From the NCBI GenBank assembly GCA_900197615.1, contig FZLR01000022.1:1-38698 (forward strand): a stretch of 38,698 nucleotides of DNA, in the 5' to 3' direction. Below the pieces are notes generated by a model. That model ran no database searches and was not told where the DNA came from. It saw only the letters and a list, made by a program, of their open reading frames with translations. The stretch is from Rhodospirillaceae bacterium Spongia-Bin9. Its GTDB lineage: Bacteria > Pseudomonadota > Alphaproteobacteria > Bin65. Shown here in pieces: positions 1 to 38,698 of the stretch (position 1 is the stretch's first letter; every line of letters starts with the position of its first letter). Position numbers and translations under genes: made by a program.

Positions 1-52
1 AGTGGGAACTTTTCGATTGCAACAAATGGGAACTTTTCGGTCGCAATTGACA
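1..52. mobile_element. Terminal end of an IS21-family-like insertion sequence (cut by window edge)
   Basis: Two imperfect copies of a 20-bp unit beginning TGGGAACTTTTCG lie at 3-22 and 27-46 (18 of 20 identical, 24-bp period). The block ends in TTGACA at 47-52, which read inward is TGTCAA. From memory, IS21-family elements carry several such subterminal repeats and end in TGT...ACA, so the element probably continues to the left of the window. No transposase gene is visible here. The family assignment is inference from the repeat pattern. Confidence 0.5.
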
Positions 53-393
53 GGAGGGCTTGGCGCCGGTGCGCGCCCTGCTCGAAGGGGGCTGGCGCGA
101 CCTCGTACCCCGCCAGATGTCGGAAGGGTGACGGGAACGGTCGACGGCGCCAGGACGGTCGAGCGGCAGAATTGCGTTGCCACTCCCCTGCCGATAGCAT
201 CACCGGACGCAAACCGGGAACCGCCGCCGTTCCGGCCGCCCAAGTGGACAGACGGGAGCCCGGGTTGGAATAGATCCGATGCCTTCATGAAGACATTTGA
301 GGGCGCGTAAATTCAACCCATTGTAATATAACGATAAACTTTCGAATATTCTACAACATGACATTTCATGACATGCAGGAACCCCGGCAGCCC
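53..393. other. Intergenic stretch without a recognisable gene
   Basis: About 340 bases between the presumed IS end and the stop codon of the flavin monooxygenase. An open frame here has no convincing protein features. The last 80 bases are AT-rich and contain a direct repeat of CATGACAT at 357-364 and 367-374, spaced one helical turn apart. This could be a protein site, but no gene starts beside it, because the neighbour ends here. I see nothing else. Confidence 0.5.
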
Positions 394-2031
394 TTACCGG
401 ATCGCGAACCCCTCATAGCCCGCCGCGGCGATCTCGGCGCAGCGGGCGGCGTAGGCGGGGTAGCCGCCGATATAGGGCATGAAGACCCGCGGCTTGCCGG
501 CGATGTTGGCGCCGACATACCAGGACGAGCAGGTCGAGCGCAGGGAGGCGTCGGCGAGATCGTTGACGTGGCCGACCCAGCCGTCCTGGGCGGCGCGTTC
601 GGCCTCGATCACCGTCGCGCCCCGGCCGCGCAGGGCTTCGAGACAGTCCGACACCCATTCGACATGCTGCTCGATCGACGGCATCATGTTGGTCAGAACC
701 GAGGGACTGCCCGGCCCGGTGATGGTGAACAGGTTCGGGAAACCGTTGACCGCGAGGCCGAGATAGGTGCGCGGCCCGGCTTCCCAGGCGTCGCGCAGGA
801 GCAGGCCATCGCGGCCGCGGATGTCGATGCGCTTCAGGGTGCCGGTCATGGCATCGAAGCCGGTGGCGAAAACGATGGCGTCGGCCGCGATCGCCTCGCC
901 TTCAATTGCCACGCCGCTCTCCGTAATTTCGCGGATCGGCCGCTCGACGATATCGATCAGGCGCACGTTGGGCCGGTTGTAGGTCTCGAAATAGCCGGTA
1001 TCGACGCACAGCCGCTTGCAGCCGATCACGTCGATCGGCATCAGCTTGCGCGCAGTCTCCGGGTCGCGGACGGTCTCGCGGATCTTGGCGCGGACGAAGT
1101 CGGCCGCGGTGTCGTTGGCCTCCGGGTCGAACAGCAGGTCCTCGTAGCTCGCCATGAAGGTGAGCCCGCCGGTCTGCCAGCGGCGCTCGAATTCGGCGAC
1201 GCGCCGCTCCGGGCTGTCGGCGAGCGCGGACGGCCGGGGCAGATCGACCACGAAGCAGCCGAAGCGCGTTTTCGCCTCCTCGCGCAGCCCCCGGTAATCG
1301 GCCTTGACCGCGGCGACTTCGTCCGGGTCGAGCGGCCGGTTCTGCGCCGGGACGGAATAATTCGCCGTGCGCTGAAACACGGTCAGTTGCGCCGCCTGTT
1401 CCGCAATCGCCGGGATCGACTGGATGGCCGACGATCCGGTGCCGATCACGGCAACGCGCAGGCCGGTGAAATCGACCGGCTCGTGGGGCCAGCGCCCGGT
1501 GTGGTAGGTCGCGCCGCCGAAGCTGTCGCGGCCGGGAATGTCCGGCAGGTTGGCGGTCGAGAGGCAGCCGGTCGCCATGATGCAGAAGCGCGCCGTCACC
1601 GTTTCAGGCGCGCCGCCTTCCGGCTCCAGGCGGACCTGCCAAAGGCCGGCGTCGTCATCCCAGTGCGCGGCGGCGACGCGGGTCTCGAACTGCATGTCCG
1701 GCCACAGGGCGAAGCGGTCGGCGACATGGTTGGCGTAGCGCAGGATGTCGGGCTGGACGGCATAGCGCTCCGTCCACTCCCAGTCCTGCTGCAGCGCCTC
1801 GTCGAACTGGTAGGAGTAGGACAGGCTCTCGACGTCGCAGCGCGCGCCGGGATAGCGGTTCCAGTACCAGGTGCCGCCGACCCCGCCGCCGGCCTCGTAG
1901 ACCCGCGCGCGGAAGCCGGCGCCGCGCAGCCGGTGCAGCAGATACAGGCCGGCAAAACCGGCGCCGACGATCAGGGCGTCGAGATCGGGGGCGCCGGGAT
2001 CGGGCGCGTCAGCGTAAGCAGTGTCGTTCAT
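394..2031 (-). CDS. Flavin-containing Baeyer-Villiger-type monooxygenase
   Basis: 545-residue soluble FAD/NADPH enzyme expected to insert oxygen next to a carbonyl of a cyclic or aliphatic ketone; the substrate cannot be read from sequence. The FAD Rossmann motif (VGAGFAGL) is at residues 22-29. The family fingerprint FxGxxxHxxxWP is complete at 171-182 (FGGATYHTGRWP). The NADPH-binding GTGSSA motif follows at about 197-202. The length fits cyclohexanone/phenylacetone monooxygenase relatives. An in-frame ATG lies 12 codons upstream, but the chosen ATG (2029-2031) places the Rossmann fold at the usual distance from the N-terminus. The SnoaL-like gene lies 88 bp upstream on the same strand, so the two may be co-transcribed, perhaps for ketone or steroid-like catabolism (inference). 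Confidence 0.88.
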   Translation of the reverse strand: MNDTAYADAPDPGAPDLDALIVGAGFAGLYLLHRLRGAGFRARVYEAGGGVGGTWYWNRYPGARCDVESLSYSYQFDEALQQDWEWTERYAVQPDILRYANHVADRFALWPDMQFETRVAAAHWDDDAGLWQVRLEPEGGAPETVTARFCIMATGCLSTANLPDIPGRDSFGGATYHTGRWPHEPVDFTGLRVAVIGTGSSAIQSIPAIAEQAAQLTVFQRTANYSVPAQNRPLDPDEVAAVKADYRGLREEAKTRFGCFVVDLPRPSALADSPERRVAEFERRWQTGGLTFMASYEDLLFDPEANDTAADFVRAKIRETVRDPETARKLMPIDVIGCKRLCVDTGYFETYNRPNVRLIDIVERPIREITESGVAIEGEAIAADAIVFATGFDAMTGTLKRIDIRGRDGLLLRDAWEAGPRTYLGLAVNGFPNLFTITGPGSPSVLTNMMPSIEQHVEWVSDCLEALRGRGATVIEAERAAQDGWVGHVNDLADASLRSTCSSWYVGANIAGKPRVFMPYIGGYPAYAARCAEIAAAGYEGFAIR

Positions 2032-2119
2032 GGCGCGGCAGTGTCGCCGAAGCGGGCAGCGGGTCAAGCCGGTGGGACGCGGGGCCGGCCTGCGTCAGGC
2101 CGGGGCGTGTTCTCCTCCG

Positions 2120-2488
2120 TCAGCCGACCCGCTTGGTCGAGACGAAGGCGCGCCATTCGCACAGCCGGTCGCCGCGCATCTTCCAGTGCTCGCCGGCGGT
2201 CTGGCGGGCCTTCGTGCCGTCGGGATTGTCCCAGCTTGCTATCCATTCCACGGCGATCCAGTCGCCGCTCGCCGCGATCAGAGTCTTGTCGAGCTGCACG
2301 TTGCGGATCGACGGATCGTAGAAGCGCTCGTGAAAGGCACGCACCTGTTCGGCCCCGCGCGCGACTTCGCGGCCATTCCACGCGATGACCGCATCGTCGG
2401 TATACAGCGCCATCGTCGCCTCGAGATCGCGCCGGCGGTACACCGCCTCGGCCAGGCGCACGACTTTTTCGGCTTCGGCACTATTCAA
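2120..2488 (-). CDS. SnoaL/NTF2-like small protein
   Basis: 122-residue protein of the SnoaL-like NTF2 fold: an N-terminal helix followed by the pattern DLEATMALYTDDAV, a region on exposure of the cavity (WNGREVARG), then two long strands ending WRAFVSTKR. Family members act as cyclases, isomerases or simple ligand binders; no specific substrate can be assigned. The reading frame stays open upstream into the korB gene, but the conserved fold begins just after a TTG codon (2486-2488) preceded by GGGGG at suitable spacing, so TTG is the likely start. It begins 44 bp after the korB stop and is followed by the monooxygenase on the same strand, so korA-korB-snoaL-monooxygenase could be one transcript. 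Confidence 0.72.
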   Translation of the reverse strand: MNSAEAEKVVRLAEAVYRRRDLEATMALYTDDAVIAWNGREVARGAEQVRAFHERFYDPSIRNVQLDKTLIAASGDWIAVEWIASWDNPDGTKARQTAGEHWKMRGDRLCEWRAFVSTKRVG

Positions 2489-2532
2489 GACAGCCCCCAG
2501 TCTTCGATTGCCGGCGCCCGTCCGCCGGCCCC

Positions 2533-3564
2533 TCAGGCCGCGACATCCCAGGTCGAGCCGCGGTGCAGCAGGGTGTTCATGTCGCCCCTGGTCGGCGCCT
2601 GGTCGGCAATCGCCTTGTTTTGCGCAAGGACGGCCCGTTCGTAGCTCATCTCCGCCGGGGCGCAATAGAGCACGCCGACGGCGACCGGGAAGTCCGGCGG
2701 CTTCATGCGGGCGAGCGCCCCGCCGATGGTGCGGTTGGTCTCGTCGTGGACGATGACATTGTCCTCGCCGAAGCCGTCCTCGCCCAGGGTCGCAACCTCC
2801 AGTTCGAGCGTCTGGCGGTTGAGCCGCAGGCCCTTTTCCCGGTCCTTGCCGAAGATCAGCGGCTTGCCGTGTTCGGCCTCGAGCTGCATGTCCTCCTTCA
2901 CTTCCTTCTCGGTGAAATGCTCGAACACGCCGTCGTTGTAGACGATGCAGTTCTGGATGATCTCGACGAAGGAGCAGCCCTTGTGGGCGTGGGCGCGGGC
3001 GAGCAGGCCGGGCAGATGGTCCTGACGCCGGTCGATGCCGCGGGCGACGAAGCGGGCGTTGACGCCGAGCGCGAAGCTCAGCGCATCGACCGGCGAATCG
3101 ATCGAGCCGTGGGGCGTGGAGGGCGAGCGGGTGCCGAGCCGCGAGGTCGGCGAATACTGCCCCTTGGTCAGGCCGTAGATCTCGTTGTTGAACAGCAGAT
3201 AGCTGATGTCGACGTTGCGCCGGATGGCGTGCAGCGTGTGGTTGCCGCCGATGGAAAGCCCGTCGCCGTCGCCGCCGACGACCCAGACGTCGAGGTCAGG
3301 GTTCGCCAGCTTGATTCCGGTCGCGAAGCTCGGCGCCCGGCCGTGAATGGTGTGGAAACCGTAGGTCTCCATGTAATAGGGGAAGCGCGCCGCGCAGCCG
3401 ATGCCGGAGACGAACACGGTGCTCGCCGGATCGGCGCCGATATCGGCCATCGCCTTCTGCACCGCCTTCAGGATGGCATAGTCGCCGCAGCCGGGGCACC
3501 AGCGCACTTCCTGGTCGGTGGCGTAGTCTTTGGGCGACAGGTTCGCAGGTGTCTGAACGTTCAT
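2533..3564 (-). CDS. korB: 2-oxoacid:ferredoxin oxidoreductase, beta subunit
   Basis: 343-residue thiamine-diphosphate subunit of an enzyme that oxidatively decarboxylates a 2-oxoacid (2-oxoglutarate most likely) to its CoA ester and reduces ferredoxin. The CPGCGDY motif gives Cys23 and Cys26; with Cys57 (GIGC) and Cys206 (IIQNC) these are the expected four ligands of a single [4Fe-4S] cluster. The ThDP motif starts at GDGDG (98-102) and closes at NN (about 126-127). It starts 19 bp after the alpha subunit, preceded by GGAG, and is clearly the second gene of that operon. No separate ferredoxin-like delta subunit is present, as in the two-subunit, aerobic-type KorAB enzymes. Substrate choice between 2-oxoglutarate and other oxoacids is inference. 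Confidence 0.9.
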   Translation of the reverse strand: MNVQTPANLSPKDYATDQEVRWCPGCGDYAILKAVQKAMADIGADPASTVFVSGIGCAARFPYYMETYGFHTIHGRAPSFATGIKLANPDLDVWVVGGDGDGLSIGGNHTLHAIRRNVDISYLLFNNEIYGLTKGQYSPTSRLGTRSPSTPHGSIDSPVDALSFALGVNARFVARGIDRRQDHLPGLLARAHAHKGCSFVEIIQNCIVYNDGVFEHFTEKEVKEDMQLEAEHGKPLIFGKDREKGLRLNRQTLELEVATLGEDGFGEDNVIVHDETNRTIGGALARMKPPDFPVAVGVLYCAPAEMSYERAVLAQNKAIADQAPTRGDMNTLLHRGSTWDVAA

Positions 3565-3583
3565 CGCTGTTTCTCCGCCGGCC

Positions 3584-5440
3584 CTACAGCCAGTCTTTCA
3601 GGGCGTCTTCGATTTCGACGATGCGGAACGGCTTGCCGTTCACCTTGTTGAGCGGTTTGGCATCGACAAGATATTCGGCGCGCAGCACGGTCACCAGCTG
3701 GCCGGTATTCATCTCCGGCACGATCACGGTGTCGTAGCTCTTGAGCAGGTCGCCCAGATTGGGCGGCATGGGCCGGATATGGCGGATGTGGATGTGGGAC
3801 ACATCGTGCCCCTGCGCGCGCTTGTTGGAGACGGCCCGGCTGATCGGCCCGTAGGTCGAGCCCCAGCCGACGACGGCCACCCTGCCGCCCGCCCGGCCCT
3901 GGTCGACCGCCTGGGCCGGGATGTCATTGGCGATGCCGAGGATCTTGTTCAGGCGGTTGTCCGTCATCTCCTGGTGATTGTCTGCGTCGTAGGAGATGTC
4001 GCCGGTAAGGTGATGCTTTTCGATGCCGCCGATCCGGTGCAGCAGGCCGGGCGTTCCCGGCTTCACCCAGGCCCGGGCCATCGTTTCGGGATCGCGGGCA
4101 TAGACCTGGTAGCCCTCCGGATCCGTGCGGAAGGTTACCGGGAAGGGCTCGTGATCCTCGAAGTCCGGGATCAGCCAGGGCTCGGCGGCGTTGCTGATAT
4201 AGCCGTCGGTCAGGAACATCACCGGCGTCATGTATTTGACCGCCAGGCGGCAAGCCTCGATGGCGGCGAAATAGGCGTCGCCGGGGGAATGGCAGGCGAC
4301 CACGGCGAGCGGCGAATCGGCGTTGCGGCCGTAGATCGCCTGATACAGGTCCGACTGTTCGGTCTTGGTCGGCAGGCCGGTCGAGGGGCCGCCGCGCTGG
4401 GAATTGACGACGACGAGCGGCAGTTCGGTGGCGATCGCCAGGCCGATGGCTTCGGTCTTGAGCGCGATGCCGGGCCCCGAACTGGAGGTGACGCCCAGCG
4501 AGCCGGCATAGGAGCCGCCGATCGCCGCGCAGACCGCCGCGATTTCGTCCTCCGCCTGGAAAGTCGTGACGCCGTAATCCTTGAGCGGCGCCAGCAGATG
4601 CAGCAGCGCCGAGGCCGGCGTGATCGGATAGCCGGTGAACAGCAGGGGCAGCCCGGCCAGCCGGGCGCCGGCGACCAGCCCCATCGCCACGCCTTCCGCG
4701 CCGGTGAGCGCCCGGTAGGTGCCGGGCTTGATATCCGCCGGCGGCACCACGAAGCTGCCGAACTCGCGCGCCATGTCCGCGGTCTCGCCGAAGGCATGGC
4801 CGGCGTTGAGGGCCGCGATGTTGGCGTTGGCGATCGCCGGTTTGCGGGCGAATTTCTGCTTCAGCCAGTCTTCGTTGATCGTCCGGTCGCGCCCGAACAG
4901 CCAGTCGACCAGGCCGAGCGCCCACATATTCTTGCAGCGCTGCGCGTCCTTGTTGCCCAGGCCGAACGGTTTTACCGCCTCGACCGTCATGCGGGTCATA
5001 TCGACTTCGAGCTTGCGGTAGCCGTCGAGCGTGCCGTCTTCGAGCGGATTTTCCTCAAAGCCGGCCTTGTTCAGATTGCGCCGCGAGAACGAGCCGGTAT
5101 CGACGATGATCAGCCCGCCTTTGCGCAGGTCGCCCAGATTGGTCTTGAGCGCCGCCGGATTCATGGCGACCAGCACGTCGACCGCGTCGCCCGAAGTCCG
5201 GATCGTGCGCGAGCCGAAATGAATCTGGAACGCCGAGACGCCGAAAGTCGTACCGGCCGGGGCGCGGATCTCGGCCGGAAAGTCCGGAAAAGTCGCGAGA
5301 TCGTTCCGCGCCATGGCGGTGGCCTGGGTGAACTGGGTCCCGGTGAGCTGCATGCCGTCGCCGGAATCGCCGGCAAAGCGGACGACTGCGCTTTCGAGTT
5401 CGTTACCGGATTCGTCCGATACGGCCGAGCCGCCATCCAT
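3584..5440 (-). CDS. korA: 2-oxoacid:ferredoxin oxidoreductase, fused gamma-alpha subunit
   Basis: 618-residue partner of the beta subunit. The N-terminal third is the gamma domain (GDSGDGMQ at 24-31, CoA/ferredoxin-side catalysis). It is fused to the alpha pyrimidine-binding domain, whose hallmark YPITPAS is at 271-277, followed by the C-terminal transketolase-like domain (MTPVMFLTDGY region and VVGWGSTYGP). Fused gamma-alpha architecture plus a separate beta of about 340 residues is typical of 2-oxoglutarate:ferredoxin oxidoreductases of aerobic or microaerobic bacteria. The ATG at 5440 has AAGGAG 8 bases upstream. The gene heads the korA-korB operon, and reduced ferredoxin made here could equilibrate with NADPH through the adjacent FprA-type reductase (inference). 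Confidence 0.91.
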   Translation of the reverse strand: MDGGSAVSDESGNELESAVVRFAGDSGDGMQLTGTQFTQATAMARNDLATFPDFPAEIRAPAGTTFGVSAFQIHFGSRTIRTSGDAVDVLVAMNPAALKTNLGDLRKGGLIIVDTGSFSRRNLNKAGFEENPLEDGTLDGYRKLEVDMTRMTVEAVKPFGLGNKDAQRCKNMWALGLVDWLFGRDRTINEDWLKQKFARKPAIANANIAALNAGHAFGETADMAREFGSFVVPPADIKPGTYRALTGAEGVAMGLVAGARLAGLPLLFTGYPITPASALLHLLAPLKDYGVTTFQAEDEIAAVCAAIGGSYAGSLGVTSSSGPGIALKTEAIGLAIATELPLVVVNSQRGGPSTGLPTKTEQSDLYQAIYGRNADSPLAVVACHSPGDAYFAAIEACRLAVKYMTPVMFLTDGYISNAAEPWLIPDFEDHEPFPVTFRTDPEGYQVYARDPETMARAWVKPGTPGLLHRIGGIEKHHLTGDISYDADNHQEMTDNRLNKILGIANDIPAQAVDQGRAGGRVAVVGWGSTYGPISRAVSNKRAQGHDVSHIHIRHIRPMPPNLGDLLKSYDTVIVPEMNTGQLVTVLRAEYLVDAKPLNKVNGKPFRIVEIEDALKDWL

Positions 5441-5511
5441 CGGCTCTCTCCTTCCGTCCTGCGGGGCCGTCGACGATTTTCGCCTGGCCCCGAACTTCGT
5501 CGCGCCTGCCG

Positions 5512-5540
5512 CTTATAGCGGGGCACGGGCGATCGTTAAA
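5512..5540 (-). promoter_or_regulatory. Candidate sigma-70-type promoter of korA
   Basis: On the minus strand TTTAAC (5535-5540) and TATAAG (5512-5517) are separated by 17 bp, about 72 bp upstream of the korA ATG. The element lies in a locally AT-rich gap between fprA and korA. Read by eye only. Confidence 0.35.
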
Positions 5541-5606
5541 GTCCCGAACAATCAGCTTTCCGAATATTTCATACCTAAACCAGTTTTCCGCGCCGCACGC
5601 CGCGGG

Positions 5607-6917
5607 TCAGTCCAGCACAGCCAGCATTTCCGGGACCCGGCCGAACTTGCGGCGCGGCGCCGGCGGTGCGGCCGCACTCTCTTCGGCGACTTCGATCCGT
5701 TTCCAGTCGTCGAAGGACACAACCCGGATATTGTTGGCCTGCAAATGATTGTCCAGCGCCGCACGGCCCGGTTTCCCGGCCCCGGCGCCGCAATCCTCGA
5801 CGATCTGCTGCGCCGCCGCCGTGCCGTCCGGCTTGTTGGAACCGATCACGCCGGAGGGGCCGCGTTTGATCCAGCCGACCGCATAGAGGCCGGGCTCGAT
5901 CCGGCCGTCGCGGTTTCGGCTCCGGCCGCTTTCGAACGGCACACCGTCGACCGGTTCGGAGTAATAGCCGATCGCCGGGATAACCAGCCTGCAGGCAATG
6001 TCGAAGGTCTCGCCGGTGCCGACCGCCCGACCGCCCTCGATCCGCGTCCGCTCCATCCGGATGCCTTCGACCCGGTCGCCGCCGAGGATCTCGACCGGGC
6101 TGGCGTAAAAGCGAAAGTGCACCCGTTTGGTCCTGCCGGCCGGTTCCATGGCGGCGAAATCGTGCAGGGTCGCCAGGTTGCGCCGGGTCATGCGCAGATC
6201 CCGGTCGCTCAGCGTGGCGGCAAAATCCTCCGGCACGTCCGGCGTCAGTTCGGCCGGGTCCAGCACCGGGGCGCTGTCCTCGAGTTGGCCCATTTCGCGC
6301 AGTTCGACATTGCTGAACTTGGCATGGTGCGGGGCGCGCCGGCCGAACATGTAGACATCGCGGATCGGCGCGGCATGGATCGCTGCGGCGGCATAATCGG
6401 TGAGGTCCGTCGCCGCCATCTCGTTCGGCGTCTTGGTCAGGACCCGGGCGACATCGACGGCGACGTTGCCGACGCCGATCACGGCGACTGCTTGCGTATC
6501 CAGCGGCGGATCGAGGTCGCGGAAATCGGGATGGCCGTTGTACCAGCCGACGAAGGCGGCGACGCCGAGCACGCCCGCCTTGCCGTCGCCGGGAATCCCC
6601 AGGGGCCGGTCGACGGCGGCGCCGGTCGCCAGCACGACGGCGTCGTAGATCCCGCGCAATGCCTCCAGGCCGATATCGGCGCCCAGGGTTACGTTGCCGT
6701 AGTAGCGCACCCGCGGGTCGCGCGCCGTCTTTTCGTAGGTCCGCGCGATATTCTTGGTCTTGGCGTGGTCCGGGGCGACGCCGCCGCGGATCAGGCCATA
6801 AGGGGTGGGCAGTTTCTCGATAATGTCGATTTCGACATCGTCGATCGTGCGCATGAGGGATTCGGCCGTGTAGAAGCCGCTCGGCCCGGAGCCGATGATT
6901 GCGACGCTCAACGTCAT
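5607..6917 (-). CDS. fprA: FprA-type ferredoxin/flavodoxin-NADP+ reductase (adrenodoxin reductase family)
   Basis: 436-residue FAD enzyme exchanging electrons between NADPH and a ferredoxin or flavodoxin in the cytoplasm. The FAD site is IIGSGPSGFYTAE (about 7-19). TPYGLIRGGVAPDH and the NADP-site GVGNVAVDVAR are signatures of the glutathione-reductase-fold FprA/adrenodoxin reductase group, unlike the plant-type fold found in BoxA. There is no fused ferredoxin domain. The ATG at 6917 has no clear Shine-Dalgarno sequence, but the Rossmann motif follows at once, so the start is firm. Upstream of korA on the same strand, 166 bp away. With korAB and the nearby flavodoxin it could form the electron supply to oxygenases such as BoxB (inference). 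Confidence 0.9.
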   Translation of the reverse strand: MTLSVAIIGSGPSGFYTAESLMRTIDDVEIDIIEKLPTPYGLIRGGVAPDHAKTKNIARTYEKTARDPRVRYYGNVTLGADIGLEALRGIYDAVVLATGAAVDRPLGIPGDGKAGVLGVAAFVGWYNGHPDFRDLDPPLDTQAVAVIGVGNVAVDVARVLTKTPNEMAATDLTDYAAAAIHAAPIRDVYMFGRRAPHHAKFSNVELREMGQLEDSAPVLDPAELTPDVPEDFAATLSDRDLRMTRRNLATLHDFAAMEPAGRTKRVHFRFYASPVEILGGDRVEGIRMERTRIEGGRAVGTGETFDIACRLVIPAIGYYSEPVDGVPFESGRSRNRDGRIEPGLYAVGWIKRGPSGVIGSNKPDGTAAAQQIVEDCGAGAGKPGRAALDNHLQANNIRVVSFDDWKRIEVAEESAAAPPAPRRKFGRVPEMLAVLD

Positions 6918-7056
6918 GCCGTCGACTTGCCGTTGGATTCAATAGGGTGTCGGAAGACGGGCGGCAAGCTAGTGCGTGTGGGCCCGTGTTGGAAGCCCCT
7001 TTGTCGGCTGGCCGGGCGGCTGGCGCCAGAACGGCAGGCGTCGCCGCCAACCCCGA

Positions 7057-7434
7057 TCAGTATTTCACCCCGAAATTGAATCCTGTTTTGGTCGACGACT
7101 GCGACAGCGGCCAGACCTGCTCGATGCTGCCATAATCGCTCTTTAAGCTGCTACCGTAGCCGCTAATGTCCCCGCTGCAGGAGCAACTGCTGCCGACGAA
7201 CATTCCGGGGCCGGTGACGTGGCACCTCCTGACTGCGCCGCCCCGCGGCGAATTGGGCAGCTTTCGCACAAGCTGCGAATTGTAGACGACGCACACGCCG
7301 ACCCACGAACCTCCGTAGGGCTCCGAAAAACTGAACTCCGTCGGCTTGATCGGATACCATGGCGAGGCTTGGGAAAAGCCCACGAGGCCGAGCACAGCCA
7401 CCAAGCCGAGCGCGGCGATCGAAATTTTCTTCAT
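7057..7434 (-). CDS. Small secreted protein of unknown function
   Basis: 125 residues beginning with a clear Sec signal peptide: MKK, a hydrophobic core (ISIAALGLVAVLGLVGF) and a likely cleavage at SQA-SP around residue 24. The mature part (about 100 residues) is rich in Ser, Gly and Tyr and has four cysteines (CVVY, RRCHV, SSCSC), which suggests disulfides in the periplasm. An upstream in-frame ATG exists, but the start at 7434 has GGAGG and GGAG just before it and restores a canonical signal peptide. I do not recognise a family. It stands alone between fprA and usg. Confidence 0.68.
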   Translation of the reverse strand: MKKISIAALGLVAVLGLVGFSQASPWYPIKPTEFSFSEPYGGSWVGVCVVYNSQLVRKLPNSPRGGAVRRCHVTGPGMFVGSSCSCSGDISGYGSSLKSDYGSIEQVWPLSQSSTKTGFNFGVKY

Positions 7435-7636
7435 TGCTCCGTCCTCCCTTCCAAATTTGCGTTCAGCGCGGCGGAGCCGCCTGAAGCGGACGATTCTACC
7501 GAGTTGTAAACGCGCGGAGCCGGGAATCCCGGTGCCGGAATTGTTGTGCACATCCTGTCCGGTTGCCGCGATCGCCCGCCGGGCCGGACGGCGGCGGCGA
7601 AACCCGTTGCTCCTGGCTGCAGGCGCCGGGCCGGGG

Positions 7637-7936
7637 TCAATGGAGCCGGAGTTGTCCCTCGACGAAGCGGAATTCGGCCGGCCGGACCAGCTGCCGCGAC
7701 GCCACGTGCACGATATGCAGCGCGCCCTCCAGATTCTCCTCCCAAAAGCCCAGGAACTCCCGCAGCTTCGGAAAGCGCGGCGCCAAATCCAGGCTTTGCC
7801 AGACGTAGGTCTGCAACAGCGCCGGATGGTCGGGCAGGCGATAGATGATTTCGGCGGTGGTCAGCCGGTGGCCCTGCAACTGCCCCAGGAGACCGGACGC
7901 GGACGGCGGGCTATGCGATCCCAGGTTGGTGCCCAT
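7637..7936 (-). CDS. usg: Usg-like family protein
   Basis: 99-residue protein of the Usg family, small conserved proteins found mainly in alphaproteobacteria whose biochemical role is not established. The characteristic core is present almost end to end: GHRLTTAEIIYRLPDHPALL, then TYVWQSLDLAPRFPKL, a FWEENLEG segment and a closing PAEFRFVEG. The ATG at 7936 has GGGGAGG 7 bases upstream. The first 20 residues are a Ser/Gly-rich extension before the conserved part. It lies alone on the minus strand between a secreted protein gene and the boxB terminator, with an inverted repeat just upstream that may be its operator. Confidence 0.85.
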   Translation of the reverse strand: MGTNLGSHSPPSASGLLGQLQGHRLTTAEIIYRLPDHPALLQTYVWQSLDLAPRFPKLREFLGFWEENLEGALHIVHVASRQLVRPAEFRFVEGQLRLH

Positions 7937-7966
7937 GCCGTCCTCCCCGCTTGCCGTATCCGAAAC

Positions 7967-7994
7967 TTAGCTTAGCAGATGGGCATTAAGCTAA
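7967..7994. promoter_or_regulatory. Perfect inverted repeat upstream of usg (possible operator)
   Basis: TTAGCTTA (7967-7974) and its exact reverse complement TAAGCTAA (7987-7994) are separated by 12 bp, giving a 20-bp centre-to-centre distance, two helical turns. It sits about 30 bp before the usg start codon in an AT-rich patch. The spacing suits a dimeric DNA-binding protein; the regulator is unknown. Confidence 0.4.
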
Positions 7995-8064
7995 CAATAT
8001 CAATGATTTAGCAGCGTTTAGACGGGAGTGCTGACAATCAGCGCGCCGGCCCGCCGAATCGAAA

Positions 8065-8088
8065 GGGCCCGGATTTTCGTCCGGGCCC
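8065..8088 (-). terminator. Hairpin terminator after boxB
   Basis: GGGCCCGGA and TCCGGGCCC form a perfect 9-bp GC-rich stem with a 6-base loop, 28 bp beyond the boxB stop. On the minus strand it is followed by a short TTTC run, so it is a plausible if weak intrinsic terminator. Confidence 0.6.
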
Positions 8089-8116
8089 TCCCGATGTTCC
8101 CGTTGCCGGCCGACGG

Positions 8117-9544
8117 CTACAGCCGGACATACTCGTAGTCGACGGGGTTGTTGTTGATGCCGCGGTCGGGCGGCGCGATCCAGCCCGCCATTTTGCCCGG
8201 CTCGGTCACCTGTTTCATCATGGCCTTGACATGGGCCCTGTCGGCGTCCGACGGGACCCAGCCGCCGATCCGGCTTTCGTACGCCTCGCGGCCGATCGGC
8301 GTGCCGTCCGGTGCGAAATGGAAACCCGCAAAGGGGCCGACCGTCCGGCGGAAGCGGTCGGACGGCAGGCTTATTTCGAAATCGACGCCGGCCTTCCGGA
8401 TCATCCGGTTCCAGCGCGTGATGCCGATATCGCAGTCCTTCGAATAGCCCTTGCGCGCCACAAGGTTCATGGCGTTGCGCGTCGGGATGTCGACGTCGTT
8501 CACGCCCGCGCCGTCTTCCGTCGGCTCCTCGATGCTGTAGGCCGTATCCGCCTCGATGTGGTCCTCGAACCGGTCTTCGTCCGGCCGGCCCTTGAGGCCG
8601 TTGGCGAAATAGGCCGCCGCGTTGGTCGACCGGTCGGCGCCGAACAGGTCGAGGGAGGAGGAATACCAGAAATTGACGTATCGCTGGACCAGCCCCAGAT
8701 CCATCGCCCCGTGATCGCGGATGCGCTGCGGATCGTCGGTGTTCAACTCCTGCATGACCTCCAGCGCCCGCCGGATGACCCGGCCGAGGCCGGTTTCGCC
8801 GACGAACATATGGTGGGCTTCCTCGGTCAGCATGAAGCGGCAGGTGCGCGACAGCGGGTCGAAGGCGCTCTCGGCCAGCATCTTGAGCTGGAACTTGCCG
8901 TCCCGGTCGGTGAAATAGGTGAAGCTGAAGAACGACATCCAGTCGTCGATCGGCTCGTTGAAGGTCGTCAGGATGCGCGGATTGTTGACGTCGCCGGAAT
9001 GGCGCTCCAGCAGGTCTTCGGCTTCCTCGCGGCCGTCGCGGCCGAAATGGGCGTGGAGCAGGTAGACCATGGCCCACAGATGCCGGCCTTCCTCGACATT
9101 GACCTGGAACAGGTTGCGCATGTCGTAGAGCGACGGGCAGGTGTAGGCGAGCATGCGCTGCTGCTCGACCGAGGCCGGTTCGGTATCGCCCTGGGTCACG
9201 ATCAACCGGCGTAGGTCGGCGCGGAACTCGCCCGGCACCTGCTGCCACACCGGCTGGCCGAAATTGTCGCCGAAGCCGATGGTGCGGTCCTGGACCTTGT
9301 CGGCCAGGAAGATGCCCCAGCGGTAGTCCGGCATCTTCACATGGCCATAGGTCGCCCAACCCTTGGCGTCGACCGAGGTCGCCGTGCGCAGATAAACGTC
9401 CCGTGCCTGGAAATCGCCGTCGGGGCCCATCTCGCCCCACCAGTTCAGGAAGGCGGGCTGCCACCGCTCCAGTGCGCGCTGAAGCTGGCGGTCGGCGCTG
9501 AGGTCGACATTGTTCGGAATCTTCTCGGCGTAGTCGATCGACAT
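8117..9544 (-). CDS. boxB: Benzoyl-CoA 2,3-epoxidase (oxygenase) subunit BoxB
   Basis: 475-residue soluble di-iron epoxidase that converts benzoyl-CoA and O2 to 2,3-epoxybenzoyl-CoA in the aerobic CoA-dependent (box) benzoate pathway. Carboxylate/His iron ligands are visible in two helices: EEGRH at 151-155 and EEAHH at 241-245, with further Glu residues near 122-127. Length and N-terminus match known BoxB. The enzyme needs two electrons, normally from BoxA, a ferredoxin/FNR-type reductase; no boxA is present in this window. It follows boxC by 52 bp in the same operon and is closed by the hairpin at 8065-8088. Confidence 0.94.
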   Translation of the reverse strand: MSIDYAEKIPNNVDLSADRQLQRALERWQPAFLNWWGEMGPDGDFQARDVYLRTATSVDAKGWATYGHVKMPDYRWGIFLADKVQDRTIGFGDNFGQPVWQQVPGEFRADLRRLIVTQGDTEPASVEQQRMLAYTCPSLYDMRNLFQVNVEEGRHLWAMVYLLHAHFGRDGREEAEDLLERHSGDVNNPRILTTFNEPIDDWMSFFSFTYFTDRDGKFQLKMLAESAFDPLSRTCRFMLTEEAHHMFVGETGLGRVIRRALEVMQELNTDDPQRIRDHGAMDLGLVQRYVNFWYSSSLDLFGADRSTNAAAYFANGLKGRPDEDRFEDHIEADTAYSIEEPTEDGAGVNDVDIPTRNAMNLVARKGYSKDCDIGITRWNRMIRKAGVDFEISLPSDRFRRTVGPFAGFHFAPDGTPIGREAYESRIGGWVPSDADRAHVKAMMKQVTEPGKMAGWIAPPDRGINNNPVDYEYVRL

Positions 9545-9596
9545 GGAAGGGGTCCTTGGGGCTGGAATTTCGTTCGGCGCGGTGCGAATGGCGGGG

Positions 9597-11252
9597 TTAC
9601 ACGCGCTGCCACTTGAAGCTGGGTTTGGTGCCGGTGCCGTAGAGCTTGAGCGCGCCCTGGTCGCCGACGGCGTTGGGCCGGATGAAGATCCAGTTCTGCC
9701 AGGCGGTGAGCCGGCCGAACACCTTGGTGGCCATCGTCTCCCGGCCGCCGAAACGCAGGCTGGCCTCCATGCCGGTGAGCGCGTCGGGGGACAGGCTGGA
9801 GCGCTCCTCGATGGCGAGGCGCACTTCGTCCTCCCAGTCCAGATCGTCCGGCGCGAAGGTCACGAGGCCGAGCGCGTCGGCGTCTTCCGGGCCGATGGCC
9901 TCGCCGATCCGGGCCTTCGCCGCGGCTTCGGCGTCGGCATCCTCCTGGAAATGCGCAGAGATCCGGGTCAAGCCGTTCGGCATCGGGAACAGGCCGAAAT
10001 TGGTTTCGTCCAGCACGATGGCCGGCGAATTCTCCGGCTCCTCCCGGTCGTCGAGCATGTAGGAGCGGTCGGCGGCCAGCAGCAACTCGGCGAGAATGCC
10101 GGCGAAACAGGTTCCCGAATCGGCGATCGCGAACAGGCTGCGCGACGAGACGTCGAGGCGGGCGAGCGTCCGCTTCAGATACTGGACCGTTTCGTTGACG
10201 AACCAGTTGTCCCGGTTCTCCAGCAGCGACTTGCCGGCCGCGAGGATCCTGCCGGGATCGCCTTCGGCGCGCAGCAGCCACAGGCCGATGTCGGTGTTGT
10301 TCGTGCGCAGCATCAGGATCGCGTCGTCCAGTTCGCGTGTCATCTGCAAGGCCCACCAGCCGGCGCCGGCAGCCTCGATCTCCTCAGCCGTCGCCGGCGG
10401 GTCGCCCGCCGGGCTACGCACCGTCAGAGTCGCGGTGCGGTCGGCGGAATTCAGCGCCACGTCGACGAATTCGTAGTGGTAGCCGTCGTCGTCGATCCGG
10501 CGGTTCAGGGGCGTCAGCTTCACGCCTTCGGCACTGTCCGGGCGGCCGGACCGGGCGGCCAGCGCCTTTGCCCGGTCGGCGACCAGTTCATCGAACGCCG
10601 CCGGCGGCGCATAATCGTCGATCAGCTTCCACGCCTTGGCCCGATCGGCGCGCACACCTTCGGAGGTCGTGCAGAACACATCGGCCAGATCGCGGCGCAC
10701 CTTGCGCTTGTCGGTCACCCGGGTCAGGCCGCCGGTGCCGGGCAGCACGCCGAGCAACGGTACTTCGGGCAAGCTGACGGTGGAGGACCGGTCGTTGACC
10801 ATCACGATCTCGTCGCAGGCGAGCGCCAGCTCATAGCCGCCGCCGGCGCAGGCGCCGTTGACCGCCGCGACGGACTTGAGGCCGGAGGTTTCCGACATGT
10901 CCTCGATGCCGTTGCGGGTCTCGTTGGTGAATTTGCAGAAATTCACCTTCCACCAGTGCTCGGAAGTGGACAGCATGTTGATGTTGGCGCCGGCGCAGAA
11001 CACGCGGTCCTTGCCGCTGGTGAGGACCGCGACCTTGACCGACGGATGCTCGAAGCGGAGGCGCTGCAGGGCGTCGGACAGTTCCATATCCACGCCGAGG
11101 TCGTAGGAATTCAGTTTCAGCTTGTATCCGGGCTTCAGGCCGCCGTCCTCGGCAACGTCCAGGGTCAGCCGCGCGACGTCGCCGTCGATATCGATCGACC
11201 AGTGTTTGTAGTCGCCGGGCTCCCGGTCATACAGGACGATGTTCTCGGTCAT
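9597..11252 (-). CDS. boxC: Benzoyl-CoA-dihydrodiol lyase BoxC
   Basis: 551-residue member of the enoyl-CoA hydratase (crotonase) superfamily. It opens the epoxide ring made by BoxB, giving 3,4-dehydroadipyl-CoA semialdehyde and formate. The crotonase region shows the oxyanion-hole segment (FCAGANINML, about 88-97) and AVNGACAGGGYELALACDEI around 132-151. The double-length architecture is the normal one for BoxC. ATG at 11252 follows GGGGAG at good spacing. First gene of boxC-boxB; its promoter contains the TGCA-N6-TGCA operator at 11327-11340. The next pathway enzyme (BoxD aldehyde dehydrogenase) and benzoate-CoA ligase are not in the window. Confidence 0.94.
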   Translation of the reverse strand: MTENIVLYDREPGDYKHWSIDIDGDVARLTLDVAEDGGLKPGYKLKLNSYDLGVDMELSDALQRLRFEHPSVKVAVLTSGKDRVFCAGANINMLSTSEHWWKVNFCKFTNETRNGIEDMSETSGLKSVAAVNGACAGGGYELALACDEIVMVNDRSSTVSLPEVPLLGVLPGTGGLTRVTDKRKVRRDLADVFCTTSEGVRADRAKAWKLIDDYAPPAAFDELVADRAKALAARSGRPDSAEGVKLTPLNRRIDDDGYHYEFVDVALNSADRTATLTVRSPAGDPPATAEEIEAAGAGWWALQMTRELDDAILMLRTNNTDIGLWLLRAEGDPGRILAAGKSLLENRDNWFVNETVQYLKRTLARLDVSSRSLFAIADSGTCFAGILAELLLAADRSYMLDDREEPENSPAIVLDETNFGLFPMPNGLTRISAHFQEDADAEAAAKARIGEAIGPEDADALGLVTFAPDDLDWEDEVRLAIEERSSLSPDALTGMEASLRFGGRETMATKVFGRLTAWQNWIFIRPNAVGDQGALKLYGTGTKPSFKWQRV

Positions 11253-11326
11253 GGTCGCTCCCCGGATGCCGCCATTCCGTCAGCGGCAGGTTGGCAGACG
11301 CGCGTCGTCGTCGCGTTTATGGAATA

Positions 11327-11357
11327 TGCAATATATTGCATTATTTCTTCGTTGCAA
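11327..11357 (-). promoter_or_regulatory. boxC promoter with overlapping BoxR/BzdR-type operator
   Basis: TGCAATATATTGCA at 11327-11340 is an exact TGCA-N6-TGCA element, the arrangement known for BzdR/BoxR operators. On the minus strand a promoter reading TTGCAA (11352-11357), 16 bp, TATATT (11330-11335) overlaps it, so a bound repressor would cover the -10 hexamer. A further TGCA is inside the -35. The boxC start is 75-80 bp downstream. Confidence 0.7.
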
Positions 11358-11363
11358 GCATTA

Positions 11364-12293
11364 TTATGCGGTACCGCGCCGCGCGTCGTTCAGGGCAAGC
11401 CCTAGGGCGTTCAACGTCGCTTCCGCCGAACGATTCGACGTGTCGAGCGCGACATCCGCACTTGCGTAGAGGGCGTGCCGCGTTTCGAGGATGCGTTTCA
11501 GGTCCGCCATCGCCTCGCCGCTGTTGTCCATCGGGCGGGTGTCGCCCTGTTCGCGCACGCGGCGCATATGATCTTCCGGCGAGGCCCGCAGCCAGACCGT
11601 GAAGCATTCCCGGACCAGCAGCTCGTAGGTCTCGGGCTCCGAAACGATGCTGCCGCCGGTTGCGATCACGCATTCCGGATGGATTGCCAGCACGTCCTCC
11701 AAAGCGCGGCGCTCATAGCGCCGGTAGGCGGGCTGCCCGGAAAGATCGAATATCTGGTCGACCGACATGCCGGCGGTCCGTTCGATCTCGCGCGCCATTT
11801 CGATGAACGGGACGTCCAGGCGCTGCGCCAGGGCGGCGCCGAGCGTGGTCTTGCCGGCGCCGCGCAGGCCGGTAAGCGCAATGCGGTCCATCCGGTGGCC
11901 GGTCCTGCCCAGCCCCAGGGCCTCGGTCAGCACGCGGTTGGCTTCGGCCAGTTCGTCCGTCTGCAGCCGTTCCAGCTTGCGGATCAGCAACGTCAGGTCG
12001 ACCGGCCGTTCTCTGCCCTCGCGAACCAGATCGGCGAGCGGCACGCTCATCGCTTCGGCGACCTTGCGCAACAGGGCGATGGAAATGTTGCCCTTGCCGG
12101 TTTCGAGCTGGGCCAGATAGCGCTCCGACACACCGGACGCGCGCGACAGGATCCGGCGCGACATGCCGCGCCGGGCGCGTGCCGCGCGCACGCGCTCGCC
12201 CAGCCCGGTCAAGTAGGCGTCGAGCCCGCCGTCGCCATTGCTGCGGGCGTCCGGCGCGGACGGGTCGGCAGGCGATCGTGCGGAGGTATCCAT
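11364..12293 (-). CDS. boxR: BoxR/BzdR-type repressor: XRE helix-turn-helix fused to a shikimate-kinase-like domain
   Basis: 309-residue regulator of the benzoyl-CoA pathway; family members repress until benzoyl-CoA binds the C-terminal domain. Residues about 28-90 are an XRE-type HTH (LGERVRAARARRGMSRRILS, then GVSERYLAQLE). A linker leads to a shikimate-kinase fold with an intact P-loop, GLRGAGKT at 142-149, and ATGGS further on. The ATG at 12293 is preferred over one 20 codons upstream, because that one lies within the AT-rich promoter next to a BoxR-like site. The gene stops 111 bp upstream of boxC on the same strand. Its own promoter carries a near-copy of the boxC operator, which suggests autoregulation. 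Confidence 0.92.
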   Translation of the reverse strand: MDTSARSPADPSAPDARSNGDGGLDAYLTGLGERVRAARARRGMSRRILSRASGVSERYLAQLETGKGNISIALLRKVAEAMSVPLADLVREGRERPVDLTLLIRKLERLQTDELAEANRVLTEALGLGRTGHRMDRIALTGLRGAGKTTLGAALAQRLDVPFIEMAREIERTAGMSVDQIFDLSGQPAYRRYERRALEDVLAIHPECVIATGGSIVSEPETYELLVRECFTVWLRASPEDHMRRVREQGDTRPMDNSGEAMADLKRILETRHALYASADVALDTSNRSAEATLNALGLALNDARRGTA

Positions 12294-12324
12294 GCTGCAA
12301 GCCGAATCTCGAAGGGTCCCGCAG

Positions 12325-12356
12325 GATATATGCAATATAATGCTTGTATTCAAGCA
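12325..12356. promoter_or_regulatory. Divergent boxR/flavodoxin control region with BoxR-like site
   Basis: TGCAATATAATGCT (12331-12344) differs from the boxC operator at two positions and keeps the TGCA-N6-TGCn layout. It overlaps a perfect palindrome, TGCTTG-TATT-CAAGCA, at 12341-12356. For boxR (minus) it lies exactly in the 17-bp spacer between TTGAAT (12348-12353) and TATATC (12325-12330). On the plus strand it includes a consensus TATAAT (12336-12341) facing the flavodoxin gene, with no good -35. One bound repressor could therefore control both genes. Confidence 0.6.
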
Positions 12357-12472
12357 GAAACGGATTTATCTTGCGCGCCGCGTGCCGACGGACCGGGCAT
12401 TCGCTGCATTGGACAGCCCGCCGAAGGCCGGTACAACCGGGATCGAACCCGAGACATGTTGGAGCAACGGTC

Positions 12473-12943
12473 GTGGAACTGAAAATTCTCGTCGGCACGA
12501 TGACCGGCACCGCCGAAATGGTGGCGGAGGAGATGAGCGACACGCTGGCCGAACTCGGCCATGAGGTGGATGTCGAGGCGATGGACGATCTCGACATATC
12601 GGTGTTCGACGGCGGCGGCGATTTCCTGATCGTCTCTTCGACCTATGGCCAGGGCGACGTGCCGGACAACGCGATGGCGCTCTACGAAGGGCTGGTTCAG
12701 GACAAGCCGGACCTGAGCGGCGTGCGCTACGGCGTCTTCTCGCTCGGCGACATGACTTATTCCGACACCTTCAATTTCGGCGGCAAACGGTTCGACAAGG
12801 CGCTGGAAGACTGCGGCGCGGCGCGGATCGGCACGATCTTCACCCACGACGCCAGTTCCGGCACGATCCCGGAAGACGACGGCATCGAATGGGTCAAGGA
12901 GTGGATCGGAAATTTTAGCGAAGCCCGCGCTCTCGCCGCTTGA
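12473..12943 (+). CDS. MioC-type flavodoxin
   Basis: 156-residue flavodoxin-fold FMN protein acting as a one-electron carrier. The FMN phosphate loop GTMTGTAEMVAEE starts at residue 8. The ring-binding loops are SSTYGQGDVPDN (55-66) and GDMTYSDTFNFGGKRF (92-107). GTG at 12473 is chosen because homologues begin at this ELKIL strand and GGAG lies 8 bases upstream. The open frame extends further up, but without family similarity. It is transcribed divergently from boxR, and the 179-bp shared gap contains a BoxR-like operator, so co-regulation with boxCB is likely. With no boxA in the window it is a candidate electron donor to BoxB (inference); MioC proteins elsewhere serve biotin synthase and related enzymes. 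Confidence 0.88.
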   Translation: MELKILVGTMTGTAEMVAEEMSDTLAELGHEVDVEAMDDLDISVFDGGGDFLIVSSTYGQGDVPDNAMALYEGLVQDKPDLSGVRYGVFSLGDMTYSDTFNFGGKRFDKALEDCGAARIGTIFTHDASSGTIPEDDGIEWVKEWIGNFSEARALAA

Positions 12944-12947
12944 CCGA

Positions 12948-12965
12948 CCGGTCCGGGGGGACCGG
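12948..12965 (+). terminator. Possible terminator hairpin after the flavodoxin gene
   Basis: CCGGTCC and GGACCGG form a perfect 7-bp stem around GGGG, starting 4 bp after the flavodoxin stop. No T-run follows, so intrinsic termination is uncertain. Confidence 0.3.
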
Positions 12966-13042
12966 GGGGCGGCGTCGGACCCCTTCGTCCCGGGCCGGAT
13001 GTTGCAGCGGGCGTAATACCGGACGCAGGTTGCGTCAGCCAG

Positions 13043-14029
13043 TCAGACCAGCGCTTCGATCACCCTGTCCGGCGGCTTGTGGCCGTCGACGAACGTCTTG
13101 ATGTTGACGATCACCTTCTCCCCCATGTCGATCCGGCCGTCGATGGTCGCCGATCCCATGTGCGGCAGCAGCACGACATTGTCGAGACTGAGCAGCTTGG
13201 GGTTGACCGCCGGCTCGTGCTCGAACACGTCCAGCCCGGCGCCGGCGACCTCGCCGGCGGTCAGCATCCGGGTCAGCGCATTCTCGTCGATCACCTCGCC
13301 GCGCGCCGTGTTCACCACGATGGCGTGGGGCTTGAGCAGTTTCAGTCGCCGCGCCGACAGCAGGTGATAGGTCGCCGGCGTGTGCGGGCAGTTGACCGAC
13401 AGGATATCCATATGGGCGAGCATCTGGTCGAAGCTCTCCCAGAAGGTCGCCTCAAGTTCGGCTTCGGTCGCCGAATCGAGCCGGCGCCGGTTGTGATAGT
13501 GGACCGACAGGCCGAAACCGCGGGCGCGGCGCGCCAGCGCCCGGCCGATACGGCCCATGCCCAGAATGCCCAGCCGCTTGCCCCAGATCCGGTGGCCGAG
13601 CATGGTCGTCGGCCCCCAGCCCTTCCACTCGCCGGAGCGGATCAGCCGTTCGCCCTCGGCCACCCGGCGCGATACGGCGAGAATCAGCGCCATGGTCATG
13701 TCCGCGGTGTCTTCGGTCAGCACGCCGGGCGTGTTGGTCACCGCGATACCGCGCTCGCGCGCCGTGGCGAGATCGATATGGTCGACTCCGGTGCCGAAGG
13801 AGGCGATCAGGCGCAGCCGCGGCCCGGCCTGGGCCATGATACCCTTGTCGATCCGGTCGGTGACGGTCGGCACCAGAACGTCCGCCATCCTGCAGGCCTC
13901 GATCAGCTCGGCGCCGGTCATGGGCTGGTCGTCGCGGTTCAGCCGCGTGTCGAACAGCTCCATCATACGGGTCTCGATCGGGTCCGGCAGTTTACGGGTT
14001 ACGACGACGACCGGCTTTTCCTGCGCCAT
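13043..14029 (-). CDS. D-isomer-specific 2-hydroxyacid dehydrogenase (glyoxylate/hydroxypyruvate reductase-like)
   Basis: 328-residue NAD(P)H enzyme interconverting a 2-oxoacid and its D-2-hydroxyacid. The nucleotide-binding motif GILGMGRIG is in the middle of the protein. The catalytic Arg is in NTARGEVID, the Glu in GLDVFEHEP and the His in LLPHMGSAT, all in the expected order. Similarity in layout is to glyoxylate/hydroxypyruvate reductases, though formate or phosphoglycerate dehydrogenase-like activity cannot be excluded. The start at 14029 is preferred over one 48 codons upstream, since GAGGAG precedes it and the catalytic domain begins directly. Divergent from the SH3-domain gene. Confidence 0.88.
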   Translation of the reverse strand: MAQEKPVVVVTRKLPDPIETRMMELFDTRLNRDDQPMTGAELIEACRMADVLVPTVTDRIDKGIMAQAGPRLRLIASFGTGVDHIDLATARERGIAVTNTPGVLTEDTADMTMALILAVSRRVAEGERLIRSGEWKGWGPTTMLGHRIWGKRLGILGMGRIGRALARRARGFGLSVHYHNRRRLDSATEAELEATFWESFDQMLAHMDILSVNCPHTPATYHLLSARRLKLLKPHAIVVNTARGEVIDENALTRMLTAGEVAGAGLDVFEHEPAVNPKLLSLDNVVLLPHMGSATIDGRIDMGEKVIVNIKTFVDGHKPPDRVIEALV

Positions 14030-14171
14030 GGCGCTCCTCGTATCCTCTGGCCGCGCGATTTCGGCGACACTTCTCCCGCCGATGTTTGTGGGTATCAAGG
14101 GGCCATGACGATGTCCAGCGTGCAGCGGCCTGTCGCTTGACCTCGATTGCCGCGGGACGCATACCGCGGCC

Positions 14172-14687
14172 ATGGTTTCTCACCGTTCCGCCCTTATCCG
14201 CGCCCTGTTCGCCGCGCTGCTGGTTTGCGGGCCGGCCGGCGCCGGCCCGTTCGGTGCGGGCCCGGCCATGGCGTCGAAACCGAAGGTTCCGCGCTTCGTT
14301 TCGCTGCGCTTCGGCACGGTGAACCTGCGCACCGGCCCCGGCCGGATACATCCGATCGAATGGGTTTACAAGCGGCGCGGCCTGCCGGTCGAGGTCATCC
14401 GCGATCTCGATACCTGGCGCCAGGTGCGCGACCGCTGGGGAACCGTTGGCTGGATCCATGTCAGCAACCTGACGGGCCGGCGCACCGTTCTGATAAAGTC
14501 GAAGATTGTCATGATGCGCAAGCAACCGGACGAGGCAGCGCGGGCAGCCGCCAGGGCGGAGGCCGGCGCGATCGCCAGGCTGGAAAAATGCGCCGGCGCC
14601 TGGTGCCGGATTTCCGCCGACGGCCACACCGGCTGGGTCCGCCGCACCGCCGTCTGGGGCGTCTACGCCAAGGACGACGGCAAGTGA
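14172..14687 (+). CDS. Exported SH3-like domain protein
   Basis: 171-residue protein with an N-terminal signal peptide (hydrophobic stretch at residues 8-25, Ala-rich cleavage zone) and two bacterial SH3-like repeats. The first, FGTVNLRTGPG...IEWVYKRRGLPVEV...WRQVRDRWGTVGWIH, is at about 47-97; a second, degenerate copy ends WCRISADGHTGWVRRTAVWGVY. Such proteins are predicted to bind cell-wall peptides or remain periplasmic; a function has not been shown. An Ala-rich helical insert (DEAARAAARAEAGAIA) links the repeats. It is divergent from the 2-hydroxyacid dehydrogenase, a pairing I recall from other alphaproteobacteria. Confidence 0.82.
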   Translation: MVSHRSALIRALFAALLVCGPAGAGPFGAGPAMASKPKVPRFVSLRFGTVNLRTGPGRIHPIEWVYKRRGLPVEVIRDLDTWRQVRDRWGTVGWIHVSNLTGRRTVLIKSKIVMMRKQPDEAARAAARAEAGAIARLEKCAGAWCRISADGHTGWVRRTAVWGVYAKDDGK

Positions 14688-14919
14688 GGCGGTCGAGCTG
14701 TCGGGAATTCGTCCTGCCGGACATTCCTGCCGTCATGTCGGCCGAAGCGGCCCGGAGGGCCACAAAGCGGAGATATCTTTCACCTGCGGAGCAGGGTCCG
14801 AAACACTGCGCAGGAAGGAATTCTCCGCTCGCGGCGCTCGGTCGAATCGACGGAATTTTTTGCCCGGAAACTTCGCGGACAATGAACGAGTCGGGACAGC
14901 AAAACCCGATCCCCGGAAC

Positions 14920-15483
14920 TCAGTCCGCGTCCAGCACGGAATCCCAGTAGAGATAGTCCGCCCAGCTTTCGTGCAGGAAGTTGGGCGGAAAGCTGCGGCC
15001 GTTATTCTGCAGAAAGTGGTTGGTCGGCATCCCGGGCATGCGCCGGGGACGGATGCCGCTTTCCTGCGGCACCCGGTTGCCCTTGCGCAGGTTGCAGGGC
15101 GCGCAGGCGGTGACGATGTTCTCCCACTGCGTGCGGCCGCCGCGCGAGCGCGGGATGACATGGTCGAAGGTCAGCGCTTCGGCCGTGTCCGGCACGCCGC
15201 AATACTGGCAGGTGAACTTGTCGCGCAGGAACACGTTGAAGCGCGTGAAGGCAGGCCGCCGGTTCGACGGAATATACTGCTTGAGCGAAATCACGCTCGG
15301 CAGCGCCATCTCGACCGAGGGCGAGCGCACCTTGCGGTCGTATTCCGACAGCACGATCACCCGGTCGAGAAAGACCGCCTTGATCGCCTCCTGCCACGAC
15401 CAGAGCGACAGGGGAAAATAGCTGAGCGGCCGGAAATCGGCGTTCAGGACCAGAGCGGGACAGGCGTTCAGCGCTACGGTCAT
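14920..15483 (-). CDS. HNH endonuclease family protein
   Basis: 187-residue protein with an HNH nuclease domain in the second half. Two zinc-knuckle pairs (CQYCG and CAPCN) flank the catalytic FDHVIPRSRGG segment, followed by NLRKGNR. The N-terminal 85 residues (VLNADFRPLSYFPLSLWSWQEAIKA) are the conserved extension of chromosomal HNH proteins widespread in alphaproteobacteria. They are usually single-copy and not tied to restriction or mobile elements, with cellular role unknown. No methylase or specificity gene is adjacent. A 231-bp gap separates it from the convergent SH3 gene. Confidence 0.85.
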   Translation of the reverse strand: MTVALNACPALVLNADFRPLSYFPLSLWSWQEAIKAVFLDRVIVLSEYDRKVRSPSVEMALPSVISLKQYIPSNRRPAFTRFNVFLRDKFTCQYCGVPDTAEALTFDHVIPRSRGGRTQWENIVTACAPCNLRKGNRVPQESGIRPRRMPGMPTNHFLQNNGRSFPPNFLHESWADYLYWDSVLDAD

Positions 15484-15666
15484 GGCGTTTCGTCGATCCT
15501 GCCGTCGGCCGGTTGTGCCGGACTATCGGGCTGCCGGCCCCAATGCCGGGCGTCCGCGACAGACCGGCGACAGGCCCCGGCCGATATCTCCAAATGCAGC
15601 GTTTTCGCGGTTCATGGCTGCAATGTGTATCGGCAGAGGCCGGCGAGTGCAAGCGGGCGAAACGGC

Positions 15667-16320
15667 CTAGACCGGAAGGCTGCTGCCCTCGTTCTGCCGG
15701 GCGGGGCGGGTCGCGCTGAAATAGCGCCACAGCAGATGGGCGACCGCGCCGCGCCAGGGCCGCCAGATTTCCCCGCGGTCGAGAAGCCCGGCCGGCTCCG
15801 GACGTTCGGGCAGGCCGAACAGACGTTGCGCCGCGCTCAGCAATGCCAGGTCGCCGGCCGGCAGCACGTCGCGCCGGCCAAGCGCGAACAGGAGATAGAC
15901 CTCCGCCGTCCAGCGGCCGATACCGGGGACGGCGACCAGGGCTCCCGCCGCCGCTTCATCCGGCATGTCGTGCAGCCCTCCGAGGTCGAGCGCACCGGAC
16001 AGGCATCTTTCGGCGAGCGCCCGGGCGTAGCGGATCTTCGGCCGGCTGAGGCCGCAGGCGCGCAGTGCGTCGTCGTCCGCGGCCAGCAGCGCTTCCGGCG
16101 TCAGCGGCCGGACGCTCCCGGCGACGCGCATCCAGATCGCGTTGGCGCTGGCGACCGAGACCTGCTGGCCGACAATGGTGCGCAGCAATGTGGCAAAACC
16201 CGGCGGGCGATGGCGCAACGCCGGATAACCGACCTGCCTGAGCGCACGCGCCACGGCCGGGCATCGCGAAGCCGCTTCGTCCAGCCCGGCGATCAGGCTT
16301 TGCTCGGTCAACTGGCGCAT
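15667..16320 (-). CDS. DNA-3-methyladenine glycosylase (AlkA/HhH-GPD family)
   Basis: 217-residue base-excision repair enzyme removing alkylated purines. It has the helix-hairpin-helix DNA-binding loop and catalytic Asp in the form VPGIGRWTAEVYLLFALGR followed by DVLPAGDLAL, where the Asp of PAGD is the nucleophile-activating residue. TIVGQQVSVASANAIW is the family's buried helix. It lacks the N-terminal domain of E. coli AlkA, like the short bacterial forms. The ATG at 16320 places the conserved MRQLTE start correctly; a GTG seven codons upstream (16341) is the alternative. It follows hsp20 closely on the same strand, and an Ada-like regulator is elsewhere in the window. Confidence 0.88.
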   Translation of the reverse strand: MRQLTEQSLIAGLDEAASRCPAVARALRQVGYPALRHRPPGFATLLRTIVGQQVSVASANAIWMRVAGSVRPLTPEALLAADDDALRACGLSRPKIRYARALAERCLSGALDLGGLHDMPDEAAAGALVAVPGIGRWTAEVYLLFALGRRDVLPAGDLALLSAAQRLFGLPERPEPAGLLDRGEIWRPWRGAVAHLLWRYFSATRPARQNEGSSLPV

Positions 16321-16370
16321 CGCGCTGCCATATCCGGGCACGCCGGCCGCCGCCGGCCTTGCCGGTACAT

Positions 16371-16850
16371 TCAGCGCTCGGCCGGATCGGCGTCGATCGT
16401 TTCCGCTGGCGTTGTGGGGATCTTGCCGCCTGTCGTGTTCTTGCCGGGCCGGATCGGCACGCTGCGCACGGCTTCCTCGACCGCCGGGCGCGCGAGATCG
16501 ATGCCGAGCAGTCCATTCTCCAGTGCGGCGCTTTCGACCTCGATGCCCTCGGCAAGCATGAAGGTGCGCTGGAACTGGCGCGCCGCGATGCCGCGATGCA
16601 GAAAAACCCTGTCTTCGCGCTCGGTCTGCCGTCCCCGGACGATGAGCTGCCGGCCTTCGACCGTGACCGTGAGATCGTCCATGGTGAAGCCGGCGACAGC
16701 GAGCACGATCCGCAGCGCGTTCGCGCCGGTCTGCTCGATATTGTAGGGCGGATAGCCGTCGGCCGAGGCCTTGGCGATCCGGTCGACCGTCTGCTCGAAT
16801 TCGTCGAAGCCGAGCAGGAACGGACTGTTGAACAGGGACAGGCGGGCCAT
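16371..16850 (-). CDS. Small heat shock protein, Hsp20/IbpA type
   Basis: 159-residue ATP-independent chaperone. The short N-terminal arm (MARLSLFNSPFLLGFDEFE) is followed by a linker YPPYNIE that opens the alpha-crystallin domain (about 33-125: RIVLAVAGFTMDDLTV, GRQTEREDRVFLHRGIAARQF, ENGLLGIDL). The C-terminal tail after that is extended and rich in Pro/Thr; it carries RSVPIRPG, where an I-x-I/V-type anchor would be expected. An open frame continues far upstream on this strand, but similarity begins at the ATG at 16850. A heat-shock promoter should lie in the 228 bp to the divergent methyltransferase gene, but I could not identify a convincing sigma-32 site. Confidence 0.88.
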   Translation of the reverse strand: MARLSLFNSPFLLGFDEFEQTVDRIAKASADGYPPYNIEQTGANALRIVLAVAGFTMDDLTVTVEGRQLIVRGRQTEREDRVFLHRGIAARQFQRTFMLAEGIEVESAALENGLLGIDLARPAVEEAVRSVPIRPGKNTTGGKIPTTPAETIDADPAER

Positions 16851-17078
16851 GCGCGCGCTCTCGCTTGGCGGGCTGCCGGGAAGCGATGCCCCCTCGGCGG
16901 ACGATATCGCACTATGGCAGATAGCGATCGCTTCCGCCTCCATCAATCGCGGCCGGGTTTTCCGGAGCGCAGCAACGCACAGCCGACAATATGTTGACCT
17001 CTCCGCAGTTGGCGTCAAATTACGCAGGTCGAGGCCGCCGCCGCGGTCTGGACTGCCAATTGCGGCGGGAAAATAGCG

Positions 17079-18035
17079 ATGACGTGGGCGCTCGGCCGCG
17101 AAGGTATGCATGAGGTGGTCTCGGAGACCGACCGCCGCGGCCGGCCGCGGCGCACCTTGATCTGCATGGATACCGGGCTGGTGCGCAACGATCCGATCCC
17201 GAGCGATGCGGAACTGGAACGGTTTTACGGCGACGAATACCGCGTCGCGTACAAGGGCAGCATCAAGCCGCGCCGCCGCCAGATCCTGCGCAATTTCCGG
17301 CGGGCGGCGAACCATGTGCGGACCAATCGGGACGTGTTGAAGTCTGCGGCGCGGGTCCTGGAAATTGGCGCGGGTTCCGGCGAAATCGCCTTCCTGCTGG
17401 CGCGGCTCGGCAAGCGCGTCACGGGCATCGAGCCCAATTTCCACTATGCCGCCTATTGCCGGGACGAGCTGGGGCTGGACATCCGGACCGCCCACCTGGC
17501 GCCGGACCTGTTTCCGCCCGGCGAGTTCGACCTGATCCGCCTGAGCCATGTGCTGGAGCATTTGAACGATCCGGTCAAATATCTCGGCCAGATTGCCGAG
17601 TGGCTGGCGCCGGGCGGGACGCTCTATGTCGAAGTGCCGAATATCGAAGCCTATTGCCGGACGAAATCGCGCGGCGGCATGTTTCACTATGCCCATATTT
17701 TCAACTTCAACCCGTGGACGCTGCGCGCCTGCGCCGGGCTGGCCGGCCTCTCCGAAGCACCCGAGACGGCGCAGCGTTCGGCGGGCTCCACCCGCGTCTT
17801 CTTTCGCTGCGACGCCGCAGCGGCATCGCGTACCGAGATCGAAAACCGGGACAACGCCAGACATGTGCGCGAACTGATCCGCCTGCACTACGCCGGCGCC
17901 TTCGCGAAGGGAAAGGCTGCCAAACCCGTCAAGAAGATTTTCGCGCGAATCGAGGAAACGATCGCGGGGCTGGCCGCAGGCACCCCAAGCGAAATCGGGG
18001 AACGGGCGATGCGCAGCCTCCGGCCGATCGCTTGA
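17079..18035 (+). CDS. Class I SAM-dependent methyltransferase (Methyltransf_23-like)
   Basis: 318-residue protein. The N-terminal part has a PSDAELERFYGDEYR motif common in methyltransferases that act on sugars or cell-surface precursors. The SAM domain starts VLEIGAGSGEIAFLLARLGKRVTGIEP (about 91-117), with the LSHVLEHLNDP motif near 153-163 and PGGTLYVEVPN about 187. Substrate is unknown. Closest layout: C-type methyltransferases encoded near envelope polysaccharide genes. Same direction as, and 84 bp before, the phosphatase gene, so it may begin the envelope cluster that continues with msbA, waaA and lpxK. ATG at 17079 follows a GGCGGGA stretch. Confidence 0.82.
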   Translation: MTWALGREGMHEVVSETDRRGRPRRTLICMDTGLVRNDPIPSDAELERFYGDEYRVAYKGSIKPRRRQILRNFRRAANHVRTNRDVLKSAARVLEIGAGSGEIAFLLARLGKRVTGIEPNFHYAAYCRDELGLDIRTAHLAPDLFPPGEFDLIRLSHVLEHLNDPVKYLGQIAEWLAPGGTLYVEVPNIEAYCRTKSRGGMFHYAHIFNFNPWTLRACAGLAGLSEAPETAQRSAGSTRVFFRCDAAAASRTEIENRDNARHVRELIRLHYAGAFAKGKAAKPVKKIFARIEETIAGLAAGTPSEIGERAMRSLRPIA

Positions 18036-18118
18036 CGCGGCCTTCCTGCCCGGCGGCCGGAGTCGACGCCTCAGAATCGCGCGTTGCCAAGCGGGCGGAT
18101 CGGACCGATGACTCGCCG

Positions 18119-18838
18119 ATGACCGGACGCCGGACGCCCAAGACCCCGACCGGCCGAATGGCCGGTCCCGGTCCGGATACCGGCGGGAGCCGGCTGGACC
18201 GCCCGTTCGGCCGGCTGGGGGCCTGGCTGGAAATGCTGATTCTCGACCACGGCTTGCTGCGCCTCGCCTACCGGCACTGGCACGAGGTTGCGCCCGGCCT
18301 TTACCGCTCGAACCAGCCGGCGCCCTTCCAGATGCGCCGCGCCGCCCGGTCCGGCATCCGCACCGTCGTCAACCTGCGCCGGGCGAACGAAAGCGGGCAC
18401 TATCTGCTGGAGCGGGAGGCGGCGGCGCAGTCCGGGCTTGTCCTGGTCGATTTTACGATCTCCTCGCGACGCGCGCCGACGCGGCAATTGCTGCTCGATG
18501 CAGCCGCGGCGTTCGACCGGATCGAATATCCCGCCCTGATCCACTGCAAGTCCGGTATCGACCGGACCGGCCTGATGGGCGCGCTTTATATCCTGTCGAC
18601 GGGGGGAACGACCGGCGAGGCGCTGAAACAGTTCGGTTGGCGCTACGGTTATATCGGCGCCGGGCCGACCGGCATCGGCAAGGCCCTCGTGCTGGCATAC
18701 GGCGAGGCGCACGCAGCGACGGGAGCGGATTTCCTGTCCTGGGCCGCGGAGCGATACGATCCGGCGGATCTCGAAGCGGCGTTCCGGCCGCGGCCTCTCG
18801 CGACCGCCCTAGTCGATTTCGTCCTGCGCCGGGAATAG
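18119..18838 (+). CDS. Dual-specificity/tyrosine-type phosphatase family protein
   Basis: 239 residues. The Cys-phosphatase P-loop is intact: HCKSGIDRTG (C-x5-R) at about residue 141-150. The domain opens with VAPGLYRSNQPAP and GIRTVVNLRRANES, typical of bacterial DSP-like enzymes. The C-terminal 60 residues are specific to this subgroup. Position directly before the msbA-like exporter, waaA and lpxK suggests a phosphorylated lipid or sugar substrate rather than a protein (inference). A longer open frame exists upstream, but similarity begins after the ATG at 18119. Confidence 0.83.
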   Translation: MTGRRTPKTPTGRMAGPGPDTGGSRLDRPFGRLGAWLEMLILDHGLLRLAYRHWHEVAPGLYRSNQPAPFQMRRAARSGIRTVVNLRRANESGHYLLEREAAAQSGLVLVDFTISSRRAPTRQLLLDAAAAFDRIEYPALIHCKSGIDRTGLMGALYILSTGGTTGEALKQFGWRYGYIGAGPTGIGKALVLAYGEAHAATGADFLSWAAERYDPADLEAAFRPRPLATALVDFVLRRE

Positions 18839-18974
18839 CGGCAGCCTCTCGGGCCTGCGACAGCCGCCTTCCGTCGCTTTGGGACATAGGGACGCGCGTT
18901 CGCCGGCGATTCTGCGCCGGAAAGCGCCGGCGTGATAAGAAAGCTGCCTGACAGAGACCGTTCGGAGCCGCCGT

Positions 18975-20873
18975 TTGGCCGCCAGACCGACACCCGCGAA
19001 AGGCCTGCCGCTGGACGCACGCACGCTGCCCATGGTGAAGCGGATCGTCCGCGATTACCTGGCGCGGCAATGGCTGCGCATCGCGTTCGCCTTTGTCCTT
19101 CTGGGCGTGGTCTCGGCCTGTACGGCGACGGTGCCATTCATCCTGAAGGAACTGCTGGACAGCGCTTTCAGCGGCAGCGCAGCGCCGGAGGACGCCTGGC
19201 TGACCCGCGCCATCGCCGGAATGTTCTCGGCCGATCCCCGCTTCAACCAGCTTTACTTCATTGCGCTTGCGACCGCCGCGGTCTTCCTCGTCAAGGGCAG
19301 CGCGGCCTACGGGGCGGTTACCATGATGGCCTATGTCGGGCATCGCTCGATCGCGGACATCCAGGACAGCATGTTCGCCCGCCTGATGCGGGCCGATCTC
19401 GGGTTCTTCCACAACACGCCGACCGGGCGGCTGATCTCCGCCTTCACCAACGACGCCGCCAAGATGCGGAGCCTGTTCTCGAACACGATTACCGGCATCG
19501 GCCGCGACATCGTCACGGTGATCGCGCTGGTCGCCGCCATGTTCTGGATCGACTGGATTCTTTCCTGCGTCACCTTCTTCGTGTTTCCGCTGGTTGTCGT
19601 GCCGGTCTACGCCATAGGCCAGCGCATGCGCAAAGTGTCCGCCAATACCCAGATCGAGATGGCGCAGTTCACCACACTGCAGGACGAGAGCTTCCAGGGC
19701 ATCCGCCACGTCAAGGCCTACGGGATGGAGGATTACGAGACCGGCCGCGCCTCCTTCCTCATCGGACGCATCTTCCGGCTGAACTACAAGGCGGAGAGAG
19801 TCCGGGCGATCACGGAGCCCCTGATCGAAGTCATTGCCGGTGTGGCGATCGCCGGCGTGCTCCTCTATGGCGGCTATCAGGTGATCGCCGGCGCCCGCAC
19901 ACCGGGCGATTTCGGCGGTTTCATTGCCGCGCTGCTGCTGGCCTACGATCCGGTGCGCCGGCTGGCGCGCCTCAACGCCAACCTGCAGGAAGGCCTGGCG
20001 GCGGCGGAACGGGTGTTCGCCACGCTCGACATCGAGCCCGAGATCGTCGATCGGCCGGGCGCGAAGGCGCTGGCGCTCGAATCCGGCAGCGTACGGCTGG
20101 ACAATGTGGTGTTCGCCTACGACCGGAGGAACGACAAGGCCGCCCCCGCCCTGGGGCGCGACGGGCGCGGCGTCACTCTCGACATTCCGGCCGGCAGGAC
20201 GGTCGCACTGGTCGGGCCATCGGGCGCCGGCAAGACGACGGTCCTGAACCTGATCCCGCGCTTTTACGATGTCGACAGCGGCGCGGTGCTGATCGACGGG
20301 CAGGATGTGCGCGATGCGACCCTGGCCTCGCTGCGCGCCCGGATCGGGCTGGTCAGCCAGGAGACCGCGCTGTTCGACGACACTATCCGCGCCAACATCG
20401 CACACGGCAGGCGGGACGCAACGGAGGCGGAGATCGTCGCCGCCGCCCGGGCCGCCGCCGCCCACGACTTCATCGTGGAGCTGCCGCAGCAATACGACAC
20501 CCCTGTCGGCGGCCTGGGAGCGAAGGTGAGCGGCGGCCAGCGCCAGCGCATCTCGATCGCCCGCGCCATTCTGAAGGATGCGCCGATCCTGCTGCTCGAC
20601 GAGGCCACCTCGGCGCTCGACACGGAATCGGAGCGCCAGGTGCAGTCCGCGCTGGATTCGCTGCGCAAGGGCCGGACGACTATCGTCATTGCCCACCGGC
20701 TGTCCACCATCGTCGATGCCGATATCGTTTACGTGCTGGACGAAGGCCGGGTGGTGGAGTTCGGCAGCCACGGCGATCTCGTGGCGGCCGGCGGCGCCTT
20801 CGCCCGCCTGCATGCCCAGCAGATGAGCGGGGCAGATGAGCGGGGGCAGATGAGCGGCGGCGGGCGGGCCTGA
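18975..20873 (+). CDS. MsbA-like ABC exporter (fused permease and ATPase)
   Basis: 632-residue half-transporter, probably flipping lipid A precursor or another lipid across the inner membrane. Six membrane helices span residues about 30-340. The ATPase domain has Walker A GPSGAGKT at 414-421, Q-loop in LVSQETALF, signature VSGGQ near 518, Walker B ILLLDEAT and the H-loop IVIAHRLST. The start is TTG at 18975 with GGAG 9 bases before it, or ATG at 19032. The last 15 residues come from a degenerate threefold repeat of GCAGATGAGCGG (about 20815-20862). It precedes waaA by 3 bp; with waaA and lpxK it forms a lipid A/Kdo operon, supporting an MsbA role. Confidence 0.88.
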   Translation: MAARPTPAKGLPLDARTLPMVKRIVRDYLARQWLRIAFAFVLLGVVSACTATVPFILKELLDSAFSGSAAPEDAWLTRAIAGMFSADPRFNQLYFIALATAAVFLVKGSAAYGAVTMMAYVGHRSIADIQDSMFARLMRADLGFFHNTPTGRLISAFTNDAAKMRSLFSNTITGIGRDIVTVIALVAAMFWIDWILSCVTFFVFPLVVVPVYAIGQRMRKVSANTQIEMAQFTTLQDESFQGIRHVKAYGMEDYETGRASFLIGRIFRLNYKAERVRAITEPLIEVIAGVAIAGVLLYGGYQVIAGARTPGDFGGFIAALLLAYDPVRRLARLNANLQEGLAAAERVFATLDIEPEIVDRPGAKALALESGSVRLDNVVFAYDRRNDKAAPALGRDGRGVTLDIPAGRTVALVGPSGAGKTTVLNLIPRFYDVDSGAVLIDGQDVRDATLASLRARIGLVSQETALFDDTIRANIAHGRRDATEAEIVAAARAAAAHDFIVELPQQYDTPVGGLGAKVSGGQRQRISIARAILKDAPILLLDEATSALDTESERQVQSALDSLRKGRTTIVIAHRLSTIVDADIVYVLDEGRVVEFGSHGDLVAAGGAFARLHAQQMSGADERGQMSGGGRA

Positions 20874-20876
20874 ATC

Positions 20877-22175
20877 GTGCTGCTCGGCCTGTATCGCGGC
20901 TTTGGACGGCTGGCGCCGCCGGTCGCGCGGTTGATGCTCATGCAGCGGCGGTTGCGCGGCAAGGAGCATCCGGAGCGGTATTGCGAGCGGATGGGCAAGC
21001 CGCGCCGGGACCGGCCGGACGGCGCCCTCATCTGGATCCACGCCGCCAGCGTCGGCGAGACGCAATCCGTCCTGCCGCTGATCGAACGGCTGCTGGCGCG
21101 CCTGCCGGCGGCCCATGTCATGGTCACGTCGGGCACCGTCACTTCGGCGCAGCTGATGAAGAAGCGCCTGCCCGCACAGGCCTTTCACCAGTTCGTCCCG
21201 GTCGATTGCCCGTCCTGGGTGCAGCGCTTCCTGGACCGCTTCCGGCCGGACCTGGCCCTGTGGGTCGAAAGCGAATTGTGGCCGACCCTGCTGACCGAAA
21301 CGGCGCGGCGCGGCGTCCCGGCGGTGCTGCTCAACGGGCGGATGTCGCAACGGTCTTTCCGGCGCTGGCGGCGATTTCCGGGCGCGGCGCGGCAACTGGT
21401 CGGGACGTTCGATCTGGTCATGGCCCAGTCGGCAGACGACGGCGAACGGTTCCGGCGGCTCGGCGCCGCGCGGGTCGAGACGCCGGGCAATCTCAAGATG
21501 GCCGCTTCGCCGTTGCCGGCCGATCCGGCGGCGCTTGCCGCGGTCGGGCGGGCCATCGGCGGCCGTCCGGTCTGGCTCGCCGCCAGCACCCATCCGGGCG
21601 AAGAAGAGGCGGTCGCCGAAGCGCACCGGACGGTGCGCCGGCAATTCGGCGACGCCCTGCTGATCCTCGTGCCGCGTCATCCGGAGCGCGGACCCGCCAT
21701 CGCCGGAGACCTGCGCGGCGCCGGCCATGCGGCCGGCCTGCGCAGCGCGGGCGACGCGCCGGGCCGCGAAACGGAAATATATATCGCAGATACGCTGGGC
21801 GAGCTGGGCCTGTTCTACCGCGCGGCGGCAGTCGCCTTCGTCGGCGGCTCGCTGGCGACCCATGGCGGCCAGAACCTGTCCGAGCCGGCCCAGCTCGATT
21901 GCGCCATTCTGCACGGGCCCCATATCGGCAACTTCGCCGACATCGGCGAGGCCCTGCGGGCCGCCGGCGCCAGCGAAACGGTCGCCTCGGCCGACGCACT
22001 GGCCCATGCGGTGTGCCGTCTGCTGGCCGACCCGGCGGAACGCAGGGACCGGGCGACCGGGGCGGCGCGTGCGGTGCAGGGCAGCGCCGGCATCCTCGAC
22101 CGGGCGATGGCCCTGCTGGAGCCCTATACGGCCGCGCTGCCCCAGGCGCCGCCGGACGGACGGGACGGCGCCTGA
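20877..22175 (+). CDS. waaA: 3-deoxy-D-manno-octulosonic acid (Kdo) transferase
   Basis: 432-residue membrane-associated GT-B glycosyltransferase that attaches Kdo from CMP-Kdo to lipid IVA. N-terminal GT30 features: a membrane-anchor helix (LGLYRGFGRLAPPVARLML), then LIWIHAASVGE, the catalytic Glu segment, and LWVESELWPTLL. C-terminal donor domain: LVPRHPERGPAI and VGGSLATHGGQN(LSEPA), including the conserved Pro/Glu. Start is GTG at 20877, three bases after the msbA stop. Its stop overlaps the lpxK start (TGATG). The number of Kdo residues added cannot be read from sequence. Confidence 0.93.
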   Translation: MLLGLYRGFGRLAPPVARLMLMQRRLRGKEHPERYCERMGKPRRDRPDGALIWIHAASVGETQSVLPLIERLLARLPAAHVMVTSGTVTSAQLMKKRLPAQAFHQFVPVDCPSWVQRFLDRFRPDLALWVESELWPTLLTETARRGVPAVLLNGRMSQRSFRRWRRFPGAARQLVGTFDLVMAQSADDGERFRRLGAARVETPGNLKMAASPLPADPAALAAVGRAIGGRPVWLAASTHPGEEEAVAEAHRTVRRQFGDALLILVPRHPERGPAIAGDLRGAGHAAGLRSAGDAPGRETEIYIADTLGELGLFYRAAAVAFVGGSLATHGGQNLSEPAQLDCAILHGPHIGNFADIGEALRAAGASETVASADALAHAVCRLLADPAERRDRATGAARAVQGSAGILDRAMALLEPYTAALPQAPPDGRDGA

Positions 22176-23164
22176 TGCGCACGCCGGATGCCTGGTCGCG
22201 CAAAGGGGCGGTCTCGACCATGCTGCTGCCGGTGTCGTGGCTGTACGGGCTGGGCACGGCCATGCGGGTGCAACGCGCACCGCGCTACGCGCCGCCCGTG
22301 CCGGCGATCTGCATCGGCAACCTGACCGCCGGCGGCGCGGGCAAGACGCCGGTCGTGCTGTCGCTCGCCCGTTGGTTTCTGGAACGGGGCCGACGGCCTT
22401 TCGCCGTCAGCCGCGGCTATGGCGGGCGTTTGGCCGGGCCGGTGCGGGTCGATCCCGCCGTGCATACCGCCCGGGAGGTCGGCGACGAGCCGCTGTTGCT
22501 GGCGGAAACGCTGCCGACGGTCGTGGCCCGGAACCGCGCGGCCGGCGCGCGCACCGCCGTCGACGCCGGCGCCGATATCCTGCTGCTCGACGACGGCCAC
22601 CAGAACCCGGCCGTCGCCAAAGCCCTGTCGCTGGTCGTCGTCGACGGCGGCTTCGGCTTCGGTAACGGCCGGATCGTCCCGTCCGGCCCGCTGCGCGAAC
22701 CGGTCGGCCGCGGCCTGGCGCGGGCGGATGCGGCTGTGGTCGTCGGGGCGGACACCGCGGGCGCGATGCATCGCTGCCGGCAGGAAGCCGGCGGCCTGCC
22801 GCTGCTCGAAGCCCGCTTCGTCCCGACCGAGGCGGCATTGGCGTTGCAGGGCCGCAAGGTCGTCGCCTTCGCCGGCATCGGCCGTCCGGACAAATTTTTC
22901 GATACGGTGAAGGAGATCGGCGCCGACCTGACCGAGGCGATGGCCTATCCGGACCACCACCCCTTCCCGGAGACCGAGATCATGTTCATCTGCGAAGTGG
23001 CGCAGGAGCGCGGCGCCGTCCCGGTCTGCACCGAGAAGGACTATATGCGCCTGCCGCCCGACGCGCGCCTCATGGTGACGCCGGTTCCCGTAACCCTCGA
23101 ATGGCGCGACCCGGACGCGCTGGACCGGCTGCTGGAGGCGGTGCTGGAGGGCGGGAAGGTGTAG
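22175..23164 (+). CDS. lpxK: Tetraacyldisaccharide 4'-kinase
   Basis: 329-residue inner-membrane P-loop kinase that phosphorylates the 4' position of the lipid A disaccharide. The N-terminal helix (MLLPVSWLYGLGTAM) anchors it. GNLTAGGAGKTPV (48-60) is the characteristic P-loop. VSRGYGG, GDEPLLLA and LLDDGHQN (metal/catalytic) follow in order, with FAGIGRPDKFF and YPDHHPF in the C-terminal lobe, and CTEKDYMRL near the end. All LpxK signature motifs are present, and length is normal. ATG at 22175 overlaps the waaA stop. Last gene of the envelope cluster; an AT-richer insertion follows. Confidence 0.94.
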   Translation: MRTPDAWSRKGAVSTMLLPVSWLYGLGTAMRVQRAPRYAPPVPAICIGNLTAGGAGKTPVVLSLARWFLERGRRPFAVSRGYGGRLAGPVRVDPAVHTAREVGDEPLLLAETLPTVVARNRAAGARTAVDAGADILLLDDGHQNPAVAKALSLVVVDGGFGFGNGRIVPSGPLREPVGRGLARADAAVVVGADTAGAMHRCRQEAGGLPLLEARFVPTEAALALQGRKVVAFAGIGRPDKFFDTVKEIGADLTEAMAYPDHHPFPETEIMFICEVAQERGAVPVCTEKDYMRLPPDARLMVTPVPVTLEWRDPDALDRLLEAVLEGGKV

Positions 23165-23240
23165 CGGATGTCGGCGATTAACCAGTCTACAATGACGATC
23201 TAGTTCGAGATTGACCTGATGAAGGATTAGAGAAAAGAAA

Positions 23241-24161
23241 ATGGACACATACCAAGCGGATGAACTCTACGCCGCTCTTGCAGACGAATTGTTCCTTAGC
23301 CGCAAAAAAGCGAAGGCAACGGGAGGAAGAAACAACATCCGTGCAAGAGGTGATGGTCCGGAGCACGCAGTGCGGAGGCTTATCGGAAGCCTTATAGGAG
23401 GGCAGTACCGGGTAACGCAGGGACACGTGGTTCGAGCCGACGGCATGAAGTCTGGGCAGATAGATGTCATTATCGTTAAAGACGTTCCGGCCGCGACCAT
23501 GCACAAAGCGGAAGAAGGAGAAACTGAACTGGTGAGAATAGAATGGGTTGCAGCGGTTGGCGAGGTCAAGGCTTCGTGGGCAAATCATAACAACGTAATT
23601 CGAAGTTATCGCCGAATGGTAAATGACATCGAGAAGCTTCAGGAAGGACAATTAATCGAAAACAAGTGCCGGTTTGGAAAAATTAAAGATGAAACAACCA
23701 TGGCTGAAATGACGCGACAGATTACTGGGAGGCAATGGGCGAAACAGTGTTATGCTTTTCTGATTGCCTTGGGACAAAGTGAATGTAAAGTGAAGCACTT
23801 AGAAGATGATATCAGTCAGGTTGGCATACGACCGAGCAACGCATCAGTGGTGATTTTGGACGAAGAAATGGGAGCAACACTCTGCATTCCGGGAAGAGTG
23901 GGTCGAAAAGGAGCAGAATTTGGAATTGGGGCAGAGGTAAACCTGAAGCCCGACGATGCGGAAAAAACAATGAAATGGTTGACGATACAGGAAGAAGGAC
24001 ATGAACCGAATATCAGCTCCGCACGACTCTTGCACTACTTCTTGACGGACCTGCAACTTCATTTAGGCACATGGTACGATGAATATTCCAATCCCGGGCA
24101 CTATTCCAAGTTGGGTCCAGCACTAAGGCACAGGCACGCGAGAGAGCCACCTGTCGATTGA
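23241..24161 (+). CDS. DUF6602-like protein, candidate PD-(D/E)XK nuclease-fold
   Basis: 306-residue protein in visibly AT-richer DNA than either flank, with codon use to match (many AAA, GAA, ATT and AGA codons), so probably acquired. The N-terminal half follows the layout of DUF6602: an E (41) in a helix GPEHAVRRLIG, then RVTQGHVV, SGQIDVIIVKD with Asp75, and WVAAVGEVKAS with Glu108-x-Lys110. D...ExK with an upstream Glu is the catalytic pattern of PD-(D/E)XK enzymes. The C-terminal 150 residues have no recognised domain. No methylase, helicase or toxin partner is adjacent. A role in defence or DNA processing is possible but unproven. Confidence 0.75.
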   Translation: MDTYQADELYAALADELFLSRKKAKATGGRNNIRARGDGPEHAVRRLIGSLIGGQYRVTQGHVVRADGMKSGQIDVIIVKDVPAATMHKAEEGETELVRIEWVAAVGEVKASWANHNNVIRSYRRMVNDIEKLQEGQLIENKCRFGKIKDETTMAEMTRQITGRQWAKQCYAFLIALGQSECKVKHLEDDISQVGIRPSNASVVILDEEMGATLCIPGRVGRKGAEFGIGAEVNLKPDDAEKTMKWLTIQEEGHEPNISSARLLHYFLTDLQLHLGTWYDEYSNPGHYSKLGPALRHRHAREPPVD

Positions 24162-24236
24162 ACACAGGCAAAGCGCCTCGTGGATCAAATTCTGTCGATT
24201 TGTGAGCTACAAGCGATTTTTTTGGGTCACAGGCAA
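24151..24236 (+). repeat. Composite direct repeat at the end of the AT-rich insertion
   Basis: CTGTCGATT occurs at 24151-24159 and 24192-24200, each followed by CACAGGCAA (24163-24171 and 24228-24236). A third CACAGGCA lies at 24129-24136. The arrangement brackets the stop codon of the DUF6602-like gene and may mark an imperfect duplication or recombination scar at the downstream edge of the insertion. Confidence 0.4.
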
Positions 24237-24255
24237 GTAAGAAAATACGCCGGAT

Positions 24256-24480
24256 TCAGAATATCCGCCCTGCCTTCACCTCCGCCGCGAAATCGAACAG
24301 GGCATCCGCGGTCGGGCCCATGCCGGCGATGCGGGGGTCGGCGGTGGTGCCGCGGCAGTAGCGGGCGCAAATCTGCAGGAAGACGACGGCCAGCTTGAAG
24401 GCGGCCAGCCGGTTCCAGTCCTGCGGCTGCCGGTGCTCGGGCGCGAAGAATTCGCCGTCCCGCTCGCGGATCGCGTTCAT
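24256..24480 (-). CDS. Small conserved-looking hypothetical protein
   Basis: 74 residues. The sequence reads as a genuine soluble protein, with RERDGEFFAPEHRQPQDWNRL, an amphipathic/hydrophobic helix AFKLAVVFLQICARYC, and a C-terminus DALFDFAAEVKAGRIF. It contrasts with the low-complexity Arg/Pro frame upstream in the same phase. ATG at 24480 is the only usable start after the DUF1178 stop, 55 bp away on the same strand, although the frame stays open into DUF1178. I do not know its function; it may be co-transcribed with DUF1178. It lies right at the border of the AT-rich insertion, and its 3' end appears intact. Confidence 0.6.
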   Translation of the reverse strand: MNAIRERDGEFFAPEHRQPQDWNRLAAFKLAVVFLQICARYCRGTTADPRIAGMGPTADALFDFAAEVKAGRIF

Positions 24481-24535
24481 GGCGCGGGTCCAGGGCGTGG
24501 AGGCCCAGGGAGCAAGCGCCGGGCCGGGCGCCAGA

Positions 24536-25081
24536 TTATGCGTCGGTCTTGGACACCCAGGGAATGCGCCCGAATTCGATTCCCTCGTCGCGCAGCGCTT
24601 CCGATTCGTCGTCCGTGGCCTCGCCGTAGATGCTGCGCTGCCCGGTCTCGCCATAGTGGATCTTGCGCGCTTCGTCGGCGAATTTCGGGCCGACATAATC
24701 GGCATTCTTCTCGACATGGCGGCGCATTTCGACCATCGCCTCGCGGATCTTGCCCATGACATGGATGCGCTTGGCGTCTTCGGCCGAAACCGGCGCCGGC
24801 GGGGCGGTGGGCGGGGCGGAAGCCGATGCGGAAGCCGATTCGGGGGCCGGTCCGGAAGAGGCTTCATCGCCGCCATCGCGGTCCGCCGGAAGAGGTTCGT
24901 CCCGCCGGGTCGCCTTGGTGCCGGAGAGCGCCGGGGCCATCGGGGCGCGGCGCACCTCGGCCGAGCCGCAATCCGGGCAGGAGACCGCACCGGCGGCCTC
25001 CAGGGTTTCGTAGGTTTTCGAATCCCTGTACCAGCCTTCGAATTCGTGGCCGGCCCGGCAGCGGACGGCGTAGCGGATCAT
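24536..25081 (-). CDS. DUF1178 family protein
   Basis: 181-residue protein typical of alphaproteobacteria, function unknown. The N-terminal zinc-ribbon-like part (MIRYAVRCRAGHEFEGWYRD, then SCPDCGSAEVRRAPMAPAL) and the C-terminal block (MGKIREAMVEMRRHVEKNADYVG, GPKFADEARKIHYGE, RSIYGEATDDE, LRDEGIEFGRIPW) are both conserved DUF1178 segments. Between them is a low-complexity linker of Ala/Ser/Pro repeats (residues about 79-99) that is longer than I would expect. ATG at 25081 is immediate to the first strand. Divergent from the methyltransferase at 25181. Confidence 0.9.
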   Translation of the reverse strand: MIRYAVRCRAGHEFEGWYRDSKTYETLEAAGAVSCPDCGSAEVRRAPMAPALSGTKATRRDEPLPADRDGGDEASSGPAPESASASASAPPTAPPAPVSAEDAKRIHVMGKIREAMVEMRRHVEKNADYVGPKFADEARKIHYGETGQRSIYGEATDDESEALRDEGIEFGRIPWVSKTDA

Positions 25082-25180
25082 CGAGCACCCTGCCGGCTGC
25101 AGGGCGTATTCTGGCAGGATTCGGAAATCATAGCGGAAATTTAGGGATTATGGCGCGTCAACGGAAGGGCTTTCGGCGCG

Positions 25181-25762
25181 ATGATTGAGCCGGCGGGCGA
25201 CGAGACTGCGGCCGGGCCGAGCCGCTGGGTGGCGCGCTTCCTGCCGCCGGCGACCGCGGCCGGGGGCCGTGTTCTCGATCTCGCGGCCGGCCGCGGACGG
25301 CATATCCGGCTGGCCCGGTTGCGCGGCTGGCAGGTAACCGGCGTGGACCGCGAGGCCGGCGCGCTGGCCGGCCTGGCCGCCAAAGACGAGGGAATATCCG
25401 CGCTGAGGATGGACCTGGAGGCCGGCGACGCCGCCGATACGGCGCAGGCCCTCGAGGCAGGCGGGCCGTTCGATATCGTCATCGTCTGCAACTATCTCCA
25501 TCGCCCGCTGCTGCCGCACCTGCCGGCGCTGCTCAAGCCGGAGGGGCACCTGATCTACGAGACCTTCATGGCGGGCAACGAGATCTGGGGACGGCCGCGC
25601 AACCCGGATTTCCTGCTCCGTCCCGGCGAATTGCTGACGGCGTTCGGCGAATTGCTGACGGTGCTGGCCTTCGAACAGGGCTACACCGCCGATCCCTCGC
25701 CCCGCGTTGTCCAGCGGTTTGCCGGCGCCGCGGGCGACCCCGTCTTGCCGGACCCCGCCTGA
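25181..25762 (+). CDS. Small class I SAM-dependent methyltransferase (TehB-like)
   Basis: 193 residues. Motif [29 protein letters not shown] is at about 30-57. [33 protein letters not shown] supplies motifs II-III. The pattern [10 protein letters not shown] and the [21 protein letters not shown]-terminal segment are common to a small group found beside his genes or alone. The substrate is unknown; tellurite-resistance TehB is a relative but not a safe assignment. Followed 97 bp later by hisF in the same direction. A 12-codon open frame at 25150-25188 overlaps the start codon. Confidence 0.8.
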
Positions 25763-25859
25763 GATCGGGCCGGACTTTTCTTTTGACCGGCGCTCGCGCA
25801 TGATCGCCGCCGAACCGCCGGCGCTCGCGCATGCTGCCGGAGGCGCCACCGGTGACGGC

Positions 25860-26675
25860 ATGCTGAAGACCCGCATCATCCCCTGCCTCGACGTCAAGGA
25901 CGGCCGCGTCGTCAAGGGCGTGAGTTTCGTCGATCTGATCGACGCCGGCGATCCGGTCGAGCAGGCGAAGCTGTACGACCGGGAAGGCGCCGACGAACTG
26001 TGCTTCCTCGACATCACCGCCAGCCACGAAAACCGCGACACGATCTACGATGTCGTCGACCGCACCGTCGCCTCCTGCTTCATGCCGGTCACCGTCGGCG
26101 GCGGGGTGCGCGAGGTCGAGGATATCCGCAAGCTGCTGCTCGCCGGCACCGACAAGGTCTCGATCAACACCGCCGCGGTGCATCGGCCGGAATTCGTGCA
26201 GGAGGCCGCCAACAAGTTCGGCAGCCAGTGCATCGTCGTCGCCATCGACGCCAAGCGGAGGGCGGGCGGCCCGAACGCCGGCGGCTTCGAGATTTACACC
26301 CATGGCGGGCGCACGGCGACCGGGCTTGAGGCGATTGCCTGGGCGCAGCGGATGGCGGCGTACGGCGCCGGCGAACTGCTGCTGACCTCGATGGACCGGG
26401 ACGGCACCAAGGCCGGGTTCGATCTCGACCTGACCCGGGCGATCGCCGATGCGGTGCCGGTGCCGGTAATAGCGTCGGGCGGCGTCGGCACGCTGGACCA
26501 CCTGGTCGACGGCGTCGTTCAGGGCCATGCCTCGGCGGTCCTGGCGGCCTCCATCTTCCATTTCGGCACCTTTACGATTGCCGAGGCCAAGACCCATATG
26601 GCGGCGGCCGGCGTGCCGGTGCGCCCGCACCGGCCGGAACCGGCGGCGGAAACAGGGGCGGAGGCAGCGGCGTGA
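25860..26675 (+). CDS. hisF: Imidazole glycerol phosphate synthase, cyclase subunit HisF
   Basis: 271-residue TIM-barrel that condenses PRFAR with ammonia from HisH to imidazole-glycerol phosphate and AICAR in histidine synthesis. [16 protein letters not shown] places catalytic Asp11; AIDAKR holds the second Asp (about 130). Phosphate-binding loops are TVGGGVR and IASGGVG. The C-terminus runs about 15 residues beyond the usual end as a Pro/Glu/Ala-rich tail. ATG at 25860 is the family start, although the frame is open upstream. Its stop overlaps the hisE start (GTGA). HisH, HisA and HisB, usual neighbours, are absent on the upstream side. Confidence 0.94.
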
Positions 26676-27019
26676 ATCGGAACGACCCCGAAAGCCGGCA
26701 TGTGCTGGACGCCCTGTTCGAGACTATCGAGAGGCGGCGCGATGCCGACCCCACGTCTTCATGGACCGCCCGGCTGCTCGCCGGCGGCGTTCCGGCTGTC
26801 GCAAAAAAGACCGGCGAGGAAGCGGTCGAAACCATCCTCGCCGCCATGGCGGAAGACCGGGACGCGCTGGCTGCGGAGAGCGCCGACCTGCTCTACCACC
26901 TGCTGGTGCTGTGGGCGGCCTGCGGCGTGAGCCCGGAGCAGGTGTGGCAGGAACTGGAGCGGCGGGAAGGCATGTCCGGCATTGCCGAGAAGGCCGCCCG
27001 GAAGCCATCGCGGGAATAA
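26672..27019 (+). CDS. hisE: Phosphoribosyl-ATP pyrophosphatase HisE
   Basis: 115-residue all-helical MazG-like enzyme that hydrolyses phosphoribosyl-ATP to phosphoribosyl-AMP, the second step of histidine synthesis. The signature helix set is [26 protein letters not shown] and [17 protein letters not shown], with the Mg-binding Glu/Asp residues (EEAVE and ESADL). Start is GTG at 26672, overlapping the hisF stop by 4 bases, so translational coupling is likely. Not fused to HisI. The HIT gene follows 19 bp later, an arrangement common in alphaproteobacteria. Confidence 0.93.
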
Positions 27020-27038
27020 TATTGGAGGAGGCCGGCCG

Positions 27039-27407
27039 ATGAGCTACGACCCGAACAACATCTTCGCCAAGATCCTGCGCGGCGAGATTCCCTGCGACAG
27101 GGTCCATGAAAACGACCATGCGCTGGCGTTCCGGGACATCGCCCCGCAGACGCCGGTGCACGTGCTGGTCATCCCGAAAGGCGCCTATCTCGACCTGACG
27201 GATTTTGCGGCCAATGCGAGCGCCGAAGAGGTCGCCGGCTTCATCCGCGCGCTCGGCGAGACGGCGCAGATGCTGGGCATTACCGGAGACGGCTACCGGG
27301 CGCTCACCAACATCGGCGAACACGGCCTGCAGGAGGTGCCGCACTTCCACGTCCACCTGTTCGGCGGCCAGCCCCTCGGCCGCATGATCAAGCCGCCGGG
27401 GAAGTAG
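27039..27407 (+). CDS. HIT-family nucleotide hydrolase
   Basis: 122-residue histidine-triad protein (HINT/PKCI type), a purine nucleoside phosphoramidase or adenylate hydrolase. The active-site triad is complete as VPHFHVHLFGG near residue 98-108. NIFAKILRGEIPCDRVHE at the N-terminus and APQTPVHVLVIPKG are classic family blocks. Start ATG at 27039 has GGAGGAG 8-14 bases upstream. Last gene of the hisF-hisE-HIT run. Confidence 0.92.
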   Translation: MSYDPNNIFAKILRGEIPCDRVHENDHALAFRDIAPQTPVHVLVIPKGAYLDLTDFAANASAEEVAGFIRALGETAQMLGITGDGYRALTNIGEHGLQEVPHFHVHLFGGQPLGRMIKPPGK

Positions 27408-27447
27408 GCGGTGCGGTTTGCGGCGCCCGTCGCCGCGAACATTCCGG

Positions 27448-27699
27448 TCAGGCGGCGTCCTGCCTGCCGATCCAGTCTCGCAACGCTTCGTCGATCCGGG
27501 TCTGCCAGCCGCGACCGTCGGCCTTGAAATGATCGATCACCTCCTGGGACAGCCGGATCGTGGTCGACACTTTCGGTTTGGCAACCGGCGGACGGCCCCG
27601 ACGGACGGTCGCCCCGGCGAATTTCTCGGGCCAGCCGTCCCTGGACAGGTCCGGCGCGGTGTCGGGATCGAAGTCCCGGGCTGTGGACGCTTCTTTCAT
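27448..27699 (-). CDS. BrnA-family antitoxin, without adjacent BrnT
   Basis: 83-residue protein of the BrnA antitoxin family, which binds its toxin BrnT and represses the brnTA promoter. The C-terminal part (GRPPVAKPKVSTTIRLSQEV, then IDHFKADGRGWQTRIDEALRDW) is the characteristic ribbon-helix-helix block. The N-terminal half is acidic and probably disordered, the toxin-binding part. ATG at 27699 is preferred, since frame similarity ends upstream of it. A brnT gene normally precedes brnA and overlaps it; here the 220 bp upstream is a cluster of palindromes with no toxin gene. Confidence 0.78.
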   Translation of the reverse strand: MKEASTARDFDPDTAPDLSRDGWPEKFAGATVRRGRPPVAKPKVSTTIRLSQEVIDHFKADGRGWQTRIDEALRDWIGRQDAA

Positions 27700-27758
27700 C
27701 GTTTTCGTACTCCGCCGTCGCGCGGCGCGTTCCTGTTCGGACCGGTCTGAAGATTTTT

Positions 27759-27890
27759 CTTCCCCCGCTTCAGCGGGGGAAGTGGCCTCGCACAGCGAGG
27801 TCGATGGGGGCGCCGTCCCAAAAACCGAATAAAGCGCCATGCGGCGCGCCGCCCCAAGTCAAGCCGGGCCTCTCCCTCTGTAGAGGGAGA
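27759..27890. repeat. Cluster of three palindromes (REP-like element)
   Basis: Three perfect inverted repeats lie within 132 bp. CTTCCCCCGC-TTCA-GCGGGGGAAG is at 27759-27782. CCTCGC-ACA-GCGAGG is at 27786-27800. TCTCCCTC-TGTA-GAGGGAGA is at 27871-27890. None has a following T-run in either orientation, so they are not ordinary terminators. They resemble dispersed extragenic palindromic elements, and occupy the space where brnT would be expected. Confidence 0.65.
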
Positions 27891-27920
27891 TGAAAAAAAC
27901 GGAAATTCGCCGGGCCGACC

Positions 27921-28481
27921 CTAGTTATTCGGCGTTTCGCGCGGAGCGTATTTGTTGAGGATACGCTGTAGCGTGCGCCGGTGCATATTCAGCCGGCGCG
28001 CGGTTTCCGACACGTTGCGGTCGCACTGCTCGTAGACGCGCTGGATATGCTCCCAGCGCACCCGGTCGGCCGACATCGGATTTTCCGGCGGGCCGGGCAA
28101 CGGCCGGTCGGTGTTGAGGAGCGCCGCCTCGATCTGGTCGGCATCGGCCGGCTTGGGCAGATAGTCCACGGCGCCGGCCTTCACGGCAGCAACGGCGGTC
28201 GCGATGTTGCCGTAACCGGTCAGCATGATGACCCGGCAGTCCGGTTTGACCTCGTGCAGGGCGGCCACGACATCCAGGCCGCTGCCGTCGCCCAGGCGCA
28301 GATCGATCACTGCATAGTCCGGCATTTCCGATTTGGCGCAGGCCACACCCTGGGCGGCGCTTTCCGCCGCCACGACGTTGAAGCCGCGGCGCTCCATCGC
28401 CAGGATCAGGCGCTGCCGCAATGGCCTGTCGTCGTCGACGACCAGAAGTTTCCCTTTACTGTCCTGCGTGTTCTCCGACAC
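27921..28481 (-). CDS. regA: Redox response regulator RegA (ActR/PrrA)
   Basis: 186-residue response regulator that, with RegB, controls respiration, nitrogen and carbon metabolism in response to redox state. Receiver: VVDDD at 14-18, phospho-acceptor Asp60 (VIDLRLGDG) and Lys in YLPKPAD. The C-terminal Fis-type HTH is the hallmark invariant block SETARRLNMHRRTLQRILNK. GTG at 28481 has GGAG 8 bases upstream and begins the conserved N-terminus. It overlaps the end of regB by 26 bases, so the genes are translated together. Confidence 0.93.
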   Translation of the reverse strand: MSENTQDSKGKLLVVDDDRPLRQRLILAMERRGFNVVAAESAAQGVACAKSEMPDYAVIDLRLGDGSGLDVVAALHEVKPDCRVIMLTGYGNIATAVAAVKAGAVDYLPKPADADQIEAALLNTDRPLPGPPENPMSADRVRWEHIQRVYEQCDRNVSETARRLNMHRRTLQRILNKYAPRETPNN

Positions 28482-29820
28482 GTCCGGTCTCCGAAGTTGC
28501 GTGTTCGAGATCCCGGCGCGGCCAGGTAATTCGAACGATGGCGCCTGCGCCCCACCAATCCCACCAATCCTGATTGGCGAACCGCAGTGTGGCGCCCGTA
28601 CGATTGAGCAGATTCTGGGCGATGAACACCCCCAGCCCCATATGCTCGCCTTCGCCGTCCGCACCGGCACGAGTCGAAACATAAGGCTCGCCGAGGCGGT
28701 CTAGCAAGTGCGCTGAAAATCCCGGACCGTCATCGATGATCTCCACGGTCACCGTTTCGGCATCCCAGCGCCCGCGCAGGATGACTTCGGCGTCGGCGAA
28801 CTGGATGGCGTTCTGGATCAGGGTGCCGACGGCGCGGAGAAACTCAGGGCTGCGGGTCAGCACCGGTTCGGGGCTGCCCGGCGCCTCGCCGACCGGGCGG
28901 AAATCGCGCGTGAGATTGACGGATTCGGTCAGGTACGGCCGGGCAGACTCGTCGAGCATGGTGCCGAGGGGAAGCCGGCTGTAGGGCTCGCCGCCCTCGG
29001 TCTCGGGCTTGCGGCTCAACTCCATCAAAATTTCGCGGCACCGGGCCGTCTGTTCCAGGATCAGCTCGACATCGTCGGTCATCGGGCTGCCGGGCTTCAG
29101 ATCGTGGCTCAGCTCCTTTGCCGTAACCGCGATGGTCGCCAGCGGCGTGCCGAGTTCGTGGGCCGCCGCCGCAGCCAGCCCGCCGAGCGACGACAGGCGC
29201 TGCTCGTGTTCGAGCGCCACCTGCGCTGCGGTCAGCGCATCCTGCATCCGCCGGCCCTCCTCGGCGACGCTGCCGACGAAGGCGGCGATGAACAGGCCGC
29301 CGATCGCCAGGGCCTGCCACACGCCGAGTACATAGAATACCGGCAGCTCGAGGATCGGCTCCGGCCCGGGCAGCGGTTGGTACCGGAAGGCCAGCACGCT
29401 GATGCAGACGGCGACGAGCAGGCCGAGGCTGAGCGTGCTGATGCGCGACAGCACCGAGGCCGAGACCACCACCGAGGCGAGAAGCATCACGGCGAACGGA
29501 TTTTGCAGGCCGCCGGTGAGATAGAGCAGCGTCGACAGTTGCAGGATATCGTAGGCCAGCCAGAGCGCCGCCGACCGGTCGGACAGGGTTCCGCTCATCG
29601 GCCGGGTCAGCGTGATGCCGGTGTTGACCGCCGCCGACACGGCAACCGTCAGCAGGCAGGCGAGCAACGGTAACGAATAGTTCAGGCCGAAATTGACGAT
29701 CACCAGCGCCGCCAACTGTCCCCCGACGGCGACCCACCTTATGTACACAAGCGTCCGCAGGCGGACCCGCCCCGGTTTCGGAGCGGCAATACGGCGGATC
29801 GCGGCGAGTTTGGCTTTCAT
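28456..29820 (-). CDS. regB: Redox sensor histidine kinase RegB (ActS/PrrB)
   Basis: 454-residue inner-membrane kinase with six predicted membrane helices (about 25-185). The ubiquinone-sensing heptapeptide GGLQNPF is intact at 103-109. The dimerisation box HELGTPL has phospho-His221. The redox-active cysteine is Cys261 in QTARCREIL. The ATP-binding lid shows NAIQFAD, DDGPGF and GLGVFIAQNLL. All known RegB control points are thus present. ATG at 29820; regA follows with a 26-base overlap. senC/cox-type neighbours that accompany reg genes in Rhodobacter are absent here. Confidence 0.93.
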   Translation of the reverse strand: MKAKLAAIRRIAAPKPGRVRLRTLVYIRWVAVGGQLAALVIVNFGLNYSLPLLACLLTVAVSAAVNTGITLTRPMSGTLSDRSAALWLAYDILQLSTLLYLTGGLQNPFAVMLLASVVVSASVLSRISTLSLGLLVAVCISVLAFRYQPLPGPEPILELPVFYVLGVWQALAIGGLFIAAFVGSVAEEGRRMQDALTAAQVALEHEQRLSSLGGLAAAAAHELGTPLATIAVTAKELSHDLKPGSPMTDDVELILEQTARCREILMELSRKPETEGGEPYSRLPLGTMLDESARPYLTESVNLTRDFRPVGEAPGSPEPVLTRSPEFLRAVGTLIQNAIQFADAEVILRGRWDAETVTVEIIDDGPGFSAHLLDRLGEPYVSTRAGADGEGEHMGLGVFIAQNLLNRTGATLRFANQDWWDWWGAGAIVRITWPRRDLEHATSETGRVGEHAGQ

Positions 29821-29976
29821 GGTCCGGTTGTCATGGCCCCCGGCGGTTCGAAGCGGTTCTTCGGGCCTGCCCGATCGAACGGAACGGGTTCAGTACTGAC
29901 GAAGGCGGGCGATGTTCGCAAGGCGAATGATAACGATGCCGATCTCAGGCCCGATCGCAGGCCCGGTTGAAATTCC

Positions 29977-30756
29977 GTGAGCGGACCGCAGGACGGCGAC
30001 CCGCCGGCGGCCATCCGGGTTTCCAGGCTGACCAAATCCTATGGCGACGTCCTGGCCGTCAACCGCCTGTCGTTCAGCGTGCCGGTAGGAACGACGGCGG
30101 CGCTGCTGGGCGGCAACGGCGCGGGCAAGACCACGACGATCTCGATGTTGCTGGGGCTGCTCCTGCCGACCCACGGACGGGTTTCGGTGCTCGGCGTCGA
30201 CATGCTGAAGCGGCGCTACGACGTGCTGCCGCGCATGAACTTCTCCTCGCCTTACGTCGATCTGCCGAAGCGGCTGAGTGCGCGCGAAAATCTGATGGTC
30301 TATGCCCGGCTCTACGGCCTGAAGAAGCCGTCCCGTCGGATCGGTGACCTGGCCGGAGAGCTGGATCTGACCGCCTTCATGGACCGGCCGAGCGGCACGC
30401 TGTCCGCCGGGCAGCGAACCCGCCTCGCGCTGGCCAAGGCGCTGCTCAATGAGCCGGACGTCCTCCTGCTCGACGAACCGACGGCCTCCCTCGACCCGGA
30501 CACCGGCGACCGCATCCGGAGCTACCTGGAGGCCTACCGGGATACGCGGCAGGCTACCATCCTGCTGGCCTCGCACAACATGGCGGAGGTGGAGCGCCTG
30601 TGCAGCCAGGTGATGATGATGCGCGCCGGGCGGATCGTCGACCAGGGCAGCCCGGCCGAACTGATCCGCCGCTACGGCCGCGCCAATCTGGAGGACGTGT
30701 TCCTCGATATCGCCCGCCACCGGCGGACGGGCGATGCCCGGGAGGCGGCGGCGTGA
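29977..30756 (+). CDS. ABC-2-type exporter, ATP-binding subunit
   Basis: 259-residue ATPase. Walker A GGNGAGKT, a Q-loop MNFSSPY in place of the usual Gln-containing segment, signature LSAGQ, Walker B VLLLDEP and the H-loop LASHNM are all in order. Layout matches multidrug or polysaccharide exporters of the NodI/CcmA type. Substrate unknown. GTG at 29977 has GTTGAAATTCC upstream with no strong SD. It overlaps the permease start by 4 bases (GTGA), so the two subunits are coupled. Divergent from regB across 156 bp. Confidence 0.87.
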   Translation: MSGPQDGDPPAAIRVSRLTKSYGDVLAVNRLSFSVPVGTTAALLGGNGAGKTTTISMLLGLLLPTHGRVSVLGVDMLKRRYDVLPRMNFSSPYVDLPKRLSARENLMVYARLYGLKKPSRRIGDLAGELDLTAFMDRPSGTLSAGQRTRLALAKALLNEPDVLLLDEPTASLDPDTGDRIRSYLEAYRDTRQATILLASHNMAEVERLCSQVMMMRAGRIVDQGSPAELIRRYGRANLEDVFLDIARHRRTGDAREAAA

Positions 30757-31589
30757 GCCCGGCCGAGGCCAAAGTCGCGGGCACCAGAGGCCCGATCGCC
30801 TCGTGGCGGCGCCTGCAGGCGATGGTCCTGCGCTACGTCTACCTCTACCGCGGATCGTGGCCGCGCCTGCTGGAACTGACCTACTGGCCGACCCTGCAAA
30901 TGGTCATGTGGGGCTTCCTCACAATATTTCTGGCGAGCAAGTCCGGCTTTTTCGTCCAGGCCGGCGGAGTGCTGATCGCCGCCGTCCTGCTGTGGGACGT
31001 GCTGTTCCGGTCTTCGCTCGGCGTCAGCCTGTCCTTCCTCGAGGAGATGTGGTCGCGCAATCTCGGCCATATCTTCGTCAGCCCGCTGCGGCCCGGCGAA
31101 TTCGTCGCCGCGCTGACGCTGATGTCGCTGCTCCGCGTCCTGATCGGCGTGATTCCGGCCGCGTTGCTGGCGATCTGGCTCTACGAGTACTCGGTCTTCG
31201 ACATGGGGCTGCCGCTGATCGCCTTTTTCACCAACCTCCAGGTCATGGGCTGGTCGTTCGGGCTGATCGTGTGCGGCCTGCTGATGCGCTACGGCCTGGG
31301 GGCGGAGAGCATCGCCTGGTTCGCGATCTTCGCCATCGCCCCGTTCAGCGCGATCTATTATCCGCTGTCGGTGATGCCGGACTGGCTGCAATGGATCGCG
31401 GGCATCCTGCCATCGACCCATGTCTTCGAAGGGATGCGGTCCGTCCTGATCGACAAGACCTTCCGGACCGACCTGCTGTTCAACGCCGTCGCCCTGAACG
31501 CCGTTTACCTGACCGTCGCCGTCGCGGTTTTCCTGCGCTTCTTCCGCTCGGCGCGGGAGCGCGGCCTGATCCTCCAGATCGGCGAATAG
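30753..31589 (+). CDS. ABC-2-type exporter, permease subunit
   Basis: 278-residue membrane protein with six predicted helices between residues about 35 and 268, including LIAAVLLWDVLFRSSLGVSLSFLEE and AIAPFSAIYYPLSVMPDWLQWI. The latter is the conserved ABC-2 motif before the last helix pair. Partner of the upstream ATPase; start GTG at 30753 overlaps its stop. Resembles NodJ-like permeases. Substrate not predictable from sequence. Confidence 0.87.
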   Translation: MSPAEAKVAGTRGPIASWRRLQAMVLRYVYLYRGSWPRLLELTYWPTLQMVMWGFLTIFLASKSGFFVQAGGVLIAAVLLWDVLFRSSLGVSLSFLEEMWSRNLGHIFVSPLRPGEFVAALTLMSLLRVLIGVIPAALLAIWLYEYSVFDMGLPLIAFFTNLQVMGWSFGLIVCGLLMRYGLGAESIAWFAIFAIAPFSAIYYPLSVMPDWLQWIAGILPSTHVFEGMRSVLIDKTFRTDLLFNAVALNAVYLTVAVAVFLRFFRSARERGLILQIGE

Positions 31590-31703
31590 GAGGCCGGGCG
31601 CGGACCCAGGGAAAGGCCGCAACGCGGAGTCCGGTTCCGGTCCCGGCGGAGGGACGGTGGGGGCGGGTCTCGAACGCGCCCTTACAGCTGTTCCGGACCC
31701 GCG

Positions 31704-31786
31704 CCGGACACACTGCCGGACACATCGGATGTCTGGTCCTGTCGGGACCGGGCAAGATAACCTATAATTCGACTCGAAGTGTCCGG
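31704..31786 (+). promoter_or_regulatory. Repeat-flanked candidate promoter before the CobS-like gene
   Basis: CCGGACACA occurs twice (31704-31712 and 31716-31724, 12 bp apart) and TGTCCGG, its inverse core, at 31780-31786. Between them is TATAAT at 31763-31768 on the plus strand, about 60 bp before the start codon; no good -35 is visible. I looked for a cobalamin riboswitch in this 239-bp gap and did not find its conserved box. Confidence 0.3.
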
Positions 31787-31828
31787 CCGGCCCCGGGATG
31801 CACAATCGGGCAGCCGCGGGCCGGGCGC

Positions 31829-32689
31829 ATGAGGAAGCGGACGATGACTACGGATGATCGGGGCGACGATCGGGGCGACGACCGACGCGACAATCCGGAC
31901 GACGATCCGGACACCTGGCTCGGCGTTTCCCGGCAGAGTGGCGATGGCCCATCCGAGGGAGCCGGCTGGTTTCGCGACTGCCGCAACGCCGCGATCGTCC
32001 TGACCGGCTGGCCGCTCGGCCGGCGCGGCGAGATCGGCCCGGCTGCCGAGGCCGATAGCCGCCGCGCCTTCGTTCCGGTCGGCCTGGCGCTGGGCCTGGC
32101 GGCAGCCCTGTTCGGCTGGATCGCCGACGGTCTCGGCCTGCAGATCTTCGGTGCGGCCGTCTTCGCCGCGGTTACGGTCGTCATTCTGACCAATGCGCGG
32201 GCCGAAAGCGGCGCCGCCGGCGCGGCGGCCGACCTTGCCCAAACCGAAGCCGGCTCCGACCGGCGTTTCGCGCTGATTGCCGGCTGCGTCGGCGCCATCC
32301 TGCTTGCCCGTGTCGCCGGGCTGAGCGCCATAACGCCGCTGGCGGATATGCTGGGCGCGCTGATCGCTGCGCAAGTCCTGTCGGGGGCAGCCATGGCGCT
32401 GGCAACCCTGGCCGCCGGGTCCGAGCATACGGATTCGCCGTTCGACCCCCAACGCGACAGGAGCGGCAGCGTCGCGCTGTGGACCGGCGGAGCCGCCGCC
32501 CTGCTGCTTGCCATCCTGTTCGTCGGCCTGTGGACCGGCCTGCTGGCCGCTGCGGCGGTCCTGCTGGTTGCCGCGCTGGTCTGGGGCTCGGCGGAAATTT
32601 GCGGGATGCCGCGGGACCGGAATTTCCTGTACACGATCCGCATCAAGACGGAACTGGCGGTCATCGTCACGGTCGCCGCCGTTCTCTAA
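31829..32689 (+). CDS. CobS-fold membrane protein lacking the catalytic aspartates
   Basis: 286 residues (281 if ATG 31844 is used). The low-complexity Asp/Arg N-terminus arises from a duplicated GATCGGGGCGAC. From residue 53 the layout follows adenosylcobinamide-GDP ribazoletransferase: AAIVLTGWPLG for the usual LTRLP block, FVPVGLALG, and six helices ending in TELAVIVTVAAVL. In CobS the motif EDGLADTADG carries the metal-binding Asp residues; aligned without gaps, this protein reads ESGAAGAAAD (126-135), so all three Asp positions become Ser, Gly and Ala. The DSRIGTYG motif is missing too. It is followed 20 bp later by a CobC-like phosphatase. It is probably not an active cobalamin synthase; a membrane scaffold role is inference. 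Confidence 0.68.
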   Translation: MRKRTMTTDDRGDDRGDDRRDNPDDDPDTWLGVSRQSGDGPSEGAGWFRDCRNAAIVLTGWPLGRRGEIGPAAEADSRRAFVPVGLALGLAAALFGWIADGLGLQIFGAAVFAAVTVVILTNARAESGAAGAAADLAQTEAGSDRRFALIAGCVGAILLARVAGLSAITPLADMLGALIAAQVLSGAAMALATLAAGSEHTDSPFDPQRDRSGSVALWTGGAAALLLAILFVGLWTGLLAAAAVLLVAALVWGSAEICGMPRDRNFLYTIRIKTELAVIVTVAAVL

Positions 32690-32709
32690 CCGCACTTAAG
32701 GCCTCCCGG

Positions 32710-33345
32710 ATGAACGTTACCGTAACCCGGTGGTGGTGGATCCGCCACGCGCCGGTCATCGACGACGGCGGCTGCTTCTACGGCCAGATGGACCTGGACG
32801 CCGATACCGGCGACACGGCGGCGCACCGTGCCCTGTCCGAAGTGCTGCCGCAGGATGCGGTGTGGCTTTCCTCGCACCTCCGGCGCGCCCGTCAGACAGC
32901 GGCGGCGATCGGCGAGGCCGGCTATCCGCTGCCCGAAGTCGAGCGCCACCGGGATCTGGCGGAGCAGCATTTCGGCGACTGGCAAGGTACGCCGCGCGCG
33001 CCGGCCTACGAGAAATACGGCGGATTTTACGGCTTCTGGCTGTCCGTTCTCGACACGGCGCCGCCGAACGGCGAGAGTTTCAGCGACCTGCGCAGCCGGG
33101 TCGGCGCCGCGGTCGAGCGGCTGTCGGCCGCCCATCGCGGCCGGGACATCGTCGCCGTCGCCCATGGCGGGACGATCCGGGCCGCGCTGGTCAGCGCCCT
33201 CGACCTGCCGTCGCCGCTCGCGCTCAGCCTGACCATCGGCAACAGCTCTCTCACTCAGATGGACCTGATCGAGGAGCCGGAGCGCGGCGCCCGCTGGGTT
33301 CTAAACCTGCTCAACGGTTTCGGCGTGAACGGGCCGCTCGGTTAA
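32710..33345 (+). CDS. Histidine phosphatase, CobC (alpha-ribazole phosphatase)-like
   Basis: 211-residue phosphatase of the phosphoglycerate-mutase superfamily. The catalytic His is in IRHAPV (about 10-15), with Arg in SSHLRRARQTA, Glu in LAEQHFGDWQG and the second His in VAVAHGGTIRA, so the active site is complete. RHAPV and the short insert are features of the CobC branch that makes alpha-ribazole for cobalamin. Partner of the upstream CobS-like gene by position (20 bp). Activity on other phosphosugars is possible. ATG at 32710 is the family start, although the frame extends upstream. Confidence 0.82.
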   Translation: MNVTVTRWWWIRHAPVIDDGGCFYGQMDLDADTGDTAAHRALSEVLPQDAVWLSSHLRRARQTAAAIGEAGYPLPEVERHRDLAEQHFGDWQGTPRAPAYEKYGGFYGFWLSVLDTAPPNGESFSDLRSRVGAAVERLSAAHRGRDIVAVAHGGTIRAALVSALDLPSPLALSLTIGNSSLTQMDLIEEPERGARWVLNLLNGFGVNGPLG

Positions 33346-33546
33346 CGGAGAATATTGCGACCGAACGCGGCTGCCCGAGCCATCCCCCCTTGTACCCCGG
33401 CAACGGTCCGGCGCGGGGGCCGGCTGCTATCGAACCCGTTAAGGCCCGGATCGGGTTAATCTGTTGTGCAGTGCGGCAAGGCATGGTTTGCTGCAGCGCA
33501 ACAGATGCGCCGTTACCCCTGCCGCCAGCTCGGTCATTCGGCAATT

Positions 33547-33591
33547 GGGCGTCCGGCAGGTGGGCGTCCGGCAGGTGGGCATCCGGCAGGC
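33547..33591 (+). repeat. Three tandem 15-bp repeats upstream of phaZ
   Basis: GGGCGTCCGGCAGGT at 33547-33561 is repeated exactly at 33562-33576 and once more with two changes at 33577-33591, ending 31 bp before the phaZ start. In the frame of phaZ it would read as three G(R/H)PAG units, so it could be leader RNA or an added N-terminal extension. Confidence 0.7.
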
Positions 33592-33621
33592 GAAGCAGAC
33601 GGGATCGGGTTCGACGGCGAT

Positions 33622-34866
33622 ATGCTCTATTCCCTGTACGATTGGCAGCTCGCCGCCTTTGCGCCGCTGCGCACCATGGCGGTTGCCGGCCGGAGCATTC
33701 TGACCGATCCGGATTTTCCATTTACCGAGAGCCGGTTTTTCCGCGGCGTCGCCGCCGGCTGCGAACTGTTCGAGCGCGTAACCCGGCGTTACGAAAAACC
33801 CGCATGGGGCCTTGAGCGGACGCGAATCGATGGCGCCTGGGCCGCGGTGACGGAAGAAATCGTCGAGGCCCGGCCGCACTGCAACCTGCTGCATTTCCGG
33901 CGCGAGCCGGACGATTCCGGCGCACGCGACGATCCGAAGGTCCTGGTCGTCGCGCCGATGTCCGGCCATCACGCAACCCTGCTGCGCGGCACGGTGGCCG
34001 CCCTGCTGCCGGACCACGATGTCTATATCACCGACTGGATCGACGCCGGGCGGGTGCCGGTCTCGCAGGGCCGGTTCGATCTCGACGACTATGTCGACCA
34101 TGTCGTCTCCTTCCTGCAACGGCTCGGACCCGGCGCCCATGTTATTGCGGTGTGCCAGCCCTCGGTGCCGGTGCTGGGCGCGGTCTCCCTGATGGCGGCG
34201 GATGGCGACTCCTGCCAGCCCGCGTCCATGACCCTGATGGGCGGGCCGGTCGATACGCGGATCAACCCGACAAGGGTCAACGATTTCGCCAAGCGGCACA
34301 GCCTGGGCTGGTTCGAGCGCTCGGTCATCGCCCGGGTGCCGTTCGGCTACGAGGGCTTCAACCGGCGGGTCTATCCGGGCTTCCTCCAGCTCACCGGCTT
34401 CATGTCGATGAATTTCGACCGCCATTTCGGCGCCCATCTGAAGTTGTTCGAGCATCTGATCCGGGGCGACGGCGACAGCGCCGAGGCGCATCGCAAGTTC
34501 TACGACGAATACATGTCGGTGATGGACATGACGGCGGAATTCTATCTCCAGACCGTCGATATCGTGTTCCAGAAACACGCGCTGCCGCGGGGCCAATGGG
34601 TCTCGCGCGGGCGCCGGGTCGATCCGGCGGCCATTGCCGGGACCGCATTGCTCACCGTGGAAGGCGAACTGGACGATATCTCTTCGGTCGGGCAAACGCG
34701 CGCCGCCCACGACCTGTGCTGCAACATTCCGCAGGACCGCCGTCGCCATATCCTGCAGCCCGACGTCGGCCACTACGGCATCTTCAACGGCCGCCGCTGG
34801 CGCGATCAGATATATCCGCAGGTCCGCGACTTCATCCGCGGCGCCCATATCGGGCAACCGGTCTGA
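33622..34866 (+). CDS. phaZ: Intracellular polyhydroxybutyrate depolymerase
   Basis: 414-residue cytoplasmic PHB depolymerase of the PhaZ1 type, which mobilises native PHB granules to 3-hydroxybutyrate units. The nucleophile is Cys178 in VCQPSVP, a Cys in a lipase-box-like site known for PhaZa1 of Ralstonia/Cupriavidus. The Asp of the triad lies in VEGELDDIS and the His in DVGHYGIF. The start MLYSLYDWQ is the family's N-terminus; the frame is open for 52 codons upstream over a tandem repeat. No phasin, PHB synthase or phaR gene is adjacent. Confidence 0.92.
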   Translation: MLYSLYDWQLAAFAPLRTMAVAGRSILTDPDFPFTESRFFRGVAAGCELFERVTRRYEKPAWGLERTRIDGAWAAVTEEIVEARPHCNLLHFRREPDDSGARDDPKVLVVAPMSGHHATLLRGTVAALLPDHDVYITDWIDAGRVPVSQGRFDLDDYVDHVVSFLQRLGPGAHVIAVCQPSVPVLGAVSLMAADGDSCQPASMTLMGGPVDTRINPTRVNDFAKRHSLGWFERSVIARVPFGYEGFNRRVYPGFLQLTGFMSMNFDRHFGAHLKLFEHLIRGDGDSAEAHRKFYDEYMSVMDMTAEFYLQTVDIVFQKHALPRGQWVSRGRRVDPAAIAGTALLTVEGELDDISSVGQTRAAHDLCCNIPQDRRRHILQPDVGHYGIFNGRRWRDQIYPQVRDFIRGAHIGQPV

Positions 34867-34884
34867 TAGCGGCCGGTTCGCGCG

Positions 34885-35586
34885 GTGAGCGAAACCCTGA
34901 CCCTCGACGCCGACGGCACTGCCGTTACGTTGGCCGTCAGGCGGAGCAAGCGCGCGCGGCGCATCCTGCTGCGCATCGACCGTAACGCCCGCCGGGCGGA
35001 GCTGGTACTGCCGCCCGGCGTGTCCGTCGCCGACGGCCGGCGCTTCGCCGAAACCAAGGCGCTGTGGCTGCTCAACCGGCTCGCCCTGTTGCCGGAAGGC
35101 CTGCCCTTCGCGCCGGGCGCCACCGTGCCGATCCTCGGGACCGGCTGCCTGCTGGTCCACAATCCGGCGGGGCGCGCCGGCGTTGTGCGCGACGGCGACC
35201 GCCTGATGGTTTCCGGCCATGGCGATTTCTTCGCCCGGCGGGTGCGCGACTGGCTAAAGCGCGAGGCCCGGCGCAGGATCGGTGAACTGGCACACGCCAA
35301 GGCAGCCCGGATCGGCCGGAAGATCGCGCGGGTCTCGGTGCGCGACCAGCAGAGCCGCTGGGGCTCGTGCAGCACCACGGGCAACCTGAACTTCTCCTGG
35401 CGGCTGATCCTCGCGCCCGCGGAGGTGCTGGATTATGTCGTGGCGCACGAAGTGGCCCATCTGGCGGAGATGAACCATTCGGCGCGTTTCTGGGAGCTGG
35501 TCGACATGCTGAGCGACCATGCGGAGTTCAGCCGCAAATGGCTGCGAACCCACGGCCCCGGCCTGCACGCCTACGGTGCGGCCTGA
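34885..35586 (+). CDS. YgjP-type M48-family metallopeptidase-like protein
   Basis: 233-residue protein of the DUF45/YgjP (SprT-like) group. Zinc ligands are His188 and His192 in HEVAHLAEMNH, with a third candidate His198 (NHSARFW). Glu189 would be catalytic. The N-terminal part (VRRSKRARRILLRID, a basic strand-rich domain) and QQSRWGSCSTTGNLNFSWRLILAP are conserved. Substrate and role are not known; no signal peptide is present, so cytosolic. GTG at 34885 lies 18 bases after the phaZ stop, so the two genes may be co-transcribed. Confidence 0.85.
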   Translation: MSETLTLDADGTAVTLAVRRSKRARRILLRIDRNARRAELVLPPGVSVADGRRFAETKALWLLNRLALLPEGLPFAPGATVPILGTGCLLVHNPAGRAGVVRDGDRLMVSGHGDFFARRVRDWLKREARRRIGELAHAKAARIGRKIARVSVRDQQSRWGSCSTTGNLNFSWRLILAPAEVLDYVVAHEVAHLAEMNHSARFWELVDMLSDHAEFSRKWLRTHGPGLHAYGAA

Positions 35587-35674
35587 GGAAATTCGCGGCA
35601 GGACACGGATCGGATAGCGGCGCGGACGGGACTGTTCCAATCTGCGCCTGGAACCGCAAGACGGGATACGAACC

Positions 35675-36553
35675 ATGACCCGCAATACCGCTGCTCCGGC
35701 CACCGCAGCCGCTCCCGCTACCGGCGCGCCGCACGACCGGCATATCGAGCGCGCCTGCCGCTTTATCGACGGATTCGACGAGCGGGCGCCCACCCTGCGC
35801 GAGATCGCCGACCATGTCGGGCTCAGCCCGGCGTATTTCCAGAAACGCTTTACCCGGGCGCTCGGCGTCTCGCCGAAGCAGTATGCCGACCAGCGCCGGC
35901 GCGAACGGCTGAAATCCTTGCTGCGCGAGGGCGACGCCGTGACCGGGGCGCTCTACGAGGCCGGCTACGGCTCGTCCAGCCGGCTCTACGAATCGTCGGA
36001 CGCCACGCTGGGCATGACGCCCGCCACCTACCGCAAGGGCGGCGCCGGCGCGCGCATCGCCTGGACGGCCGCGCCCTGCGCGCTCGGCCTGCTGCTGGTC
36101 GCGGCGACCGAGCGGGGCATCTGCTTCGTCGCCCTCGACGACAGCGAAGACGCGCTTCTGGCCGAACTCGAAGCCGAATTTCCGCAGGCCGAAATCGTCC
36201 CGGACATCGGCATCCTGGAAAGCTGGACCGCCGAGGTGCTGCGGCGGATCGGCGGCGCGCCGGCGCGCGATAGCCTGCCGCTCGACGTGCGGGCGACGGC
36301 GTTCCAGCAGCGGGTCTGGCGCGCGCTTACAGATATCCCGCAGGGCGAGACCCGGACTTACAGCGAAATCGCCCGCGCTTTGGGCAAGCCGTCCGCGCAA
36401 CGCGCCGTCGGCCGGGCCTGCGCCACCAACCCGGTCTCCATCGTCATCCCCTGCCACCGCGCCAAACGCAGCGACGGCAGCCTCGCCGGCTACCGCTGGG
36501 GCATCGGGCGGAAAGAGGCGCTGATCGAGGCGGAGAAGGCGGCAACGGAATAA
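35675..36553 (+). CDS. AraC-type HTH fused to O6-alkylguanine-DNA methyltransferase (Ada-like)
   Basis: 292 residues. AraC-type HTH at about 23-120 (HIERACRFIDGFDERAPTL, then VGLSPAYFQKRFTRALGVSPKQY). MGMT domain from about 128 to the end, with the alkyl-acceptor Cys260 in IPCHR, TYSEIARALGKPSAQRAVGRA and the active-site loop RWGIGRKEALI. It repairs O6-alkylguanine by suicidal transfer. The N-terminal zinc-cysteine domain of E. coli Ada (which senses methylphosphotriesters) is absent, so the HTH should not be methyl-activated in the usual way. Glycosylase and this gene are not adjacent. ATG at 35675. Confidence 0.9.
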   Translation: MTRNTAAPATAAAPATGAPHDRHIERACRFIDGFDERAPTLREIADHVGLSPAYFQKRFTRALGVSPKQYADQRRRERLKSLLREGDAVTGALYEAGYGSSSRLYESSDATLGMTPATYRKGGAGARIAWTAAPCALGLLLVAATERGICFVALDDSEDALLAELEAEFPQAEIVPDIGILESWTAEVLRRIGGAPARDSLPLDVRATAFQQRVWRALTDIPQGETRTYSEIARALGKPSAQRAVGRACATNPVSIVIPCHRAKRSDGSLAGYRWGIGRKEALIEAEKAATE

Positions 36554-36571
36554 ATCCGGATCGGCTGGCCC

Positions 36572-37429
36572 TCACCCCTGCCGCCAGCCTTCGGCCATCG
36601 CGATGACTTCGGCGGGCGACCGCCCCTGCTCGCGCAGGGTGCGCAGGGTCAGCGACCGGTCGCGCTTGGCGAAGCGCTTGCCTTCGGCATCCAGCAATAA
36701 CGGGTGGTGGCAATAGATAAGCGCCGGCAGGCCGAGGACGGCCTGGAGCAGCCGGTGGATATGGGTGGCGGCGAACAGGTCCTTGCCGCGCACCGCCAGG
36801 GTGACGCCCTGCCAGGCATCGTCGAGCGTGACGGCGAGATGGTAGCTGGTCGGCGTGTCCTTGCGGGCGAGGACGACATCGCCGAACGGCGCCGGATCGG
36901 CGGTCACTTCCCCGGCGTCCTCATCCTGCCAGGCGAGCGCGCCGGACTGCGCCATCGCCGCCGCCGTGTCGAGCCGCCAGGCATAAGCGTCGCCCCGCTC
37001 GATGCGCGCCTGCCGTTCCGCCGGCGCAAGGCTGCGGCAGGTGCCGGGGTAGCGCACACCGCCCGTTGGATCGGGCGGTCCGTGAGGCGCGCCGGCGGCG
37101 GCCTCTATTTCCCGGCGGATGTCGGCGCGGGTGCAGAAGCAGGGATAGGCGAGGCCCCGTTCCCGGATCGCCGACAGCGCCGCCCGGTAGCGCGCGAAGT
37201 GCTCCGACTGGCGCAGCACCGGCCGCTCCCATTCCAGGCCGAGCCAGCCGAGGTCGTCGAGGATCGCCGCTTCGTATTCCGGACGGCAGCGCCCGGTGTC
37301 GATATCCTCGATGCGCAGCAGGAAGCGCCCGCCTGCGTCCCGGGCGCGGCGCCAGGCCTGCCAGGCGGACCAGGCATGGCCGAGATGCAGATGGCCGGTC
37401 GGACTGGGTGCAAAACGGGTAACGAGCAT
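36572..37429 (-). CDS. gluQ: Glutamyl-queuosine tRNA(Asp) synthetase
   Basis: 285-residue paralogue of the glutamyl-tRNA synthetase catalytic core without an anticodon-binding domain. It charges the queuosine base at the wobble position of tRNA(Asp). HLHLGHA (residues 13-19) is the HIGH motif, and KRFAKRDRS the KMSKS counterpart. Zinc-site candidates are Cys in CFCTR and Y-x3-C (RYPGTC), as in YadB. RIEDIDTGRCRPEYEAAI is diagnostic. Convergent with the Ada-like gene (18 bp apart) and divergent from gshB across about 209 bp, which holds no recognisable gene. Confidence 0.93.
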   Translation of the reverse strand: MLVTRFAPSPTGHLHLGHAWSAWQAWRRARDAGGRFLLRIEDIDTGRCRPEYEAAILDDLGWLGLEWERPVLRQSEHFARYRAALSAIRERGLAYPCFCTRADIRREIEAAAGAPHGPPDPTGGVRYPGTCRSLAPAERQARIERGDAYAWRLDTAAAMAQSGALAWQDEDAGEVTADPAPFGDVVLARKDTPTSYHLAVTLDDAWQGVTLAVRGKDLFAATHIHRLLQAVLGLPALIYCHHPLLLDAEGKRFAKRDRSLTLRTLREQGRSPAEVIAMAEGWRQG

Positions 37430-37638
37430 GGGCGCGGTCTTTCCTCTCCTCGGTCGGGTCCCGGATTCCGGTCGATACTGTGACCTATGTTACCGGTCGC
37501 TCAAACCCATCCCAAGGGTTCGGCGTCGGCTCCAACCCGGGACCGGGGCGGCTTCCCTCGGTGGCGGACTTGCCTTAGGTGAACGCGCGAGGGCGCGGCG
37601 CGGCAGGCGCGCCGGCGAAGTGCACAAAGAGGCAGGAC

Positions 37639-38589
37639 ATGGCGCTCAGCGTGGCGATCCAGATGGATCCCATCCACAGCATCGACATCGGCGCGGACAG
37701 CACCTTCGTGCTGGCGATGGAGGCCCAGGCGCGCGGCCATGCGCTCTATTATTACACGCCGGACCGGCTGCGTTTCCGCGACGGCGTGCTGAGCGCGCCG
37801 GTGCAGAGCCTGACGGTGCGGGCCGAACGGGGCAATCATGCCGATCTCGGCAAAGCGCGGCTCGCCGACCTGTCGGAGATGGACGCGATCCTGCTGCGCC
37901 AGGATCCGCCGTTCGACATGGCCTACATCACGACGACCCATTTCCTGGAGCATATCCATCCGTCGACCCTGGTGGTGAACGACCCGGCCGAAGTGCGCAA
38001 TGCGCCGGAAAAAATTTACGTCAACCGCTATCCGGACCTGATGCCGCCGACCCTGATTTCGAGCGACCCGGAGGCGGTGCGGGAGTTCCGCGACGAGCAT
38101 GGCGACATCGTGGTCAAGCCGCTCTACGGCAACGGCGGCGCCGGCGTGTTCCATCTCCGGCCCGGCGACGACAATCTGGGCTCATTGTTGGAAATGTATG
38201 CCGAGCAGTTCCGGGAACCGGTGATCGCCCAGCGCTACCTGCCGGAAATCCGCCAGGGCGACAAGCGGATCATCCTGGTCGACGGCGAACCGGCGGGCGC
38301 GGTCTCGCGCATGCCCAACGAGGGCGAGGCGCGAGCCAATTTCCATGCCGGCGGGCAGGCGAAGAAGGCGGAACTGACCGACCGCGAGCGGGACATCTGC
38401 GCCCGCATCGGCCCGGACCTCAAGGCGCGCGGGCTGGTCTTCGTCGGCATCGACGTGATCGGCGACTGGCTGACCGAGATCAACGTCACCTCGCCGACCG
38501 GCATCCAGGAGACCAACCGCCTGTCCGGCACGAAGATCGAGGCCCGCATCTGGGACGCGATCGAAGAGAGGCTGGGCGGGTCGGGATAA
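37639..38589 (+). CDS. gshB: Glutathione synthetase
   Basis: 316-residue cytosolic ATP-grasp ligase joining gamma-glutamylcysteine and glycine. ATP-grasp features are [16 protein letters not shown] (about 155-170), [17 protein letters not shown], and [11 protein letters not shown] with the metal-binding Asn. [23 protein letters not shown] at the N-terminus is the family's opening. ATG at 37639 has GAGGCAGGAC upstream. A methionine is placed before the usual Met/Ala-Leu strand, and length is normal. The gene is complete within the window, with the stop at 38587-38589. Confidence 0.94.
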
Positions 38590-38626
38590 AGGGGTTTACG
38601 AGAGCGCGCCGCTTCCTTCGTCACAG

Positions 38627-38673
38627 GTCATTTCGACCGGAGCGGCGAAGCCGCGCAGTGGAGAAATCTTTGG
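38627..38673. repeat. Dispersed extragenic repeat ("GTCATTTCGACC...GAGAAATCTTT" type)
   Basis: GTCATTTCGACCGGAGCGG is followed by an internal hairpin (GCGGC-GAA-GCCGC, around 38644) and GTGGAGAAATCTTT. I recall near-identical units scattered in intergenic spaces of many bacterial genomes. It lies 37 bp after the gshB stop, in the last 109 bases of the window, where I see no gene. Confidence 0.55.
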
Positions 38674-38698
38674 GAATTATATGCCTGACTATGCCGCC

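Follow-up and report, generated by a model that had tools for sequence, protein, structure and literature searches.

A BoxR-linked flavodoxin as the probable substitute for BoxA in a widespread variant of the box pathway

We identified in a 38,698-nucleotide stretch of Rhodospirillaceae bacterium Spongia-Bin9 (contig FZLR01000022.1; hereafter the window, meaning the whole stretch of DNA analyzed) a box (aerobic benzoyl-CoA) gene set that combines a BoxB epoxidase with a small flavodoxin (Fld) and no BoxA reductase. Flavodoxin-linked BoxB without BoxA is a variant of the known box pathway and extends far beyond the window. Gene order, operator sequences and the BoxB phylogeny suggest that BoxA has probably been replaced by a route in which an NADPH reductase would pass electrons to the flavodoxin and the flavodoxin to BoxB, under the control of BoxR. 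The features of the locus are collected in Table 1.

Table 1. Genes and putative operators of the box locus in the window.
Feature	Position	Strand	Evidence or remark
boxB, benzoyl-CoA 2,3-epoxidase of the BoxA-less clade	8117-9544	-	TIGR03225, 752 bits
boxC, 2,3-epoxybenzoyl-CoA dihydrolase	9597-11252	-	TIGR03222, 893 bits
boxR, XRE and shikimate-kinase-like regulator	11364-12293	-	NF006015, 393 bits; PF01202 and PF01381
Fld, MioC/YqcA/cindoxin-type short-chain flavodoxin, 156 aa, GTG start	12473-12943	+	PF00258, 100 bits; proposed BoxB donor
FprA/adrenodoxin-reductase-type NADPH reductase, candidate Fld reductase	5607-6917	-	1lqt and 1cjc matches
BoxR-type operator TGCAATATATTGCA at the boxC promoter	11327-11340		pattern search
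BoxR-type operator TGCAATATAATGCT in the Fld/boxR divergent gap	12331-12344		pattern search

Profile searches of the window placed boxB, boxC and boxR each well above the NCBIfam cut-off, with BoxB at 752 bits against a TIGR03225 cut-off of 499.1. The Azoarcus structure 3per matched the window BoxB across almost its full length (638 bits), and the diiron ligand columns showed no variation across the 65 aligned rows, the ligands presumably being those (E, E, H, D, E and H) assigned by Rather et al. (2011). An initial annotation of this DNA had described a boxCB operon complete except for boxA and a flavodoxin starting divergently from boxR; the matches to TIGR03225, TIGR03222 and NF006015, the lack of a boxA and the PF00258 gene at 12473-12943 on the plus strand agree with that description. 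The PDB profile matches of Fld were YqcA (2m6r), MioC and cindoxin, and its scores stayed under both NCBIfam cut-offs (113 versus 158 bits for MioC and 116 versus 160 bits for PRK08105). Its AlphaFold model had a mean pLDDT of 92.6 and, among 50 listed matches, its top TM-scores were to cindoxin (4oxx, 0.87/0.89). Residues T11, S56-G59, G61, P64, N66, G92 and D93, which we take to be FMN-loop positions, were invariant across 19 rows. The predicted Fld is thus a flavodoxin fold with conserved FMN-loop residues and would be expected to bind FMN. Fld is under purifying selection, as are its neighbors: dN/dS was 0.07-0.11 against six members of the genus and 0.28-0.32 against two other genera, compared with 0.07-0.14 and 0.18-0.28 for BoxB, the synonymous sites of one relative (L063) being close to saturation in this comparison.

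We compared the locus with 80 others, the best 80 of at least 591 confirmed matches to the window BoxB; with loci chosen by similarity to the window BoxB, the frequencies do not extend to BoxBs at large. Most of the sampled records are metagenome-assembled genomes (MAGs), and four occur both in the locus set and among the genomes of the same family (L062 is G002, L063 is G005, L064 is G009 and L065 is G010). The initial annotation had suggested a search for the flavodoxin-boxR-boxC-boxB order in related genomes lacking boxA. Fld accompanied boxR, boxC and boxB in 34 of the 80 loci, and 30 of these 34 genomes had no BoxA at E ≤ 1e-40; the remaining four had a second BoxB beside BoxA. In 33 of the 34 loci Fld was divergent from boxR, the gaps spanning 61-339 bp except for a single one of 1330 bp (measured between profile matches, not start codons); in L097 the order was boxR, flavodoxin, boxC. 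BoxA was present in 18 of the 80 loci, and only L066, which carries two BoxBs, had both BoxA and Fld. The record titles name Alpha-, Beta- and Gammaproteobacteria, among others, as well as an Acidobacteriaceae MAG. A benzoate-CoA ligase followed Fld on the same strand in 25 of the 34 loci; the distance was 29-176 bp for 22 of them and 565-1149 bp for the other three. The ligase family was verified for two of the 25 (TIGR02262, 777 and 783 bits). Among the loci without a ligase after Fld are L062, L063 and the window, in which none was found beside Fld. The best ligase candidate of the genome (626 bits) lies away from the window on contig C138, with no operator in the 18 kb examined. Thus, in the genus of the window, substrate supply lacks the tie to the flavodoxin operon that exists in Polaromonas.

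The canonical BoxAB pair, with BoxA as recognized by TIGR03224, was found in none of the seven genomes of the genus. Against a cut-off of 459.2 bits, the best match in the genome of the window scored 23.9 bits and covered model positions 10-57 only, and the best in the other six scored 32.3 bits; the boxA elsewhere in the genome for which the initial annotation had allowed therefore did not appear. Within the same family, three genomes (G007, G008 and G010) each had a BoxB of 859-879 bits adjoining a BoxA of 593-641 bits as well as another BoxB (767-782 bits) no more than about 4 kb from the flavodoxin, and a fourth (G009, 74% complete) had no BoxA over the cut-off (best match, 80 bits). A search of the 80 genomes (E ≤ 1e-40) returned 24 with BoxA over the cut-off and 56 without, counting L132 as BoxA-less despite a partial 141-bit match under the cut-off and L110 as BoxA-positive despite a match split over two frames. 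In the first 50 genomes, all nine BoxA-positive ones had a second BoxB (864-925 bits) beside BoxA. The genome of the window is in 316 contigs and 95.9% complete, which would give room for a boxA that is merely missing from an incomplete assembly. With boxA in none of the seven genus genomes, BoxA lacking in 56 of the 80 genomes and six flavodoxin carriers among the BoxA-less records not titled MAG, we rejected this reading, whose probability is negligible. The six are Polaromonas sp. A23 and AER18D-145, Ramlibacter ginsenosidimutans, R. lithotrophicus (a BoxA call based on 28 of 31 candidates scored), Sphingobium wenxiniae and Oceanibacterium hippocampi.

The putative operators of the window also connect Fld with the boxRCB genes. 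As the initial annotation had noted, the site in the Fld/boxR gap (TGCAATATAATGCT) is two changes away from that at the boxC promoter (TGCAATATATTGCA). In the window, the loose pattern TGCA-N6-TGCA at one mismatch did not exceed chance expectation (14 sites versus 11.0); the fuller palindrome WGCANTATANTGCW occurred twice, against 0.00 across 100 shuffles. In the whole 4.06-Mb genome the exact palindrome was found in only three places, two of which flank boxR, and the backwards pattern in none. The third place (G000:C230:140-153, L238/L239) lies on another contig, 54 bp before an open reading frame (208-954) with an arylmalonate-decarboxylase-like domain (PF17645), a gene that could be a further BoxR target. 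The window palindrome fits the BoxR/BzdR consensus given in the available text of PMC6449761, ATGCACTATAGTGCAT, which itself has a TATA center. We examined 40 Fld/boxR gaps (33 from the 80 loci, the window and six further family members; seven come from one genus) and found the site exactly in 18, with at most one mismatch in 35 and with at most two in all 40, whereas dinucleotide shuffles of these gaps averaged 0.0, 0.08 (maximum 2) and 0.98, respectively. The five gaps with no site at one mismatch or fewer were those of L067, L068, L078, L103 and L104. In 19 of the 39 loci having both gaps, a site with at most one mismatch was present in the Fld/boxR gap only and the boxR/boxC gap held nothing better than three mismatches; therefore, Fld and boxRCB appear to share and answer to one operator. 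The initial annotation had also read a TATAAT within the operator as the promoter of the flavodoxin. Because the BoxR consensus has a TATA center, this hexamer is not independent evidence for a promoter, and a scan of positions 11200-13100 gave a single sigma-70-like match, on the minus strand at boxC (11357-11330) and overlapping TGCAATATATTGCA, and none on the plus strand towards the flavodoxin. We thus rejected the TATAAT as promoter evidence.

To our knowledge, BoxB catalyzes the only electron-consuming step of the box pathway. Given that the flavodoxin is co-regulated and co-inherited with boxB, and mostly as an alternative to BoxA, it is most simply understood as a replacement for BoxA. 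The distribution of the flavodoxin away from boxB bears on this reading. We searched with a flavodoxin profile 46 genomes with no Fld at the boxB locus and four positive controls (50 in total; all four controls were found) and recovered a box-type flavodoxin (201-233 bits) in seven of the 46, on another contig or beyond the boxB flank. All seven were within 1.5 kb of boxR and six also of a benzoate-CoA ligase; five were divergent from boxR (L070, L071, L072, L076 and L138) and two faced it (L109 and L110). The flavodoxin was thus present in 34 of 56 BoxA-less genomes (absent in 22) and in seven of 24 BoxA-positive genomes (absent in 17). The 22 BoxA-less genomes with neither partner include Planctomycetota, Myxococcota and others, as well as three Eremiobacterota of the window clade (L089, L091 and L100); one more, L064, seems to hold only a fragment at the contig edge. 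This flavodoxin is therefore not the sole possible donor. Furthermore, two of the 15 genomes with BoxA beside boxB (L109 and L110) also keep a box-type flavodoxin, which argues against strict exclusion. Both observations would fit a flavodoxin with an auxiliary role in the BoxR regulon, such as protecting or reactivating the diiron enzyme, with BoxB drawing its routine electrons from a housekeeping ferredoxin or flavodoxin system. We consider this unlikely, because the tight linkage of the flavodoxin to boxR and benzoate-CoA ligase, the single common operator in 19 of 39 loci and the near-complete lack of BoxA at Fld loci (1 of 34) all fit replacement better.

Several loci depart from these arrangements. 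In L110 (11440-12688), BoxA is split over two frames, through decay or sequencing error, and the box-type flavodoxin near boxR is retained. In seven loci from Myxococcota, Planctomycetota and others (L105, L107, L108, L111, L132, L134 and L136), boxR is divergent directly from boxC-boxB, and the flank examined contained neither BoxA nor flavodoxin. In three more (L123, L124 and L140), by our own reading of the sequence, an Rrf2-like regulator gene divergent from boxC-boxB occupies the usual position of boxR; these genomes have a flavodoxin of 147-149 bits away from boxB, with no boxR in the 3.4 kb examined there. Among the 26 loci with neither partner or of unknown context, no alternative reductase recurred near boxB in a search of open reading frames of at least 100 aa within 7 kb, a limit that small ferredoxins would escape. 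The neighbors that did recur there were a benzoate-CoA ligase (family match), a likely ABC substrate-binding protein and an acyl-CoA-dehydrogenase-like protein (both from matches below the cut-off) and, as we read their sequences, an Rrf2-like regulator, an acetyltransferase and a thioesterase.

We reconstructed the phylogeny of BoxB as unrooted trees of rows chosen by similarity to the window BoxB. A tree of 100 of the 108 rows (L103 is truncated and was left out; L151, L153, L155, L156, L157, L183 and L184 were taken as copies) placed 27 of 27 BoxA-adjacent rows on one side of one branch (support 99). The BoxA label required one change on this tree, versus 23.9 in shuffles, and the flavodoxin label 10 versus 31.5, with rows of unknown context treated as their own group (as in the group tables of both trees); excluding those rows gave six changes for Fld and one for BoxA. 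A more careful tree of 71 of the 108 rows, from which long and near-identical rows were excluded, recovered the BoxA clade (16 of 16 rows) with support 100/99 and in 100% of 200 bootstrap trees. The clade of the window (support 100/99) comprised 25 Fld rows, six with neither partner, five of unknown context and none with BoxA. The BoxA link is therefore confined to one branch of this sample. Two flavodoxin-linked rows (L117 and L125) fell inside a 26-row group with the BoxA clade (support 100/100). A third and distant BoxB type, with 540-566 bits on TIGR03225, was found in G009:C144 (L036), G010:C357 (L039; 555 bits) and G021:C22; L036 is on a very long branch of the 100-row tree.

The two BoxB types can be told apart, at 90% or more, by seven positions and a gap of one residue. 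At four of these positions (65, 193, 292 and 295), L117 and L125, although flavodoxin-linked, have the residue of the BoxA type; the marks thus follow the clade, not the donor. Such marks would be in line with a BoxB of the window clade that had diverged mainly in substrate, accepting another aroyl-CoA, with some organisms keeping both BoxBs for this reason. Loci with both types in a row would fit as well: in L066 (7139-11416), L072 (7328-11401) and L092 (2219-6248), where boxC precedes them, a tandem BoxB-BoxA-BoxB' has one BoxB from each clade and offers an in-genome comparison of the two types. Against a change of substrate, which we regard as improbable, the types hardly differ in the diiron ligand columns or over the 101-175 stretch, the ligase beside Fld scores as a member of the benzoate-CoA ligase family and BoxC matches TIGR03222; by itself, such a change would be compatible with the flavodoxin chain. 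The history of the two partners can be read more tentatively. The flavodoxin may have been the earlier partner of BoxB, with BoxA joining a single late branch and displacing it once, so that the textbook BoxA would be the exception; we hold this as a possible but rather doubtful scenario. The single change of BoxA on the tree speaks for it, as does the occurrence of box-type flavodoxins in genomes both of the window clade and of the group that includes the BoxA clade (L117, L125 and L138). Against it, neither partner is present in the rows nearest to the BoxA clade (L123, L131, L124, L140 and L116) or in the deeply placed rows of Planctomycetota and Myxococcota, and on an unrooted tree gain and loss of partners are not distinguishable.

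The initial annotation had also proposed NADPH, FprA, flavodoxin and BoxB as successive carriers of one chain. Its BoxA-independent flavodoxin-BoxB part under BoxR is strongly supported by the comparison of gene order, operators, BoxA absence and the single BoxA clade; the NADPH-FprA link came out weaker. The gene at 5607-6917, which starts 1.2 kb beyond boxB and is separated from it by a small Usg-like gene, does encode a reductase of the annotated type: residues 5-433 of its 436 align with 6-452 of the Mycobacterium tuberculosis FprA (1lqt, 312 bits), and adrenodoxin reductase (1cjc) matches with 310 bits. Its assignment as a KorC subunit was dropped, as the full-length FprA/adrenodoxin reductase match settles the type. 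An FprA-type gene lies near boxB in only seven of the 80 loci (L062, L063, L067, L068, L069, L070 and L078), and a different flavodoxin reductase must therefore serve most members; beside the 31 BoxA-labeled rows (nine of them covered for only 1.5 kb downstream) there was none of the FprA type. FprA is thus a good candidate for the Fld reductase in the window, not in general. In the window (2533-6917), as in L062 and L063, the FprA gene is followed by KorA and KorB, a 2-oxoacid:acceptor oxidoreductase and possible second source of electrons. That KorAB, not NADPH, feeds the flavodoxin in the genus of the window would agree with this FprA-KorA-KorB arrangement after boxB. We consider it very improbable, because KorA/KorB lie near boxB only in L062 and L063 of the 80 loci, both of the window genus, and other lineages have the FprA-type gene alone or none.

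Taken together, we propose that a small FMN flavodoxin replaces BoxA in this box gene set. BoxR would repress both boxR-boxC-boxB and the divergent flavodoxin through the palindrome in their common gap and, in the window, a second palindrome at boxC. By analogy with the known BoxR/BzdR regulators, benzoyl-CoA would release BoxR, and flavodoxin and BoxB would be produced at the same time. The flavodoxin would then receive electrons from an NADPH-dependent flavin reductase (in the window perhaps FprA, elsewhere probably a housekeeping flavodoxin reductase), dock on BoxB and reduce its diiron center for the epoxidation of benzoyl-CoA with O2. In this scheme we infer the binding of BoxR and of FMN and both electron-transfer steps.

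If the flavodoxin does replace BoxA, seemingly incomplete box clusters would be explained. The available text of PMC10803450 describes 13 contexts lacking an epoxidase subunit, which it takes for incomplete, and regards the absence of BoxA from one Paraburkholderia xenovorans LB400 copy as an impediment; for the chromosomal copy of this strain it gives BoxA as absent in one place and BoxA and BoxR as present in another. BoxR regulons have been described in Betaproteobacteria with boxCBA in PMC6449761, in whose main text the word "flavodoxin" does not occur. In the literature searched, which left most subscription journals outside its coverage, we found no paper linking a flavodoxin to BoxB. 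The replacement would make many BoxA-less benzoate degraders predictable and testable, with the flavodoxin present in 34 of the 56 BoxA-less genomes, and annotation should then look for the box flavodoxin. BoxB would represent a natural experiment in the change of donor of one diiron oxygenase.

The closest known system is the BoxA-BoxB pair of Azoarcus/Aromatoleum evansii (3per, 3pf7, 3pm5 and 3q1g), which has in common with the window the BoxB family, the diiron ligand columns, boxC and a BoxR-type regulator with its operator. Unlike that system, the window has no BoxA in the locus or genome and a flavodoxin instead, and its BoxB belongs to a different, fully supported clade. MioC and YqcA are the best NCBIfam and PDB kin of Fld, yet Fld scores under their cut-offs and, unlike them, is encoded with a catabolic operon. 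NrdI is a flavodoxin-like protein that serves NrdF, a ferritin-like dimetal oxidase, by helping to assemble its radical cofactor. Fld would similarly be the flavodoxin-like partner of a ferritin-like dimetal oxidase, but the role proposed for it is repeated catalytic reduction. In the cindoxin system, an FAD reductase, cindoxin reductase, passes electrons to cindoxin and cindoxin to the oxygenase P450cin, according to the available text of PMC9687028. In both sequence and fold, cindoxin ranks among the closest matches to Fld, and the route proposed for the window would likewise run from NADPH through an FAD reductase and a small FMN flavodoxin to an oxygenase. The oxygenase in the window is a diiron epoxidase and not a P450, its genes would be controlled by BoxR and the reductase is of the FprA type. 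By analogy, cindoxin and P450cin provide a working precedent for a dedicated flavodoxin that feeds an oxygenase.
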